A stretch of DNA of 64,000 bases from contig NZ_JABETK010000003.1 of assembly GCF_013240295.1 (NCBI RefSeq), forward strand, positions 248,001 to 312,000, written 5' to 3'. Source of the stretch: Neoaquamicrobium sediminum. GTDB taxonomy: Bacteria > Pseudomonadota > Alphaproteobacteria > Rhizobiales > Rhizobiaceae. A program made the translations under genes and the position numbers. Below the pieces are notes generated by a model. It worked only from the letters and a program-made list of their open reading frames with translations. It made no database searches and was not told the DNA's origin. Positions 1-64,000 of this stretch are shown in pieces; position 1 is the first letter of the stretch, and the number at the start of each line of letters is the position of its first letter.

Positions 1-426
1 GTAGTCCCCTGCTTGACCAAGAGGGATGCAGCCGAGGTGGGTGCACACGCCGACCATGATAAGCCAGTTTTCTCGATGTTGTCCTGCGGACCTCGCGAGA
101 TCGGTCGCCGGCGAGTCGGCCGGCAGATTAGCGTTGCGCGCGATGGGGTCTTTAAGCTCTTCCAGGGGCGTCACGGAAGCAGCTTCAATTTCCCGGGATG
201 TCCTGTTCCTGACAAAGACCGGCCGCCCGCGCCACTTGACGGTCACCGACATACCTTCCTCGATTCCGGAAAGGTCGATGTCTATGGTGGCGATCGCGAG
301 TGTCGAAGCGTCGGGTTTCATCTGGTCGATGAAAGGCCAAGAGGCAAAGCCGGCCCCGACGGCCGCCGTTGTGCCCGTCGCGACATAAAGGAAATCCCGA
401 CGATTGACGTGAACTTCACTTTGCAT
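1..426 (-). CDS. petA: Rieske iron-sulfur subunit of cytochrome bc1, partial at window edge
   Basis: Ubiquinol-cytochrome c reductase iron-sulfur subunit, which passes electrons from quinol to cytochrome c1 at the inner membrane. Minus-strand reading from the ATG at 424-426 gives 142 codons open to the window edge. Residues 9-13 (RRDFL) followed by a hydrophobic stretch form the twin-arginine signal/anchor. Residues 128-135 (CTHLGCIP) are Rieske box 1: C128 and H130 are cluster ligands and C133 is the disulfide cysteine. Box 2 lies beyond the edge. The WPFIDQM stretch after the anchor is typical of proteobacterial PetA. The gene points away from the copB operon, so the two are divergent and share the 427-814 spacer. 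Whether petB and petC follow cannot be seen. Confidence 0.95.
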   Translation of the reverse strand, partial: MQSEVHVNRRDFLYVATGTTAAVGAGFASWPFIDQMKPDASTLAIATIDIDLSGIEEGMSVTVKWRGRPVFVRNRTSREIEAASVTPLEELKDPIARNANLPADSPATDLARSAGQHRENWLIMVGVCTHLGCIPLGQAGDY

Positions 427-675
427 GGACACCTCCTGCCCGCAGCAACGACCGGTCGATCGGATCAAGATTTTCGCCAGAAGACGGCAAAATGAAGAGC
501 TTGGCTCCGTTCCCCGCTTCAACAACCTGCAGCCCGTTATGAGATGGGTCGCAAATTGGGAGACGGAGGGGTAAGCCGCTCTTCGCTTCCGGTTCTCGTC
601 GTGAGATAGTTTCGACGGTGGATGCTGTTAAGAGCGTGACTTCCGATCCAATACCAAAATCTACTGTAGAGGACT

Positions 676-689
676 TTAACCTGGATCAA
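676..689 (+). promoter_or_regulatory. Possible FNR/FixK-like box (two mismatches)
   Basis: TTAACCTGGATCAA compares with the anaerobox TTGAT-N4-ATCAA: the right half is perfect and the left half has two mismatches. It lies about 126 bases before the copB start. There is no good -10 at the class II distance. A weak match that could be chance. Confidence 0.25.
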
Positions 690-741
690 GGATTCCAGGG
701 CTCGAACCGATGATTTTGAGCCCGGCATGATGCGCCTGCCG

Positions 742-773
742 AGAACTGCGACCACCCGAGGGGTCGCAGTTCT
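742..773. repeat. Perfect 12-bp inverted repeat (hairpin)
   Basis: Arms AGAACTGCGACC (742-753) and GGTCGCAGTTCT (762-773) are exact reverse complements around an 8-base loop. No T-run follows on either strand, so it is not a classical terminator. It sits 42 bases before the copB start and would fall in the leader of that mRNA, or act as an operator. Confidence 0.6.
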
Positions 774-814
774 GCTGGCCCGATGCCGCGTAGCCACGAC
801 AAGGAAAAAACCTG

Positions 815-2968
815 ATGAGTTCACCACATTCCCACCAGAACCATCAAGCGCATGCGACCGGGAATCGAAACGATGAAGCTCATCGCGGTGTCGTAGCTGC
901 TGCCGGCTCCAGCCATTCCGAGCATTCTGGCCACGGCGGGCATGGCCACGGCGCGATGGTCGCCGACTACCGGCGCCGATTCTGGTTGGTCCTCGTGCTC
1001 ACGCCACCGGTGCTGTTGCTCTCGCCGATGATCCAGCATTGGCTTGGCATCGCAGAAACTTTGGCGTTCCCAGGCGACCGCTACGTTCTCTTCGTGCTTT
1101 CGACAATTGCCTACGTTTATGGCGGCTGGCCATTCCTGACGGGCTTCACCTCCGAGCTGCGGAAGGGGCAGCCCGGCATGATGACCCTGATCGCTCTAGC
1201 GATCTCGGCGGCCTATTTCTTTTCGGCGGCCGTCACGTTCGGGTTTCCGGGCGAGGAACTCTACTGGGAACTTGTGACGCTGATCGCCATCATGCTTCTC
1301 GGCCACTGGATCGAGATGCGTTCGGTCATGGGAGCATCGCGTGCGCTTGAGGAACTGGTCCGGCTCCTGCCGGATTCAGCCACGCGGATCAGGGCCGACG
1401 GATCGTCCGAAGAGGTGCCGATCTCAACCCTTCAACCCGGTGATGAGGTCATCGTACGACCCGGTGCAAAGGTTCCGGTGGATGGCGAGATCATTGAGGG
1501 TTCGTCCGGTTTCAACGAGGCCATGCTCACTGGCGAATCGAGGCCCGTAACCAAGGGGGTCGGCGCCGCCGCCATCGGCGGCGCGATCAACGGGGCCGCC
1601 GCTGTCACCATCAAGGTGACGGCAACAGGCGACGCCACCTATCTGTCGCAGGTCATCGAATTGGTAAAGAAGGCGCAGGCAACGCGCTCGCGCACTCAGG
1701 ACGTTGCCAACCGTGCCGCCGCTTGGCTGACCTACATCGCACTCGTCGTCGGCTTCGGTACGCTGTTCGTCTGGTGGCTTTTCCTTGACGCCCCCTTGGA
1801 ATTTGCCATCGAGCGCATGGTGACGGTCATGGTAGTTGCCTGTCCGCACGCCCTTGGTCTCGCTGTGCCGCTGGTCGTCGCGGTCAGCACATCGCTGTCG
1901 GCCGGCAACGGACTGCTGATCCGCGACCGGGCCGCCTTCGAGCGGGCGCGCAATCTCAACGCCGCCGTGTTCGATAAGACCGGCACGTTAACTGAGGGCC
2001 GTTTCGGCGTCAGCGATATCGTATTGCTTGCCGACGGCGACGAGAACGAGGAACTGGCCTATGCGGCAGCGGCCGAGAGCCAGTCCGAGCATCCCATCGC
2101 CCACGGCATCGTGGCCGAGGCGAAGGAACGAAGCCTGATCATTCCCAAGGCAACCGACGTCAGCAACATCACCGGCGAAGGCATCGTGGCCAAAGTGGAA
2201 GGACAGGATGTGCGTATCGTCAGCCCCGGGCACCTCGCACGGCAGGGCAACACCATCGCCCATAACAGTCTCAAGCGATTGGAAGGACAGGGCAAGACAG
2301 TTGTCGTTCTCGTCCGCGACGGCGAGCCGCGGGCACTCTTTGCGCTGGCTGACATCGTTCGCCCGGAATCGAAGGAGGCCATCGCCGAACTCAAATCCCT
2401 CGGGATCAGCTCGATCATGCTCACCGGCGACGCCGAGGGTGTAGCAAAGGCGGTCTCCGAGGAACTCGGTATCACCGAATACTTCGCCGAAGTGCTGCCT
2501 GATCAGAAATCACAAAAGATCGAGGAACTGCAAGCGCGGGGGCTCTCCGTCGCCATGGTCGGCGACGGGGTGAATGACGCGCCTGCGCTCGTGGTGGCCG
2601 ATCTCGGGATCGCCATCGGCGCGGGTACCGATGTGGCCGTCGAATCTGCCGACGTGGTTCTCGTACGCAGCGACCCGCGCGACGTCGGCGCGATCCTTGG
2701 ACTCTCGCGTGCCACCTACCGCAAGATGGTCCAGAACCTCGTCTGGGCGACCGGCTACAACACCATCGCCATCCCGATGGCGGCGGGCATTACTTTTGGA
2801 ACTGGCTTCATAATGACCCCGCGGTCGCGGCCGTCTTCATGTCGGCCAGCACCATCATCGTCGCCATCAACGCCCAGCTTCTGCGCTCTTACAGGAGGCA
2901 CAAATGACACCGGTAGACAAACAACCGGGAACTCCCGCCAGGCGACTGATCCTTCCGCTGCCAGGTAA
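815..2968 (+). CDS. copB: CopB-type heavy-metal P1B ATPase, 3' end frameshifted
   Basis: Inner-membrane P-type ATPase for copper-type metal ions. The N-terminus is His-rich (residues 5-50) with no CxxC domain. C343-P-H in a membrane helix is the CPH signature of the P1B-3 (CopB) class; D387 in DKTGT is the phosphorylated aspartate; GDGVND lies near 583-588. Compared with the second copy at 20919-22994, the last helix is lost to a one-base deletion near 2818-2823, giving a nonsense tail of about 50 residues. Restoring one base gives [13 protein letters not shown] and a stop at 2905-2907 that overlaps the next ATG (2904) as ATGA. The true product is therefore probably about 697 residues and translationally coupled to the PRPP-synthetase-like gene. 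The AAGGA ribosome binding site near 800 supports this start. Confidence 0.9.
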
Positions 2969-3938
2969 CGAGATATTCGCGCGGCGTCTTGCCGACGAAG
3001 GAGGCTGGGAACTTGGCGCAATGGAAACACGGCGTTTTCCTGACGGAGAGACTTACGTTCGCCTCCTCTCGGAGGTGAAGGACAAGTCAGTCGATCTGGT
3101 ATGCACGCTGGCACGGCCAGACGACGGCTTCCTGCGGCTGATCTTCGCGGCCGATGCTGCAAGAGAGCTGGGAGCCTGCCAGGTCAACCTGATCGCACCC
3201 TACCTCTCCTACATGCGGCAGGATCGCCGCTTCCAGCCGGGAGAGGCGGTGACCTCCAGAAGCTTCGCCAGGCTCGTCTCGTCGAGCTTTGACCGGCTGC
3301 TGACGGTAGATCCACATCTGCATCGCTATCCGGCCTTGTCGCCTCTCTATACGGTCCCGACCGACACCTTGCATGCTGCACCGCTGCTTGCGGACTGGAT
3401 CGCCGCGGAGGTCGACAAGCCCTTGATCATCGGTCCTGACGAGGAAAGCAACCAATGGGTCTCTGCCATCGCGGCACGCATCGGTGCTCCGCATGCCGTG
3501 CTGCGAAAGGTCCGCCACGGCGACCGCAACGTCGAAGTCAAGCTACCGGACCTTTCCAAGTGGCGCGGCCGGCAGCCGGTGCTCGCAGATGACATAGCGT
3601 CCTCCGGGAATACCTTGATTGAGGCTGCCCGCCAGCTTCCGCTTCAGGGTTTCGTCCGGCCTGTGGTCGCCGTGGTGCATGCGATATTTGCCGACGATTC
3701 ATTCCAACGTCTCGTGCCGCTTTGCAACCGCATCGTCTCGACCGACTCCGTACCCCACGAAAGCAATGCAGTTGCGCTCGCCCCCTTGATTGGCAACGTC
3801 ATCGCGTCGGCGGCCTCAGTTGACGGTGATCTTGTACGCCACCGGCGTCCACCGGAGACGCTGGACGAAGTGGAACAGGCGGGGCTCGATTCCTTTCCTG
3901 CCAGCGACCCGCCATCCTGGACCAGCGGCGTGAACTGA
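2904..3938 (+). CDS. prs: Ribose-phosphate pyrophosphokinase-like protein
   Basis: PRPP-synthetase family: ribose 5-phosphate + ATP gives PRPP + AMP. The 344-residue product has the FPDGE motif at 45-49, a phosphoribosyltransferase fold, and the PRPP-binding loop DDIASSGNT at 229-237. The family is usually about 310-320 residues. The extra C-terminal tail ends in SFPASDPPSWT, a motif I recall from short alphaproteobacterial proteins rather than from PRPP synthetases. Its start overlaps the repaired copB stop, and a phosphoketolase-like gene follows after about 30 bases, so it belongs to the copB operon. It is probably a paralog of the housekeeping enzyme with a catabolic or salvage role. Confidence 0.88.
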   Translation: MTPVDKQPGTPARRLILPLPGNEIFARRLADEGGWELGAMETRRFPDGETYVRLLSEVKDKSVDLVCTLARPDDGFLRLIFAADAARELGACQVNLIAPYLSYMRQDRRFQPGEAVTSRSFARLVSSSFDRLLTVDPHLHRYPALSPLYTVPTDTLHAAPLLADWIAAEVDKPLIIGPDEESNQWVSAIAARIGAPHAVLRKVRHGDRNVEVKLPDLSKWRGRQPVLADDIASSGNTLIEAARQLPLQGFVRPVVAVVHAIFADDSFQRLVPLCNRIVSTDSVPHESNAVALAPLIGNVIASAASVDGDLVRHRRPPETLDEVEQAGLDSFPASDPPSWTSGVN

Positions 3939-3971
3939 CGACAAAAACGATTGACGGAAGGCGGCGACGGC

Positions 3972-6341
3972 ATGAACGAACTGACAACAGCAACATCAAA
4001 GACGTGGCAACAGGGATACGGCCCGATCAGCCACAACAATGAAACCATCGAACGCGTAGCTGCCCTGGCGGCGTCTGGCCTGATCGAACCGGAGGCCCTC
4101 TATCGCATCCTTGCCGCAGCCGACCGTTTGACTTCTGCCGCAATGTGGACTGTCGTCCATATGACCTATGCCCACCGTGTCGACCTTTCCGGCACGCCGC
4201 TGCCTGCCGAGGCGTTCAAGTCGACGCCTGAAGGTCATACCGGCGGATCGCTCAACATGGTGCCCGCTTTCATTGGCTATCTCGCCGCCAACGCGATCAC
4301 CGCGAAAACCCGCTCATGGCTGATGGGACAAGGCCATTCTGTCGCCGCGATCGAGGCGGTCAACGCGCTCACCGGGGACGTTTCTCCTGCGCAGAGGGGC
4401 CGCTATGATCGCAGCGAGAAAGGTCTCTCGCAGCTTGCAGCCGATTTCTATTCCTATGCCATCGACGCCGACGGCAATGCAGCGGTCCCGCTCGGCAGCC
4501 ACGCCGGTCCGAACACCGCCGGTGCCATCTCGGAAGGCGGCTATCTCGGCTTCGCCGAGGTCCAGTACGTTCATGCGCCGCTGCCCGGCGAAAGCCTCGT
4601 CGCCTTCCTGAGTGACGGCGCGTTCGAGGAACAGCGCGGCTCGGACTGGACGCCGCGCTGGTGGCGAGCCGAGGATTCCGGCATCGCGATTCCAGTTATG
4701 ATCCTCAACGGCCGGCGCATAGAGGAACGTGTCCAGATCGCGCAGCAGGGCGGCGCGGACTGGCTCGCCGACCACCTGAAGCTCAACGGTTTTGATCCCT
4801 TTATCATCGATGGCCGTGATCCTGCGGCCTTCGCCTGCGCCATCATCGAGGCTGAGAAGCGCCTTGAACGTTTCGCGGCGGATCCCGCCCGCGTCTATCC
4901 GGCGCCTATCCCCTATGTCATCGCCGAGACAATCAAGGGCTTTGGCTTCCCAGGAGCCGATACCAACGCGGCGCACAATCTACCCCTCGGGGGCAATCCC
5001 GCACAGGACGAGCCGGCTCGCAACGCCTTCAACGAGGCCGCGCAAGCGCTGTTCGTTCCCGCCGCGCAGATCGAGAGCGCCGTTGGCGAAATCGCTGTCC
5101 ATCGCGAGCAGGGCCGAGAGCCGGAAAGCCGGCATGCGCTCGCGCTGCGTAACCCAGCCGCACCGAGCCTGCCCGAGCCGGACTGGACGATCGCCGGCGA
5201 TCCGCCCGATTGCGCAATGCATGCGCTAGACCGCTGGTTCGTCCGCGTCGTGGACGCGAACCCCACGCTCCGCCCGCGTGTGGGCAATCCTGACGAGCTA
5301 CGCTCCAACCACATGGGAGCAACGCTCGATCGGCTGCGCCATCGCGTGAACACTTCCGAGCCCGGCGTCGCCGACGCCATCGACGGCGCGGTCATCACCG
5401 CGCTCAATGAGGAAGCCGTCGCAGGCGCGGCGCTGGCCAACAAGGGCGGGATCAATCTGATCGTCAGCTACGAAGCATTCGCCATGAAGATGCTTGGTGG
5501 CGTGCGGCAGGAGATCGTGTTTTCCCGACGGCAGCGCGAGGCCGGCCAGGAACCACGCTGGATTTCGGTGCCTCTGGTTGTCACGTCCCATACCTGGGAG
5601 AACGCGAAGAACGAGCAATCGCATCAGGACCCGACCATCGGCGAGGCGCTGCTGGGCGAGATGTCCGACACCTCGCGGGTGCTTTTCCCCGTCGATGCAA
5701 ACAGTGCCGTGGCAGCGCTGCGATCCGTCTACAATGGCCGCGGCCAAGTAGGATGTTTGATCGTCTCCAAGCGTGACATGCCGCATCGTTTCGATGCGGA
5801 GGACGCAGACCGTTTCGTAACAGATGGTGGGGCCCATGTGCAGGGCGAGACGGAAGGCGCCGAGCTTCAAATTGTGGCTATCGGCGCCTATCAGCTCGAG
5901 GAAGCGCTCAAGGCGGCCTATCGGCTCAGGACGCACGGTCGCCATGTGCTCGTGACGGCGGTGTCGGAGCCCGGCCGCTTCCGCATACCCCGCGATCCGA
6001 TCGAGGCGGGATTCACGGCGAGTGACGAAACCCTCGCCGCCCTGTTTCCGGCGAACATGCCGCGCCTGATCGTCTCCCACACGAGACCCGAACCTATGCT
6101 CGGCCTGCTTCGGCGACTGGATTCCGGCCCACGGACGACCGCTGCGCGCGGCTACATCAGCCGGGGCGGGACGCTCGATGTGTCTGGTATGTTGTTTGCT
6201 AATCGCTGCTCCTGGGCTCATCTGGTCGACGCTGCTGTTCCTCTCACCGGCTGGAGCAGAGACGACCTCCTTGCTCCCGCTGAACGGGCTGCCGTAGAGG
6301 GCCGCGGGCATCCCGGCGACATCGCTGCATTCAACATCTGA
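3972..6341 (+). CDS. Phosphoketolase-family TPP enzyme (divergent)
   Basis: A 789-residue thiamine-diphosphate enzyme of the xylulose-5-phosphate/fructose-6-phosphate phosphoketolase superfamily. The N-terminal half has the EGHTGGSLN stretch and a metal/TPP-binding region reading FLSDGAFEEQ followed by ILNG; the second half has the expected transketolase-like domains. It is clearly different from the canonical phosphoketolase at 27506-29893, and such proteins are sometimes labelled xylulose 5-phosphate 3-epimerase. Expected chemistry is phosphorolytic cleavage of a ketose phosphate to acetyl phosphate, but substrate and activity are not proven by sequence. The ATG at 3972 is preferred over the TTG at 3951, with GGAAGG upstream. 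It sits between the PRPP-synthetase-like and nuclease genes in one operon. Confidence 0.8.
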   Translation: MNELTTATSKTWQQGYGPISHNNETIERVAALAASGLIEPEALYRILAAADRLTSAAMWTVVHMTYAHRVDLSGTPLPAEAFKSTPEGHTGGSLNMVPAFIGYLAANAITAKTRSWLMGQGHSVAAIEAVNALTGDVSPAQRGRYDRSEKGLSQLAADFYSYAIDADGNAAVPLGSHAGPNTAGAISEGGYLGFAEVQYVHAPLPGESLVAFLSDGAFEEQRGSDWTPRWWRAEDSGIAIPVMILNGRRIEERVQIAQQGGADWLADHLKLNGFDPFIIDGRDPAAFACAIIEAEKRLERFAADPARVYPAPIPYVIAETIKGFGFPGADTNAAHNLPLGGNPAQDEPARNAFNEAAQALFVPAAQIESAVGEIAVHREQGREPESRHALALRNPAAPSLPEPDWTIAGDPPDCAMHALDRWFVRVVDANPTLRPRVGNPDELRSNHMGATLDRLRHRVNTSEPGVADAIDGAVITALNEEAVAGAALANKGGINLIVSYEAFAMKMLGGVRQEIVFSRRQREAGQEPRWISVPLVVTSHTWENAKNEQSHQDPTIGEALLGEMSDTSRVLFPVDANSAVAALRSVYNGRGQVGCLIVSKRDMPHRFDAEDADRFVTDGGAHVQGETEGAELQIVAIGAYQLEEALKAAYRLRTHGRHVLVTAVSEPGRFRIPRDPIEAGFTASDETLAALFPANMPRLIVSHTRPEPMLGLLRRLDSGPRTTAARGYISRGGTLDVSGMLFANRCSWAHLVDAAVPLTGWSRDDLLAPAERAAVEGRGHPGDIAAFNI

Positions 6342-6348
6342 GGCCATT

Positions 6349-7707
6349 ATGCTGACGCTAACATCTCTCGGCGGTGCGAGCACCGTCACCGGCTCGAAGC
6401 ACCTCCTCACGAACGGCGGCAAGCGCATCCTGATCGATTGCGGCTTGTTCCAGGGACTCAAGAACCTGCGCGAGCTCAATTGGACGCCACTGCCAGTGCC
6501 CCCGTCCAGGATTGATGCCGTAGTGCTCACCCATGCCCACCTCGATCATTCGGGCTATCTTCCCAGGCTCGTGCGCGATGGCTTCAAGGGTCGAATCTAC
6601 GCCTCATCGGCAACGCGCGACGTGGCCGAGTTGATCCTCAAGGATAGCGGCTTTCTCAACGAAAAGGATGCAGAATACGCCAATCGCAAGGGCTTCTCGA
6701 AGCACAAGCCGGCTTTGCCGCTTTACGGCGTGCGCGATGCGGAACGGGCGATAGAGATGTTTACCACTGTGCCGTTCGAAACCGCCTTTCAGCTTCCCGG
6801 CGGCGCGACCATGACCTTCCGTCGCGCAGGTCATATCCTCGGCGCGGCCAGCGCGGACATCGAATGGGCTGGCCGCCGCATTGCGTTTTCCGGCGACCTT
6901 GGGCGCTACGACGATCCAGTGCTGCCCGATCCAGCTCCCGTGGCCGACGCCGACTATATCGTCGTCGAATCAACCTATGGAAACCGCACTCACAATCCCG
7001 CAAACACGACCGAGGTGTTGGGAGAAGTTGTTGAGCGCACCGTAAAACGTGGCGGCACGGTCGTTATCCCCGCCTTCGCAGTCGGCCGCGCGCAATCTCT
7101 CCTTTATCATCTCTGGAAGCTTCGAACGGCAGGCCGCCTATCAGGTGTACCGATCTATCTCGACAGCCCCATGGCAATCAACGCTACAGACCTCCTTCAC
7201 GCACATAGCGACGATCATCGCTTGACGCATGACGAATGCACGTCGATCTGCAAAATCGCCACCTATACCCGCGATGTGGAAAGCTCCAAGGCGATCACTG
7301 CGAGTGTCTTTCCCAAAGTCGTGATCTCGGCCAGCGGCATGGCGACCGGCGGTCGTGTGCTTCATCACCTCAAGTCTTTCGTCACCGATCCGAAACATAC
7401 GATCCTGTTCTCCGGCTATCAGGCTGCGGGAACGCGGGGGCGGGCCATGGTTCAGGGCGCGAGAGAGATCAAGATCCACGGGCAATGGATACCCGTCAGA
7501 GCAGAGGTCGACGATCTGTCGGTGCTCTCGGCGCATGCCGATGGCAATGAGTTGATGCGCTGGCTCTCAGGCTTCCGGCGCGAACCGTCCCGCGTCTTCA
7601 TTGTCCACGGTGAGGACGAGGCATCGGAAGCCCTGCGCGCCCGGATCGATCGCGAAATTGGCTGGAATGCCACTGTGCCACGTCAGGATCAGGTGTTCGA
7701 CCTATGA
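6349..7707 (+). CDS. MBL-fold beta-CASP family nuclease
   Basis: Metallo-beta-lactamase fold hydrolase of the beta-CASP (CPSF/YSH1-like) group, whose members cut RNA. At 452 residues it has the zinc motif HAHLDH at 62-67, further metal-ligand regions (GHILGAAS, SGDLG), the beta-CASP insert, the SASGMATGG loop and a C-terminal HGE motif. It starts 7 bases after the previous stop, and its own stop overlaps the next ATG (ATGA at 7704-7707), so it is tightly embedded in the operon. No signal peptide, hence cytoplasmic. An RNase next to nucleoside-phosphate enzymes suggests RNA turnover feeding nucleotide catabolism; that is inference. Confidence 0.88.
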   Translation: MLTLTSLGGASTVTGSKHLLTNGGKRILIDCGLFQGLKNLRELNWTPLPVPPSRIDAVVLTHAHLDHSGYLPRLVRDGFKGRIYASSATRDVAELILKDSGFLNEKDAEYANRKGFSKHKPALPLYGVRDAERAIEMFTTVPFETAFQLPGGATMTFRRAGHILGAASADIEWAGRRIAFSGDLGRYDDPVLPDPAPVADADYIVVESTYGNRTHNPANTTEVLGEVVERTVKRGGTVVIPAFAVGRAQSLLYHLWKLRTAGRLSGVPIYLDSPMAINATDLLHAHSDDHRLTHDECTSICKIATYTRDVESSKAITASVFPKVVISASGMATGGRVLHHLKSFVTDPKHTILFSGYQAAGTRGRAMVQGAREIKIHGQWIPVRAEVDDLSVLSAHADGNELMRWLSGFRREPSRVFIVHGEDEASEALRARIDREIGWNATVPRQDQVFDL

Positions 7708-9233
7708 CCACGCTCCTCTCTCATGCCGGTCCAGAACAACCAACTCTTCGTGTTCGGCGCCTTCGATTGCACACGCAACACCAGCCGGTCGTCGTCATGC
7801 GCACTGATTGTCATGTTTGTCGCTCGGAAGGGCTCTCCGCTCGCTCGCAGGTTCTCGTCTCGGGTGGTGGGCGGGAATTACAGGCAACGCTCTTCCAGGT
7901 GGAGGACGACGGTCACTTGGCCGTTGACGAGGTCGGGCTCTCCGAAACCGCCTGGGAGATGCTGAATCTCGCCGAGGACGCCAAGGTGCAGGTTACCCAT
8001 GCCCCCGCTGTCGAGTCGCTGGCAAGCGTACGCAGACGTATCCACGGCAACCGGCTTGACTCGCATGCTCTCACAGAGATTGTGCAGGACGTGGTCGCCG
8101 GCCGTTACACCGACGTGCAGCTTGCGGCGTTCCTGACCGCAACTGCGGCTTTACCACTCGACGAGAACGAGACTGCCGACCTTACCGGTGCGATGATCGC
8201 GGTTGGCGACCGGTTACAATGGCATGCCCCTGTTGTTGTCGACAAACACTGTGTCGGCGGCCTGCCTGGTAACCGCACCACCCCGATCGTCGTGGCGATC
8301 GTTGCGGCCAACGGGCTCGTCATGCCGAAAACGTCCTCCCGTGCCATTACCTCCCCCGCCGGTACTGCCGACACGATGGAGACTCTCGCGCCGGTGAATC
8401 TCGACATTGCAACGTTGAAACGCGTGGTCGAGGCCGAAGGAGCTTGCATCGCGTGGGGCGGAGCGGTCCACCTCAGTCCGGCTGATGACATCTTCGTGCG
8501 CGTCGAACGCGAACTCGACGTCGACACCGAAGGCCAGCTGATCGCTTCCGTCCTCTCCAAGAAAATCGCTGCGGGATCCACCCATGTCGTTATAGACATC
8601 CCGGTCGGCCCGACCGCCAAGATGCGCAGCGAAGATGCCGCATCTCATCTCGCGACGCGGATTACAGCGGTCGCGTCTCGCTTCGGCCTTACGGCCCAAT
8701 GCCTTCAGACCGACGGGTTGCAGCCGGTCGGTAGAGGCATCGGTCCCGCGCTTGAGGCGCTCGACGTACTAGCAGTCCTGCAAAATGCGCCCGATGCGCC
8801 GGACGATTTGCGCAGGCGCGCCGCGATTTTGGCGGGCGTAGCGTTGGAGATCGGCGGCAAGGCCGAGAATGGAAAAGGACTGGCGCTCGCGCTCGAAACG
8901 CTGGCTGAGGGGCGCGCCTGGAAAAAGTTCGAGGCTATCTGCAATGCCCAAGGTGGGATGAGAACGCCGCCCAAAGCGCTCCATGTCCATCCACTCACGG
9001 CTCCGCATGCTGGACGGGTCGTTCACATCAATAACCGAAAGCTGTCCCGCCTCGCCAAGCTGGCTGGCGCGCCGGAAGCCAAGGCGGCCGGTATCCATAT
9101 GGAAGTTCGCCAGGGTGATGAGACCGACCGTGGGCAGCCGCTTCTCCACATCCACGCAGAAACGCCGGGTGAATTGGCCTACGCACTCGACTATGCCGCT
9201 GGTGCCGGGGACATCATTGAGATCGAGGCCTGA
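7704..9233 (+). CDS. deoA: Type 2 thymidine phosphorylase / AMP phosphorylase-like protein
   Basis: Nucleoside phosphorylase II family, the long type related to archaeal AMP phosphorylase. The 509-residue product has an N-terminal extension of about 100 residues absent from ordinary DeoA (about 440). Visible motifs are DKHCVGGLPGN and TSSRAITSPAGTADTME of the active site. Archaeal relatives phosphorolyse NMPs to base + ribose 1,5-bisphosphate; bacterial members are usually labelled putative thymidine phosphorylase. Neighbouring PRPP-synthetase-like, phosphoketolase-like and nuclease genes favour a nucleotide-catabolic role. The start overlaps the nuclease stop as ATGA. It is the last gene of the operon; no terminator is obvious in the next 170 bases. 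Confidence 0.87.
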   Translation: MTTLLSHAGPEQPTLRVRRLRLHTQHQPVVVMRTDCHVCRSEGLSARSQVLVSGGGRELQATLFQVEDDGHLAVDEVGLSETAWEMLNLAEDAKVQVTHAPAVESLASVRRRIHGNRLDSHALTEIVQDVVAGRYTDVQLAAFLTATAALPLDENETADLTGAMIAVGDRLQWHAPVVVDKHCVGGLPGNRTTPIVVAIVAANGLVMPKTSSRAITSPAGTADTMETLAPVNLDIATLKRVVEAEGACIAWGGAVHLSPADDIFVRVERELDVDTEGQLIASVLSKKIAAGSTHVVIDIPVGPTAKMRSEDAASHLATRITAVASRFGLTAQCLQTDGLQPVGRGIGPALEALDVLAVLQNAPDAPDDLRRRAAILAGVALEIGGKAENGKGLALALETLAEGRAWKKFEAICNAQGGMRTPPKALHVHPLTAPHAGRVVHINNRKLSRLAKLAGAPEAKAAGIHMEVRQGDETDRGQPLLHIHAETPGELAYALDYAAGAGDIIEIEA

Positions 9234-9403
9234 ATTGGTTCAAGACCAGTAAGGTCGGCAACCGGCTTCGGCGCAGCTTGGGTACCTGACAAAGGGACCC
9301 GGAGCTTTTAGCGAACCTCCGCAGGAAAGAAGGATTGCAACTTAGCCGGGACCACGGGTCAGTGTGTCAGCCCGACCCGTCATGAGGTGCCGTAACTGCT
9401 TTC

Positions 9404-9823
9404 TCAATGGATGTCGTTCGCGCGCTGCAATTCGCGAATATAGGTGGTGATCGCCTCGATCGAGGCGTCGCTGACACCCTCTATCGGCGCCATACTGCCA
9501 AATCGCCAGTGATGAGCACGTACGCCTTGGCGCACAGCAAGCGTGAAGGCCATATCACTATGATGGCTCGGCTCGTAGATTTTATGGATCAATGGCGGTG
9601 CCAGCCCATCCCGACCCGAACCGTTCGGTCCATGACAGCTGGCACAGTTGGCGTCGAACGCGGTCTTGCCCTGTTCGGCCATCGACGAAAGCGATGACGG
9701 CACTATAACCTGAACGATGGGCTCACCAGAGCCAGAGCCGTCCTGCCGATTCTGCGCCCACCAGATGGCAACGCCGGCAAGCACCACCGCAACCACTGCA
9801 ACAAGTGTTTTGTTCATATTCAA
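9404..9823 (-). CDS. Small c-type cytochrome, membrane-anchored or secreted
   Basis: Class I cytochrome c of 139 residues. Residues 1-22 are a hydrophobic signal or anchor. The heme motif CASCH is at 60-64, and a Met in FGSMAP downstream is the likely sixth heme ligand. The periplasmic domain of about 90 residues is normal for a mono-heme electron carrier. It lies downstream of the truncated multicopper oxidase on the same strand, separated by the palindrome at 9835-9864, so the two were probably one copper-oxidation/electron-transfer operon. Confidence 0.9.
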   Translation of the reverse strand: MNMNKTLVAVVAVVLAGVAIWWAQNRQDGSGSGEPIVQVIVPSSLSSMAEQGKTAFDANCASCHGPNGSGRDGLAPPLIHKIYEPSHHSDMAFTLAVRQGVRAHHWRFGSMAPIEGVSDASIEAITTYIRELQRANDIH

Positions 9824-9834
9824 TCCTGCGGCTT

Positions 9835-9864
9835 GAAGGCCTCCCGCCTAGGCGGGAGGCCTTC
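9835..9864. repeat. Perfect 30-bp palindrome between oxidase and cytochrome genes
   Basis: GAAGGCCTCCCGCC (9835-9848), TA, then the exact reverse complement (9851-9864). It lies between two same-strand genes. No T-run follows on the minus strand, so attenuation or mRNA processing is more likely than full termination. Confidence 0.6.
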
Positions 9865-9868
9865 GAAA

Positions 9869-10581
9869 TTAGGCGACCACGAACTCAGTCATCATCCCGG
9901 TTGAAAGATGTGGCATGTGATGACAATGCAGCATCCAGCGGGCCGCCTCACCCGCGTCCACGGCAATCGTAGCCATGGTCATAGGTGGAATATAGAGAGT
10001 GTCACGCATAGCCCCGCCCATCCTGCGTCCGCCGATCTCCACCACCTGAAAATGATGGCCATGCAGATGCATTGGATGTCCCATCATCGACATGTTGTGA
10101 AAGCGAATCTCGACACGGTCCCCGCTGCGCGCCGAAATCGGCAAATGCTCACCCCAGGTCTTGCCGTCGATCGTCCAGACATAGGGCTGCATTTGTCCGC
10201 CTAGCATAACGTCTATTGGACGGATGGCGCCGCGATCGGCGAGACCGGTCACCGCACGCAAGCGAGATTCCTGTTCCATCCTGATGTCGAACGGGGGCGC
10301 GTCGGCTTCAGCAAGGGAATCGATACGGCGCACCTGCGCGCCGGGCGTCGCAAGAATCAGCCCCGTCCGTTCACGAGCCCCTTCACGAAGGGCTAGGACG
10401 GGCCAGGCACCGGTATCAGGCAATTCGAGCTCCAGATCCAAACGCTGCCCCATCGAAAGACCGAAGCGATTGCCAGGTATGGGCTCGATCGGCTGACCAT
10501 CTACAGCAACGAGCCGGCCCGGCAGATTGCCACTATCGATCCAGATGTCCGTCGTCAGAACATTTGGCGCTGATGGCTGCT
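9869..10581 (-). pseudogene. Multicopper oxidase, C-terminal part only (cut by IS)
   Basis: C-terminal about 235 residues of a periplasmic multicopper oxidase (CopA/CueO-like laccase family) that oxidises Cu(I) or organic substrates with O2. The last two copper-binding motifs are intact: HPMHLHGHHF, and HCHHMPHLSTGM with the type 1 copper ligands. The reading frame stays open upstream to the IS end at 10582; the N-terminal cupredoxin domains, with the first two copper motifs and the signal peptide, are missing and not found on the far side of the IS. Non-functional as it stands. The internal ATG at 10453 is not a real start. Confidence 0.85.
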
Positions 10582-10619
10582 TGATTTAGCGGAGTGTCGG
10601 CCTCGATCTTTGGTTGATG

Positions 10620-11600
10620 TTAAGCGGCGAGTTTGCGGTGCTGCAAGCGCCGGAGCTCGATCGTCTGTCGTTTGATCCTTTCTCGTTGTTCGATGATAGC
10701 AGAGGCCCTGCCGAAGTAGGCGTCGGCCGGGGTCACGTTGCCAAGGCTCTCGTGGTGGCGTCGGTGATTGTAATACTCGACGAAGGCTTCGATCTGGCGT
10801 TCGAGATCGCCCGGCAGGAAGTAGTTCTCCAGCAGGATGCGGTTCTTGAGCGTCTGATGCCAGCGCTCGATCTTGCCCTGGGTCTGCGGATGAAGCGGAG
10901 CGCCGCGGACATGGCTCATGCCGTTGGCGTCGATCCATTCGGCGAGTTCGCTGGCGATGTAGGACGGCCCGTTGTCGCTGAGCAGTTTTGGCTTGTGCAA
11001 CACCCTGGCGCTGTCACAGCCTGAAGCCGTAAGGCCCAGTTCCAGCGTTTCGGTCACGTCCTGGGCCCGCATGGTCGTGCACAGCTTCCAGGCGATGATG
11101 TAACGGGAGAAGTCGTCGAGCACGGTCGACAGATAGACCCAGCCCCAGCCGATGATCTTGAAGTAGGTGAAGTCTGTCTGCCACATCTCATTGGGACGCA
11201 TGGTCTTGTCCCTGAACTCGTCGGCGGCCTTGATCACCACGAAGGCCGGGCTGGTGATGAGGTCATGGGCCTTGAGTAGGCGATAGACGGTCGCCTCGGA
11301 CACGAAGTAGCGCTTCTCATCGGTGAAGCGCACCGCCAGCTCACGTGGTGACAGCTCGGACTGTTCCAGCGCCATGTCGATGATCTGGCTCTGGACCTCG
11401 GCGCTGATGCGGTTCCACACCCGGTTCGGCCGGGAAGGACGGTCCTCCAACGCCTCCGGGCCGCCTTCGACATAGCGGTCATACCAGCGGTAGAAGGTGC
11501 GCCGCGCAATGCCGAGCTGATCCAGCGTCTTCTTCGCCGGAAGGTGCGACTGCTCGACGATCTTGATGATCTCGAGCTTTTCGGATGCGGGGTATCTCAT
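10620..11600 (-). CDS. IS3-type transposase ORFB (DDE integrase core)
   Basis: A 326-residue transposase: an N-terminal helix-turn-helix (residues 1-60, [11 protein letters not shown]) and an rve integrase core with QTDFTYF, LSDNG and KIERWH as the D, D and E regions. It lies 23 bases after the ORFA stop. By coordinates its frame is +1 relative to ORFA, not the -1 usual for IS3-family fusion, so it may start at its own ATG. Length is complete. Confidence 0.9.
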
Positions 11601-11622
11601 TCGTCGTCGCCCCCATCCGCGA

Positions 11623-11970
11623 TCATGCTTTTTTGAGCAGACGGTTCTCCAGCGTCAGGTCCGCGACTGCCTCCTTCAGCGCGCGGGTCTCGCGACGAAG
11701 GTCCTGCACTTCACCGGTCGTCGCAGCACGGGCCGTGTCGCCTGCCAGTCGCCGCTTGCCGGCTTCCAGAAATTCCTTCGACCAGGTGTAGTAGAGGCTC
11801 TGGGCAATCCCCTCCTTGCGGCACAACTCGGCAATGCTGTCTTCGCCACGAAGGCCATCCAGCACGATCCTGATCTTGTCTTCCGAGGAAAAGTGCCGCC
11901 GTGTCGCCCGACGGATGTCTTTGACCACATGCTCGGCGGAGCGTTTGCCGCCAGTCAACTTCGAATTCAT
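11623..11970 (-). CDS. IS3-type transposase ORFA (helix-turn-helix)
   Basis: A 115-residue DNA-binding partner of the transposase: a basic N-terminus, a helix-turn-helix ([21 protein letters not shown]) and a C-terminal leucine-zipper-like coiled coil ending LLKKA. Part of the element 10582-12015. An AAAAAAG run lies at its 3' end, but the codon phase is wrong for the standard -1 slip. Confidence 0.88.
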
Positions 11971-12015
11971 GTTCGTTCCTTCGTCTTAGACGAGAACCGA
12001 ACACTCCTTAAATCA

Positions 12016-13403
12016 CACCCTCAATTCTGTGCCATAGGCGCTGATCCCGGACAGCAGGAGATTGTCAACTTCCTGAAGAACCCGGATGAATACGGCCGGC
12101 TCGGCGGACGCATGCCGAAGGGCGTGCTGCTGGTCGGCCCCCCGGCACTGGCAAGACCCTGATCGCAAGGGCCGTTGCCGGCGAGGCACAAGTGCCGTTC
12201 TTCTCGATCTCGGGTTCGGAATTCGTGGAAATGTTCGTGGGCGTAGGGGCCGCGCGTGTCCGCGATCTCTTCGAGCAGGCCCGCGCCAAGGCTCCTGCCA
12301 TCATCTTCATCGACGAGTTGGACGCGCTCGGCCGCGCGCGCGGCGCCGGCCCGATGATGGGCGGCCACGACGAGAAGGAACAGACGCTCAACCAACTTCT
12401 GGTAGAGTTGGACGGCTTCGATCCCACCGTCGGTGTGGTGCTGCTGGCGGCCACCAACCGGCCGGAAATCCTCGACCAGGCCCTCCTGCGCGCCGGCCGC
12501 TTCGACCGGCAGGTGCTGGTCGACCGGCCGGACAAGCAGGGCCGCATCCAGATCCTGCACGTCCACATGCGCAAGGCGAGGCTTGCTGAGGATGTCGATG
12601 CCGAAAAGGTCGCGGCGCTGACCCCGGGCTTCACCGGCGCTGATCTGGCCAACCTCGTCAACGAGGCTACGCTGCTGGCTACCCGCCGTAGGGCTGATGC
12701 TGTTACGATGGATGATTTCAACAACGCCGTCGAGCGCATCGTCGCCGGGTTGGAGAAGCGAAACCGCCTTCTCAACCCGAGAGAACGCGAGGTTGTGGCC
12801 TATCACGAGATGGGCCACGCGCTTGTCGCCATGGCGCTACCCGGCTCGGACACCGTGCATAAGGTGTCGATCATCCCGCGCGGGATCGGGGCGCTCGGCT
12901 ACACCATTCAGCGCCCGACCGAGGATCGCTTTCTGATGACCAGAGAGGAACTCGAGAACAAGATGGCGGTTCTGCTCGGCGGCCGGGCGGCCGAGAAGAT
13001 CGTCTTCGATCATCTTTCCACGGGAGCGGCCGACGACCTTGCCAAGGTCACGGACATCGCACGCGCCATGATCATGCGCTACGGGATGTCGGAAAAGCTG
13101 GGTCATGTCGCCCTGGAGAAGGATCAGCGCTCCTTCCTGACACCAAACCAGATGGCAGCCTATCCTCAGCCTCGCGACTATGGCGAGGCGACAGCCGACG
13201 CAATCGACGGGGAGGTGCGCGCGATCATCGATGGCGCGTTCGAGCGAACGATCCGTTTGCTCAAGGAGCGTCGAGACCTTTTGGAGCGCACGGCCCGTAG
13301 ACTGCTGGAGAAGGAAACCCTCGACGAGGCGGAGCTTGCCGCGTTGACGGGGACCACAGAGGATGCCGACATGACAGTGCCAATCAGCCTGTCAACACAT
13401 TGA
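12016..13403 (+). pseudogene. ftsH: FtsH AAA protease, 5' truncated and frameshifted
   Basis: Membrane-bound ATP-dependent zinc protease. Missing are the two transmembrane helices and the start of the AAA domain: sequence begins beside the IS end near [18 protein letters not shown] one-base deletion in a C-run (12139-12144) breaks Walker A (GPPGTGKT), so the called frame only starts at 12192. After it come Walker B ([11 protein letters not shown]), the second region of homology ([20 protein letters not shown]) and the zinc motif HEMGH, where most FtsH have HEAGH. About 460 of roughly 610-640 usual residues remain. Probably once part of the stress gene set; now inactive because of the IS truncation. 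Confidence 0.85.
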
Positions 13404-13527
13404 AACGAGCCTTCACATCATCAACCGCGAGCCGGCGCTCGCCGTAACTGTCGGGGGTCCTGATCTCGCTTAAAGAGCCGAATGCATTCAAGTGGAAGCT
13501 AATCCCCGCCGCGCATTCTAACCGCCG

Positions 13528-13893
13528 TCAGGCTGGCGGTAGAGTCTCAAAAGAGGTAACAAGATCGCTAACCTTTCGGGCACAGGAACCGATCCGGACG
13601 TCGACCCCGGCCGCGCAGAGCTTGTCGCGCTCGGATGCTCCGACATATCCGCAGATCAACCGAATTGACCCGCTGGCAAGGATCAAGTCGCAGGTTGACT
13701 CGTTCGTTCTGGCTGCGTTTGAACGGAACCGCCGCTTACGTGACGCTGGGTCGACGACGAGCAAGCCATCGCTTTTGGCGAAGAAGGGACTTAGCACAGC
13801 CCTTCTTTGGCTGCGAGAGACCAGCAGGGCTACGGAACGCTTTAGATCAAACGCGGGCGAGGCTGTCGATACCATTCGTGGCTCGTGAAACAC
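13528..13893 (-). CDS. Possible NifX/NifB-domain-like small protein
   Basis: A 121-residue minus-strand frame with a GTG start at 13893 and GGGAGA upstream. Its layout resembles the dinitrogenase iron-molybdenum cofactor domain (NifX/NafY/NifB C-terminus): an N-terminal strand (VALLVSRSQ), a phenylalanine-rich turn (LSPFFAKSDGLLVVD), a mid segment CDLILASGSIRLICG, then LCAAGVDVRIGSC. Two cysteines (in LICG and GSC) could bind a cluster. An FNR/FixK-like box is centred about 61 bases before the start, which supports a real promoter. Assigned by eye; the family could be wrong. The 88-codon plus-strand frame through the same DNA looks less coding. Confidence 0.5.
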   Translation of the reverse strand: MFHEPRMVSTASPAFDLKRSVALLVSRSQRRAVLSPFFAKSDGLLVVDPASRKRRFRSNAARTNESTCDLILASGSIRLICGYVGASERDKLCAAGVDVRIGSCARKVSDLVTSFETLPPA

Positions 13894-13919
13894 CGCTCAT
13901 TTCTCCCACTTTTCATATA

Positions 13920-13961
13920 ATTATGATTAGTCTGGACGCGACGCACTTTAATCTCGATCAA
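13920..13961 (-). promoter_or_regulatory. FNR/FixK-type class II promoter (predicted)
   Basis: TTAATCTCGATCAA (13948-13961) matches TTGAT-N4-ATCAA with one mismatch. On the minus strand CATAAT (13925-13920) lies at the spacing expected when the box is near -42. The start codon of the NifX-like gene follows at 13893. Confidence 0.45.
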
Positions 13962-14051
13962 GTGCGCTCCCAACCATCGTTGCCGCCAATTGGTGGCAAT
14001 TTGCTTCGCGATCAATGTTGGTTGCTCAGCCCCAGCCGCCTCGCGATCTCT

Positions 14052-14065
14052 TTGATCCCCGTCAA
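14052..14065. promoter_or_regulatory. FNR/FixK-like box
   Basis: TTGATCCCCGTCAA has one mismatch to TTGAT-N4-ATCAA. It lies upstream of the IS insertion point at 14161 and so, before insertion, about 115 bases before the small secreted protein gene now at 15501. No good -10 at class II spacing. Boxes this close are expected about twice by chance in 64 kb. Confidence 0.3.
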
Positions 14066-14199
14066 AGTGTCATAATTAATATGTGCGATGGTGCGACGTT
14101 GCATGACATGCGACGGGATGGAATACTGCCGTGCAAATACGGGAGTTGGGCGAAACAGTCTGAACCGCCCCGGGTTTGCCGGAGGCCGTTTCTTTTGAG

Positions 14200-15105
14200 T
14201 CACGCGGCCATGGCTGGTTCTTCCAGCATGGCGTAGTAGCGTTCCTCGGCTTCCGCCGGCGGGATGTTGCCGATGGGCTCCAGCAGCCGGCGATTGTTGA
14301 ACCAGTCGACCCAGGTCAGCGTGGCGAACTCTACGGCCTCGAAGCTACGCCATGGCCCGCGCCGATGAATGACCTCGGCCTTGTAGAGGCCGTTGATCGT
14401 CTCGGCGAGAGCATTGTCGTAGGAATCGCCCACACTGCCGACGGAGGGTTCGATGCCGGCTTCGGCCAGTCGCTCGGTGTAGCGGATGCTGACATATTGA
14501 GACCCCCTGTCGGAATGGTGCACCAGGCCGCCGCGGTGGATGGGCCGCCGTTCGTGCAGGGCCTGTTCGAGAGCATCGAGGACAAAGCCCGCATGGGCGG
14601 TCCTGCTCACCCGCCAGCCGACGATGCGGCGGGCATAGGCATCGATGACGAAGGCCACGTAAACGAAGCCGGACCAGGTGCTGACGTAGGTGAAGTCCGA
14701 CAGCCACAGCCTGTTCGGCGCGGGGGCATGGAAGACCCGGTTCACATGGTCGAGCGGGCACGGGGCGGCCTTGTCCTGCACCGTGGTGCGGATCGGCTTG
14801 CCGCGGATGACGCCCTGAAGGCCGAGGTCGGCCATCAGCCGCTCGACCGTGCAGCGCGCGACGGCGAAGCCTTCACGCAGCATCTGCCGCCAGACCTTGC
14901 GCGCGCCATAGACCTCGAAGTTCTCGGCGAAGACGCGCTCGATCTCAGGCCTCAGGACACCGTCCCGCTTCGCCCGCGCCGACAGCTTCTCCGGATCGAC
15001 GCGCTTGGCGACGTGGTCGTGGTAGGTCGACGGGGCGATCGGCAGAACCTTGCAGATCGGCTCGACCCCATGGACCCCGCGGTGATCGTCTATGAACCCG
15101 ATCAT
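14200..15105 (-). CDS. IS3-family transposase ORFB
   Basis: rve-type DDE transposase of 301 residues if started at the ATG at 15105, which overlaps the ORFA stop as ATGA. The open frame runs on upstream to 15339 in the -1 frame of ORFA, so a frameshift OrfAB fusion is possible, as is usual in this family. Visible: the HTH_21-like segment (GARKVWRQM), [14 protein letters not shown] and the [11 protein letters not shown] region containing the catalytic E. Confidence 0.92.
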
Positions 15106-15428
15106 CGTTTGAACGGGCGGTCGAGCTCCGCCTGGGCAAAATAAGCGGAAGCCTTGCGCAGGATCTCGTTGGCCTGCCGAAGCTCCCGGTTCTCCCTCTC
15201 TAGCGCCTTCAGCTTTGCCGCCATGTCCGTCGGCACACCGGCGCGCTTGCCGGCGTCTACCTCGGACTTCTTCACCCACTCGTTCAGCGTCTGGCCCGTG
15301 CAGCCGATCTTGGACGCGATCGACATGACCGCAGCCCACCGGGAGGGATGTTCATGTTCGTGATCCAGCACCAGCCGCACGGCTCGCTGGCGCACTTCCG
15401 GGGAAAACTTGTTCGTCGTCTTGCTCAT
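15102..15428 (-). CDS. IS3-family transposase ORFA
   Basis: A 108-residue DNA-binding protein with a helix-turn-helix ([16 protein letters not shown]) and a C-terminal heptad coiled coil ([18 protein letters not shown]). It overlaps ORFB by four bases. Part of the element 14161-15481. Confidence 0.92.
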
Positions 15429-15500
15429 GATGGCTCCACCTTCTCAGGAGTTGGAGCCTCCGGCAAACCCGGAGCGGTTCAGTCAGGAGGCGGCGGGTAA

Positions 15501-15854
15501 GTGAACATGCTCAAGCTACTGGCATTGCTGGTTGTTTGCACGGTTTCCTTCTTCATGCAGGGGAAGCTGGCCTTCGCGCGTGAGGGAAGTTTCGCGCCGG
15601 CTCAGTCGATCTCCCAGCGTCACATGGCCCTAAGTCCCGAATTCGCCGCGCCATTGCCCCCGAATGACTGCGCATCCCAACGGATATGCTGCATGGTAGT
15701 ATGTTCGCCATGCCAAGTGCTCATAGCCGGGCACCGAACCGAGTTCACCTGGAGACTAGGTGAATCTTCGACCATCCCCGCTCTTAGCGACGATTGCCTC
15801 CGGTCAATCATACTTGGCCAAGATCCTCCGGTCCCACGATCCCATCGCATCTAG
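15501..15854 (+). CDS. Small secreted cysteine-containing protein, DUF2946-like
   Basis: A 117-residue protein. GTG at 15501 is preferred because AGGAGG lies at 15485-15490; an ATG follows at 15507. Residues 3-26 are a signal peptide ending AFA. The mature part has a cluster [13 protein letters not shown] resembling the CCMSATSCAVC cluster of the protein at 23101-23526, which sits beside a CopB ATPase. That points to a periplasmic metal-related role; no function is established. The IS inserted just upstream keeps the ribosome binding site but probably removes the native promoter. Confidence 0.6.
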
Positions 15855-16121
15855 TTTTTCCTCGGTGTTCTGACGAAGGCGCGGGTGCTTGTTCTGTATG
15901 CTGTTCCGCAGAAGCTGCGGCGGTTAAGCGCGACCACGGCGCCGTTGTGACGGAGCGAGGATTTCATCAGCACGAGTAACTGGTTGCGGAAACAGCCATC
16001 GGAGCGGGATTACGCCCGGCGACTGTAATAAAAGCTGGCATCGAGCGTCCTTACAAAATGAGGTAACCGGGTCGCTCTGCCGCGACCGATGAGATAGTTC
16101 CAACGTGGACGGAGTAGACCA
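15855..16121. other. Intergenic, no gene recognised
   Basis: A 267-base spacer between the small secreted protein and the Crp/Fnr regulator. Short frames here show no coding character, and no clear promoter or repeat stood out. Confidence 0.4.
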
Positions 16122-16928
16122 TTGTTTCAAGGACTTACGGCACAGGAAGCTGCACGCCCTTCGGGCGGTCCGCTTGATGATTTGAGCAGGCGTCCAAAGT
16201 GCCCGAAAGACGGAGCCGACAGCGAGGCTTGGGCTCCGGTGATAGGATTACCGCCATCGACGGATGCCTACCGGCTTCTCCCGCGTTTTCGAACGGGAGA
16301 TCGCAGGATGCCGGTTGGGCGGGACCTGTTCCGCTTCGGCGAGACAAGCAAGTCGATCTTCAACCTTCTGTCCGGCTGGGTAGCGATCTACACACTGCTT
16401 GAAGATGGCAGGCGGCAGATTGTCCATTTCGCGCTACCAGGAGCGGTCATGGCAGTGCCGACTTCAAACGGGGCTAAAATCAGCTACGGGGCGCAGGCCC
16501 TGACGGAAGTGGTTGTTTCTGTCATCCCGAACACTATGCTAACAACCGTTTTGAAGGACGATCCCGAGGTCAGCATGCGGCTCGCGAGCAGACTGGCCCG
16601 TGACATTAGTGTAGCCTATGACCATATGACGAGTATCGGGCGTCGCACTGCGCGAGCGCGCGTCGCGTACCTTCTCCTTGAACTGTTCACGCGGCATCGG
16701 GCCCAATGGCCCGGCAACCATATTGAGGAGATGGCAATCCCTCTTACACAGGAACAGATCGGGGACGCCACGGGCCTTACCTTCGTTCACGTGAACCGTG
16801 TTCTAAGCACGTTGCGCAAAGACAAAATCGTGCATTTCCACTATCGGCGTCTCCGAATACTCGATCCTGATCGACTGATCGAGGTAGCCGGGGTTGACGC
16901 GCAAACCGCGATGTCATGGTTTGAGTGA
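16122..16928 (+). CDS. Crp/Fnr family transcriptional regulator
   Basis: Cyclic-nucleotide-binding-fold regulator with a C-terminal winged helix. The longest frame (268 residues from TTG) has a cNMP-type domain at about 60-170 (PVGRDLFRFGETSKSIFNLL) and a Crp helix-turn-helix at about 212-240 (LTQEQIGDATGLTFVHVNR). The N-terminal 40-60 residues look non-conserved and the true start may be later, for example the ATG at 16308. The four-cysteine iron-sulfur motif of FNR is not seen, so it is closer to FixK-like members without an oxygen-sensing cluster. It could act on the FNR-like boxes in this window; that is inference. Confidence 0.85.
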   Translation: MFQGLTAQEAARPSGGPLDDLSRRPKCPKDGADSEAWAPVIGLPPSTDAYRLLPRFRTGDRRMPVGRDLFRFGETSKSIFNLLSGWVAIYTLLEDGRRQIVHFALPGAVMAVPTSNGAKISYGAQALTEVVVSVIPNTMLTTVLKDDPEVSMRLASRLARDISVAYDHMTSIGRRTARARVAYLLLELFTRHRAQWPGNHIEEMAIPLTQEQIGDATGLTFVHVNRVLSTLRKDKIVHFHYRRLRILDPDRLIEVAGVDAQTAMSWFE

Positions 16929-16957
16929 CGATCACCTGAACGCCCCCTTCGAACCAA

Positions 16958-17836
16958 TCAGGATCCGCCATAGCGCTCCACGATCACGAGGCCGATCGCC
17001 GTCAAGACCAGACCGAATGCCAGCGAGGGCCCGAACTGCTCGCCGAAAAAGCCGATACCGAGCAGCAGGGCGAAGACCGGCGTCAGGAGGGTGAATGCAT
17101 TCGCCTGGCTGAGCGGAACGCGATCGAGCACCCAAAACCAGAGCCAGTACGCCAAGGCTGTTCCGGGAAGGGCCAGAACGATCAATGAGAACACGAAGTC
17201 GGACGAAAGGTGTATCTTAAATGGCTGTTCCAGCGCCAACGCCATAACTGCCAGAGGGATTGCTCCGAGGAGAAGCTGCGCCGACATTGCGACCAAAGGG
17301 TCAATTCGGTTTCTGACACCTTTCATCAGGACATTGCTAACGGCGAGGCCAGCGGCTGCCAAGACGATGAAGGCCGGTCCTATCACGCCATCGAAGCCTT
17401 GCTTGATGTCGAGCTGAGGCAAGGCAACGACGACGATCCCGAGGAACCCGATCGCCAATCCAACGTATTGTGCGGGTCGCAACCGCTCCGAGAGGAATGC
17501 AAATGCTAGCGCGGCCGCGATCAGGGGCTGACAGTTGGCAATGACAGTCGCGAGCCCTGGCGAAACAAATTCAGCAGCGTGGAACATCCCGAAATAGGCC
17601 GATGTGGTGGCTCCAAGGCCAATGAACGCGAGAGCAATCCACGATCGGAAATCAGTTGGAATGGGCCGCCGAAGCATTATTGCGACCACGCCCAAAACCA
17701 AGCCTGCCAAAACAGCCCTGAGTGTCGCGAAAGTCATATGCGAGACGTGTGTCAGGCCGAGCGTGATGAGCGGAAAGCAGAGAGCGTTGAGAAAAGCGAC
17801 CAGCAGGAGAATGAGTGTGAAGCGAGAACCCATCAT
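16958..17836 (-). CDS. EamA/DMT-family transporter
   Basis: Ten-helix drug/metabolite exporter: two EamA repeats (about residues 5-135 and 145-290) filled with hydrophobic segments. The first ATG of the frame (17899) would add a charged leader, so the ATG pair at 17836/17833 is preferred, giving about 292 residues, normal for the family. Substrate unknown. It converges on the Crp/Fnr gene with 29 bases between the stops and lies downstream of the sigma-factor gene on the same strand. Confidence 0.87.
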   Translation of the reverse strand: MMGSRFTLILLLVAFLNALCFPLITLGLTHVSHMTFATLRAVLAGLVLGVVAIMLRRPIPTDFRSWIALAFIGLGATTSAYFGMFHAAEFVSPGLATVIANCQPLIAAALAFAFLSERLRPAQYVGLAIGFLGIVVVALPQLDIKQGFDGVIGPAFIVLAAAGLAVSNVLMKGVRNRIDPLVAMSAQLLLGAIPLAVMALALEQPFKIHLSSDFVFSLIVLALPGTALAYWLWFWVLDRVPLSQANAFTLLTPVFALLLGIGFFGEQFGPSLAFGLVLTAIGLVIVERYGGS

Positions 17837-17950
17837 GCGTCCACCCAGCGACCTAGCCAGCCGTAAAAGACTGCTCCATGCACTGCGACGACAGATCACC
17901 TGTTTCTTTCCTGTATGACAACGCTTTCGGCGATCCTAAAGAACGGGTCG

Positions 17951-18619
17951 CTATACATCTCTTGGTGACTTCTCGTAATTTAAAATGGCAGCACGTGCTG
18001 CGGCGATCTGCACCGCCTTCTCGCAGTAGCAATCGAGAAAACCGTGGATGGGACAGGTCCGGCACATCTCCTCTAGGCGCTTGCGAAGCGCGCGACGGCC
18101 TCGGTGCAACCGGACGGTGATGTTGTTCAGCGAGGTTCCAAGGCTTGCGGCAAGCCGATCGCGTGGCTCGCCGAGAATGTCCGCGCGCCAAATGATGTCC
18201 GCATATTCCGGCTTAATCGTAGGCAATAAGCGGTACAAACAATTGCAAATGGTTGCCTCAAGCCCTAGGTCGGACTCGGCGGAGTGGTTCTCTAAACTGT
18301 CGGGATCGACCTCTGTTTCGCGCTTGCGACGCCTTATCTGGTCTCGCTGATGGTCGACGATAGTCGTCGCAAGAATCCTCCCCAACCAGCCACGCACAGT
18401 ACGTACGTCGCGAAGCTGAAATGACTGCTCCAGGGCGCGTAAGGAGAACCGTTGAAGCACTTCCTCCGCCTCGTCCCGGTCGCGGAGCCGATTTTCAAGA
18501 AAACGCATTATTTCTTGCCGTACCTCGACCAACGCTCGCTGGACGGCTGCATCGTGCGGCTTGGCACCGTCGCCGTCCCAAATCCTTCCTAATGTTTCAT
18601 GATCTTCATTGCGGGTCAT
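17951..18619 (-). CDS. ECF sigma factor with Cys-rich C-terminal tail
   Basis: Sigma-70 family ECF regulator with region 2 (about 30-100, with RGWLGRILATTIVDHQRD) and region 4 (about 130-185, ending TSLNNITVRLHRGRRALRKRL). The start is set at 18619 by AGGAG six bases upstream; the longer frame to 18655 lacks one. After region 4 a tail carries C186, C189, H192, C197 and C199. CorE-type ECF factors use a C-terminal cysteine domain to sense copper or cadmium without an anti-sigma, so direct metal or redox sensing is plausible here. No anti-sigma gene is adjacent. Targets unknown. Confidence 0.85.
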   Translation of the reverse strand: MTRNEDHETLGRIWDGDGAKPHDAAVQRALVEVRQEIMRFLENRLRDRDEAEEVLQRFSLRALEQSFQLRDVRTVRGWLGRILATTIVDHQRDQIRRRKRETEVDPDSLENHSAESDLGLEATICNCLYRLLPTIKPEYADIIWRADILGEPRDRLAASLGTSLNNITVRLHRGRRALRKRLEEMCRTCPIHGFLDCYCEKAVQIAAARAAILNYEKSPRDV

Positions 18620-18850
18620 TGAATGCTCCTGTCTAGTGAGCCAGAGCTTGCTCAACTATTCGGTGCGCCACTTCGATGGGTAGAAATGCAGCGCACCGGT
18701 TAGCGAAACCGCGTCGCCGCGCCGAGAATTCAAACGGGACATTTCCCGTTAGTCGCTCGTATCAAACACCAACGGCGAGTACGCGCCTTGCGCCAGGTTA
18801 AACATTCAGGCGATCTGGTCGGGCCTGAATCACGCTGCCAGCCCCATCTG

Positions 18851-20149
18851 TCAGCCCAGCCATCCTCCCTTGAATCCTGCACGCTGGAGACCTCGTCGAA
18901 CGTATGGGCAGGACCGCATCAACTCCCATACCAGGCCGCTCCTTTCGTTCTCGATCATCAGGATGACAGGCCCTTCGTTGAGCCCGAAGTACCATGGCGA
19001 AACCCAAAAGCCCAAGGCATTGTCGGTAGATCCGGGGTAGGTAGGATTGAAAGCGGCCTTGAACCCGTAAGCGTTGGCAGCCTTCAGTTTGGCTTGATGG
19101 ATACAGAACGCGATTGTAGGCCGAACGATTTCTGGAGCGAACGGCAGGGAAGCGGCGACGGCCCAAGGGGCTAGGGTGCCATCGTCCGGACCGTAGGGAA
19201 CTCCCCGCGCAACATAGTCTTCGAACCGACGCTCGATCCCATCTAGTTCGAGGGTGGAGGGGCCAGGACCTTCGCTCGCCGTGATGCCCCAGCAATGTTC
19301 CCCGTAGCCATCGAAACCGCGCGGGTTCTCGATCGCGTAGCGCTGCTGCACGTAGGTGGCCCGACGGCTGTTCTCGAAGTAATCGATTCCCTTGCCGCGC
19401 ATGAAGGAATCCTGGAGGCCGCGGAGGTCAATCCAAACATGGGAGAGCTGATGAATGAACAGGGGGCCCGCATAGAGGTAATCGTAGCCGTAGCAATGCT
19501 CCCATCGGAATGTAGAGGTCCAGGCTTCGTAGCTGCTTCTGGGTAGGGCATGAGTAGGCGAGGCGAGGCCCAAGACATATAGCAGGAGGGCCTCGTCGTA
19601 TCCTTCCCATCGATGCTTCAGGAAGCCGCCCTCGGGAGTCCAGCCGTGGGTGACGGTTTCTCCTCCGTCTAGTGCCCAGATCCAGTCGGCTCGGCGGTAA
19701 AGCTCGATTGCGAGGGTGCGTATCTCGGCTTCCGCTCGCGTATCGGCGTTGAAGAACGCTGCTGCTGTCAACCCTCCGGCCAGTAGGAACGTGCTGTCGA
19801 TCGTCGAAAGCTCGCAACGCCAGGCCCGCCGGCCGGTTTCCATGTCCAGGAAGTGATAATAGAAGCCGCGGTGCCCGGTGGCGTCGGGCTCCGGCCCATG
19901 TGGGCTTTCCCAGAAGAGGCGAAGGGTAGCCAGCGTGCGCTCCGCAGCCGCCCCGCGGCTCATGTACCCGTTCTTCACGCCGACCGGATAACATGCAAGC
20001 GCAAGTCCCGTAGCCGCGATGCTTGCCGGCCAGTTCTCTTCGGTTTTATCGCGAACTAGCCCGTTGGCCGGGTTGGCTTCCCGAACGAAGTAGTCGAAAG
20101 TCTCCCGCTGCAGTGTCGCGAGATCGTCGTCGGAGGCAGGCGTACTCAC
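18851..20149 (-). CDS. Glucoamylase-like (PF10091-type) protein
   Basis: A 432-residue protein of the glycoamylase-like family with an (alpha/alpha) barrel, rich in aromatic and acidic motifs: RGFYYHFLDMETGRRAW, STIDSTFLLAGGL, GYDEALLLYVLGL, YGEHCWGITASEGPGP and NPTYPGS. No signal peptide is evident. Relatives occur as stand-alone cytoplasmic proteins and as the C-terminal part of cyclic beta-1,2-glucan enzymes. The substrate is probably an oligosaccharide but is not shown. A short relic of a paralog lies at about 27345-27430. Confidence 0.85.
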   Translation of the reverse strand: MSTPASDDDLATLQRETFDYFVREANPANGLVRDKTEENWPASIAATGLALACYPVGVKNGYMSRGAAAERTLATLRLFWESPHGPEPDATGHRGFYYHFLDMETGRRAWRCELSTIDSTFLLAGGLTAAAFFNADTRAEAEIRTLAIELYRRADWIWALDGGETVTHGWTPEGGFLKHRWEGYDEALLLYVLGLASPTHALPRSSYEAWTSTFRWEHCYGYDYLYAGPLFIHQLSHVWIDLRGLQDSFMRGKGIDYFENSRRATYVQQRYAIENPRGFDGYGEHCWGITASEGPGPSTLELDGIERRFEDYVARGVPYGPDDGTLAPWAVAASLPFAPEIVRPTIAFCIHQAKLKAANAYGFKAAFNPTYPGSTDNALGFWVSPWYFGLNEGPVILMIENERSGLVWELMRSCPYVRRGLQRAGFKGGWLG

Positions 20150-20463
20150 GACGAACCAGACCGAATGTGCTTCAGGGAAGGGCCTCGCATCAGCAGAGCC
20201 TCAGTTGGATCGCGCAGGGGGTCAACGGCAACCCCCTCGCGCTGTCGACAGCCCCTGGCCGCATCACATTCGCCATACGACCTGACAAACTCCCCTGAAC
20301 CTCTTCCACTCTAGTTTTTGGCTCGACACGCGGGCGGCGCGACGTAGAAGAACGATGGAATCCGGCATGCTAGCTCCCGATCATGACGACTATCCTTGAC
20401 ATACATCAAATCCATGGACTGGCCATGCCATATTCGGTATGGGGAGGCGTATGGAGCGTAGCA
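20150..20463. other. Intergenic region with FNR-like box
   Basis: A 314-base spacer between the glucoamylase gene and the IS701 remnant. No gene is seen. The only notable element is the FNR/FixK-like box at 20396-20409. Confidence 0.4.
20396..20409. promoter_or_regulatory. FNR/FixK-like box
   Basis: TTGACATACATCAA has one mismatch to TTGAT-N4-ATCAA. It may once have driven the copB gene at 20919, now separated by an IS701-type remnant. No strong -10 at class II spacing (TATTCG at 20431). Chance match not excluded. Confidence 0.35.
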
Positions 20464-20800
20464 TTACATTTGCATTTTTGATTTGAGATGAGCTCGCTGA
20501 GCTACGGCCTGATGAGCGCGTCGCCACAGCGACCATGCGATGACATGGGCGGGGTGGATATGCCGTCGTGCAAGGCGGGTGGCGATGCGGCGGATTCCTG
20601 AACCGACCAGCGGATGAGCGGCGGGTTCCCGATCCTGTCCGGCGCGTCGTTTTGGGAGCGCGGCATTGGCCTCATGGCGGATGGTGGCCATCATGGCGAA
20701 GGCGAGCATGACGAGCGAAACGTGGCGATGCCAGCCGTGCCAGGATCGGCTCTCGTTGTGGTCGAGACCGAGTTCGTTCTTGAAGAAAAAGGACTTGACC
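20464..20800 (-). pseudogene. IS701-type transposase, C-terminal remnant
   Basis: The minus strand encodes the C-terminal about 110 residues of an IS701/IS4-like DDE transposase: ELGLDHNESRSWHGWHRHVS, LVMLAFAMMATIR, then IRRIATRL and HPAHVIAWSLWRRAHQ, ending LKSKMQM. Upstream of about residue KSFFFKNELG the frame no longer resembles a transposase, so the N-terminal catalytic part is gone. The remnant abuts the start of the second copB gene. Confidence 0.75.
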
Positions 20801-20918
20801 TTCCACCCGCTGGAAGGGGTAGGGATTGAAATAGCGGGGCCGGACGAGATCTGGCCGGGCCCTGCCTGCTGTCGCAAAGAATTCATTGGATGCGACACCG
20901 ATGGCACCGAGGCGTTGC

Positions 20919-22994
20919 ATGACACACGTTCATCACAAAGAGCACATCGCTGAATCAGCGGGGCAGCAGCATCCAGCAGGCCACGGCAAGTCCGCTCGCG
21001 GCGACGCCGGAAACTCCAGCCATTCAGGGCACGATCACGGCGAGATGGTGGCCGACTATCGGCGAAGGTTCTGGATATCGCTCGTCCTGACCCCGCCGGT
21101 CCTGCTGCTGTCTCCGATGATCCAACACTGGTTTGGCATCCAGGGCAGCCTGGATTTCCCCGGAAGCGAGTTTCTGCTGTTCGCCCTTTCGACCGTCGCG
21201 TACGTCTATGGCGGCTGGCCTTTCCTGACGGGTTTCACGTCCGAGCTACGCGCAGGCAAGCCCGGCATGATGACGCTGATCGCGCTCGCGATCTCCGTCG
21301 CATACGTCTACTCCGCCGCCGTCACCTTCGGTCTCCCGGGCACGTCCTTTTATTGGGAGCTGGTGACGCTGATCGTCATCATGCTTCTCGGGCATTGGCT
21401 CGAGATGCGCTCGGTTATGGGCGCTTCCCGCGCACTCGAAGAGCTCGTCCGCCTGCTGCCGGACACGGCGGCGCGGCTGGACGCGTCCGGTGCTGTCACC
21501 GAGGTCCCCATCTCCGACCTCGTTCCCGGGGACCGGGTCCTCATCCGCCCTGGCGCCAAGGTCCCCGTCGACGGCGCTATCGTGGAAGGCAGGTCCTCTT
21601 TCAACGAGGCGATGCTGACAGGGGAATCGCGCCCGGTGTCGAAGGAAACGGGTGACAGCGCGATCGGCGGCGCCATCAACGGCGCGAACGTCGTCACGAT
21701 CGAGGTCACGGCGACGGGCGACAAGACGTACCTGGGACAGGTCATCAACCTCGTCAGGGAGGCGCAGGCGACGCGGTCCCGCACCCAGGACGTGGCGAAC
21801 CGGGCAGCGGGCTGGCTCACCTACATCGCCCTTGCAGTTGGTTTCGGATCACTCGCCTATTGGGTCTTCGCAGGCGAGAGCTGGCAATTCGCCATCGAGC
21901 GCATGGTCACGGTGATGGTCATCGCCTGTCCCCATGCGCTGGGCCTGGCAGTGCCGCTGGTCGTGGCCGTGAGCACGTCCCTGAGCGCTGGCAGCGGGCT
22001 GCTTATCCGCGACCGCGCCGCCTTCGAGCGCGCGCGCAATCTGGATGCGGTCGTCTTCGACAAGACCGGGACGCTGACGGAGGGGCTGTTCGGCGTAAGC
22101 GACACCGTTCTTCTCGCGGGTGGGAGCGAAGAGGAGGAACTGCGGTTTGCCGCTTCCGTCGAGAGCCATTCCGAACATCCGATCGCCCAAGGAATCGTGG
22201 CAGCCGCAAAGGAGAGGGGCATCGACTTTCCCGCTCCCGGCAATGTCCGAAACCTCACGGGTGAGGGCATCGTCGCAGAGGTCGAGGGACAGGACATCCG
22301 GATCGTCAGTCCTGGCCATCTCGCCAGACAGGGCAACCCGGTCCCGGGTAGCCGACTCGGCGAACTCGAAGCAGAAGGCAAGACCGTCGTCGTCCTCGTC
22401 CGGAACGGTGTGCCCCGCGCCCTGTTCGCGCTTGCTGACATCGTGAGGCCGGAGTCCCGGGAAGCCATCGCAGAACTGAAGGCGCTGGGCATCAGTTCCA
22501 TCATGCTTACAGGAGACGCCAAGGGCGTGGCGGCGTCCGTCTCCCGCGAACTGGGTATCGAAGAGTACTTCGCCGAGGTGCTTCCCGACGAGAAGTCGGC
22601 CAAGATCAAGGAGCTACAGTCCCGCGGCCTCCAGGTGGCCATGGTCGGAGACGGCGTGAATGACGCCCCGGCGTTGGTGCAGGCCGACCTGGGTGTCGCG
22701 ATCGGCGCGGGAACCGACGTGGCCGTCGAATCCGCCGACGTGGTCCTGGTCAGAAGCGACCCCCGGGACGTGGCAGCAATCCTTGGCCTTTCCCGCGCGA
22801 CCTACAGGAAGATGGTGCAGAACCTGATCTGGGCGACCGGGTACAACGCAATCGCAATCCCGATGGCCGCCGGCATCACTTTCGGGACGGGCTTCCTGAT
22901 GACCCCGGCAGTCGGTGCGGTCTTCATGTCCGCAAGCACCATCATCGTCGCCCTCAATGCCCAGTTGCTCAGGCTGTACCGGAAGACGACATGA
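20919..22994 (+). CDS. copB: CopB-type heavy-metal P1B ATPase, intact second copy
   Basis: Intact paralog of the ATPase at 815, nearly the same sequence through the core. It has a His-rich N-terminus (THVHHKEH...GHDHGE), the [14 protein letters not shown] signature, DKTGTLTEG and [10 protein letters not shown]. It ends in a complete last helix ([16 protein letters not shown]), which shows what the first copy has lost. ATG at 20919 (MTHVHHKEH) is preferred over 20886, because the first eleven codons of the longer frame resemble the IS701-adjacent DNA. Function: copper-type cation export from the cytoplasm. It heads the run of periplasmic copper-type genes up to 25923. Confidence 0.92.
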   Translation: MTHVHHKEHIAESAGQQHPAGHGKSARGDAGNSSHSGHDHGEMVADYRRRFWISLVLTPPVLLLSPMIQHWFGIQGSLDFPGSEFLLFALSTVAYVYGGWPFLTGFTSELRAGKPGMMTLIALAISVAYVYSAAVTFGLPGTSFYWELVTLIVIMLLGHWLEMRSVMGASRALEELVRLLPDTAARLDASGAVTEVPISDLVPGDRVLIRPGAKVPVDGAIVEGRSSFNEAMLTGESRPVSKETGDSAIGGAINGANVVTIEVTATGDKTYLGQVINLVREAQATRSRTQDVANRAAGWLTYIALAVGFGSLAYWVFAGESWQFAIERMVTVMVIACPHALGLAVPLVVAVSTSLSAGSGLLIRDRAAFERARNLDAVVFDKTGTLTEGLFGVSDTVLLAGGSEEEELRFAASVESHSEHPIAQGIVAAAKERGIDFPAPGNVRNLTGEGIVAEVEGQDIRIVSPGHLARQGNPVPGSRLGELEAEGKTVVVLVRNGVPRALFALADIVRPESREAIAELKALGISSIMLTGDAKGVAASVSRELGIEEYFAEVLPDEKSAKIKELQSRGLQVAMVGDGVNDAPALVQADLGVAIGAGTDVAVESADVVLVRSDPRDVAAILGLSRATYRKMVQNLIWATGYNAIAIPMAAGITFGTGFLMTPAVGAVFMSASTIIVALNAQLLRLYRKTT

Positions 22995-23100
22995 CACGAA
23001 CGACGAAACCGGAAACCGCTTCGTCTTTGATCCAGGACAAACAGCGTTGCGGCGGCGCGGTCTATCTTTGATAGTCGAGGACATTAGAAGGACGAGCAGG

Positions 23101-23526
23101 TTGCGACTGAACCTGACCAGTACGAAAAGGAAAGCGAATGCGCCGGCCCCCGCCGCGCGCCTTGTCGCTCTCCTGCTTGCCGTTCTGGTCGCCTTCTCGC
23201 TCTCCACCTTCGGCGGCGGGCACGCCCATGCAACGGGCGGGGAGGCACACGTCGCCATCGGCAACCCGGACGTCGCCGCTGCAGGCCCGCACGGGCATCA
23301 GGGGCACGCGCACGCTGTCCCATGCGACGACAGCGGCGCGGATCAGGGCGATGCGGACGACTGCTGCATGTCGGCTACCTCGTGCGCGGTTTGCGTTCCC
23401 GTTCCCTCGGCAGGACTGACGTTGGCCACGCAAGCTGCGCCGGCGGCCCTTGTGCCTCCTTCGACGTCGCTCCCGCGTGACGCGTCGACCCTGTCGCGCC
23501 CTCCCAAGCTCTCCGTGACCGCCTGA
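23101..23526 (+). CDS. His/Cys-rich secreted protein, DUF2946-like
   Basis: 141 residues if started at TTG 23101 (AAGGA about ten bases upstream); the longer frame from 22915 overlaps copB and is unlikely. It has a hydrophobic signal (ARLVALLLAVLVAFSLS), a His-rich segment (HGHQGHAHAVPCDD) and a Cys cluster CCMSATSCAVC. This pattern fits small periplasmic metal-binding proteins encoded beside copper ATPases. Exact role unknown. See the similar protein at 15501. Confidence 0.65.
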   Translation: MRLNLTSTKRKANAPAPAARLVALLLAVLVAFSLSTFGGGHAHATGGEAHVAIGNPDVAAAGPHGHQGHAHAVPCDDSGADQGDADDCCMSATSCAVCVPVPSAGLTLATQAAPAALVPPSTSLPRDASTLSRPPKLSVTA

Positions 23527-23591
23527 GCGCACGCGCCCGCGGGTTCCGTGCGCTCCCTGAACGGAGTCACGAACAATGAGAGTTTTTCACC

Positions 23592-24710
23592 ATGAACATG
23601 TTTACAGCAATACACGCCTCGATCTCGCGGCGAGCCGCGCTGGCCGCACTTGCGATGGCGTCCGCGCTCGCGCTCCTCATGCCCTTCGCGGGACATGCGG
23701 GGGCCGAGGCAGCTTCCTCCGGCTTTGTATACACCGCCGACGAGTACGGTAACTCTGTCAGCCGGATCGACCTTGCCTCGGGCAGGGTCGAGATCGTTCC
23801 GGTCACGGTCACGCCGCACAACGTCCAGTTCGTTCCAGGGACGGGCCGCGTTCTCGCGGTCGGCAGCCCTTTGCAGGTGGGTGCCGGCCATGGGCACGCC
23901 GAAGCCGAGGACAGCCATGGCAGCACCTCGCAGGGCGGCGGATACGGGGGCTCCGAGGCGGGCGGAGCGCTGATCGTCCTTGATCCGGCCGGCCTCGCAT
24001 CGGGTCCCGCATCCACCATCGAGGTGGGAACCCATCCTGCCCACGTGATCGCAGACCCTTCGGGCAAGCGCGCCTTCGTCACTAATGCGGGCGATGATAC
24101 GGTGTCGGTCATCGACCTCGCCAAAGGCGAGGCCGTGCGGGAGATCGGCACCGGGGACTATCCGCACGGACTTCGGATGAGCCCCGCCGGCAGCGCCATC
24201 TACGTCGCCAACGTCGAGGATGGAACGGTATCCGTCATCGACACGGCCTCGCTGGAGGAGACGGACAGGATCGAGGTCGGCAAGGCCCCGGTGCAGGTTG
24301 GCTTCACGCCAGACGGGAAGCGGGTCTACGTCTCGCTGAGGGACGAGAACAAGGTGGCGGTCATCGACACAGCGACGCGGCAGGTCACCGCCCGCATCGA
24401 CGTGGGGCGGTCTCCCATCCAGATGCATGCGACCCCTGACGGACGGTTCGTCTACGTGGCGAACCAGGGAACGGAGGCCGAGCCGGACGACACGGTGTCA
24501 GTGATCGACGTGGCGAGCGGAACGGTCGTCAAGACGATCACCACTGGCAAGGGAGCGCACGGCGTGACCGTCAGCGACGACGGCGCCCATGTGTTCGTCA
24601 CCAACATCGTCGACGGCACCGTCTCCGAGATCTCCGTGGCTACGCAGTCCGTGGTTCGCACCCACGAGGTGGGCGAGGGTCCCAACGGGATCACCTTCCA
24701 GGCGCTATGA
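23592..24710 (+). CDS. YVTN/YncE-like beta-propeller, periplasmic
   Basis: A 372-residue secreted beta-propeller. Signal peptide at 1-42 (ending AGAEA). At least six repeats carry the DxTVSVIDxA / AFVTNAGDDTVSVID theme of YVTN-family propellers. A His-rich insert (GHGHAEAEDSHG) near residues 95-115 could bind metal. Relatives often sit beside c-type cytochromes or metal resistance genes; their molecular role is poorly defined. A strong hairpin follows the stop. Confidence 0.85.
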   Translation: MNMFTAIHASISRRAALAALAMASALALLMPFAGHAGAEAASSGFVYTADEYGNSVSRIDLASGRVEIVPVTVTPHNVQFVPGTGRVLAVGSPLQVGAGHGHAEAEDSHGSTSQGGGYGGSEAGGALIVLDPAGLASGPASTIEVGTHPAHVIADPSGKRAFVTNAGDDTVSVIDLAKGEAVREIGTGDYPHGLRMSPAGSAIYVANVEDGTVSVIDTASLEETDRIEVGKAPVQVGFTPDGKRVYVSLRDENKVAVIDTATRQVTARIDVGRSPIQMHATPDGRFVYVANQGTEAEPDDTVSVIDVASGTVVKTITTGKGAHGVTVSDDGAHVFVTNIVDGTVSEISVATQSVVRTHEVGEGPNGITFQAL

Positions 24711-24716
24711 ACACGT

Positions 24717-24744
24717 ACCCGGGCGGCGATCCCGCCGCCCGGGT
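24717..24744 (+). terminator. Strong hairpin after the propeller gene
   Basis: A 12-bp perfect stem ACCCGGGCGGCG / CGCCGCCCGGGT with loop ATCC begins 7 bases after the stop at 24710. The following bases (CTCTCATTTC) are only weakly T-rich, so termination may be partial. Confidence 0.6.
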
Positions 24745-24767
24745 CTCTCATTTCAAAGGACAAAGCC

Positions 24768-25371
24768 ATGACAAAGATCCTCAAGACCGCATTCGCCGCA
24801 GCCATGCTGCTTTCCGCCTCTCCGGCGCTCGCCGAGGACGCCCACCATCCGGCTCCGGCCGAAACCACGGCTCCGGCTCCGGGTGAACCGGCTCCCCACC
24901 CGTCCGCTCCCGCACCGGGGAGCCGAGATGCCGGGCGGCATGATGGGCGGCGACATGATGAAGATGATGCAGGAGATGATGGGCCGCCACGCCGGGATGA
25001 TGCGGGGCATGATGGCCGACGGGGCGGGGATGCAGGACGGCATGATGGGGAAGATGATGGCGCCCGAGCATGTCGAGGGGCGGATCGCGTTCCTGCGGAC
25101 GGAACTCAAGGTGACGGACGCCCAGCAGCCCCTTTGGGAGGCCGTGGCCGCCGCTCTGCGGGAGAACGCGCGCGGGTCCACGGGCATGATGCAGCAGGAG
25201 CAGGATGCCCAAGGACTGCCCAACTCGCTCGAGAGGCGGGAGAAGCTGCTTTCGGCCCGTCTCGATGCCGTACGGCAACTGAGGGCAGCGGTGGAGCCGT
25301 TCTACGCTTCGCTCGACGAAGTCCAGAAGGCTGCGGCCGACAACCTGCTGATGCCGATGGGAATGATGTGA
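24768..25371 (+). CDS. Spy/CpxP-like (LTxxQ) periplasmic protein, frameshifted
   Basis: Two overlapping frames make one gene. The 5' frame gives a signal peptide (MTKILKTAFAAAMLL, ending SPALA) and a Pro/Ala-rich linker. From about 24915 the next frame gives a Met-rich stretch (GGMMGGDMMKMMQEMM) and a Spy-like helical domain with LRTELKVTDAQQPLWEAV and a four-helix tail ending LLMPMGMM. One extra G in the run at 24915-24918 would cause the shift. Met-rich Spy-like proteins act as periplasmic chaperones or metal buffers under copper and envelope stress. AAAGGA precedes the start. Confidence 0.75.
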
Positions 25372-25464
25372 CCGTCAGACCGGGCGCTCAGCAAGGCGCG
25401 CGCTAGCTGTCGCCGAAACCATGCACGATTTTCCAATCACCGCGAACAAGGAAGCGAACCTCGA

Positions 25465-25923
25465 ATGAACACCTACAGCAGATCCCTCTTCGCCGCGCTG
25501 GCGGCGCTCGTTGCGTCTACTGCGGTCTCTATGGCCGCGGCCGAGATGACCGTTTACAAGACACCTTGGTGCGGCTGCTGCCATGCCTGGGCGGAGGCGG
25601 TTGAGAAGGCCGGATACAAGGTGTCCACGGTCGACCTCGAAGACCTTTCGGCCATCAGGAAGCAGGCCGGGGTGCCAGCAGAGATGGAAGGCTGCCACAT
25701 AGCTGCCGTGGACGGCTATTTCCTCGAAGGCCACGTTCCGCTAGAAGCGATCGGGAAGCTGCTCTCCGAGGGGCCCGAGGTCGCGGGCCTGGCGGTTCCC
25801 GGAATGCCGCAGGGGTCGCTCGGCATGGGGGAGGATCCTGTAGCCAGCTACGAGGTCTATGCCGTTCCACGCGACGCCTCCGAGGCGCCGTCGGTATTCT
25901 ACAAGGCGGGCACCCAGAAGTAG
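25465..25923 (+). CDS. DUF411 metal-binding protein
   Basis: A 152-residue secreted protein of the DUF411 family (CopG-like, copper/silver resistance). Signal peptide at 1-26; a thioredoxin-like start TVYKTPWCGCCHAW with C36, C38 and C39; then EGCHIAAVDGYFLEGHVP with one more Cys-His site. Normal length. Copper-related by family and by its position after the copB, DUF2946-like, propeller and Spy-like genes. Immediate promoter not identified. Confidence 0.88.
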   Translation: MNTYSRSLFAALAALVASTAVSMAAAEMTVYKTPWCGCCHAWAEAVEKAGYKVSTVDLEDLSAIRKQAGVPAEMEGCHIAAVDGYFLEGHVPLEAIGKLLSEGPEVAGLAVPGMPQGSLGMGEDPVASYEVYAVPRDASEAPSVFYKAGTQK

Positions 25924-25975
25924 GCGGCTGGAGACGATCGATGCCACCGCGCCCCTGACTTGACTGGAAAGAACC

Positions 25976-27333
25976 ATGGTCTATCGAAGTGAAACTCGGC
26001 GGCCAAGTCCCGGCTCAGGCTCGCCGGACCCGGAGCTAGATGTGGAGTTGCTGAACACCAGCTGCTTCTGCATCAGCCTGGACCGTGCAGAACTCAGCCG
26101 GGCCTTTCTGGCGAATCCGAATCACCCGCTATCCTTCCGGCCATGGGTGACAGATATGCCCATATGTTCGCCGCACTTCCCGTTTTCGTGTCGCGCCAGC
26201 GCCTCGAGAGAATGGCAGAAATCGTCAGGGCTGCCGAGGCGGTCATAGCGTTGCCCGCCTATCGTGATCTCGTCCTCCAGGGGATGCCCGACATAGCGCG
26301 GTTCGAACCCCGGGCGCGGGGCGTGTTCATGAGCTTCGACTTCCACCTGGCATCCGACGAGCCCAAGCTCATCGAGATCAATACCAATGCAGGCGGCGCC
26401 CTCCTCAACCTTTCGCTGGCGCGCGCCCAACGGGCATGCTGTGAGGCAGTCAAGTCCATGGTGCCGGGGGCGGACACGCTCGATGCCCTGGAAGAGGCCT
26501 TCTTCGACATGTTCCTCGCCGAATGGCGTCTCGAACGTGGGCAACAGCCTTTGCATCGCATTGCCATCGTCGACGAGCGTCCGGAGGAGCAGTATCTCTA
26601 CCCTGAGTTTCTGTTGTTCAAGCGCCTCTTCGAGCATCACGGGATCGATGCAGTCATAGCGGATCCCTCGGCATTGCAGTTGCGCGACGGCAGCCTCTGG
26701 CATGATCAGGGTCTTATAGATCTTGTGTACAATCGGCTCACCGATTTCACGCTGCAAGAGCCAGCTCATCAAGTTCTTCGCGAAGCCTATCTCGAACGTG
26801 CGGTGGTGCTGACGCCGCACCCCTTCGCGCATGCCTTGTATGCCAACAAACGAAATCTGGCGGTGCTCAGCGATCGCCCCGGGCTGCTCGCACTCGGGGT
26901 GCCCGACGAGATTTCAGGTACGCTGGCGACAGGTGTTCCGAAAACCGAACTCGTCGACGCGGACAATGCAGAGTCTCTCTGGGCGCGGCGCCGAAAATTG
27001 TTCTTCAAGCCCGCCTCCGGATTTGGAAGCAGGGCAGCCTACCGCGGCGACAAGCTGACGAGGCGCGTCTGGAGCGAGATCCTTGCCGGGGACTACGTCG
27101 CACAGGAACTTGTGTCTCCAGGCGAGCGGCTGGTCGGCGAACCTGGTCCGCCGCGGGCCTTGAAGTTCGATGTCCGCAACTACGTCTACGCGGGCCAAGT
27201 GCAGTTCGTCACCGCGCGTCTGTACCAAGGGCAGACAACGAACGCACGAACGCCAGGTGGCGGCTTCGCCCCCGTGTTCACGACCGCAGCGACGGATCTC
27301 ACCGGTTGCGTCCACGGGAGGGATTGTCCTTGA
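25976..27333 (+). CDS. ATP-grasp-like protein of unknown function, frameshifted
   Basis: The 5' frame (from 25976) and the 3' frame (from 26143) join near 26128-26142 if one base is missing; the full protein would be about 450 residues. Visible ATP-grasp-like features are PKLIEINTNAGGALLN (metal/nucleotide site), KLFFKPASGFGSRAAYRG (lysine and glycine-rich loop) and YVAQELVSPGER, arranged as in circularly permuted ATP-grasp proteins. Substrate unknown. It is bracketed by a DUF411 gene and a glucoamylase relic, and the C-terminus (GGGFAPVF onward) looks complete. Confidence 0.65.
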
Positions 27334-27344
27334 AAGCCGATCTC

Positions 27345-27430
27345 GGGCGCTGCGCCCGATGATAGTGTCAGGACCTTCGCTAGCTGTAATGCTGCAGCAA
27401 TGTTCGCCGTAGCAATTGAAGACCTCGGCC
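27345..27430 (-). pseudogene. Relic of a glucoamylase-like gene
   Basis: About 85 bases closely match the live gene near 19255-19340, by DNA (AGGACCTTCGCT...CAGCAATGTTC) and by translation ([15 protein letters not shown] versus GYGEHCWGITASEGP). No flanking homology is seen. A fragment left by deletion. Confidence 0.6.
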
Positions 27431-27505
27431 ACGCGGGACCTATCGTGTTCGTAAACCAAGCTGAACGATCAGACACCGAGACAATTATTGACAAGGAGTA
27501 TTGGC

Positions 27506-29893
27506 ATGCCCCCCAGCCAAAGGTTCCCGCCGCAACGGCGCTCTCCCAAGAAGAGCTCCATGGCATCGACGCCTACTGGCGTGCCTCGAACTATCTCACC
27601 GTCGGGCAGATCTACCTGCTCGACAACCCGCTCCTGCGCGAGCCGCTCAAGTTAGAGCACGTGAAGCCCCGGCTCCTCGGGCACTGGGGGACATCGCCGG
27701 GACTTAACTTCATTTACGCCCACCTCAATAGGGTCATCAGGCTCCGGGACGCGAACGTGATCTACGTTTGCGGGCCGGGCCACGGCGGCCCGGCCATGGT
27801 CGCCAACACATATCTCGAAGGTACCTACAGCGAACTCAACCCTGATGTCTCCCTGGACGAGGCGGGCATGCGGAAGCTGTTCCGCCAGTTCTCGTTCCCG
27901 GGTGGGATTCCAAGTCACGCCGCGCCAGAAGTGCCGGGTTCCATCAACGAAGGCGGAGAGCTTGGGTATGCGCTCTCCCATGCCTACGGTGCCGCCTTCG
28001 ACAATCCGGACCTAATTGTTGCCTGCGTGATCGGCGACGGCGAAGCCGAGACGGGGCCGCTCGCTGCCGCCTGGCACTCGAACAAGTTCCTGAACCCCGC
28101 GCATGACGGCGCCGTTCTCCCCATCCTTCACCTCAACGGGTACAAGATCGCCAATCCCACCGTGCTGGCCCGTATCCCGCCGGAGGAACTGCGCTCGCTC
28201 CTGGTCGGCTACGGCCACGAACCGTTCTTTGTGGAAGGGGATGATCCGTTTGAGATGCATGAGCGGATGGCTTCGGTGATGGACGAGGCGTTCAGGAACA
28301 TCCGCGAGATCCAGGAAGATGCCCGCGCAGGCTCTGGCAGCGGAAAACGCCCCTGCTGGCCGATGATCGTGCTGCGGAGTCCCAAGGGCTGGACCGGGCC
28401 AAAGGAGGTCGACGGCCTGAAGACCGAGGGTTTCTGGCGTTCCCATCAAGTGCCGCTTTCGGGCCTCGCCGGGAACGCGGAGCACCTCAAGATGCTCGAG
28501 GATTGGCTTCGGAGCTATCGCCCCGAGGAGCTGTTCGGAGAGGACGGCAGCCCCGTCCCGAAGGTTCTCTCCGCCGCGCCAGCGGGGACCCGGCGCATGA
28601 GCGCCAATCCGCATGCGAACGGGGGATGCTCCGCAAGAGCTTGGAGATGCCGGGACTGGCTCCCCATGCCGTCGAAGTCAGCCGTCCCGGCGAGGGAAAG
28701 GCGGAGGCCACGAGGGTGATGGGCGGCTTCCTGCGCGAAGTCATGCGGACGAACGAAGTCAGCCGCAACTTTCGCCTAGTCGGCCCCGACGAGACGGCCT
28801 CCAACAGGCTCCAGGGCGTTTTCGAGGTGACGGGACGCGCCTGGATGGAGCAGGTCCTGCCGGAAGACACCGATCTCGGCCCCGAAGGCCGGGTTCTGGA
28901 GATCCTTTCGGAACATACCTGCCAGGGATGGCTGGAAGGCTACCTGCTGACCGGGCGCCACGGGCTGTTTTCCTGCTACGAGGCCTTCATCCACATCGTG
29001 GACTCCATGTTCAACCAGCATGCGAAATGGCTGGACGCGAGCCGGGACATCCCCTGGCGGCGCCCCATCTCCTCCCTCAACTACCTGCTGACGAGCCATG
29101 TCTGGCAGCAGGACCACAACGGCTTCAGCCACCAGGATCCGGGGTTCGTCGACGTCGCGCTGAACAAGAAGGCGGACGTCGTTCGTGTCTACCTTCCCCG
29201 GACGCGAACACGCTGCTCTGCGTCACCGACCATGTGCTGAGGACCTGGGACCGCATCAACATCATCGTGGCCGGGAAGGCGCCCTCCTGGCAGTGGCTGT
29301 CCCTGGACCAGGCGAGGGCACATTGCAACGCAGGCATCGGCATCTGGGACTGGGCTTCGGGCAAGGGCTCCGGCGACCCCGACGTGGTGATGGCCTGCGC
29401 CGGGGATGTTCCCACCGTCGAGACGCTCGCCGCCGTCCAGATCCTGAGGGAGCACATGCCGGACCTGAACGTCCGGGTCATCAACGTGGTCGACCTGATG
29501 ACCTTGCAGCCGCGCGAGGTTCACCCCCACGGCCTCACCGACCGCGCGTTCGATGCGCTGTTCACGACGGACAAGCCCGTGATCTTCGCCTACCATGGAT
29601 ATCCCTGGACGATACACAGGCTGACGTATCGCAGGACCAACCACAGCAACTTCCACGTCCGGGGCTTCAACGAGGAAGGGACGACGACCACGCCCTTCGA
29701 CATGACGGTGCTCAACGGGCTGGACCGCTATCACCTGGTGCAGAGCGCGGTAGAGAGGACGCCCGCCACCCGTGCGAGCGGAGAGAGCCTGAGGCAGATG
29801 ATGCAGGAAAGACTTCTTCAGCATCACGACTACATCAGGGCGCACGGCCAGGACATGCCTGAGGTCCGCGACTGGCAATGGTCGGGCGACTAG
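27506..29893 (+). CDS. xfp: Phosphoketolase, broken by three one-base deletions
   Basis: Canonical xylulose-5-phosphate/fructose-6-phosphate phosphoketolase: ketose phosphate + Pi gives acetyl phosphate + an aldose phosphate. Signatures are [19 protein letters not shown], the TPP motif [39 protein letters not shown] and a complete C-terminus ([15 protein letters not shown]). Three frame breaks are seen: a C-run at 27509-27514 right after the ATG, a G-run at 28621-28625 and a C-run at 29196-29199. Adding one base to each restores about 797 residues. AAGGAG at 27493-27498, seven bases before the ATG, fixes the start at [11 protein letters not shown] after repair. Acetate kinase follows after 19 bases. 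Confidence 0.9.
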
Positions 29894-29912
29894 ATCGACG
29901 GAGGTGTCAGCC

Positions 29913-31145
29913 ATGCCTCCAGTGATCCTGGCATTGAACGCGGGCTCGTCGAGCCTGAAGTTCGCGCTCTACGAGCTGAGCGAGAGTCTGCCGCTTCTGG
30001 TGAAGGGCAGCGTTGCGTCCCTCAATGCGAACCCCCGCCTCCGGCTTTCCGGGGGCGGGGAGCCCGCACGGCAACGCGACCTTGGCGCCGGGCCGCTGGA
30101 CAGCGGATCGGCGGTCGAGATCGCCGCCGACGAAATCCGCTCCGTGGTCGACATCTCCCGGCTGCAAGCAGTAGGCCATCGGATCGTCCACGGAGGGTGG
30201 GCGTTCACGTCTCCTGCATTCCTCGACGATGACGTTGTCGAGGAGTTGCGCCGGCTGATTCCGCTGGCTCCGATCCACCAGCCGCAAAACCTGGAAATCG
30301 TGGACAGGGCAAAGAGCCTCTTTCCTGGCGCGGCGCAGGTCGGGTGCTTCGATACCGCGTTCCATGCCGGGCGGCCGGCTGTCGCCAGAGCCTATGGTCT
30401 TCCGCGCGAGCTGTCTGAGTCGGGCATCCAGTCATACGGCTTCCACGGGTTGTCCTATGCCTACATCTCTTCCGAACTCCGGAAGTCGTACGGTCCTCCT
30501 GCAGGAGGCAAGGTGATCGTCGCCCACCTCGGGAGCGGCGCCAGCCTCTGCGCGATGCTCGATGGAAAGAGCGTGGCTACGACGATGGGCTTCTCGCCCC
30601 TCGACGGCCTGGTGATGAGCACGCGATGCGGTGCGCTCGATCCGGGCGTGGTCCTGTACCTCTTGCAGGAACGAGGCATGCGGGCGGAGGAAGTCGCCCG
30701 GCTACTCTACCATCAGTCAGGCCTTCTGGGAATCTCCGGGATCACGGGAGACATGCAGCGGCTGCTCCAATCCGACAGCCCCGAGGCGCGCGGAGCGGTG
30801 GATGCCTTCGTTTACCGCGCCGGACGCGAGATCGGCTCTCTCGCCGCAGCTTTGGGCGGACTGGACATGCTGGTCTTCACCGCAGGCATCGGAGAGAATT
30901 CACCAGCCATCCGAGAGTTGATCGGCGCGGCGGCCAAGTGGCTGGGCGTGCAGGTCGACCCCGATCTCAACCTTAAGGGGGAACCGTCGATCAGCACTCC
31001 GGCCTCGAAGGTACGCATCTTGGTGATGCCCACCGATGAGGAAGTGGAAGTCGCGCGGGAAGCGCTTCGGCTGCTCCAGGGCAACGAAAGCGGTCATCGC
31101 GGCAGCCCGCTCACGGCCAACCAAATATATGGAGAAGGAAAATGA
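29913..31145 (+). CDS. ackA: Acetate kinase
   Basis: Acetyl phosphate + ADP gives acetate + ATP. The 410-residue product has LALNAGSSSLKF at the N-terminus, GHRIVHGG, SYGFHGLSY, HLGSGASLCA, STRCGALDPG and FTAGIGENS, all diagnostic ASKHA motifs. ATG 29913 is preferred because GGAGG lies eight bases upstream; the GTG at 29904 overlaps that site. It directly uses the acetyl phosphate made by the preceding phosphoketolase. The stop overlaps the next ATG (ATGA at 31142-31145). Confidence 0.95.
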   Translation: MPPVILALNAGSSSLKFALYELSESLPLLVKGSVASLNANPRLRLSGGGEPARQRDLGAGPLDSGSAVEIAADEIRSVVDISRLQAVGHRIVHGGWAFTSPAFLDDDVVEELRRLIPLAPIHQPQNLEIVDRAKSLFPGAAQVGCFDTAFHAGRPAVARAYGLPRELSESGIQSYGFHGLSYAYISSELRKSYGPPAGGKVIVAHLGSGASLCAMLDGKSVATTMGFSPLDGLVMSTRCGALDPGVVLYLLQERGMRAEEVARLLYHQSGLLGISGITGDMQRLLQSDSPEARGAVDAFVYRAGREIGSLAAALGGLDMLVFTAGIGENSPAIRELIGAAAKWLGVQVDPDLNLKGEPSISTPASKVRILVMPTDEEVEVAREALRLLQGNESGHRGSPLTANQIYGEGK

Positions 31146-32194
31146 CTACAGGCAAGACGAGAGTGGCAGTGAATGGCTACGGTGTCATCGGCAAACGGGT
31201 GGCGGAAGCCGTCATCCTCCAGGATGACATGGAACTGGCTGGGGTAGCCGACATATCCGCGGACTGGCGCATGCAGGTGGCGGACGGGAAGGGCATGCGG
31301 ATATATGCCGCGCGGCCCGAAGCTTCGGCGGCGATGACAGCGAACGGCATCGAGGTCGCCGGGAGCCTGGACGAGCTCCTGGCCGCTGCGGACGTCGTGG
31401 TGGATTGCACTCCGAAGAAGGTCGCTGCGGCGAACATCGAAACCTACAGGAGGATGGCGAAGAAGTTCATCCTCCAGGGAGGCGAGAAACACGAGGCAAC
31501 CGGACACTCCTTCGTCGCCGAATGCACCTATGAGAGCGCCCTTGGACGGGATGCGACACGTGTCGTCTCGTGCAACACGACATCCATCGTCCGGACGCTT
31601 TCCGCCTTGAAAAGGGTGGGGTTGCTGCGCAAGGCGCGGGGAACGTTGCTGAGGCGCGCAACAGACCCATGGGAGAGCCATCTTGGCGGGATCATGAACA
31701 CGCTGGTCCCGGAGCCTGAGATACCGAGCCATCAGGGGCCTGATGCGCAGACGGTCGACCCGGAACTGGATGTCCTGACGATGGCTGTGAAGGTGCCTCA
31801 GACGCTGTCTCACCTTCACTACTGGAACGTCGAACTGACCAGGGAGACTGCCAAGGAGGAGGTGCTGGACGCGTTCCGGGAGCCCTCCCGGATCGCCTTG
31901 GTGCGCATCGACCGTGGCCTGGCGGCCTTGAATGCCGTCAAGGAATGGATGCTCGACATCGGCCGGCCGCACGGCGACCTGTACGAGGTTGCGATCTGGG
32001 AGGACATGCTGAAAGTAGACGGGAATGAGCTCTACTACGCCTATATGGTCGACAATCAGGCGATCGTCATTCCCGAGACCATCGACGCGATCCGTGCCCT
32101 GGCTGGAACGGAGACTGATGGGAAGGCTTCCATGGACCGCACGAACGGCACTCTCGGAATCGGGAAGGTCGCGCGTCTCGCGGCGACGGGATAG
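31142..32194 (+). CDS. Type II (archaeal-type) glyceraldehyde-3-phosphate dehydrogenase
   Basis: 350-residue type II GAPDH, a class typical of archaea and scattered in proteobacteria. Nucleotide-binding N-terminus VAVNGYGVIGKRVAEAV; catalytic cysteine C144 in SCNTTSIVR; LHYWNVEL and the C-terminal segment are complete. It takes the glyceraldehyde 3-phosphate released by phosphoketolase from xylulose 5-phosphate, so xfp, ackA and this gene form a short energy-yielding pathway. Translationally coupled to ackA. Cofactor preference cannot be read from the sequence. Confidence 0.9.
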   Translation: MTTGKTRVAVNGYGVIGKRVAEAVILQDDMELAGVADISADWRMQVADGKGMRIYAARPEASAAMTANGIEVAGSLDELLAAADVVVDCTPKKVAAANIETYRRMAKKFILQGGEKHEATGHSFVAECTYESALGRDATRVVSCNTTSIVRTLSALKRVGLLRKARGTLLRRATDPWESHLGGIMNTLVPEPEIPSHQGPDAQTVDPELDVLTMAVKVPQTLSHLHYWNVELTRETAKEEVLDAFREPSRIALVRIDRGLAALNAVKEWMLDIGRPHGDLYEVAIWEDMLKVDGNELYYAYMVDNQAIVIPETIDAIRALAGTETDGKASMDRTNGTLGIGKVARLAATG

Positions 32195-32370
32195 CTTGCC
32201 TCGGACCGGGGCATCTCGCTAGCGCACTCCTTTTTCCCGGGTCGAATCCCTAGGTGCATCGCGATCCAGGTGCTGTCCTGTACCTTATCCAGAACTCCGA
32301 GCGTGGCGGCAGCGACCGCCAGATAGCGGGCGGTCTTGGCCACCGCGACGATCGCAACGGAGCTCCATAA

Positions 32371-32770
<400 letters not shown>

Positions 32771-32934
32771 CGGGCCGAAATGGGCGGGTACGAGGTAAAG
32801 CTATGCCTGGGGTTATGGCGGCCAGATACTCTACATCGTCCCAAGCCTCTCCCTTAAGGTGGTAATGACTTCGACGGAGGGCAGCCCTCCCCACGCGCAG
32901 CGGCTATCGCGACGATCTGGCGACCATTGCCGCG

Positions 32935-33030
32935 CTAGACGACGCGGCGCACGCAGGAGGCGCAGGTCGTGCCTTCGATCCGGAAGCTCTGCCGGACGTT
33001 GGCGGGATCGGGTTTGTGGTGGGCGTTCAT
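32935..33030 (-). pseudogene. CopA-type copper ATPase, N-terminal fragment
   Basis: 31 codons from the ATG at 33028-33030: MNAHHKPDPANVRQS, then FRIEGTTCASCVRRV and a TAG at 32935-32937. The GTTCASC segment is the heavy-metal-associated CxxC motif that opens CopA ATPases. Nothing after it continues the domain, so this is a recombination scrap. Confidence 0.6.
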
Positions 33031-33439
33031 CACGAATTTCCTCGGTTCGGCATTGCGGTTGAGTCGAGGTCTAAAGGTTCCAGCAATGGGAAGGTCACCA
33101 GGGTATTTTCAGATTTATCGAGCGCCCCTTGATCCGGCCAGGATTCTCGCAATCCCCGCCTCGCGCGCAACGCTCGTCATGAACGCTGCATCAAATCGCG
33201 CGGTTCGGCCGTCGACGTCCTCGTTGTGCCGACGGATGAGGAAGGTGCTATCACGGAGGAGGTGGTACGATCGTTCTGAGCCGATCTCGCAAATTTTAGA
33301 GAGGTGGAGCCTGAAAATCCGCAACCAAATGACAGTATTCGGCGGGCCGGGGCAGATGTCCGAATGGGCCAGTGACCAGGGCAGGGGTATCTAATGTACA
33401 CTCAGACGCACGTCCTGGTCGGGGCGGCTCTTTTCTCCT

Positions 33440-33559
33440 GCCATTATCGAGGATATTCATCATGTTGCCATTGCCGACCGGATACCACGGATCATTGATC
33501 GAATCCTGGCCGAAGCAGACGTTGATGCCGCTCTCCCACATCTCCTTCATCCGGGTGAG
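33440..33559 (-). pseudogene. Cytosine deaminase (CodA-like) fragment
   Basis: About 40 codons read [20 protein letters not shown] and then [17 protein letters not shown], closely resembling the amidohydrolase segment of CodA that carries the metal-ligand aspartate region. Both ends stop abruptly. Confidence 0.65.
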
Positions 33560-33827
33560 GCCACGGCGCTTCGGTCGGACCATCGCCGATCCGCTCGACT
33601 ATTTCTATTTTTCGATCGTGAGCTATACCTCGCTGGGACACGGCGACGTCTTTCCCAGCGGCCACCTTCGATTCATCACCGGTGTCGAGGCCTTGAACGG
33701 TCTCCTATTGATCGCTTGGTCGGGCTCTTTCATCTATATCGTCATGGGCATCTCTGGCCCTGGCAGCCTTGCACCGAGCCGGGCGGCCTCGCGGCGGATA
33801 GGAAGCCCGGCGGAAATGCGGCTATGA
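33560..33827 (+). pseudogene. Two-TM ion channel, C-terminal fragment
   Basis: The plus strand encodes [20 protein letters not shown], then LRFITGVEALNGLLLIAWS and FIYIVM: a pore helix, a filter (SLGHGD, where SLGYGD is usual) and the last helix of a small potassium-channel-like protein. The upstream part of the frame (from 33372) crosses the CodA fragment, so the first helix is lost. Confidence 0.6.
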
Positions 33828-33879
33828 CGTCCATGGCACCTTTCCGGGCCACACTGGAACCGAGACAGACGGGCACACG

Positions 33880-35193
33880 ATGAAATCCGATTACCAGGCG
33901 AACAGCATCAGCCTCACCAGCGCCGTCTCGATGGGAACCGGCGTCATGATCGGCGCGGGCATCTTCGCGCTCACCGGGCAGATCGCGGAACTGGCGGGAC
34001 CCTGGTTCCCGCTCTCCTTCGTTGCGGGCGGGATCGTGACCGGCTTCAGCGCCTATACCTATGTCAAGATGTCGAACGCTTTCCCGTCCGCCGGCGGGAT
34101 CGCGATGATCCTGCAGAAGGCTTATGGACCCGGCGCGATCGCGGCGGCGGCATCGCTGCTGATGGCGCTCTCCATGGTGATCAACGAGAGCCTCGTCGCC
34201 CGCACCTTCGGCACCTATGTCCTCCGGCCATTCAATCTGGATGCCGGTAGTACCCTTGTGCCAGTGCTCGGCGTCGGGCTGATCGTCTTCGCCTACCTGG
34301 TCAACATATCGGGCAACCGCTCCGTCGGTCTGTTCTCCGTGGTCATGGCGTTCCTGAAGATCGGCGGCATCGCGGTCTTCGGCATCGCGGCGCTCGCGGC
34401 CAGCGGGTTTGCGTTCGCGCCGGCATCCGGTTCGCCAGAAGCCATCCCGATCGCCGGCTTTACGGCGTCGATCGCGTTGTCGATCCTCGCGTTCAAAGGG
34501 TTCACCACGATCACCAACAGCGGCGCCGAGATCGTCGATCCGCACCGCAATGTCGGCCGCACGATCGTCTTCTCCATCGCGATCTGCGTGGTCGTCTACC
34601 TGCTCGTCGCGTTCGCGGTCGGCTCCAGTCTCTCTCTGGACGAGATCGTCGCCGCCAAGGACTATTCGCTGGCAGAGGCGGCGGAGCCGGCGCTCGGCGC
34701 TTATGGCTTCTACTTCACGATCGCGCTCGCGGTCGTCGCCACCGCCTCGGGCCTGCTCGCGAGCGTCTTCGCCGTCTCGCGCATGCTGGCGATGCTGACC
34801 GAAATGGAGATGATCCCGCACAGCCATTTCGGCATGTCCGGTCCGATCCGCGAGCACACGCTGGTCTACACGGTGGTGATCGCGGGGCTGCTGACTGTGT
34901 TCTTCGACCTCAGCCGCATCGCCTCGCTCGGCGCTTTCTTCTATCTGGTGATGGACATCCTGATCCACTGGGGCGTGTTCCGCCGGCTGCGCCAGGAGAT
35001 CGGAGCGAGCGGCTGGGTGCTGGTCACGGCCATCGCCCTCGACACGCTGGTGCTCGGCGTCTTCGGCGCCATGAAGCTGCAATCCGACCCGCTCATCGTG
35101 GTCACCGCTGTCGTGGCCATCACCGCGGTCTTCGCGTATGAGCGAGTCTTCCTATCACGCTCGACTGCTGGGAAGCGGCACGCCGATCACTGA
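33880..35193 (+). CDS. APC-superfamily amino acid permease
   Basis: A 437-residue polytopic transporter with about 12 hydrophobic helices. The start SLTSAVSMGTGVMIGAGIFA is the APC helix 1 substrate-binding motif, and the conserved GFTTITNSGAEIVDP segment follows in the middle. Intact and of normal length. Substrate unknown. Flanked by relics on both sides, so it may have arrived with that mosaic. No operon partner. Confidence 0.88.
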   Translation: MKSDYQANSISLTSAVSMGTGVMIGAGIFALTGQIAELAGPWFPLSFVAGGIVTGFSAYTYVKMSNAFPSAGGIAMILQKAYGPGAIAAAASLLMALSMVINESLVARTFGTYVLRPFNLDAGSTLVPVLGVGLIVFAYLVNISGNRSVGLFSVVMAFLKIGGIAVFGIAALAASGFAFAPASGSPEAIPIAGFTASIALSILAFKGFTTITNSGAEIVDPHRNVGRTIVFSIAICVVVYLLVAFAVGSSLSLDEIVAAKDYSLAEAAEPALGAYGFYFTIALAVVATASGLLASVFAVSRMLAMLTEMEMIPHSHFGMSGPIREHTLVYTVVIAGLLTVFFDLSRIASLGAFFYLVMDILIHWGVFRRLRQEIGASGWVLVTAIALDTLVLGVFGAMKLQSDPLIVVTAVVAITAVFAYERVFLSRSTAGKRHADH

Positions 35194-35770
35194 AGCGTGG
35201 AACTCCGCACGTTCGGCTGATTTGCGGCGTGGGAATCCCGGACCGGACCGGCATCGATCAGATTCGCCGCCGCCTCGACGGCAAGGGAGCTTAGCCGACG
35301 GCGGACGTCCTTTTGCAGACTGCAGCCGTTCAGCGTAAGGAACTCGCCGCGCGACCGGGACGGCCGAGAAGGGCGGTCCCTCCCACCGTAGTGAAGGGGC
35401 AGGAACCGCGACGGCGATCCTGCGCTATTCGAATCGCAACATCTGGACGCGATCCCGAACTAGAGGGCGAGATCGCTCCTGCCGGTGGCGGATCGCAACG
35501 TCTTTATGGACCGCGGCAGCATCGTCGAAGAGGACGAACCGACAACCTTCTTTGGTAACCCGAGATCTGCTCGCGCCCAGCAGTTCTTGCGACAGATCGC
35601 AGTTTGATGCTCGAAAGGTCTGAGAACGAGTGCCTCGTACGAGGAAATCACGTGCGAACCGCGTCGGCTGGCTGTGCACGTCCTCCCTTGATCAGGCGAG
35701 CTCACAGGTCTCGGCGACGTGCTCGGCCTTTTCCAGACTGGCTGCCCGGCCGCGGCATGCCTGGCGCCGG
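35194..35770. other. Gene-free stretch with an ABC ATPase relic
   Basis: About 577 bases between the permease and csoR. The only recognisable piece is the ABC ATPase tail at 35485-35607. Longer open frames on either strand have no family resemblance. Confidence 0.5.
35485..35607 (+). pseudogene. Amino-acid ABC transporter ATPase, C-terminal relic
   Basis: Forty codons ending in TGA at 35605-35607 read VADRNVFMDRGSIVEEDEPT, then FFGNPRSARAQQFLRQI, the typical end of GlnQ/HisP-type ATPases. The Walker motifs and signature are absent upstream. Confidence 0.65.
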
Positions 35771-36043
35771 CTATCTGCAGATTTTCTCGAACACTTCGAT
35801 GAGCTCCTGAAACTTGCGCCGCTGCTCCTCGGGGTCGCTCGATGAAATCGCGTCTTCGACGCAGTTGTCCGCGTGGTCCTGCAGGATGAGGATTTCCACT
35901 TGCGAGAGGGCCGATCGGATCGCCATCACCTGGTTGATAATATCGATGCAGTAGCGGTCCTCCTCGATCATCCTTCCGATCCCGCGCACCTGGCCCTCGA
36001 CGCGCGCGAGGCGCTGAAGAGCTGCTTGCTTTCGATCTCTCAT
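35771..36043 (-). CDS. csoR: CsoR/RcnR-family metal-sensing repressor
   Basis: A 90-residue all-helical DNA-binding repressor. From the ATG at 36043 it reads MRDRKQAALQRLARVEGQVR, the usual CsoR start; the frame to 36166 adds an unrelated leader that would contain the operator. C32, H57 and C61 match the copper-binding Cys-His-Cys set of CsoR. Copper binding releases the operator. It is divergent from a cytochrome c gene, with a matching operator at 36136-36153 between them, so it likely controls itself and the redox cluster downstream. Confidence 0.9.
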   Translation of the reverse strand: MRDRKQAALQRLARVEGQVRGIGRMIEEDRYCIDIINQVMAIRSALSQVEILILQDHADNCVEDAISSSDPEEQRRKFQELIEVFEKICR

Positions 36044-36135
36044 CGGTTGCGGACCTCGCGTTGCACTGGATGAACCAGTTTGCGGCCCGAAGGTTTCGAG
36101 GAACTTCAGGGGCGGCTTTCGGTTGAGAGGGAGAG

Positions 36136-36153
36136 GTACCCCCATAGGGTATG
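36136..36153. promoter_or_regulatory. CsoR-type operator
   Basis: TACCC (36137-36141), CCATA, GGGTA (36147-36151): a perfect 5-5-5 inverted repeat of the TACCC...GGGTA type recognised by CsoR proteins. It lies between csoR (minus strand) and the cytochrome c gene (plus strand). Confidence 0.7.
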
Positions 36154-36207
36154 GGCGAGGCCTCATCGTAATCCAGGCAAGATCTGTCGACGAACGGGAG
36201 AGCAGAC

Positions 36208-36818
36208 ATGGAGAAGCATCCTACCATTGTTGGCGTTGTCGGCGGGGTTGTCGGCACGATCCTGCTTGGCATCGTCGTCTGGCTGACCATCGCCTACACA
36301 GGAGTTTACAACGTCGCTGCCTCGGACCAGCACTTCGATGCGGTGCGGTGGACGCTCGACACCACCATGCACCGTTCCGTGGCGAACCGGGCCGGCGGCG
36401 TCGACCTGCCAGAGAACGTCTCCGAAGACCTACTTGCCGAGGGAGCCGGGCATTACGCAGAGAGCTGCGCCCATTGCCACGGCGGCCCTGGGCAGGAGCC
36501 CGCAGGATGGTCCCGGGGATGAGGCCAGAGCCGCCGCACCTGACGGAAGCCGCCACCGAATGGACGGGCGAGGAAATCTACTGGATCGCGGCCAACGGCA
36601 TCAAGATGACGGGCATGCCGGCCTTTGGCGAGCACCACTCACCCGAGGAGATCACTGCGATCGCCGTCTTCATCAGTGCCCTGCCGGGGCTATCGGCCGA
36701 CGATTACTCGAGGTTGACTGGTTCCGCTCAAGGGCAGGCGGAAGAGACGCCAGCACCCGCTGCAGGAGACGTGCCCGGCGGGCCGCCTCCCGGAGCTGCC
36801 GAGTCCCAAAGCGAATAG
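36208..36818 (+). CDS. Membrane-anchored c-type cytochrome, frameshifted
   Basis: Two frames join near 36509-36510 when one G is added (GGATGG to GGATGGG), giving one protein of about 203 residues. N-terminal anchor at 8-30 (IVGVVGGVVGTILLGIVVWL); heme motif CAHCH; then PGMRPEPPHL, and the distal Met likely in KMTGMPAFG. Residues after about 170 are Pro/Gly-rich. Electron carrier on the periplasmic face. It follows the CsoR operator, so is probably copper-regulated; a DUF305 gene follows after about 23 bases. Confidence 0.82.
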
Positions 36819-36841
36819 CGCGCACGAGCAGGGTGACAAGC

Positions 36842-37501
36842 ATGTCCTATATCCGCTTCGGCCTGATGATCCTCACCTCCACGGTGGTAATGTTCATCCT
36901 GATGTACCTGAACACCTATGCCTGGGAGCACGTCTTCTTCTCGGAGACGCGCACCTACATGGCGGTCATGATGGGCGCGACGATGGCGGTCGTCATGCTT
37001 GCCTACATGATGGGCATGTACAAGAGCATGCCTCTCAACATCGCCATCTTCATCGGATCGGTCATCCTGTTTGCGCTGTCCCTCTGGCTGGTCCGCAGCC
37101 AGGTCACGGTCTCCGGTCCGAGTTACATGCGCGCGATGATCCCGCACTACTCAATCGCGATCATGACCTCCGAGCGCGCGCAGATCCGAGATCCTCGTGT
37201 GCGCAAGCTCGCCGACGATATCATCGAGGCCCAACGGCGCGAGATCGCCGAGATGCGCTATCTCATCGCCGACGTCTCGTCCGGGAACGTGGTGGAAAGC
37301 ATCTACAAGGACCCGCCCGTCGCGCTGGGAACCGTGGAGGACGCTCTCTCGAACACTCTCATCAGCCAGCTCGACCTTGCGCCGATGCATGAGGCCGAAG
37401 CCGATCGTGTACTTGGACCCGGCGCCCGCTGCAGGTTCAACCGCAGTCCTGAGGCAGATCCGATCCTCTGGTCCGCCCAGGGGGCGGCGGGGCGGCATTG
37501 A
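36842..37501 (+). CDS. DUF305-type membrane protein
   Basis: 219 residues from the ATG at 36842. Three N-terminal membrane helices (about 5-25, 35-60 and 65-85, many Met), then a four-helix DUF305 domain with MRAMIPHYSIAIMTSERAQI and IIEAQRREIAEM, the His-Met pattern seen in copper-linked DUF305 proteins, and a tail MHEAEADRVLGP. DUF305 proteins are often encoded in copper resistance clusters; biochemistry unknown. The frame extending upstream to 36338 is not coding there. Confidence 0.82.
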   Translation: MSYIRFGLMILTSTVVMFILMYLNTYAWEHVFFSETRTYMAVMMGATMAVVMLAYMMGMYKSMPLNIAIFIGSVILFALSLWLVRSQVTVSGPSYMRAMIPHYSIAIMTSERAQIRDPRVRKLADDIIEAQRREIAEMRYLIADVSSGNVVESIYKDPPVALGTVEDALSNTLISQLDLAPMHEAEADRVLGPGARCRFNRSPEADPILWSAQGAAGRH

Positions 37502-37701
37502 AGCTTAATGGGGTCCTCATCACTCTCGATACAGCTGGCGATCCGCAGAGTGGCATTGCGGAGTTTTCTGCGCCCGGCACCACGATCGCAGTGCGAATGC
37601 TCGGCGACGAGGCCGACTGGCGACAGAATGCTGAGCTCGTGTTCGAACTCGATCAGGGTCTGACGGTTGGGTATCGCGGCTTCTACGCCTGCGGGAACTG
37701 A
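37498..37701 (+). CDS. Hypothetical small protein
   Basis: A 67-residue frame starting TTG at 37498, overlapping the DUF305 stop by four bases. Predicted mostly beta (MKLNGVLITLDTAG...AVRMLGDEADW...GFYACGN). No family recognised. The overlap and steady codon pattern favour a real gene, but no ribosome binding site decides it. Confidence 0.4.
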   Translation: MKLNGVLITLDTAGDPQSGIAEFSAPGTTIAVRMLGDEADWRQNAELVFELDQGLTVGYRGFYACGN

Positions 37702-37902
37702 CAGAGGGAAAGGAGCGAAAGCGCACGACAGGCCGGCACGGAAACACCGCTCCAGGCGCTATCTTGGAAGTGCAGCCATCACCGATGCAACGGCGCTGCC
37801 GCGGCTAACCTTCTAATTACCTTTCGGCCTCAAGCTTGGCGGTAAGCGCAATCGTCGGCAGGCTTGCCTCCCGCCGCCCGGCTAGGTCACGAAAGGGGAA
37901 GC

Positions 37903-38514
37903 ATGATCAACCGACGTTCGTTCATGGCATGCATGGCAGCAGCAATTCCCGTCGTGCCACGCCCGGCCGCCGCTCACATCCCGTCGGAGCCGTTCGAGGT
38001 TGATCCTGAATACGTGCCGCAAGAGGTCGCGTTCCCGTCCGGCTATGCCGCCGGGACGATCGTAATCGACACCGCGGAGCGGTTTCTCTACTTCGTCGAG
38101 GAGGAGGGCCGGGCACGGCGCTACGGGATAGGGGTCGGCCGTGCGGGGCTGGCCTGGAGCGGCACTGCCGAGGTCGGCCGGAAAGCCAGGTGGCCGAGCT
38201 GGACCCCGACGCCGAACATGATCCGCCGCGAACCCGGGAAATACGCGAAATACGCCGATGGCGTCCCGGGCGGACCTTCAAACCCGCTCGGCTCGCGTGC
38301 CCTTTACCTTTATCGCAACGGGCGCGACACCTATTACCGAATCCACGGGACCACGGAGCCTTGGACCATCGGCAAGGCGGTTTCCAACGGTTGCATCCGG
38401 CTGATCAACGAGCACGTGGAGGATCTCTACGAGCGCGTGACGGTCGGCGCCACGGTCATCGTCCTGCACGGCAAGGAACTGCTGTCCGGAAGCGGCGGCG
38501 CCGGAAGCAACTAG
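37903..38514 (+). CDS. L,D-transpeptidase (YkuD family)
   Basis: 203-residue periplasmic enzyme that makes 3-3 peptidoglycan cross-links or attaches proteins to the wall. Twin-arginine-like signal (NRRSFMACMAAAIPVV, ending AAA), then a YkuD domain with RIHGTTEPWTIG and the catalytic SNGCIRL motif. ATG 37903 follows a GGGGAA stretch; the frame to 37864 adds non-signal residues. Its presence in a copper/redox group may reflect envelope remodelling under metal stress. Confidence 0.9.
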   Translation: MINRRSFMACMAAAIPVVPRPAAAHIPSEPFEVDPEYVPQEVAFPSGYAAGTIVIDTAERFLYFVEEEGRARRYGIGVGRAGLAWSGTAEVGRKARWPSWTPTPNMIRREPGKYAKYADGVPGGPSNPLGSRALYLYRNGRDTYYRIHGTTEPWTIGKAVSNGCIRLINEHVEDLYERVTVGATVIVLHGKELLSGSGGAGSN

Positions 38515-38556
38515 GCTCGCCCGCAGCGCAGCCAGGCGGTCATCTGCCAGCGGGGC

Positions 38557-39162
38557 GTGAACCGGACGTTAACGCCCCGCTGGCATCCTCCTGCGATGCT
38601 TCGGCAAGGACAAGTGTCGGTCGGGTTCCTCGCGCGCCGATGGCTGGCGAGGGACGCGCGGGCATACGCTCCGATGCAAAAGGCCCTCCATTGGCTCGTG
38701 GTGATCCTGTGTGCGGCACAGGTCTCGACCTCCTGGGCCATCGTCAGGACTCACGTCGCTCATGCGGCGGGCGGTCATCCTGATCCGATCGACATGCTGC
38801 TGCATCAGGTGCATGCCTGGACCGGGTGGACGATCTTTGGGCTGGTAGCCGGACGCATGCTCCTCCGGTTCTACAAGGGGGCGCCACCGTTGCCATCCGG
38901 TCTGCCGCGCTGGAGCGTGATCGCCAGCGGGATCAGTCATTCGGCGCTGTACGCCGTGCTGCTCGCCCTTCCGCTCACGGGCACGCTGGCGATGTATGTC
39001 AGCGGCTGGTTCGCGCCGGTCCACCAACTGCTGACGAGGCTGCTCCTCGCGCTCATGGTCGCCCATGTGGGTGCCGCCTTCTGGCACCTGCTCTACCGCA
39101 AGGACCGGGTGGTTCAGGCGATGCTGCCACAACAGTCGCCCTTGGCGACAAGCCAGAGTTAG
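38557..39162 (+). CDS. Cytochrome b561 family protein
   Basis: About 200 residues with four membrane helices carrying diheme-ligand histidines: KALHWLVVIL (helix 1), LHQVHAWTGW (helix 2), SHSALYAVLLALPLTG (helix 3), MVAHVGAAFWHLLYRKD (helix 4). This is the bacterial b561 (CybB) arrangement that moves electrons from quinol to periplasmic acceptors. The first 30-40 residues look poorly conserved, so the real start may be later (for example near MQKALHW). Likely partner of the soluble cytochromes in this cluster. Confidence 0.85.
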   Translation: MNRTLTPRWHPPAMLRQGQVSVGFLARRWLARDARAYAPMQKALHWLVVILCAAQVSTSWAIVRTHVAHAAGGHPDPIDMLLHQVHAWTGWTIFGLVAGRMLLRFYKGAPPLPSGLPRWSVIASGISHSALYAVLLALPLTGTLAMYVSGWFAPVHQLLTRLLLALMVAHVGAAFWHLLYRKDRVVQAMLPQQSPLATSQS

Positions 39163-39244
39163 CAGAGCACTAAGCCGCACAGTGCGCTTTCCGTCAGGTG
39201 CCTTCGACCGCGGCCATCATTCGCCATCATGAAGAAATAAGCTC

Positions 39245-39275
39245 TTGAGATTCCCCTTACTGGAAGGTTTATGTT
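39245..39275 (+). promoter_or_regulatory. MerR/CueR-type promoter with 19-bp spacer
   Basis: -35 TTGAGA (39245-39250), 19-bp spacer, -10 TATGTT (39270-39275). The long spacer contains the dyad TTCC-N7-GGAA (39251-39265). This is the arrangement that MerR-family activators untwist, and it lies just upstream of cueR, consistent with self-control. Confidence 0.65.
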
Positions 39276-39303
39276 GGCTCGACCTTTTGCATCGGAGGCA
39301 GAA

Positions 39304-39702
39304 ATGAACATCGGCGCCGTCTCGGAAAAATCAGGCCTCCCGGCCAAGACCATCCGCCACTATGAGGACATCGGCCTTCTTAAACCCGACCGCGCGGGCA
39401 ACGGCTACCGCGACTATTCGATGGTCGACGTACACCGCCTGCGGTTCCTGCAGCGCTCGCGCAGCCTCGGCTTCTCGGTCGAGGAGTGCAGACAGCTTCT
39501 CTCTCTGTATGGCGACAGCGACCGCGAGAGCGCGGACGTGAAGGCGATCGCCAACGCCAAGCTATCCGATATCGACCGGAAGATCGCCGAGCTGATCGGC
39601 CTCAGGGACATGCTTCGCCATCTCGTCAAGAACTGCCACGGCGACAGCCGTCCGGACTGCCCGATCATCGAGGGTCTTGCCGGAGAGGCCAGGGTCCAGT
39701 GA
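39304..39702 (+). CDS. cueR: CueR, MerR-family copper-responsive activator
   Basis: 132 residues from the ATG at 39304, fixed by GGAGG at 39295-39299. N-terminal winged helix (MNIGAVSEKSGLPAKTIRHY), dimer helix, then the metal loop C111-HGDSRPD-C119, the two cysteines CueR uses to bind Cu(I). Activates copper efflux and oxidase genes by DNA distortion. Its stop overlaps the GTG of the next gene (GTGA at 39699-39702), so the two are co-translated. Confidence 0.94.
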   Translation: MNIGAVSEKSGLPAKTIRHYEDIGLLKPDRAGNGYRDYSMVDVHRLRFLQRSRSLGFSVEECRQLLSLYGDSDRESADVKAIANAKLSDIDRKIAELIGLRDMLRHLVKNCHGDSRPDCPIIEGLAGEARVQ

Positions 39703-40256
39703 TATGGCGAGCTGCTCTGGCCGCAGGGCTGCTCCTGGCGGGATCCTCGGCGGCGATCGCGGCGCATGGGGTGGACGATCCGCTAGTGGCCGAGCGACAG
39801 GCGTCGATGAAGGCCATTGCCGAGGCGGCGAGGACGATCGACTGGATGTTCTCACGCAGACGCGATTACGACTCGCGCGCGTTCAAGGGTGCGGCGGAAA
39901 CGATCCGGCAGCATTCGGGCGAAGCCCTGGTGTCGCAGTTTCCCCTCGGGTCTTTCGGAGGTCACTCGGGCGCAACCGCTGAAATCGACAGGTCCCGCGA
40001 AGAATTTGTTGCGCTGTCGAACCATCTGGAAACGTTCGCCGCGGAGCTGTCACGGGCGGCGGACGAGGCGCCGGATCGGCTGACCGACGACATGAAGATG
40101 GGCGACCACGTGCCACTGGGCGGGAGCCTGCTCGGGCGCAGGCCGGGCAGGGACGCCGACGCAGATCCGTCAACAATGCCGGCAGAGCACGTTTTCCACC
40201 TCATGCTCGAGGATTGCGCGAGCTGCCATGCGAAATTCAGGGAAAAGGCGGAATGA
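39699..40256 (+). CDS. Cytochrome c-prime / c556-like protein
   Basis: 185 residues from GTG 39699. Signal peptide (WRAALAAGLLLAGSSAAIAA), then a four-helix-bundle domain (ERQASMKAIAEAARTIDWMF...) and a C-terminal heme motif CASCH near 177-181, which is the class II (c-prime/c556) layout. Translationally coupled to cueR. Periplasmic electron transfer or NO/metal-stress role. Confidence 0.82.
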   Translation: MIWRAALAAGLLLAGSSAAIAAHGVDDPLVAERQASMKAIAEAARTIDWMFSRRRDYDSRAFKGAAETIRQHSGEALVSQFPLGSFGGHSGATAEIDRSREEFVALSNHLETFAAELSRAADEAPDRLTDDMKMGDHVPLGGSLLGRRPGRDADADPSTMPAEHVFHLMLEDCASCHAKFREKAE

Positions 40257-40310
40257 GATCGCGCGCCGCCCGTCGATGACGTTCGCCGTGCACTGGACGA
40301 AAGACCTGCA

Positions 40311-40398
40311 ATGATGGACCAGATGATGTCGGGCGGGATGATGGTGGCATGGGCGTGGCAGGACTCCTGTTGCTCGTGATCGCGGTTCTCGTGATCGC
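40311..40398 (+). pseudogene. Met-rich small membrane protein, cut by the transposon
   Basis: ATG at 40311 gives MMDQMMSGGMM, and after one missing G (40346-40347) GMGVAGLLLLVIAVLVIA, a single membrane helix. The left transposon end at 40399 interrupts it before any native stop. Small proteins of this kind commonly close copper clusters. Confidence 0.5.
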
Positions 40399-40494
40399 TG
40401 TCGCTTGGCATTTAAATGCAAGAATGCGGTGGTTTTGCCCGGGTTAGGCACTTAATCGTGAGAATTCCTGCAGCCAGATTCTCAAATTAACTGC
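40399..40494. repeat. Left transposon end with subterminal repeats
   Basis: Terminal TGTCGCTTGGCATTTAA from 40399; repeat copies at 40407-40426, 40447-40465 (GGCACTTAATCGTGAGAAT) and, inverted, 40478-40494. Likely TniA binding sites. Confidence 0.7.
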
Positions 40495-41348
40495 ATTTGC
40501 CTAGAAGCTCGCAGCGTGCCGGCTTGAGCTATCATGTTCTCTGCGGCGTCAGAGAATCGGGCCCGGTTGTCGCCCATCATGTGCCCACGCAGCATCCGGA
40601 GCATTTCCGGGCCGGCGCGCTCGACGATGGCAACGCCGGCCAGCAGAGCCGGCCGCATATCGAGCGGCAGGATCGGCTTTGCAGGTGTGGGCAGATTCTG
40701 CAATTGCTCGGCAACGACATGGTCGAGATCGGGAATGATGGCGCCGAGCACCCGGTAGCGCCAAAGCTCGTGCTCGCGCGGTAGGGGCCAGATCACTCGC
40801 CGCATCAACAGAAGCCGGGCGATTTCGGTCGCCGATGTCCAGGTTCGAATGCCGCGTTCGGCTTCGTCGTCGAGCAGCTTTTCACCCCGCAGAGCCGCAC
40901 GGTGATTTTGCCGGAAAGGGGAGCGAAGTTCACCTTTTCCGAACCCTCGTAGTAGTGTTCCGCAATGTACGCAGGTAATCCGCCACCCCAGCAGCTGGTT
41001 TCGCAGGATTGGCGCTGGTTCCGCGCTACCGGGGCTGCAACGTGCACAGGTCTGTGCCGGCCTCGCGGCGATTAGTCGATGCGACGACTTCGGCACATTG
41101 ATGAAGGTCATTCGACGTAAAACAGCCGGTTTGGCGGCGAAAATACTGGCGAGGCGGACTTCCTGATCGCCGCTCAGATGGAGATCGACTGCTCGCAATG
41201 AGGAGGCCTCCGGCAGGCAATGCTGGAGCATGACGAGCGGCGGAACCGCGTAGAAGGCGGCATGGCGACTGATCCAAGACGACAGAAGCTCGTCAGGGTA
41301 GGGCGGCAATCTCACTGGCAACTGCCGTGGCGGCGCGGTCTCCGTCAT
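40482..41348 (-). CDS. tniQ: TniQ transposition protein
   Basis: 288-residue TniQ/TnsD-family target-selection protein. The N-terminal segment LPPYPDELLSSWISRHA and the zinc-finger cysteines CARC...CVHC are diagnostic. It starts inside the tniB stop (four-base overlap). Helps recruit the TniA/TniB complex to target DNA. Full length. Confidence 0.9.
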   Translation of the reverse strand: MTETAPPRQLPVRLPPYPDELLSSWISRHAAFYAVPPLVMLQHCLPEASSLRAVDLHLSGDQEVRLASIFAAKPAVLRRMTFINVPKSSHRLIAARPAQTCARCSPGSAEPAPILRNQLLGWRITCVHCGTLLRGFGKGELRSPFRQNHRAALRGEKLLDDEAERGIRTWTSATEIARLLLMRRVIWPLPREHELWRYRVLGAIIPDLDHVVAEQLQNLPTPAKPILPLDMRPALLAGVAIVERAGPEMLRMLRGHMMGDNRARFSDAAENMIAQAGTLRASRQMQLI

Positions 41349-42226
41349 GCGAACGCCGCCTCGGCCTCGAACTCCGGCTCCCAGTTTTCGACAGATTCGT
41401 CTGCAATATGCTCTTGGCCGCGTTCGATGGCGTCAACCGCGAGGTCGTTGATCATGTGGAAGATGCTGGCGGTGATGCCCTCGGTTATCTGCAGAATCCG
41501 TCGCAGTGATTTCGGCGTGAGCACCGAGGGTCGACGCAGCGGCGTATTGCGCAGGATCGATGCCACCAGCGTCTCGAACTGCTCGTTCGCCGCCCACCTG
41601 CTCAAGGTGAACTGCTCAAACCGGCGTGCAAGCTGGACGTCGCCACCGATCGCCTCGCGCGCCTCGTTAACGCCGAAGCAGACCAGGGAGATCTGCAGAC
41701 GATTGCTGAGGAAACGCAGCGTGTTCAGGACAATGCGCTGCTCGCGATAAGATCCGGCGAGAATGTTGTGCACCTCGTCGATCACCAGCACCTGCACACC
41801 GATGGCCTCCATGATGCGTAGCGCCGCTTGCTCCATCTGGGCGATATCGGCGCGTGGCCTCTGTGGTGCGCCGAGAAGGGTGAGCAGTTCGGCGTAGAAC
41901 CGCCGCTCGCCGGGCCGGCTCGTCATCTCCATGGCCAGAACGGGCGTCTTCAGCGTACCCGTCACCGGGTTGAAGCACGGCGGGTGTTCGTCCCGGAACC
42001 GCTTCATGATCATGGTCTTGCCCATGCCACTGTCGCCATAGATCGCGACAGAAGGCATGCGTGTGCCGCGTGGATGGTCGAGAAGCCGGCTCAGCCGATC
42101 GAGCGCCTGCTTGGCGCGTGGGTAGAGCACCCATCGGCGCGATCGTATCGCGCGAATGCGCCGCTCGTCCGTTTCGGCAAGCAGTGCGCCGGCGCCGGCG
42201 GTCAGGTGGGAGATTTGATCGCTCAT
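41345..42226 (-). CDS. tniB: TniB AAA ATPase
   Basis: 293-residue ATPase of the TniB/TnsC/MuB class. Walker A GDSGMGKT at 64-71; Walker B VLVIDEVHN around 147-155. Regulates the transposase and target choice. Lies between tniA (14 bases upstream) and tniQ (overlapping), all co-oriented. Confidence 0.93.
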   Translation of the reverse strand: MSDQISHLTAGAGALLAETDERRIRAIRSRRWVLYPRAKQALDRLSRLLDHPRGTRMPSVAIYGDSGMGKTMIMKRFRDEHPPCFNPVTGTLKTPVLAMEMTSRPGERRFYAELLTLLGAPQRPRADIAQMEQAALRIMEAIGVQVLVIDEVHNILAGSYREQRIVLNTLRFLSNRLQISLVCFGVNEAREAIGGDVQLARRFEQFTLSRWAANEQFETLVASILRNTPLRRPSVLTPKSLRRILQITEGITASIFHMINDLAVDAIERGQEHIADESVENWEPEFEAEAAFA

Positions 42227-42239
42227 GTTTCACTCCAGC

Positions 42240-43853
42240 TCAATCTGTATCCTCAACAAAGGGTACAGGTTTGCTGGAGTCGACGCCGCGGAGCGAGCCC
42301 AATCCCCGATCATCCATCTTCGATTTCGAAGAAGCCTTCCCGCGTCGCGCAGCCGCCGTCTTATCGGTTGCCGCCTCGACCAATTCCCGCTGCGCGACGG
42401 CGGTGCGGACGATGGCGCGGGTGTCGACTTCGCGACGGCCCTTCGCACGTAAGGTACGCCGGGCGGTTAGTGCCTCGTGTAGCGTTATCGAGGGCAGGGT
42501 CACGTCGGCATAACGGGCCTCAACGAAGTTTCCCGATGGCCGCCGGACGAAGATGCGCGCCATGTCGCGCGGATCATATTTTACGAGTAGGCGCCGGTCA
42601 GAACGTCCGACGTCGGCGCTCAATGCCGGCGACCAGTAGCGCAGTTTGAACAGATGAATCCCGTCAGGCATCAACGTCCGCTCCTGCTCCGGCAGGAACG
42701 TCAGCCAGAAGCGCATTCGATCTTGCGGCAACCGAAGCGGGATTTCGCCCTCGTGCTCCCGCCACACCGCGATCGGCGGTCGACCCAGACTGCTGTGGAT
42801 CGATTGATGATAAGCGCCGACAATGTCGAGAGCGATGTAGCGCTCGAGCTCCCTCAGAGTCAGTGCCGCATGTCGCTTCGAGTCATAGGCGCCCAACTCC
42901 TGTTCGTTGCTGAACGTTGTTCCGGGCAGGAGATGCAGCCTGCCCATCTGAGTGCCGATCAGGCGCTCGATATGACCGCCGAAACGCGGCTCACCGGGTG
43001 GCCGCCACTCGATCGCGATGCCCGCGTCCTGGCACCCTCGCTTGAAGGCCCGGCTTCGGAAGTCGGCACCATTGTCAACATGCACCATGTCCGGCAGACC
43101 GGCGACGGGCCAGGACTCCGTTATCTCGCGCTCCCGCAGCCATGCCGATTTGTCGAAGACGGAGTGTAGCAGGCACATGCTGGTGGACAGGCGGGACGGC
43201 GCCTCCATCGTGAGATAAAAGCCGGTCACCATCCGGCTGCAGACATCCATCGCCAGCGTCAGCCATGGCCGTCCGATCGGCTGCCGCGTCTCCTCGTCAA
43301 CGACAAAGATGTCTGCCTTGGTATGGTCGATCTGGACCACTGCCAGGGGACGGGAGACTTCGAATGATCCGGGGACGGCCGTTGTCGCCTTGACGATTTT
43401 CTGTTCGCCACGCCGATTTGCGCGCTTCTGCAGGTCGATGTCCTTCACGCGGGCGACGATCGTTCGGCGATGTGGCGGCTTCAGCCCGACCGAAATGCAG
43501 TTCGTCTGCACGTCCCGCACCAACTGCGAGATCGTCGGTCGGGTCCGCTTCAAGTAGAACTTTTTGATAGTCTTGCTAACGATCTCCTCCCGTTTCTCGT
43601 CCAGCGTACGATGACCCACAGGCCGTCCACGCTTGCGATCGACAAGAGACAGAACGGTCCCGCCGACGCGGAACAGCTTGATCAGCCGGTAGGCCGTCGC
43701 CTGACTCACATTCATCCCGGCAGCGAGCCCCGAAACGTTTGCCGCGGTCGCACCGTCAGGATTGCGCCTCAGGAATTCACGGAGCGCATCTGCCCTTCGG
43801 CAAGCTTCATGCCAAAGCGCTTCGTCGATCTCATCAGGGATCCGATCTCTCAT
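42240..43853 (-). CDS. tniA: TniA DDE transposase
   Basis: 537-residue Mu/Tn7-type transposase. N-terminal HTH (MNVSQATAYRLIKLF), integrase core with D176 (QIDHT), D260 (HVDNG) and E296 (GGHIERL), the 35-residue D-E spacing typical of retroviral-type integrases, then a Mu C-terminal barrel. It catalyses strand cutting and joining. Intact, so the element may still be active if its ends are intact. Confidence 0.95.
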   Translation of the reverse strand: MRDRIPDEIDEALWHEACRRADALREFLRRNPDGATAANVSGLAAGMNVSQATAYRLIKLFRVGGTVLSLVDRKRGRPVGHRTLDEKREEIVSKTIKKFYLKRTRPTISQLVRDVQTNCISVGLKPPHRRTIVARVKDIDLQKRANRRGEQKIVKATTAVPGSFEVSRPLAVVQIDHTKADIFVVDEETRQPIGRPWLTLAMDVCSRMVTGFYLTMEAPSRLSTSMCLLHSVFDKSAWLREREITESWPVAGLPDMVHVDNGADFRSRAFKRGCQDAGIAIEWRPPGEPRFGGHIERLIGTQMGRLHLLPGTTFSNEQELGAYDSKRHAALTLRELERYIALDIVGAYHQSIHSSLGRPPIAVWREHEGEIPLRLPQDRMRFWLTFLPEQERTLMPDGIHLFKLRYWSPALSADVGRSDRRLLVKYDPRDMARIFVRRPSGNFVEARYADVTLPSITLHEALTARRTLRAKGRREVDTRAIVRTAVAQRELVEAATDKTAAARRGKASSKSKMDDRGLGSLRGVDSSKPVPFVEDTD

Positions 43854-43884
43854 GGCAGGCTCGCGAGGAAAACATCACGAGTCT

Positions 43885-44011
43885 CATTCTCACATTAAGT
43901 GACAAAAGCCAATGCGCATTATCGAATTAACTGCCCATTCGCAAATTAAGTGCTGGCGTAAGCATCTGAAATCATTGAAGCATGATTCTCATCATTAAGT
44001 GCCGAGCGACA
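43885..44011. repeat. Right transposon end with four subterminal repeats
   Basis: Copies of CATTCTCACATTAAGTGC-like sequence at 43885-43903, 43917-43934, 43936-43955 and 43984-44003, all in the same orientation, before the terminal repeat that ends at 44011. Four copies here versus three at the left is the asymmetry seen in Tn7-like ends. Confidence 0.7.
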
Positions 44012-44012
44012 G

Positions 44013-45446
44013 CTTAAGGGCGCTGTACGGGGCTGGGAGGCCAGCTCAGCCGATCGGCGGGCGCGGCACCTCGACGGTCTCGCGGCTCTCGCGTACAACG
44101 TCGCAGCCGCAGCCGCGATGCTCGACTTTCTCGTCGTCTTCGATCGCGAAGAACATACGGGCGAGCACCCGCCCTGGACGATATTCGAGCGGCTCATGCC
44201 GGTCGTAATGGCGGCCCTGCCGCACAACGCCGCGTTCATCGAAGCAAGACTGTTTGCCGTCGCACGCAACGCACTCGGCGCGCTCTCGCCGTCATCGCTC
44301 GTCGCTCTCTGCGACGGTTGGATCGACTGGCTGGAGCGCAACGAACGTGCCGGGCGCTTGCCGAGCGAGTTCTCGCTCGGTGTCACCGAGATCCTGCTGC
44401 AGGCGACCGCGGCGGAGCCGGAACGCCGTGAATCCCGGGTCACGCGCTTGCTCGACTTCACGGGAACCGGCGCGAAGATCACCTTCATAGCCGACCTCAT
44501 AGACCACTGGTCGCTGCTGCGTGACGACGAACGCGCCGCGGTCTTTGAGCGTCTGAAATGCGGTCGCTCGGATGATCGCTGGCTCCAGGCTGTTACCCTG
44601 ACGCGCTCAGAGGTTCCCGACGCGGTCGTCGTGACGCTGCTCCCGGAAGGCATCGACCTTTCACAGCCGCCCACGCGATTGATCGATATGGCGCCGCCCT
44701 CGCTGATTGAGGCTGCGATCCATGTCTATAGCGGCCAGCCTCAGCCCTTGTGGTGGCTCGGCACGCATCACAGCGGCGAGGCCGTCTGGGAACCGGTTAT
44801 GGAGATCATCGCGCGTCGGCCGGACCACCCGCTGTTCGAGCTGGCGTGGGAACACATTGCTTTCAACGGCGACGGCAAGCGTGTGGCGCGCATCGTCGCC
44901 GACCTGGGCGCCAAGAACGCCGAACGCGCACTGAGCATTCTGCTGAGGATTAAGGTCGGGTGCACCGGCAATTTCATGCCGGAGGCCTGGGCGACGCTGC
45001 TCCGCCTGGCCGCCGACTCGGATGAACATGGCCAGTGGCTCGACCGGATGGTCGAGGCGTCGCCCGCGATCCTCGACGACATCTCCGACCTGAGAAATTG
45101 GCTGAGCGACGATGGCGATCTCCGCGGCATGCTCGACCGGCTGCAGAACGACTTCTTACCCTTGGAGATGGCAAAGATCGCCTTCGATCCGCCCGACGAT
45201 GTTGACGCCCGCGAGATGCAGGACAACGCCGTCAAGGTGCTGGCATTCTTGGTCCGTGAGCGCCCACCGGTGCTGTTCGGCACCTGCGATCGCCTGCTTA
45301 GGTGGCTCGAGCGCGCGACGGTCGATACGGCCGAGCTCGTCACCCTGCTGCGCGAGCGGCGCGAAGCGATCTTTGCCGAGCGAGAGGCTATCGAACAAGC
45401 GATGAACCAGCCAGACCTGCCGCTCGACGGCTGGATCGATCCTTAG
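44013..45446 (+). pseudogene. Large alpha-helical protein of unknown function, 5' end removed
   Basis: The frame is open from the transposon end (LKGAVRGWEASSADRRARHL at once) to the stop at 45446, about 478 residues; the ATG at 44118 is internal. Nearly all helical, with many Leu/Ala/Glu/Arg and no transmembrane segment, and segments such as FLVVFDREEHTGEHPPW, LVALCDGWIDWLERNE and PLWWLGTHHSGEAVWEPVME, suggesting a repeat solenoid. No family recognised. The C-terminus (LPLDGWIDP) looks natural. The missing N-terminal part, possibly with an enzymatic domain, is not elsewhere in the window. Confidence 0.6.
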
Positions 45447-46155
45447 CTAAGTTCAGGTCGCCTTCACGACGACGACAATCTCATCTCGCTGCCGCGTTCA
45501 CGTCCCTTGCGATCTCAGAGCGGCGAGCCATCAGAGCATCGAGGGGCGCGGCCTCATCCAACAACAGGCCGTCTTCGGCCATGGGCGTCTCTGAGCAGTC
45601 CGGAATTGTGGCGCGGTGTGTGCGGACGCCGAGCCAGGTCGCGGACGGGCGCCTGACTTTGTGCACGCCCGGCAGCGTCACGATTGAGTTCGCGCCCGCC
45701 CATGGTAGCGGCGGCGTGTCCGCTTCTTGCACCGGCCTTCTCCAAAGCTGCCAGTCCGCTTTCGGCCCCAAAGGCGTCGCTCGTAAAACATTTCCCAATC
45801 TGCGCAACTTAGATGAAGCCTGCAAACCGATCGGGGTGGAAGCGCACTCCAGCGTTTTGTGCGGCGCAGTAGAAATTGCGGTCGTGAAGGTGTCCGCCGC
45901 ACTTTATTGGCATTGCGCCTTCATCAAAGGTTGTACGTCTGCTGCTGGCGGCGCGTCGCAACCCGCTACGACCGATGCGCCCACACCTTCTTCTCGGCCA
46001 TCTGCATCGCAGCAGCCATCATCTTCTGGATCTGATCAATGAGTCCTGAGCGTAGTCCGGCCTTGCTGACCCTACGGAATGGCGGACGCATCGACTACCC
46101 GAGGGCGGAACTTGCGCCAGCAGGGCACGTCCTGTGGGGTTCAGCCCAGAGCGAC
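45447..46155. other. Gene-poor stretch before the first DUF4143 gene
   Basis: About 700 bases. Minus-strand frame 45481-45825 ends in a plausible helical tail (MAEDGLLLDEAAPLDALMAR) and might be a small gene or a fragment, but its upstream part looks non-coding. No promoter, repeat or known relic was recognised before the repeat array at 46160. Confidence 0.35.
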
Positions 46156-46159
46156 TAGA

Positions 46160-46214
46160 CATTTCCCCGGGCGTCAATTATGCATTTCCCCGCATCTTTA
46201 CTATACATTTCCCC
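46160..46214 (+). repeat. Three-unit direct repeat array, 23-bp period
   Basis: CATTTCCCC at 46160-46168, 46183-46191 and 46206-46214, with unit starts exactly 23 bases apart. Preceding bases TAT-N are shared by units two and three, leaving variable spacers of about 10 bases. The array ends 34 bases before the likely ATG (46249) of the DUF4143 ATPase. See the parallel array at 51862. Confidence 0.75.
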
Positions 46215-46248
46215 AACTTCCTGTTATCAATCCGCCCAGCGATCTAAC

Positions 46249-47551
46249 ATGTCGAGGTCACATTCGATGGAAGACACTCTGCTGCCAAGACACCTGCGAG
46301 CCGAACTGCTGGATTCCCTCCGTTCGACGAGGGTGGTCAACATCATCGGCCCTCGACAGGTCGGCAAGACGACTCTGGTTCGGGAGCTCCTCGATGTCGG
46401 GAGGTTCATTACGTTGGACGACGAGAACGTGCTTGCAGCGATGGAGGCCGATCCGTCCGGACAAATCGAAGCGCTCGTGTCTGAAGCGAATGACGTTCCG
46501 CTTATCATCGATCGAGGCGCAGCGATCCAAGCGCCTCGCCCTCGCGATCAAGCGGATAGTCGATGAACGGCGAAGGATGGGGCAGTTCATCCTAACTGGA
46601 TCATCCAATGTGTTCACGAACGCACATGTTGCTGATTCCCTCGCGGGACGGGTCCAGACATTGACGATGCTGCCGCTGAGCGGCGCCGAAGTCCAACGCA
46701 AGGGTCCGGCGAGAATCCTTGACTGGGCAAGCCGCACTCCCGAACCGTTACTTAGGGACTTACCGAAACCAGAACCCGTCTCGAGGAACGGTTATATTCA
46801 GGAGCTTCTGGCGGGCGGCTACCCTGAAATCCGCAACCTGCCGGACCGTAGCCGACAACGTCGCTACCGCGACTATGTGGACACCATTGTTGAAAGGGAT
46901 GTTGCCGATCTCATTAAGGTACGGAAGTCCGATGCCATGCGCCGCCTGATTGATCAGATTGCCGCTCGAACCGCGAACGAACTCAATGTCCAGGAAATGG
47001 GGAGCATCATCGGTGTTCAGCGCCCTACAATCGAGACCTATCTGGACGTGCTTACCAAGCTATCGTTGATGTCGAGGCTCCCAGCCTGGACTTCTGGCGA
47101 GGCCGGGCGCGATATCCGACAGCCGAAGGTTCACCTCGTAGACACGGGAATCGTCGCGGCACTACGGAACCTGACTTCTGAGAGCTTTCTTGCCGATGCC
47201 AATCCGGCAGCGCTCGGTGGAGTGCTTGAAACCTTCGTGCACAACGAATTGTTGAAATCTTTGCCTCATCAGCAGAGTCACTGGCGTCTTTATCATTGGC
47301 GCCACCAACGTGGGCGAGAGATCGATATTCTAGCGGAAACCAACAGAACCATAGTCGGCTTCGAGATGAAGGCATCATCGAACGTCGACTTGAATGATTT
47401 CCGCCACCTGCAATGGTTCCGAACCGACGGCCCCGGGAGCGCCTGGAACGTCATCGGCATCGTCGTCTACCTGGGAGATAGACCTTTGACATTCGGCTCA
47501 AAGCTATTCGCCCTGCCACTATCGTCGTTCTGGTCATTTGCCGCTGACTAG
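46249..47551 (+). CDS. DUF4143 AAA-family ATPase, frameshifted
   Basis: Orphan AAA ATPase. N-terminal AAA_14 domain with Walker A GPRQVGKTT and TLDDENVLAAM; the Walker B region (PLIID) is broken by one extra base near 46508-46513 and continues as EAQRSKRLALAIKRIVDERR, TGSSNVFT and SLAGRVQTLTMLPLS; then a DUF4143 domain (VHLVDTGIVAALRNL, GGVLETFVHNELLK, REIDILAE...IVGFEMKA), which has a PD-(D/E)xK nuclease-like look. About 430 residues when repaired. Start at 46249 (MSRSHSMEDTLLPRHLR) or 46267. It stands alone, preceded by a 23-bp-period array. Relatives are widespread but of undefined function. Confidence 0.82.
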
Positions 47552-48004
47552 GACGTTGGTAGTGGGTTGTTTCTAATGCCGCACAAACGCGCTCTGCCAG
47601 AACTGAGCGTTCTTCCTCTCCCAGAACGTGCACAAGACGCCCAATGTATTCCACATATCACTTAGGGGCTGGGAGCGATGCCAACCCAGTTTGTTGCGAA
47701 TAGCCGCATGATCAGACTTCGCGCGATCAACCGGACTATCCGCAGCCGGGTTCGCTTGAGCCGGAAGCAGGTGCTGTATCAACGGCAGGTCTAGGGCGCT
47801 CAACAGCCCGGCCTGAAAGATCGACTTGGGGGTCGGGAGCCGTCGACTAGGTCAGTCCGAGTTAAACGGCAGCTATTTGGCCCGCGGCGCCCAAAACCCG
47901 ACCATCCGGTATCGGCCCCGGTGCTGCCTTCCACCATTGTGGCGCGATCATTCAATACGGCTTGCCTATGGTGCGCGAACCTCCGCCGATCAACGGAGGT
48001 CCAG
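47552..48004. other. Intergenic, no gene assigned
   Basis: A 453-base spacer. Minus-strand frame 47573-47803 encodes KLGWHRSQPLSDMWNTLGVL, which looks protein-like but matches no family I recognise; it could be a relic. GGAGG at 47994-47998 serves the next gene. Confidence 0.35.
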
Positions 48005-48472
48005 ATGCGTATCATTCTCAATCGCCAGTCGGTGGAAATCCCCGATGAATTTTCCGACGAACCCCTGCTCTTCGTCCTGCGGGACCATTTCGGACTGAAT
48101 GGGCCGCGCTTCGGCTGTGGTGTGGCGTCCTGCGGTGCCTGCACCGTCGTCATCGACGGGGAAGCGCATCGCTCGTGCGTCTATCCGGCCTCGGCAGCAC
48201 AAGGCTCCGAGGTTCTCACGCTGGAAGGGCTTGCAGATAGCGACAAACTGCATCCGGTCCAGCAGGCCTGGATCGAGGAGAGCGTGCCGCAGTGCGGCTA
48301 TTGCCAGAACGGCCAGATCATGACCGCGTTTGCCCTGCTGGCTGCCCGGCCGGATGCCGACGCGTCCGGGATCGAGGCGGTAATGGACGGTGTTCTCTGC
48401 CGCTGCGGCACACAGGCACGCATCCGCAAAGCGATTGCACGAGCGCAAGCCGCAATGGCGGGAGACGCATGA
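48005..48472 (+). CDS. iorA: (2Fe-2S) subunit, isoquinoline 1-oxidoreductase type
   Basis: 155-residue small subunit of a molybdenum hydroxylase carrying two [2Fe-2S] clusters: a plant-type ferredoxin motif [16 protein letters not shown], with a later Cys in HRSC, and a second domain with CGYCQNGQ and CRCGTQ. It passes electrons from the molybdenum subunit encoded next to an external acceptor. The ATG at 48005 is set by GGAGG upstream; the frame to 47921 is not coding before it. ATGA overlap with iorB. Confidence 0.92.
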
Positions 48473-50622
48473 TGCCGAAGCTGTCGCGACGCCGCTTCCT
48501 CACCGCGCTCGGGTGGGGCGCTGCCGGTATCACGGTCGTCGCCGGGGGGCGGCCTGGGCCTTGATGCCGACTCTGCCACCGCGCAATGTGCCGACGTCTG
48601 CGGATGCCGCGGCGTGGCTCAGCTTGAGGCCGGACGGGTTTGTCGAGCTATATTCCACTCGCGCCGAGATGGGCCAGGGCATCTCGATGGGGCTTCGGCA
48701 GGTGGCAGCCGACGAACTGGGCGTCGGCGCGTACCGCGTCCGTCTCGTGCAGCCCGATACGAGCCTGATTCCGGTCGCCCGCTCGACCGTCGGCTCCGAC
48801 GCGATGCGCGAGACGGGTTTGCTGGTGGCGCGCGCGGCGGCGGCCCTTGCCGGCGCCGTTCTGCGCGAGGCCGCGCAACGGCTTGGCCGTCCAGTTGCAG
48901 ACCTGCAACTGGCACCGGATGGCGTCGCATCTGATGGCAAGACGATCCTCACCTTCGAAGAATTGGGCGCAGGCACGCCCCTCCTCATGACCGCCGAGGA
49001 TGCGAGACCGCAACGCCTCGGCTGCTTGCGGTTTCAGACGGTCGGCGCGAGGTCGGCCGCGCCCATCCGACCCACGACATTGATGCAATCGTCACCGGCA
49101 ACCGCCCGCTCTATGCCGACGACATCCGCCTGCCGGGAATGGTGTTCGGTGCGGTCGTCCGCCCACAGACCCTCGGAGGGCGAATCCTTGGCATCGATGC
49201 GTCGGAATGTGGATCGATCCCAGGATTCCTTGGCCTCTACCAGGAGGGCAACTTCGCAGGCCTCATCGCCTCCCGCCGTGGCGCGCTGGCACAGGCGATA
49301 AGCTTGCTTGGTGTCGAAGAAGAGGAAGGGCCGAACATCAATTCCGCCGCCATTGCGGCAATGGTCGACGTCGGTGACGCATCCGGCGCGCTGGAGCATA
49401 GTGTCCTTGATGCAGGCGACACAAGCAGCGGACCGGTCGACGTCGACCTGACGCTCACCGTGCCACACGCCGCCCACGCCTCGATCGAGCCCCGCACGTC
49501 TATCGCCCGGTTCGGTGAGAATGGTGGCCTGGATGTATGGACTGGCACTCAGGATCCGTTCTTCGTCCGAGACAGCCTTGCCGATGAATTCGGCCTCGAC
49601 CGGGACAAGGTGGTGGTTCACGGCATGCGCATGGGAGGCGGTTTCGGAGCGCGAACCATCGTGGCCGCCGAGATGGAAGCGGCGCGGCTGGCGAAGCTCT
49701 GCGGGCGGCCGGTCAAGGTGCAATGGAGCCGGAGCGACGAATTCCGTGCAGGGTTCCATCGCCCTCCATCGTCCCACCGCATCCGGCTTTCAGCAGATGC
49801 GGCAGGACGGATCACGAATTGGCACCACGCATTCCGTTCGGGCCACATCATCTTCACCTCGGCGGCGATGGGACCGGGCCTGCAACTTGCCACCAGTTTC
49901 GTCGCCGACCCGGGTGTCGCGCGGGGCTCGATCCCACCTTACGCGGCGGATGCCAGCCGCGTCGAGTTTCAGGATGTTCGCCTGCCGGTCAAGACCGGTC
50001 CCTGGCGCGGGCTGGGTGCCGCGGCCAACCACTGGGCGGTCGAGACCGCCATAGACGCGCTTGCCCGGGCAAAGGGCATCGACCCGTTGGACATGCGCCT
50101 GAAGTCGATCAAGCCGGAACACGCGCGCTTGAGCACGGTGCTCACCGAGGCGGCGGAAATGGCCGGCTGGGCGTCACGGCCGAAGGACTCACGGAATGAG
50201 AGCTGGGGGCTCGCCTGCGGCATCTACAAGGATATGTCCTACGCCGCCGCAGTGGCGCGCGTGACAAGACGCGATGCCGGGTACACAGTATCCGGCCTGT
50301 GGTGCGCGCATGACTGCGGCCTTGTGATAAACCCCGATCAGGTTCGGGCGCAGGTAGAAGGCAACCTTGTGTGGGGGATCGGCATGGCGTTGAGGGAGGA
50401 GCTGGTGGTGGGGGACGGGCGCATACTGCCCGAGAGCTTCTTCGACTACCCGCTGCCTGTGCTGTCCGATGTGCCGAGCATCGAAATCCGTCTGATCGAG
50501 GCAGCAACGAGCCGACGGGTGCTGGCGAGACCGCGATCGTCTGCGGAACGGCGGCCGTCACCAGCGCCATCGCGGCGATGACGGGCCGGACGGTGACGGC
50601 GCTCCCGGTTAAGGCGGCCTAA
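48469..50622 (+). CDS. iorB: Molybdopterin-binding subunit, isoquinoline 1-oxidoreductase type, three frameshifts
   Basis: Large subunit of a periplasmic molybdenum hydroxylase. Twin-arginine signal ([16 protein letters not shown]), then [25 protein letters not shown], the conserved [16 protein letters not shown] and GAGETAI near the end. Frame breaks: a G-run at 48544-48549, near 49004, and near 50503-50508; one added base at each restores about 718 residues. Family members oxidise N-heterocycles or aldehydes; the substrate is not evident. An AraC-type regulator follows directly, probably for this pair. Confidence 0.87.
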
Positions 50623-50623
50623 C

Positions 50624-51574
50624 TTGGACGATTTCGCCAGCGCGCTTGTTGTGGCGATGGTGAGCCGTTCCCTTGCCCGCCAGTCGATAGCGGTACCTGC
50701 TTCGACGGCCGTAGGTGATCGCACCGTGGACCCGGCCGAGAAGCGGGCGCTACTCGACGGAGTGCTTGGGGCTCATGGCCCGGCAACGATCCTGCGCGTT
50801 GCCGATATCGTGCCGGATTTCGCAGACCATCCGGTCGCCGGCGTGTTCGCCGGATGCCGGACGCCGAGCGATGTGGTCGCAAGCTGGATCGCCATAGAAC
50901 GCTATTTCCATTCCCGGCATCGCACCCGTGTCGTCGACAGCGCTGATGACAGGATTGTCATGGAGCATTTCGACACGTGCGGTTTGTCCATATCTGCAGG
51001 CGAGAACATCGCAGTAGCAGGCTTGATCCTGGGCATTCTCAGGTGGCGCGGGGCGCACGGTGCTGTGTTGAGTTTTGATGGGTCGGTCTCACTCACTGAA
51101 CCTGCCGCACCAGCCGCCCGGACCCATATCTGGTGGGTCTCCTGGCAAGGATTTACGCCTCCGCCGAATGCTCCTTCGCCATCGGACGACGGGCCAGTTC
51201 CCGCCGTCGATGTTGCGGGGCGAAGTATAAGCGATCCCCATGTGAGGCGAGTGTTTGCGGAACAGCTCGGAGCACCGACGAGACGCCGCAGGGCGGCCGA
51301 TATTGCCCACGCGGCAGGGCTCAGCCTTCGGTCGCTTCAGCGGCGGCTGGCGGAAGCCGGCTGGACCCTGAGCGACATTGTCGCCTCCGCGCGTGTCCAT
51401 CTGGCGACGCGGCTGCTTGCAGGAACAGACACCCCTCTTGCGCTCGTCGGGCTGCTTGCAGGCTACAGCGACCAGCCGCACTTCCAACGCGCTTTCCGCG
51501 CCGCAGTTGGCCCGACGCCGGCGGAATACCGGCGCCTGGCCACAAGGCACGAAGAGAACAAACCAACCACTTGA
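50624..51574 (+). CDS. AraC-family transcriptional regulator
   Basis: 316 residues from TTG 50624. C-terminal AraC DNA-binding domain with two helix-turn-helix motifs (AADIAHAAGLSLRSLQRRL and LALVGLLAGYSDQPHFQRAF, then GPTPAEYRR). The N-terminal half is a non-canonical sensory domain. It begins two bases after iorB, so it is likely co-transcribed and controls the iorAB genes. A later start cannot be excluded. Confidence 0.82.
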   Translation: MDDFASALVVAMVSRSLARQSIAVPASTAVGDRTVDPAEKRALLDGVLGAHGPATILRVADIVPDFADHPVAGVFAGCRTPSDVVASWIAIERYFHSRHRTRVVDSADDRIVMEHFDTCGLSISAGENIAVAGLILGILRWRGAHGAVLSFDGSVSLTEPAAPAARTHIWWVSWQGFTPPPNAPSPSDDGPVPAVDVAGRSISDPHVRRVFAEQLGAPTRRRRAADIAHAAGLSLRSLQRRLAEAGWTLSDIVASARVHLATRLLAGTDTPLALVGLLAGYSDQPHFQRAFRAAVGPTPAEYRRLATRHEENKPTT

Positions 51575-51861
51575 CGTGGGAGTACCGGACACGCCACGAT
51601 CGTGGAAACCGCAAGCATCGACGAGACCAATAGCACCAACATGCTGGGAGGGCTTCGCCGCCTGATCCTGAGCGAAAACCCGGTGGATCTGGAACCGATG
51701 GGATGACGGGCTGGCAATTGTTAAAGACGCAGGCGATGCAAACGGCAAAAGAAGCACGCGGCCTGCATTCCACCGTTCAACTTTTGAGTTCGTCCGCCCA
51801 TATCCCAGCCTCAACCAAAAAACGTGGAGGCGGGGGCAATCATCGGATTGCGGTATCGCCA
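51575..51861. other. Spacer with possible short gene fragment
   Basis: About 290 bases. One plus frame at about 51599-51710 reads NMLGGLRRLILSENPVDLEP before a stop, perhaps a relic; no family recognised. A degenerate unit (CGGATTGCGG, 51844-51853) of the array that follows lies at the end. Confidence 0.3.
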
Positions 51862-51962
51862 TTTCAATCCGCGGGCATAAATCCTTCCATTTGCGGCTAC
51901 TCATCTTTCAATTCGCGGAGCGTTGACTTTCAATTCGCGGCTTCATAGCTTTCATTCAGTCA
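51862..51962 (+). repeat. Direct repeat array, 22-bp period
   Basis: TTTCAATTCGCGG and variants start at 51862, 51884, 51906 and 51928, exactly 22 bases apart; a decayed fifth copy (TTTCATTCAG) begins at 51950. The two central-right copies are identical. Each unit is preceded by C, so a 14-bp repeat alternates with 8-base variable spacers. The last full copy ends 33 bases before the ATG at 51974. Confidence 0.8.
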
Positions 51963-51973
51963 CGAAACCCGGC

Positions 51974-53221
51974 ATGCGGATGAGTCGCCTCTCATGTTTA
52001 CCCCGCTATGTAAAGGTACGGATCGAGGAAGCACTCGAGGATACGCGCGTGGTCCTCATCTCCGGCCCCAGGCAGTCAGGCAAGACCACCTTGGCCAAGG
52101 AGGTTTCCGGGAAGGGTATGCAGTTCTTCACCCTCGATGACCCAACTACGCTCGATGCGGCCCGCGCCGATCCGGTCGGCTTCCTTCGTGGCATCGACCG
52201 CGCCGTTATCGACGAGGTACAGCGCGCTCCGCAGCTACTGTTGCCAATCAAGGTCGAGGTGGATCGCGACACGCGGCCTGGTCGCTTTTTGCTTACCGGC
52301 TCCGCCAACCTGATGACAATCCCTAAGGTGGCCGACTCCCTCGCCGGCCGAATGGAGACCATTTCCCTTCTGCCGCTGGCTCAATCCGAAATCCTCGGGC
52401 GACGATCGGCTTTCGTCGACAACCTGTTTTCCGGACGCAAGCCCACGGTGGGCAACTGCATTCACGGAGATGATCTCGTTGAGGTGGTACTCCGCGGCGG
52501 GTATCCTGAGGCCTTTTCTCGGAACCGATGGTCACGACGTCAGGGGTGGTATACCAGTTACATCGATGCGATCGTGCAGCGCGACATAAAGGATATCGCC
52601 CAAGTCGAACAGATAGCTGTAATGCCGCACTTGCTTCGCATGATCGCCGAGCATTCCGGCCAGCTCGTGAACTACTCTTCGATCGGCTCTGCGGCCGGCC
52701 TCAACCATGTTACCACGCAGAAATATCTTCGCATCTTTGAAAGCCTGTTCATCATCGATACGGTCCAGCCTTGGTTCACCAACAAGCTCAAACGACTGAC
52801 GAAATCGCCCAAGCTGCACTTTCTGGATTCCGGGTTGCTTGCGGCGATGCGGGGCATCTCACCCGATAACGTCCGGCGCGACCGTAGCGCCTTCGGCACC
52901 GTGCTCGAAGCGTTCGTCCATAGCGAGGTGCGCAAGATCATCGGCTGGAGCGAGCAGCAACCCTCGGTCTTTCACTTCCGAGATCGGGAAGGGGTTGAAG
53001 TAGACATCGTTCTCGAGGCATCAGACGGGAATATCTCCGGGATCGAGATCAAGGCCGCCGCATCGGTGTCGTCCGGAGATTTCAAGGGATTGCGCAAGCT
53101 CTCAGAGTCTTTGCACAGCAGGTTCACGCAGGGCGTAGTCCTTTACGACGGGGACCAGATCGTCCCTTTTGGTGACAACCTTTTCGCCGCTCCAATATCG
53201 AGCCTTTGGTCAGAGTCCTGA
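51974..53221 (+). CDS. DUF4143 AAA-family ATPase, intact
   Basis: 415 residues from ATG 51974 (or 51980). AAA_14 domain with Walker A GPRQSGKTT, FFTLDDPTTLDAA, Walker B VIDEVQR, LLTGSANLM and SLAGRMETISLLPL; then DUF4143 with LHFLDSGLLAAMRG, FGTVLEAFVHSEVRK and REGVEVDIVLE...GIEIKAAAS, a PD-(D/E)xK-like core. Orphan gene, preceded by a 22-bp-period array like the one before the first DUF4143 gene. The two proteins share fold and motifs but are clearly different in sequence, so they are not a recent duplication. Function unknown. Confidence 0.9.
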   Translation: MRMSRLSCLPRYVKVRIEEALEDTRVVLISGPRQSGKTTLAKEVSGKGMQFFTLDDPTTLDAARADPVGFLRGIDRAVIDEVQRAPQLLLPIKVEVDRDTRPGRFLLTGSANLMTIPKVADSLAGRMETISLLPLAQSEILGRRSAFVDNLFSGRKPTVGNCIHGDDLVEVVLRGGYPEAFSRNRWSRRQGWYTSYIDAIVQRDIKDIAQVEQIAVMPHLLRMIAEHSGQLVNYSSIGSAAGLNHVTTQKYLRIFESLFIIDTVQPWFTNKLKRLTKSPKLHFLDSGLLAAMRGISPDNVRRDRSAFGTVLEAFVHSEVRKIIGWSEQQPSVFHFRDREGVEVDIVLEASDGNISGIEIKAAASVSSGDFKGLRKLSESLHSRFTQGVVLYDGDQIVPFGDNLFAAPISSLWSES

Positions 53222-53406
53222 CCAGGCCTCCGTCGCACCCCGTCGAAAGACAAGTCGCGTGCTAGGTCACCTCCGGGCAGGAACTCATGATCGTGCGACC
53301 AAGGAGTGGAGTAGCCTCGAGCTGACAATGCGGCCTTTAGCAAGCTCTTCCCATGTCAACGCTTCCGTTCGAGAATGTGGCAGTGTCAGTACCCCGGGAG
53401 GTAACG

Positions 53407-53985
53407 ATGTTCATACAAACCATAGAACCAGAACAGGCTGAGGGCGCAGTGGCGGCAATCTATGCCAATGAGTTGGCGTCAATGGGAAGGGTGATGCAGG
53501 CAACGCAATGCTGGTCAGCTAGACCTGACATGCTGGTACCGATCGAGCACTTGTTGCAGCAGTTGAGAGACGGTTTTTCTCTTGGACTGCTCAACTTCCG
53601 GCTCATCACCCTGGTGGCGGCCAAATATGTGCCTTCCAGCTACTGTTCCCAAGTCTACTTCAAGACGCTGTCCGGCATGATCGGAAGGGAACAAGCACTC
53701 GCCGTGCATCGAGACTATAGAAACGCCGGACTGACGGACCAACAGGTCGCCATGCTGGCCTATGCCGAGCAGATCACGGTCGACGCCTCTCGCATAGGTC
53801 AAGCAGACATTGAGGCGCTCCGTGCCGTAGGGCTTTCGGATCTGAATATAGCCGATATCGCTCTAGCCGCCTCGTTTCGCAACTTTTTGAGCCGCTACTT
53901 CGACGCTGTGGGGGCTGAGGCGGAGCCGGAATTTTTGGATAGCGACTTGAGCGTTCGAAGAGAACTCTCAATGACAGCCCTCTGA
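53407..53985 (+). CDS. Carboxymuconolactone decarboxylase (AhpD-like) family protein
   Basis: 192 residues from ATG 53407, which has GGGAGG upstream; the frame to 53353 lacks one. All-helical CMD domain with the segment SSYCSQVYFKTL, where AhpD-like enzymes have a SxYCxxxH site; here the second position is Tyr, so canonical thiol-peroxidase activity is doubtful. The C-terminal half (AFAEQ-like segment AYAEQITVDASR) fits peroxidase-related CMD proteins. No operon partner. Confidence 0.82.
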   Translation: MFIQTIEPEQAEGAVAAIYANELASMGRVMQATQCWSARPDMLVPIEHLLQQLRDGFSLGLLNFRLITLVAAKYVPSSYCSQVYFKTLSGMIGREQALAVHRDYRNAGLTDQQVAMLAYAEQITVDASRIGQADIEALRAVGLSDLNIADIALAASFRNFLSRYFDAVGAEAEPEFLDSDLSVRRELSMTAL

Positions 53986-54347
53986 CGAACGGGTCCACCA
54001 TCTCGCCGGAGCATTTTGAGCACCGCTGTGCCGTAAGTCGAGATTAGAGGCGCGTCAATTGTCGATCAGGGGGATACAATTGACGCGCCAGCTGTCGCCG
54101 TTACGCAAGACAAAGTCGACACTTGAACAGTGAACGCTTGTAGTTAAAATTCGCCTAATCTCCGCCTTGCTAAGGAATGCAGGTGGCACCGTTCAAGCAG
54201 TGAAGTGCGTGCTTGCGCGCCCATTTCCCAGAACGAGGACAACACCTAAACACGCTGTCGGCCCTGTCAAGCAGTACAGCGCGACTATATTCAGGGCCCG
54301 GCAATAATGTGCTATTGCATGCATGGGAACGATGGCGGAGGTGGGGG
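53986..54347. other. Gene-free stretch with a perfect inverted repeat
   Basis: A 362-base spacer, without convincing genes. The 14-bp perfect inverted repeat at 54049-54089 is the main feature. Confidence 0.45.
54049..54089. repeat. Perfect 14-bp inverted repeat
   Basis: GGCGCGTCAATTGT (54049-54062) and ACAATTGACGCGCC (54076-54089) around a 13-base loop. No T-run on either side. Could be an operator, a recombination site or an RNA hairpin. Confidence 0.65.
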
Positions 54348-54560
54348 ATGCTGGTCGATGTAGGCCCGGCCAAGCGCGTGGGCAATCGGAAGAAGATCTA
54401 TGATCGTGCTCTGAGGGAAGAAGACGTTGCGAAGCGCGATGGAATTACGGTGATTACGATCTGCGCTGACGGAATACACGGATCTGGAGCTCTTTATCGC
54501 TATGAATTGCAGCTCAGTCCATCGGACTTGGCCGTGCTCATGGCGACAGTTGACAGCTAG
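54348..54560 (+). CDS. Hypothetical small protein
   Basis: 70 residues from ATG 54348 (GGAGGTGGGGG just upstream). Basic N-terminal half (GPAKRVGNRKKIYDRALRE), then VITICADGIHGSGALYRYEL. No recognised family, no signal or membrane segment. The clear ribosome binding site favours a real gene; the frame to 54213 is unlikely. Confidence 0.5.
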   Translation: MLVDVGPAKRVGNRKKIYDRALREEDVAKRDGITVITICADGIHGSGALYRYELQLSPSDLAVLMATVDS

Positions 54561-54619
54561 AGGGCCCTTGCGAATTTTTGCAGTGGCGACGACTGGTTTT
54601 TTTGGTCGCCGTATTTGGG

Positions 54620-56820
54620 TCAAGCAAGGCCGGGGAGAACCTTATCTACCGTCGCCGGCAAGTCGCGAATACGAACTCCTGTAGCGTTATATATCGCGTT
54701 CAAGATAGCCGCGGCTGCGCCGCAGATGCCGAGTTCGCCAATACCTTTTGCTTGCAAGGGGTTCGCCCATGCGTCCCGCTCCTCAAGCAGTTCAACCTCA
54801 ATCTGCGGAACGTCCGCATTCACCGGCAAATGGTATTCAGCAAAATCGCGATTGACGATATGGCCATCTCGAGGATCGTGCAGAAGTTCCTCCGTTAATG
54901 CCATCCCAATTCCAAAGGTCATTCCCCCAGACATTGTGAACGGGCGGTCTTGGCGTTCAAAATGCGTCCGGCGGCGAATACCCCGAGCATACGGCGCACC
55001 CGCACCTCTCCGGTGACCGAGTTCACGGCCACCTCCGCGAAATAGCTGCCATAAGTAGCCTGCCTGACCTTGTCCTCAGCCTCGCCCGGCTCAACATGGC
55101 CTTCACCGCGGATGTCTTCACCGTTCAGAATATCGACAACGGGAATTCGACGATTGCCCACGACCGCGTGACGATCCTTTAGCGTCAGATCTTCAGGGTT
55201 GCAGTCGAGCTTGGTGCAAAGTTGTTGGCGGATTTCCTCGCATGCGAGGAACACAGCGGTTCCGTTGGAGGCAGCCCCAAATGAACCACCGGAGCCCGAG
55301 GCCGGGGGCAAGTTGGTGTCACCGAGCCTCGTTTCAACGTCCGTCACCGGCAATCCCAGCATTTCCGCTGCAACCTGTCCCAGGATGGCGTATGTGCCAG
55401 TCCCTATATCCGTCATATCGGTCTCAATGGTCGCACGGCCCTGTTTGGTCAGCGTCACGCTCGCTTTCGATTCTATCAACATGTTGACGCGCGCAGCAGA
55501 AGCCATGCCGAGACCGATCAGCCATTCACCCTCACGCACTTCGCCTGGCGATGCGTTGCGCTTCGACCAACCGAACCGTGCTGCGCCGGTCTCAAGGGCC
55601 TTGGCCAGCATGTGCGAGGAGAACGGGATTTCTTTGGACGGGTCCTGGTCGGGGATGTTGCGTCGTCGCAACTCGACAGGATCGATGCCGCAGGCAGCGG
55701 CAAGCTCATCAATCGCAATCTCCAGGGCCGTCACGCCTACTGCCTCACCGGGCGCACGAACCGACCCCGATGGCGTACGATGTATCCGTGCGATCTTATG
55801 GCCAATGGCGCGGTTGTCACCGCAATAAAGAAACGGCGTCGCCTGCGTTACCGGCTCTGAGAACTTTTCGCCGGGAAGATTGGTCACTAGCGCGTCGTGA
55901 CCTATCCCTATCAGTCGGCCTGTTTCGTCGGCAGCCAGACGAATGCGTTGCCTGGTATCTGACCGCCGCAAGACCATCTCAAACTCATTCTGCCGCGTCA
56001 TCGCAACACCAACCGGAGTTCCGAGTTCCTTGGAGGCAATTGCTGCGGCAACAGCTTCAGGGGCAATCCCAAGCTTGGAGCCAAACCCTCCTCCAACATA
56101 GGGCGCGAGCAAGCGAACGTTGTCCTCTTCGATCCCGAGAGCGTCAGCGAGTTCGGCGCGATTATAGCGCAGCATCTGGTAGCTCGCCTGTAACGTCAGC
56201 CTTTCGTCCTCCCACGTAGCGACCGAGGCATGTGGCTCCATCGCCGCGCTTGCGTGTCCGGGCGTCGTATAGGTGGCATCAATCGTGAACGGTGATGCCC
56301 GCATCGCCGCGTCAATGTCACCGCTCGAGGACTGCTTATTGCTCGGCGTATCGAGCTGGGCCGTCGGATCGTCAAGGCTGACCGGCGCGTCCTCGGCCCT
56401 TTCTACCTCCTGCCTCAGGATCTGTGCCCCATGGCGGGCCTGCTCGAATGTATCGGCGACGACCAGCGCAACCGGCTGCCCAAAGAACAATATCTCGCGC
56501 GTGTCTTGTGCGGGTGCCTTTCCGGCCATGCCCTGTGCAGGGTTTTTGATAAAGCGGTCGTCGGCAATCACGGCACGGACGCCCGGCAGCCTCTCGACGC
56601 TATCGACATCAAAGGCACGTAGCCTGCCTTTGGCTACGGTCGAACGCACGAGCACGCCATGGCGACAACCAGCCGGCAGACCGTCCATTGCATAGGTCGC
56701 TCGACCCGAAACCTTGAGTTCTCCCTCGGGGCGGTCGAGCGGCTCGCCGATAACACCCTGGGCCATCTCTTCCAATCGGTCACGGCCGACACGGTCGTCC
56801 ATCTTGTGATGTGCCGCCAT
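54620..56820 (-). CDS. paoC: Aldehyde oxidoreductase molybdenum subunit (PaoC-like), frameshifted
   Basis: Large molybdopterin-cytosine-dinucleotide-binding subunit of the xanthine oxidase family. Visible: PYVGGGFGSKLG, GSVRAPGEAVGVTALE, TDIGTGTYAILGQVAAEMLG and, after a break, AKGIGELGICGAAAAILNAI with the catalytic Glu (KGIGELG). One missing A near 54934-54935 splits the last about 104 residues (MSGGMTFGIGMALTEEL onward) into another frame. About 733 residues when repaired. Third gene of a minus-strand operon with paoA and paoB; E. coli PaoABC oxidises aromatic aldehydes. Confidence 0.88.
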
Positions 56821-56823
56821 TCG

Positions 56824-57801
56824 TCAAACTCCTGTGAGTTCAGAAAGGACTGCCTGGGTGGTGCGCTGGAGCAGCAATACCTTGAACGCATTGTCCTTCG
56901 TGGGAGCGGCCTGCATCACGAGCGTGTCTGTTGCGCGCGCGAACAGATCAGGACCCGGTTTATTGCCCATGAGAATATGCTCGAAGGTCTCGTCTCTCCA
57001 GGGCTGCGGCGCGACGCCGCCAAAGGCAAACGCGGCGCTCTCTATAAGGCCACCCTCCAACCTCACGATGCCTGCAACAGACACGAGCGCGAAAGCATAA
57101 GAAGCTCGATCGCGTACCTTTCGGTAGGCTTGCCGCAACGCAGCAGGCGGCGGCAGCAAGACAGCTGTGATGAGTTCGCCGGGTTCCAGCACCGTCTCGA
57201 TATGAGGGGTGTCCTTCGGAAGGCGATAGAAGCTTTCGAGTTCGACCACACGCCGTGCGCCGTCGTCCCGCTCAATCTCGACGGCGGCATCGAGCGCCCG
57301 GAGCGCAACGGCCATGTCGCTTGGGTGCGTGGCTATGCAGTGCTCGCTACCCCCAAAGATCGCGTGGGATCGGTTGATGCCTCCGATGGCTTGGCAGCCG
57401 CTTCCGGGCGCACGCTTATTGCAGGGCATTGCGGTGTCGTAGAAATAATAGCATCTCGTGCGCTGGAGCAGATTGCCGCCCGTGGAGGCCATGTTGCGGA
57501 TCTGTCCGCTTGCACCCGCCAGCAAGGCCTTTGCCAAAACCGGGTACCGTTCCCGGACCAACCCATCAGCAGCCAGGTCGCTATTGCGCACCATGGCCCC
57601 GATCCTAAGTCCGCCGTCAGGCCGTTCCTCGATCCCACCGAAATCCAGCCGGCTAATGTCGATAAGTCGCTCGGGCGCAACGACCTCCAGTTTCATCAGA
57701 TCGAGAAGATTGGTACCGCCAGCCACAAAGGTTCCTTTGTCGAGACCCAGCCTGGCGGCTTCCGCAAGCGATGAGGCTCGTGCGTAAACAAACGGGTTCA
57801 T
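56824..57801 (-). CDS. paoB: FAD-binding subunit of aldehyde oxidoreductase (PaoB-like)
   Basis: 325 residues from ATG 57801, which overlaps the paoA stop as ATGA; the longer frame is not used. FAD site [13 protein letters not shown] and [13 protein letters not shown]. The segment [20 protein letters not shown] carries the extra cysteines for the [4Fe-4S] cluster typical of PaoB/YagS rather than XdhB. It relays electrons between the FeS and molybdenum subunits and FAD. Confidence 0.92.
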
Positions 57802-58307
57802 GAGCCTTTTGCCTTCGCTACATCCAGGATCGCCTCGATGATGTTGGGATAGGCCGAGCAACGGCAGAGGTTACCGCTCATCCGTTCTGAGACCTCCTGC
57901 GCCGTCAGGTCCGGTCGCCCGGCAACGTCGGCGGTCACGCTGCTTGGCCAACCCGCTTCAATCTCCCCAAGCATTGCTGACGCGGAGCAGATCTGCCCGG
58001 GCGTGCAATATCCGCACTGAAATCCGTCATGATGTATGAAGGCGCGCTGGAGAGCCGAGAGCCTGCCTGGCGCGCCCAAACCTTCAATCGTAACGATTTC
58101 CTCGCCGTCGTGCATGCAGGCGAGTGTAAGACACGAATTGATCCGGCGCCCATCGGCAAGCACCGTGCACGCGCCGCATTGCCCATGGTCGCAGCCCTTC
58201 TTCGTGCCAGTGAGACCGAGGTCATTACGAAGCGCGTCGAGCAGTGTTGTGCGGGTATCAGTCTCCACCTCATGGCTCTCGCCATTAATTCGAAGTTGCG
58301 TTCTCAT
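57798..58307 (-). CDS. paoA: (2Fe-2S) subunit of aldehyde oxidoreductase (PaoA-like)
   Basis: 169-residue two-cluster iron-sulfur subunit: [18 protein letters not shown] with a later Cys in INSCLTLA, and [13 protein letters not shown] with [13 protein letters not shown]. coli PaoA has a twin-arginine signal; none is present here, so this complex is probably cytoplasmic. First gene of paoABC. Confidence 0.92.
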
Positions 58308-58377
58308 AACCGAATTACTTCACCAGGGTGGATGGTTCGCGCGTGTGCCGTGCCCAATAATCGAACGACCGCTCTGC

Positions 58378-59004
58378 TTATTCCACGGCAGGATAGGCCG
58401 CTGATTTCAAGGCAGACGCCAAATGCGCGGCGTTCGAGGCGGCGGTGTTGATCGCCGCGGCGACATTGTCCGGTGTCTGCTTCAGGTCGACATAATCAAC
58501 GTCGCCCATGGCCTCGCCGACCCAATAAACGCCAGCGTTGGCCGGGATGGTGAAACCGACGTCGTTCAGCGCCTGAAATATCGCTGCATGACAGTGATGC
58601 GCGCCGTCTTCATTACCGACGACGGCGACGACCGCCACCTTCCCAGACGCTGGCATATGCCCGTCCTCGTCCGTCTCGGAAAGGAACGCATCCATCCGCT
58701 CCAGTATCCGCTTGGCAATACTGGAGGGCTGGCCGAGCCAAATCGGTGTGCCAAGGATGACAATGTCGGCCGCAATAATCTTCTCGCGCAGCATCGGCCA
58801 TTCGTCGCCGTCGCCTTCATCGGACGTCACGCCGGGAAGGATATTGTAGTCCGCCACGCGCTCAACGCTTCCTTCGATGCCATGTCGTTCGAAGGCGGAA
58901 AACAGATGCGCGATAATCCTATCGGTGGAACTTTCTTCTTCCGCGTCTGAACGTTTCAGCGAACAGTTGAAGGCGATGGCGGTCAGTTTCCGCTTGCTGA
59001 TCAT
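58378..59004 (-). CDS. Flavodoxin-family NAD(P)H-dependent oxidoreductase
   Basis: 208-residue flavodoxin-like protein of the NADPH-dependent FMN reductase group: IAFNCSLK start, the FMN loop GTPIWLGQPSSIAKRILERM and VVGNEDGAHHCHA. Likely a quinone or FMN reductase acting in oxidative or general stress. The ATG (59004) overlaps the stop of the small upstream gene as ATGA, and both follow a predicted EcfG promoter. Confidence 0.85.
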   Translation of the reverse strand: MISKRKLTAIAFNCSLKRSDAEEESSTDRIIAHLFSAFERHGIEGSVERVADYNILPGVTSDEGDGDEWPMLREKIIAADIVILGTPIWLGQPSSIAKRILERMDAFLSETDEDGHMPASGKVAVVAVVGNEDGAHHCHAAIFQALNDVGFTIPANAGVYWVGEAMGDVDYVDLKQTPDNVAAAINTAASNAAHLASALKSAAYPAVE

Positions 59005-59246
59005 AATTGTCGCTCCCCGGCTTGCGCGTTGCGTGTGAGCGGGACGCCCATGAGAGGGGCAGGAGCGCCTGTCAAACTAGCCGCACCCGATCCGGGCTTT
59101 TGGCCGCCTCCCTCGTTGTTATCGGTCGACCAAACGCGTCTATCGCGTTTGTTGTCCGGAAGGCTTTTCATCTGATAGCCTTCCCCAACATGGTCTGTCT
59201 TGCGCTCCAGCTTGTCGGTAATTTTCGATTTGTCTCCGCGAGACAT
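59001..59246 (-). CDS. Small basic hydrophilic protein of the RGDKSKxTDK type
   Basis: 81 residues. The start MSRGDKSKITDKLERKTDHV and the GGGQKPGSG tail resemble a family of short, disordered alphaproteobacterial proteins often labelled plasmid stabilisation protein, though evidence for that name is weak. Co-translated with the flavodoxin-like gene. A predicted general-stress promoter begins about 30 bases upstream. Confidence 0.7.
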   Translation of the reverse strand: MSRGDKSKITDKLERKTDHVGEGYQMKSLPDNKRDRRVWSTDNNEGGGQKPGSGAASLTGAPAPLMGVPLTRNAQAGERQL

Positions 59247-59275
59247 AACTGGGCTCCGTGTCGGTCTATCCGACT

Positions 59276-59300
59276 AACGGAAGATCGACCTGGACGTTCC
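59276..59300 (-). promoter_or_regulatory. EcfG general-stress promoter (predicted)
   Basis: On the minus strand GGAAC (59300-59296), 16-base spacer, CGTT (59279-59276): an exact match to the alphaproteobacterial EcfG consensus. It lies upstream of the small-protein/flavodoxin operon. Confidence 0.7.
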
Positions 59301-59445
59301 TCGCAAAGCTTCCGAAATTATCAGCGAAGGTGCTGGTGGGAATGCTGGAGTAGGACCGGCGAGCGGAAACGCCGATGGTCAATGCCTCCATAGAGCCTGA
59401 GGCGCAGGTCGATGATCCTTCTGTTCGAGGCACAGCGCGAGAAAA

Positions 59446-60021
59446 ATGAGCGATCAAATAAAGACGCAAGCGGGACTGAATCATGAGTTTTTTGAGCGCG
59501 ATGCAGTAGAGGTCGCCCGCGAGCTGATTGGCTTTGAGTTACTGGTCGCAGGAGTGGGTGGCTGGATCATCGAGACCGAGGCGTACACGCCGGACGATCC
59601 GGCCTCTCACAGTCATCGCGGCAGAACGGCGCGAAATGCAACGATGTTCGGTCCTCCAGGTAGGGCGTACGTGTATCGCTCGTATGGATTGCACTGGTGC
59701 TTGAACGCCGTTTGCCGTCCCGGAAGCGCGGTGTTGTTGAGGGCGATAGAGCCGATCTGCGGGGTCGATGTCATGAAGGCGAGGCGCTCCGTCGATTCCA
59801 TGCGATTGCTTGCATCGGGGCCCGGGCGGCTTTGTCAGGCCTTGGCGATCGATCGCACCCATGATGGGGCGTCCCTGTTCGAAAGCCCATTCAGCCTGAG
59901 CGCCGCCCGTCCTCATCTGGATGTCATTTGTGGTCCTCGTGTCGGCATCACGCGCGCAACCACCAACCCCTGGCGGTTTGGCCTCGCCGGCTCACCGTAT
60001 CTCAGCCGTCGTTTTTTCTGA
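59446..60021 (+). CDS. DNA-3-methyladenine glycosylase (AAG/MPG family)
   Basis: 191-residue base-excision repair enzyme that removes alkylated purines. Visible: FFERDAVEVARELIGFELL, the catalytic region IIETEAYTPDDPASHSHRGRT with the active Glu, NATMFGPPGRAYVYRSYG, and RAIEPICG. Normal length for bacterial MPG. It stands alone next to stress genes; own promoter not identified. Confidence 0.93.
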   Translation: MSDQIKTQAGLNHEFFERDAVEVARELIGFELLVAGVGGWIIETEAYTPDDPASHSHRGRTARNATMFGPPGRAYVYRSYGLHWCLNAVCRPGSAVLLRAIEPICGVDVMKARRSVDSMRLLASGPGRLCQALAIDRTHDGASLFESPFSLSAARPHLDVICGPRVGITRATTNPWRFGLAGSPYLSRRFF

Positions 60022-60254
60022 CTACGGGTCTCTCGGCCCAAGCAGCGATTTCGCCGCCTAACATCTAGTTCGAACTGCAGCCTGCTTGAACGCGGTGACT
60101 ATGATGGCCGGAGTGTGCGAGCCCCTGTCCATCGAGCAGGAGCGGGCGCATTCTAGCGCGGAGGAACGTCGTCAACGAATAGCGTTCGGCAAGGCGGTCT
60201 CATCGGCCCTGCTCGCTTCGCCTCTCCATCGCAATAAAGTTTTCTGAGCGCGGG

Positions 60255-60279
60255 GAACACTACGCCATGTCTGTTGTTT
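60255..60279 (+). promoter_or_regulatory. EcfG-type promoter (predicted)
   Basis: GGAAC (60255-60259), 16-base spacer, TGTT (60276-60279; consensus CGTT). About 67 bases before the yciF ATG. Confidence 0.5.
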
Positions 60280-60345
60280 ATCACCGGTCAATCAAGCTCG
60301 GGTGGGCTTCCACCTATCCACACATGCTGTGAAAGGGACGCGAAA

Positions 60346-60843
60346 ATGGCCAAGGAAAAAACGCTCGAAGACCTGTTCCACGATACCCTGAAGGACATCT
60401 ACTACGCCGAACGCAAAATCCTGAAGGCGCTGCCGAAGATGAAGCGCGCCGCGAAGTCTGACGATCTGAAAGCCGCCTTCGAGAAGCATCGCGAGGAAAC
60501 GGAAGGTCACGTTGAACGCCTCCAGCAGGTGTTCGAGATTCTCGGAAAGCAGCCCCGCGGAAAGACATGCGATGCCATCGAGGGCATCGTCGCCGAGGGC
60601 GAAGAGATCATGGAAGAATTCAAGGACACCGATGCCCTTGATGCAGGCCTGATCTCTGCGGCTCAGGCCGTCGAGCACTACGAGATCACCCGGTACGGCA
60701 AGCTGAAGCGCTGGGCAACCGAACTGGGCATGGCTGATGCGGCAAAATTGCTTGATCAGACATTGCAGGAAGAATCCAAAACCGACGCCGACCTAACCAA
60801 GTTGGCGGATGCCTCCGCCAATCAGCGCGCAAAGGCTGCCTGA
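60346..60843 (+). CDS. yciF: YciF/YciE-like ferritin-fold stress protein (DUF892)
   Basis: 165 residues from ATG 60346 (MAKEKTLEDLFHDTLKDIYY); the frame to 60274 lies over the promoter. Four-helix ferritin-like domain with repeated acidic/His metal ligands (DIYYAERKILKALPK, EKHREETEGHVERL, AAQAVEHYEITRYG). Typical member of the alphaproteobacterial general-stress set. A hairpin terminator follows, before the catalase gene. Confidence 0.9.
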   Translation: MAKEKTLEDLFHDTLKDIYYAERKILKALPKMKRAAKSDDLKAAFEKHREETEGHVERLQQVFEILGKQPRGKTCDAIEGIVAEGEEIMEEFKDTDALDAGLISAAQAVEHYEITRYGKLKRWATELGMADAAKLLDQTLQEESKTDADLTKLADASANQRAKAA

Positions 60844-60855
60844 TCAGAAGTTCCA

Positions 60856-60881
60856 AAGGCCCGGGATCGCTCCCGGGCCTT
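60856..60881 (+). terminator. Hairpin terminator after yciF
   Basis: AAGGCCCGGGA / TCCCGGGCCTT, an 11-bp stem with loop TCGC, 12 bases after the yciF stop. Followed by TGTCGCTTTC, a weak T-tract. Confidence 0.65.
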
Positions 60882-60939
60882 GTCGCTTTCTGACCAGGAC
60901 GTCAACGCGGTATTCGCCAGCTAGCAGGAGCCAAGCACC

Positions 60940-63059
60940 ATGGCTAAGAACTCAGGCCGATCCAGCCGCAAGCCTCATGCGGCCACGATCCACGACCAAT
61001 CACTCATGCGCGGACATGGCGGCGAACTTCATCAGACCGCAGAAGGCGATACACCGGTACTGACAACCGCGCAGGGCGCGCCGGTGGCGGACGACCAGAA
61101 CACCCTCAAATATGGAGAGCGCGGTCCAAGTCTGATCGAAGATTTTCACTTCCGCGAGAAAATCTTTCATTTTGATCACGAGCGTATCCCCGAGCGCGTG
61201 GTCCATGCCCGTGGTTACGGCGCTCACGGCTATTTCGAGACCTATGAATCACTCAAGAAATACACGCGCGCGGATATCTTCCAGCGCGCCGGAGAGAAAA
61301 CGCCGGCTTTCGTGCGCTTCTCGACGGTGGCTGGGTCTAAAGGTTCATTCGACCTGGCGCGAGACGTGCGAGGCTTCGCCGTCAAGCTTTACACCCAGGA
61401 AGGCAACTGGGACATCGTCGGCAACAATATACCGGTCTTCTTCATTCAGGATGCGATCAAGTTTCCCGATGTGATCCATTCCGTGAAGCCAGAACCCGAC
61501 CGCGCTTTCCCCCAAGCGCAATCGGCGCATGACAATTTCTGGGACTTCATCTCGCTCACACCGGAATCGATGCACATGATCATGTGGGTCATGTCCGACC
61601 GCGCGATCCCGCGTTCTTTTCGGTTTATGGAAGGGTTCGGGGTTCACACCTTCCGGTTCCTCAATGACAAGGACGAATCCACCTTCGTCAAGTTTCTCTG
61701 GAAACCCAAACAGGGCCTGCAATCCGTCGTCTGGAATGAGGCGGTCAAGATAAACGGCGCCGATCCGGACTTTCACCGGCGTGACTTGTGGGACGCGATT
61801 CAAGCCGGAGACTTTCCGGAGTGGGAACTGTGCGTCCAACTTTTCGATCAGGATTTTGCCGACAGCTTCGAGTTTGACGTTCTCGATCCTACAAAGCTGA
61901 TTCCCGAGGAGCTCATCGAGCCGGTACCTGTGGGTCGTCTTGTGCTCGATCGCATGCCCGACAATTTCTTCGCTGACACGGAACAGGTCGCTTTCATGAC
62001 CCAGAATGTTCCGCCCGGCATAGACTTCTCGGACGACCCGCTGCTACAGGGCCGGAATTTCTCCTATCTGGACACGCAACTGAAGCGCTTGGGCTCGACC
62101 AACTTCACCCATCTGCCGATTAACGCACCCAAATGCCCGTTCCATCACTTTCAGCAGGACGGACACATGGCGATGCGCAATCCGAGCGGCCGCGCCAATT
62201 ACCAACCGAACTCGTGGGGGAAGGTCCGCGCGAAAGCCCGCAGCGCGGGTTTCGATCATTCGTCGACGACGTCAATGGACCCAAGGTCCGACTGCGTGCC
62301 GAAAGCTTTGCCGATCACTACAGTCAGGCACGTCAGTTCTTCATCAGCCAGACTGTTCACGAGCAAAAACACATCGTCATGGCGCTCACCTTTGAACTCT
62401 CAAAGGTAGAGACCCCTGTTATCCGCGAGCGGATGGTCTCTCATCTCCTGAACATCGATGAAGGACTGGCTGAATCTGTCGCCGAGAAACTGGGTATGCG
62501 CAAGCTACCTGAGCCCGCAGAGGCTGCGGTCTCGCCTCGCAATGACCTGCCCGCCTCGGACGCGTTGAGCATCATCAAGAACGGTCCGGCAAGCTTTGCC
62601 GGTCGCAAGGTCGGCGTTCTAGTCAGCGATGGAGCCGATACAAAACTCATCAAGGGACTTTCGACAGCGCTCAAGAAAGAGGGCGCGACAATGGAAATCG
62701 TCGCGCCGTATATCGGCGGCGTGGAGACTTCCGATGGGAGCATGATCGAGGCAGATCACATGATCGACGGCGGTCCTTCCGTGTTGTTCGATGCGGTCGC
62801 GATCATCGTGTCGGAAGCCGGCGCCGAACGGTTGGCTGGGGAAGCCGCGGCTCGAGACTTTGTGGCCGACGCCTTCGCCCACCTGAAATACATTGGCTAT
62901 ACGGATGCCGCCGCTGCGCTTCTCATCAAGGCGGCCGTCCCGGTGGACAGTGGGGATGAAGGCCTGATTCCGCTTTCCGCTGCCAAAGAAGCCGCCGCAT
63001 TCGTCTCGGCCTGCCGAAAACTTCGGGTTTGGGCGCGGGAAGAGGCAGTAAAGCTCTGA
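60940..63059 (+). CDS. katE: Large-subunit catalase (KatE/HPII type), frameshifted
   Basis: Monofunctional heme catalase, 2 H2O2 to 2 H2O + O2. Active-site H89 ([12 protein letters not shown]) and N162 (VGNNIPVFF), heme-ligand Tyr in [14 protein letters not shown], then a C-terminal DJ-1/PfpI-like domain ([17 protein letters not shown]) found only in large catalases. One G missing from the run at 62216-62220 splits the gene; repaired length is about 706 residues. Follows yciF, in keeping with a general-stress role. Confidence 0.92.
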
Positions 63060-63074
63060 AGCCGTGAGAACGCG

Positions 63075-63686
63075 ATGAGCGCGCAGGGCCTCATCCATGG
63101 ACCACTCGGCAGGAACTGCATCCATCTTTGCGTGGATATGCAGGGCCTGTTCGAGCCGGGGGCACCATGGGCAGTGCCATGGATGGAACGTGTCGTGCCT
63201 GTCATCGAAGCGCTGACAGAAGCACACGCTGCATCGACAATCTTTACGCGTTTCATTCCGGTCGAACGAGCCGAGGAAGCGCCTGGCAGCTGGTCGCGCT
63301 ACTACCGCCGTTGGGCTGACGTGACGCTTGCGAAGATTGACCCGGCTTTGGTGGCAATCGTGCCGACGCTAGCCCGTTTCATTCCACCAGCGCGGGTGTT
63401 GGATAAACATGTATATTCCCCCTGGACGGAACGTACACTTGACCGTCTCTTGGGCGGTTCAGAAACGGACGCCATCGTGATCACGGGCGGCGAAACCGAT
63501 GTGTGTGTACTCGCCACCGTGCTTGGGGCCGTCGATCGCGGATACCGCGTTGTGCTCGTAGCCGACGCTATCTGCAGCTCCGCCGATGAAACCCATGACG
63601 CGCTCATGCGGGTCTATCGCAGCCGGTTCAGCGAACAAATCGAATTGGCGACGGTTGAGGAAATTCTCGACGGCTGGCGCGTTTGA
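63075..63686 (+). CDS. Isochorismatase-family cysteine hydrolase
   Basis: 203-residue hydrolase: Asp in HLCVDMQGLF, Lys in DKHVYSPW and nucleophilic Cys in GGETDVCVLATVLGAVDRGY form the expected triad of the nicotinamidase/isochorismatase fold. Substrate unknown. It begins 15 bases after the catalase stop and is probably co-transcribed. Confidence 0.9.
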   Translation: MSAQGLIHGPLGRNCIHLCVDMQGLFEPGAPWAVPWMERVVPVIEALTEAHAASTIFTRFIPVERAEEAPGSWSRYYRRWADVTLAKIDPALVAIVPTLARFIPPARVLDKHVYSPWTERTLDRLLGGSETDAIVITGGETDVCVLATVLGAVDRGYRVVLVADAICSSADETHDALMRVYRSRFSEQIELATVEEILDGWRV

Positions 63687-63720
63687 AGAAGCCCTGTGCC
63701 TCAAATCTGGAGTTGAACCA

Positions 63721-64000
63721 ATGCAGCCAGAGTCATGGAACGGAGGCTGCCTGTGCGGCTCTTGCCGCTACACGGTGAGCGGCAAACCTTCGCATGTTGG
63801 CTACTGTCATTGCAGCATGTGCCGCCGCGCCACTGGCGGGCCTTTTGCCGTACTCGTCAGAGTCGAAGGCCAAATCGTGGAATGGAGCCGTGTGCCGGCT
63901 AGCTACAGGTCTTCGCCAATTGCCACGCGTGGGTTTTGTCCCACCTGTGGTACACCGCTCTATCTGCAATATGACGGCGACAGTCGCATTCGATTGCTCG
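63721..64000 (+). CDS. GFA/CENP-V-type zinc protein, partial at window edge
   Basis: 93 codons from ATG 63721 open to the window end. Zinc-binding cysteines in CLCGSCRY, CHCSMCRR and FCPTCGTPLY are the glutathione-dependent formaldehyde-activating (GFA) family signature. Most members have no proven function. Starts 34 bases after the hydrolase stop. Confidence 0.88.
   Translation, partial: MQPESWNGGCLCGSCRYTVSGKPSHVGYCHCSMCRRATGGPFAVLVRVEGQIVEWSRVPASYRSSPIATRGFCPTCGTPLYLQYDGDSRIRLL

Follow-up and report, generated by a model that had tools for sequence, protein, structure and literature searches.

A short direct-repeat array upstream of a DUF4143 ATPase gene of Neoaquamicrobium sediminum, located in the 64,000-nt stretch of DNA that was analysed (the window), is confirmed as real, and arrays of this kind are a trait of the PDC-S01 family to which the gene belongs. 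The array probably represents a set of operators in the PDC-S01 gene's own promoter, which would be bound and repressed by the gene's own product through a predicted winged helix.

Four 13-nt units of the TTTCAATTCGCGG type, spaced 22, 22 and 22 bp start to start, make up the window array (51862-51940, + strand): unit 1, TTTCAATCCGCGG (51862-51874); a diverged unit 2, CTTCCATTTGCGG (51884-51896); and units 3 and 4, both TTTCAATTCGCGG (51906-51918 and 51928-51940), the last of which lies between a proposed -35 and -10. A decayed unit 5, TTTCATTCAG, is found on the same strand at 51950-51959. All five were read from the sequence; units 1, 2, 3 and 5 were also returned by the chain finder, and units 3 and 4 by a motif search. 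The chain score over 13-nt windows was matched by none of 2,000 dinucleotide shuffles, and sequence and shuffles together bear out the four copies with a period of 22 originally predicted at 51862, 51884, 51906 and 51928. The chain finder also picked up the decayed fifth copy claimed at 51950 and did not include a degenerate one claimed near 51844. The proposed division into a 14-bp repeat and an 8-base spacer holds in part: the units share a core of 13 nt, or 14 in some cases, which leaves a spacer of 9 or 8. The units are not palindromic (best palindrome at the array 6 bp, p 0.99), Tandem Repeats Finder at a score of 40 did not report the array, and Rfam at the gathering threshold returned no match to a described RNA element across 44000-56000. 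At up to one mismatch, the unit has six copies in the 6.1-Mb genome, three in the array and three lone one-mismatch copies elsewhere, on which ground a regulon built on this unit was rejected; no second array of the unit was found in the genome. At up to two mismatches, the window holds seven matches against 2.4 expected, three of the seven in the array.

DUF4143 has two matches in the whole genome, both inside the window. The first belongs to a gene on the + strand (46249-47551; delimited by reading frames, Pfam and comparison with P0001, the product of the second gene) that is apparently frameshifted in its ATPase domain: the frame with DUF4143 contains just the end of AAA_14 according to Pfam and aligns with P0001 only from residue 80 onward, and the N-terminal part, read by eye, lies in another frame. 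The array upstream of this gene is still intact. It has three CATTTCCCC units on the + strand (46160-46214; sequence and chain finder) starting at 46160, 46183 and 46206, and its chain score was likewise matched by none of 2,000 dinucleotide shuffles. As had been claimed, the periods of the two loci differ (23 at the first array, 22 at the 51862 array), and the distance from array end to start codon is 34 bases at the first (ATG 46249) and 33 at the second (ATG 51974). The first DUF4143 gene adjoins genes for TniQ, TniB and a Mu-type transposase (a Tn5053/Tn7-like TniABQ set, 40482-43853, - strand), and such a set also adjoins a DUF4143 relative on the Salipiger plasmid pTPRO7 (L193); DUF4143 genes may be transposon cargo. 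No Pfam match was found for a 442-aa ORF (44118-45446) that separates the first DUF4143 gene from the transposition genes.

The second gene (51974-53221, + strand) encodes the 415-aa protein P0001 and was identified as PDC-S01 by Pfam, a PADLOC HMM and a structure model. P0001 matches the PADLOC HMM PDLC04790 (PDC-S01) over residues 3-413 with an E-value of 3.8e-173, the PADLOC PDC-S01 HMMs also match nine of its diverse relatives, and Pfam finds both AAA_14 and DUF4143. Across 53 sequences, residues G36, K37, T39, D80, E81, D344 and K360 do not vary, and conservation of E312 and E358 reaches at least 90%; we take these positions to be Walker and nuclease motifs, and the DUF4143 domain presumably is a PD-(D/E)XK domain. 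The latter reading also rests on the available portion of PMC12988326. An AlphaFold model from 53 sequences (mean pLDDT 91) predicts the order ATPase (AAA_14), winged helix (about 214-283) and PD-(D/E)XK-like fold (about 305-391), with the winged helix formed by helices 214-226, 234-239 and 245-257 and strands 261-264 and 280-283. Model residues 2-294 match the archaeal ATPases PABY2304 (2qen, Z 15.4) and SSO1545 (2fna, Z 14.8), CED-4 (Z 13.6) and Avs5 (Z 11.1), and plant NLRs also resemble them; other AAA families reach Z 10-12 against the same residues. As modelled, this part resembles AAA, lid and winged helix in a STAND-like arrangement. The MalT entry 8bob was among the Foldseek matches, a sequence search of the PDB gave no useful match, and scans of PHROGs and NCBIfam gave weak matches only, of no use.

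The PDC-S01 gene mostly stands solo, 8 of 75 relatives being followed within 60 bp by an ORF of at least 100 aa on the same strand. Its examined neighbours in the window are molybdopterin oxidoreductase genes, an AraC regulator and TniABQ, and those of plasmid relatives are toxin-antitoxin, transfer, cas3 or metabolic genes. Four relatives lie on viral contigs, and 9 of 50,697 phage records contain a relative of P0001, all below 60% identity.

The architecture of array and DUF4143 gene, originally predicted to be conserved from two loci, extends far beyond the window. Among 170 non-redundant homologs, a 21-24 bp array at p ≤ 0.01 was found in 93 of the 113 with at least 35% identity to P0001, in 24 of 46 at 25-35% identity and in 2 of 11 below 25%; it was missing in the remaining 22 of 46 and 9 of 11. 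The 170 are what remained once loci with too short an HMM match or upstream stretch, with N, or with a protein at least 90% identical to one already kept had been set aside. A set of 82 relatives from many phyla was drawn from the best 80 relatives plus viral contigs, with L116 (a duplicate of L115) and L099 (without upstream sequence) dropped from the lag analysis. The pooled lag spectrum of their upstream regions (200 bp) peaks at 22 (13 robust SD), 44 (8), 23 (7) and 66 (3), and these peaks are absent from the downstream and mid-gene stretches of the same relatives. Tested one locus at a time, the 21-24 bp array reaches p ≤ 0.01 in 67 of 82 and p ≤ 0.05 in 79 of 82. Controls at p ≤ 0.01 gave 0/77 downstream, 0/82 mid-gene, 1/82 for lags 16-19 and 1/82 for lags 26-29, and 7 of 77 downstream stretches pass at p ≤ 0.05. 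A score of at least 9 was reached by 56 of 101 upstream regions, compared with 42 of 8,138 other windows of the same loci. Because the architecture recurs and comparable scores are rare elsewhere, arrays are neither lacking in homologs nor equally frequent away from DUF4143 genes.

An actinobacterial set, drawn by Pfam family from the class of the Corynebacterium genome of L112, showed arrays in 21 of 23 loci with a spacing of mostly 23 bp (33 places listed, 27 new loci, 23 kept after the same exclusions). Arrays of the family mostly hold 3-7 units. In a first paralog sample just 9 of 23 had an array at p ≤ 0.01, and some GC-rich chains at p ≤ 0.01 (e.g. L089, L091) resemble chance triplet runs. 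The near-identical spacing to the ATG at the two window loci does not carry over to the family as a conserved distance: from the last unit to about codon 11-12, quartiles are 28.5-58 nt and the 5-95% range is 9-96. The array was also considered as a general trait of ATPase-nuclease genes, which was rejected, with arrays upstream of PF09820 ATPases in 1 of 17 at p ≤ 0.01 and 2 of 17 at p ≤ 0.05; these 17 came from 26 loci, the other 9 having no anchor. The sole PF09820 case at p ≤ 0.01 among these 17 (L202) has three units about 22 bp apart upstream of the gene (ATCTGTCCTCTGT, ATCTGATTTCTGA and TTCTGATTTCTGA) and looks genuine.

Repeat similarity drops as the proteins diverge (Mantel rho 0.40, p 0.001, 89 loci), a result that linked inheritance alone would also produce, with a median of 0.67 for proteins at least 70% identical and about 0.26 below 40%. 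Paralogs within one genome have a median repeat similarity of 0.28 (23 pairs), compared with 0.26 for identity-matched pairs across genomes. All 11 rhizobial copies compared retain the array, and their flanks share no same-strand match of at least 150 nt beyond the gene, the array and one fragment in L195; in most rhizobial pairs, homology stops about 80-120 nt beyond where the gene match ends (6-17 nt in pairs with L200). In a search with the R. etli locus, 13 of the 30 records listed align only between a point 0-26 nt outside the array and a point 50-100 nt beyond the gene match. Taken together, the comparisons of repeats, paralogs and flanks indicate that the array is tied to the gene rather than to host or site. 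The L195 fragment, a second stretch some 4.6 kb downstream from where the gene starts, measures about 310 bp, is 76-85% identical to relatives over their array region and gene start, and is a possible orphan array or remnant copy.

A consensus promoter scan found no + strand promoter at the window array. We propose a -35 TTGACT (51923-51928, + strand), positioned with respect to its unit as in 18 other arrays, and a weak -10 TAGCTT (51946-51951, + strand), separated from TTGACT by 17 nt. Within one period of a unit, TTGAC occurs 31 times in 119 arrays, and 22 of the 31 are 3-6 nt before a unit, a placement that comes from 19 of the 119 arrays and has a binomial p of 2e-10 with relatedness ignored; 14 times TTGAC precedes the second-last unit. 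In these 19 arrays, the unit takes up the space from the TTGAC to a -10-like hexamer. TTGAC places the promoter in just these 19, and the other 100 arrays have no placed promoter. An operator function of the array is likely.

Covariation of protein and repeat is at most suggestive of binding by the gene's own product. For all pairs, the best protein window reached 0.170 (permutation 95% point 0.122, maximum 0.199), and the top windows are conserved cores outside the winged helix. In an exploratory comparison of pairs at least 50% identical, windows 329-347 and 238-253 best track repeat similarity out of 390, corresponding in the model to a hairpin of the nuclease-like domain and to the predicted recognition helix, respectively; windows 273-282 and 256-265 rank high too at lower identity cut-offs. 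Across three cut-offs, z values were 0.5/2.0/3.0 for the recognition helix, 1.8/3.7/1.8 for the wing, -0.5/-3.7/-2.1 for the ATPase and -0.9/1.6/0.1 for the nuclease, and the recognition helix stands out just among closer pairs. The best reading is that the own product probably binds the array.

Other branches of the family carry different elements at the same end of the gene. Bacteroidota members (n = 26) have a period of about 32 bp: 31-34 bp arrays were found in 12 of 26, long palindromes in 11 of 26 and 21-24 bp arrays in 2 of 26 (p ≤ 0.01 each), and one or more of the three element types are present in 23 of 26. In Spirochaetota, any operator-like element was present in just 7 of 16. As three operator classes were tested per locus, about 3% of loci would pass by chance, and the internal control gave 1 of 42. 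The palindromes span 25-56 bp (e.g. ATATATGGAATTTTTCGGAATTGAATTCCGAAAAATTCCATATAT) and finish near the start codon; at p ≤ 0.017 they are seen in 16 of the 36 Bacteroidota and Spirochaetota members that lack a 22-bp array, compared with 1 of 50 array-bearing relatives and 0 of 36 in the internal control. Near-perfect palindromes of 45-56 bp by the start codon, unusually long for operators, are seen in four Bacteroidota loci (L285, L263, L259 and L278). Counting arrays and palindromes, most members examined carry a repeated or palindromic element at the gene start.

A clear 21-24 bp array was not found in two Thermus relatives (p 0.10 and 0.035), one Haloferax relative (p 0.78) or one Bacteroides relative. 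The latter two have features of their own. On a Bacteroides finegoldii plasmid (L231), two copies of TTGTAAAA(A/T)TCGCC lie upstream of the gene, with no chain test significant, and resemble units of some Gram-negative relatives (L016, L022). On a Haloferax larsenii plasmid (L228), several related inverted repeats centred on GTTGTAGGGTTGATCCTACAAC precede the archaeal PDC-S01 gene (palindrome p 0.07), and a cas3-type gene adjoins it. The available part of PMC4406477 reports that TT_P0211 (AAA 14, DUF4143) is 6.6-fold up in plasmid-bearing T. thermophilus HB27, only with Argonaute. From position and neighbours, TT_P0211 is taken to be TT_RS11170, upstream of which no 22-bp array was found (p 0.57) and an inverted repeat is present (p 0.01) that could equally be a terminator. 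The rise of TT_P0211 with plasmid and Argonaute, as given in that excerpt, fits inducibility.

In the proposed mechanism, the own product would contact the 13-nt units through its winged helix, with one protomer on each. With a unit every 22-23 bp, or roughly two turns of the helix, neighbouring protomers of a STAND/ORC-like ATPase could share one DNA face and cooperate. Since a unit lies between -35 and -10 in the nearest clade, occupancy should shut the promoter and keep the ATPase-nuclease low. A trigger, plausibly ATP or foreign nucleic acid, would switch the protein, which would then quit the array, releasing both synthesis and activity. A more far-reaching version, which we regard as doubtful, would make PDC-S01 a one-gene sensor-effector whose array (22-23 or 32-33 bp) or palindrome is read by its own product alone, held there as an inert ordered row, and released and derepressed once foreign DNA or a phage product vies for that product or remodels it. 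If true, the array would be both promoter switch and nuclease safety lock, allowing defence without an antitoxin or a second gene.

Several other explanations account for part of these observations. A host transcription factor could bind the array and merely hold the ATPase under its control, much as a defence-island promoter is controlled in the RptR system by a separate repressor acting at three direct repeats (available portion of PMC12255303), and we infer self-binding from sequence; this is nevertheless improbable, given that the repeats of same-genome paralogs differ as much as cross-genome ones, that the repeats stay with the gene on different replicons, that they occur in many phyla, and that the window genome has no second array. 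Homology that starts at or just outside the array in many rhizobial copies, a protein combining an ATPase with a nuclease-like domain, and TniABQ genes nearby in the window and on one plasmid would instead suit an iteron- or transposon-end-like site, in which the array would serve cassette mobility or self-cleavage as a terminus or target, read by the ATPase-nuclease and not transcriptional. We give this little credence, as arrays are one-sided (downstream 0/77 at p ≤ 0.01), TTGAC is interleaved with the units in the nearest clade, and other branches have a palindrome near the same place. A clean empty site was not found in two homology searches able to show one, one of them with the R. etli locus.

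MalT is a STAND activator that acts at repeated boxes, and by analogy the own product might bind the array and activate, with upstream protomers recruiting polymerase. Units are also present upstream of the -35, and the Foldseek match to 8bob agrees with such a role; in the nearest clade, however, the space from -35 to -10 is occupied by a unit, which favours repression, and the palindromes of other branches finish near the start codon, making activation a rather unlikely outcome. A CRISPR-like memory array with variable spacers has only the repeat-spacer look in its favour and can practically be dismissed: the spacers are 8-9 nt, one of them with a TTGACT conserved in relatives, and the 13-nt repeats are diverged. 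The silence of Tandem Repeats Finder might suggest chance or low-complexity repeats, an explanation that is next to untenable against the shuffles at both window loci (0/2,000) and the recurrence in the family with negative controls. Autorepression by the PDC-S01 product remains the reading that we prefer.

PDC-S01 is reported to rank fourth in frequency among defence candidates across prokaryotes and to be a fusion of ATPase and PD-(D/E)XK that is unvalidated and of no known mechanism (PMC12988326). In rumen genomes it is reported as the individual locus encountered most often (PMC13356809). Since its DNA site goes with the gene and varies between genes, PDC-S01 gains a first concrete biochemical handle, in the form of a predicted ligand and a predicted binding domain. 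If confirmed, the silencing and release of a one-gene ATPase-nuclease would become directly testable, and many natural protein-site pairs would be at hand for reading the recognition code of the winged helix.

The idea of an undescribed system does not apply to the gene family, which is already catalogued as PDC-S01, a PADLOC single-gene candidate of DUF4143/COG1373 ATPases with the window gene as a member by HMM. It does apply to the operators within open-licence PMC papers (preprints being outside this scope), in which no description of DUF4143, COG1373 or PDC-S01 operator arrays was found; the ATPase-PD-(D/E)XK fusion described in PMC12988326 is that of the window gene, and the available portion of that paper makes no mention of an operator array. 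CRISPR arrays have long uniform spacers, whereas the window array has 13-nt diverged repeats and 9-nt spacers. Iteron and ORC/DnaA-type repeats are direct, lie about two helical turns apart and are read by AAA proteins with DNA-binding domains; in contrast to these, the window repeats are located at the proposed promoter of a solo gene and probably not at a replication origin. In AAA, lid and winged helix, STAND/NB-ARC proteins, 2qen and 2fna resemble model residues 2-294, to which P0001 would add a C-terminal PD-(D/E)XK domain and self-linked operators. The nearest published control element is RptR on its three direct repeats, which overlap a defence-gene promoter (available text of PMC12255303), as the window array is proposed to overlap that of its own gene. 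There the repeats are 9 bp with a TAGCTA palindrome and a separate small repressor, and repression is experimental, whereas here repression is predicted, the units are 13 nt, non-palindromic and of the TTTCAATTCGCGG type with a period of 22-23 bp, and the gene mostly stands on its own.
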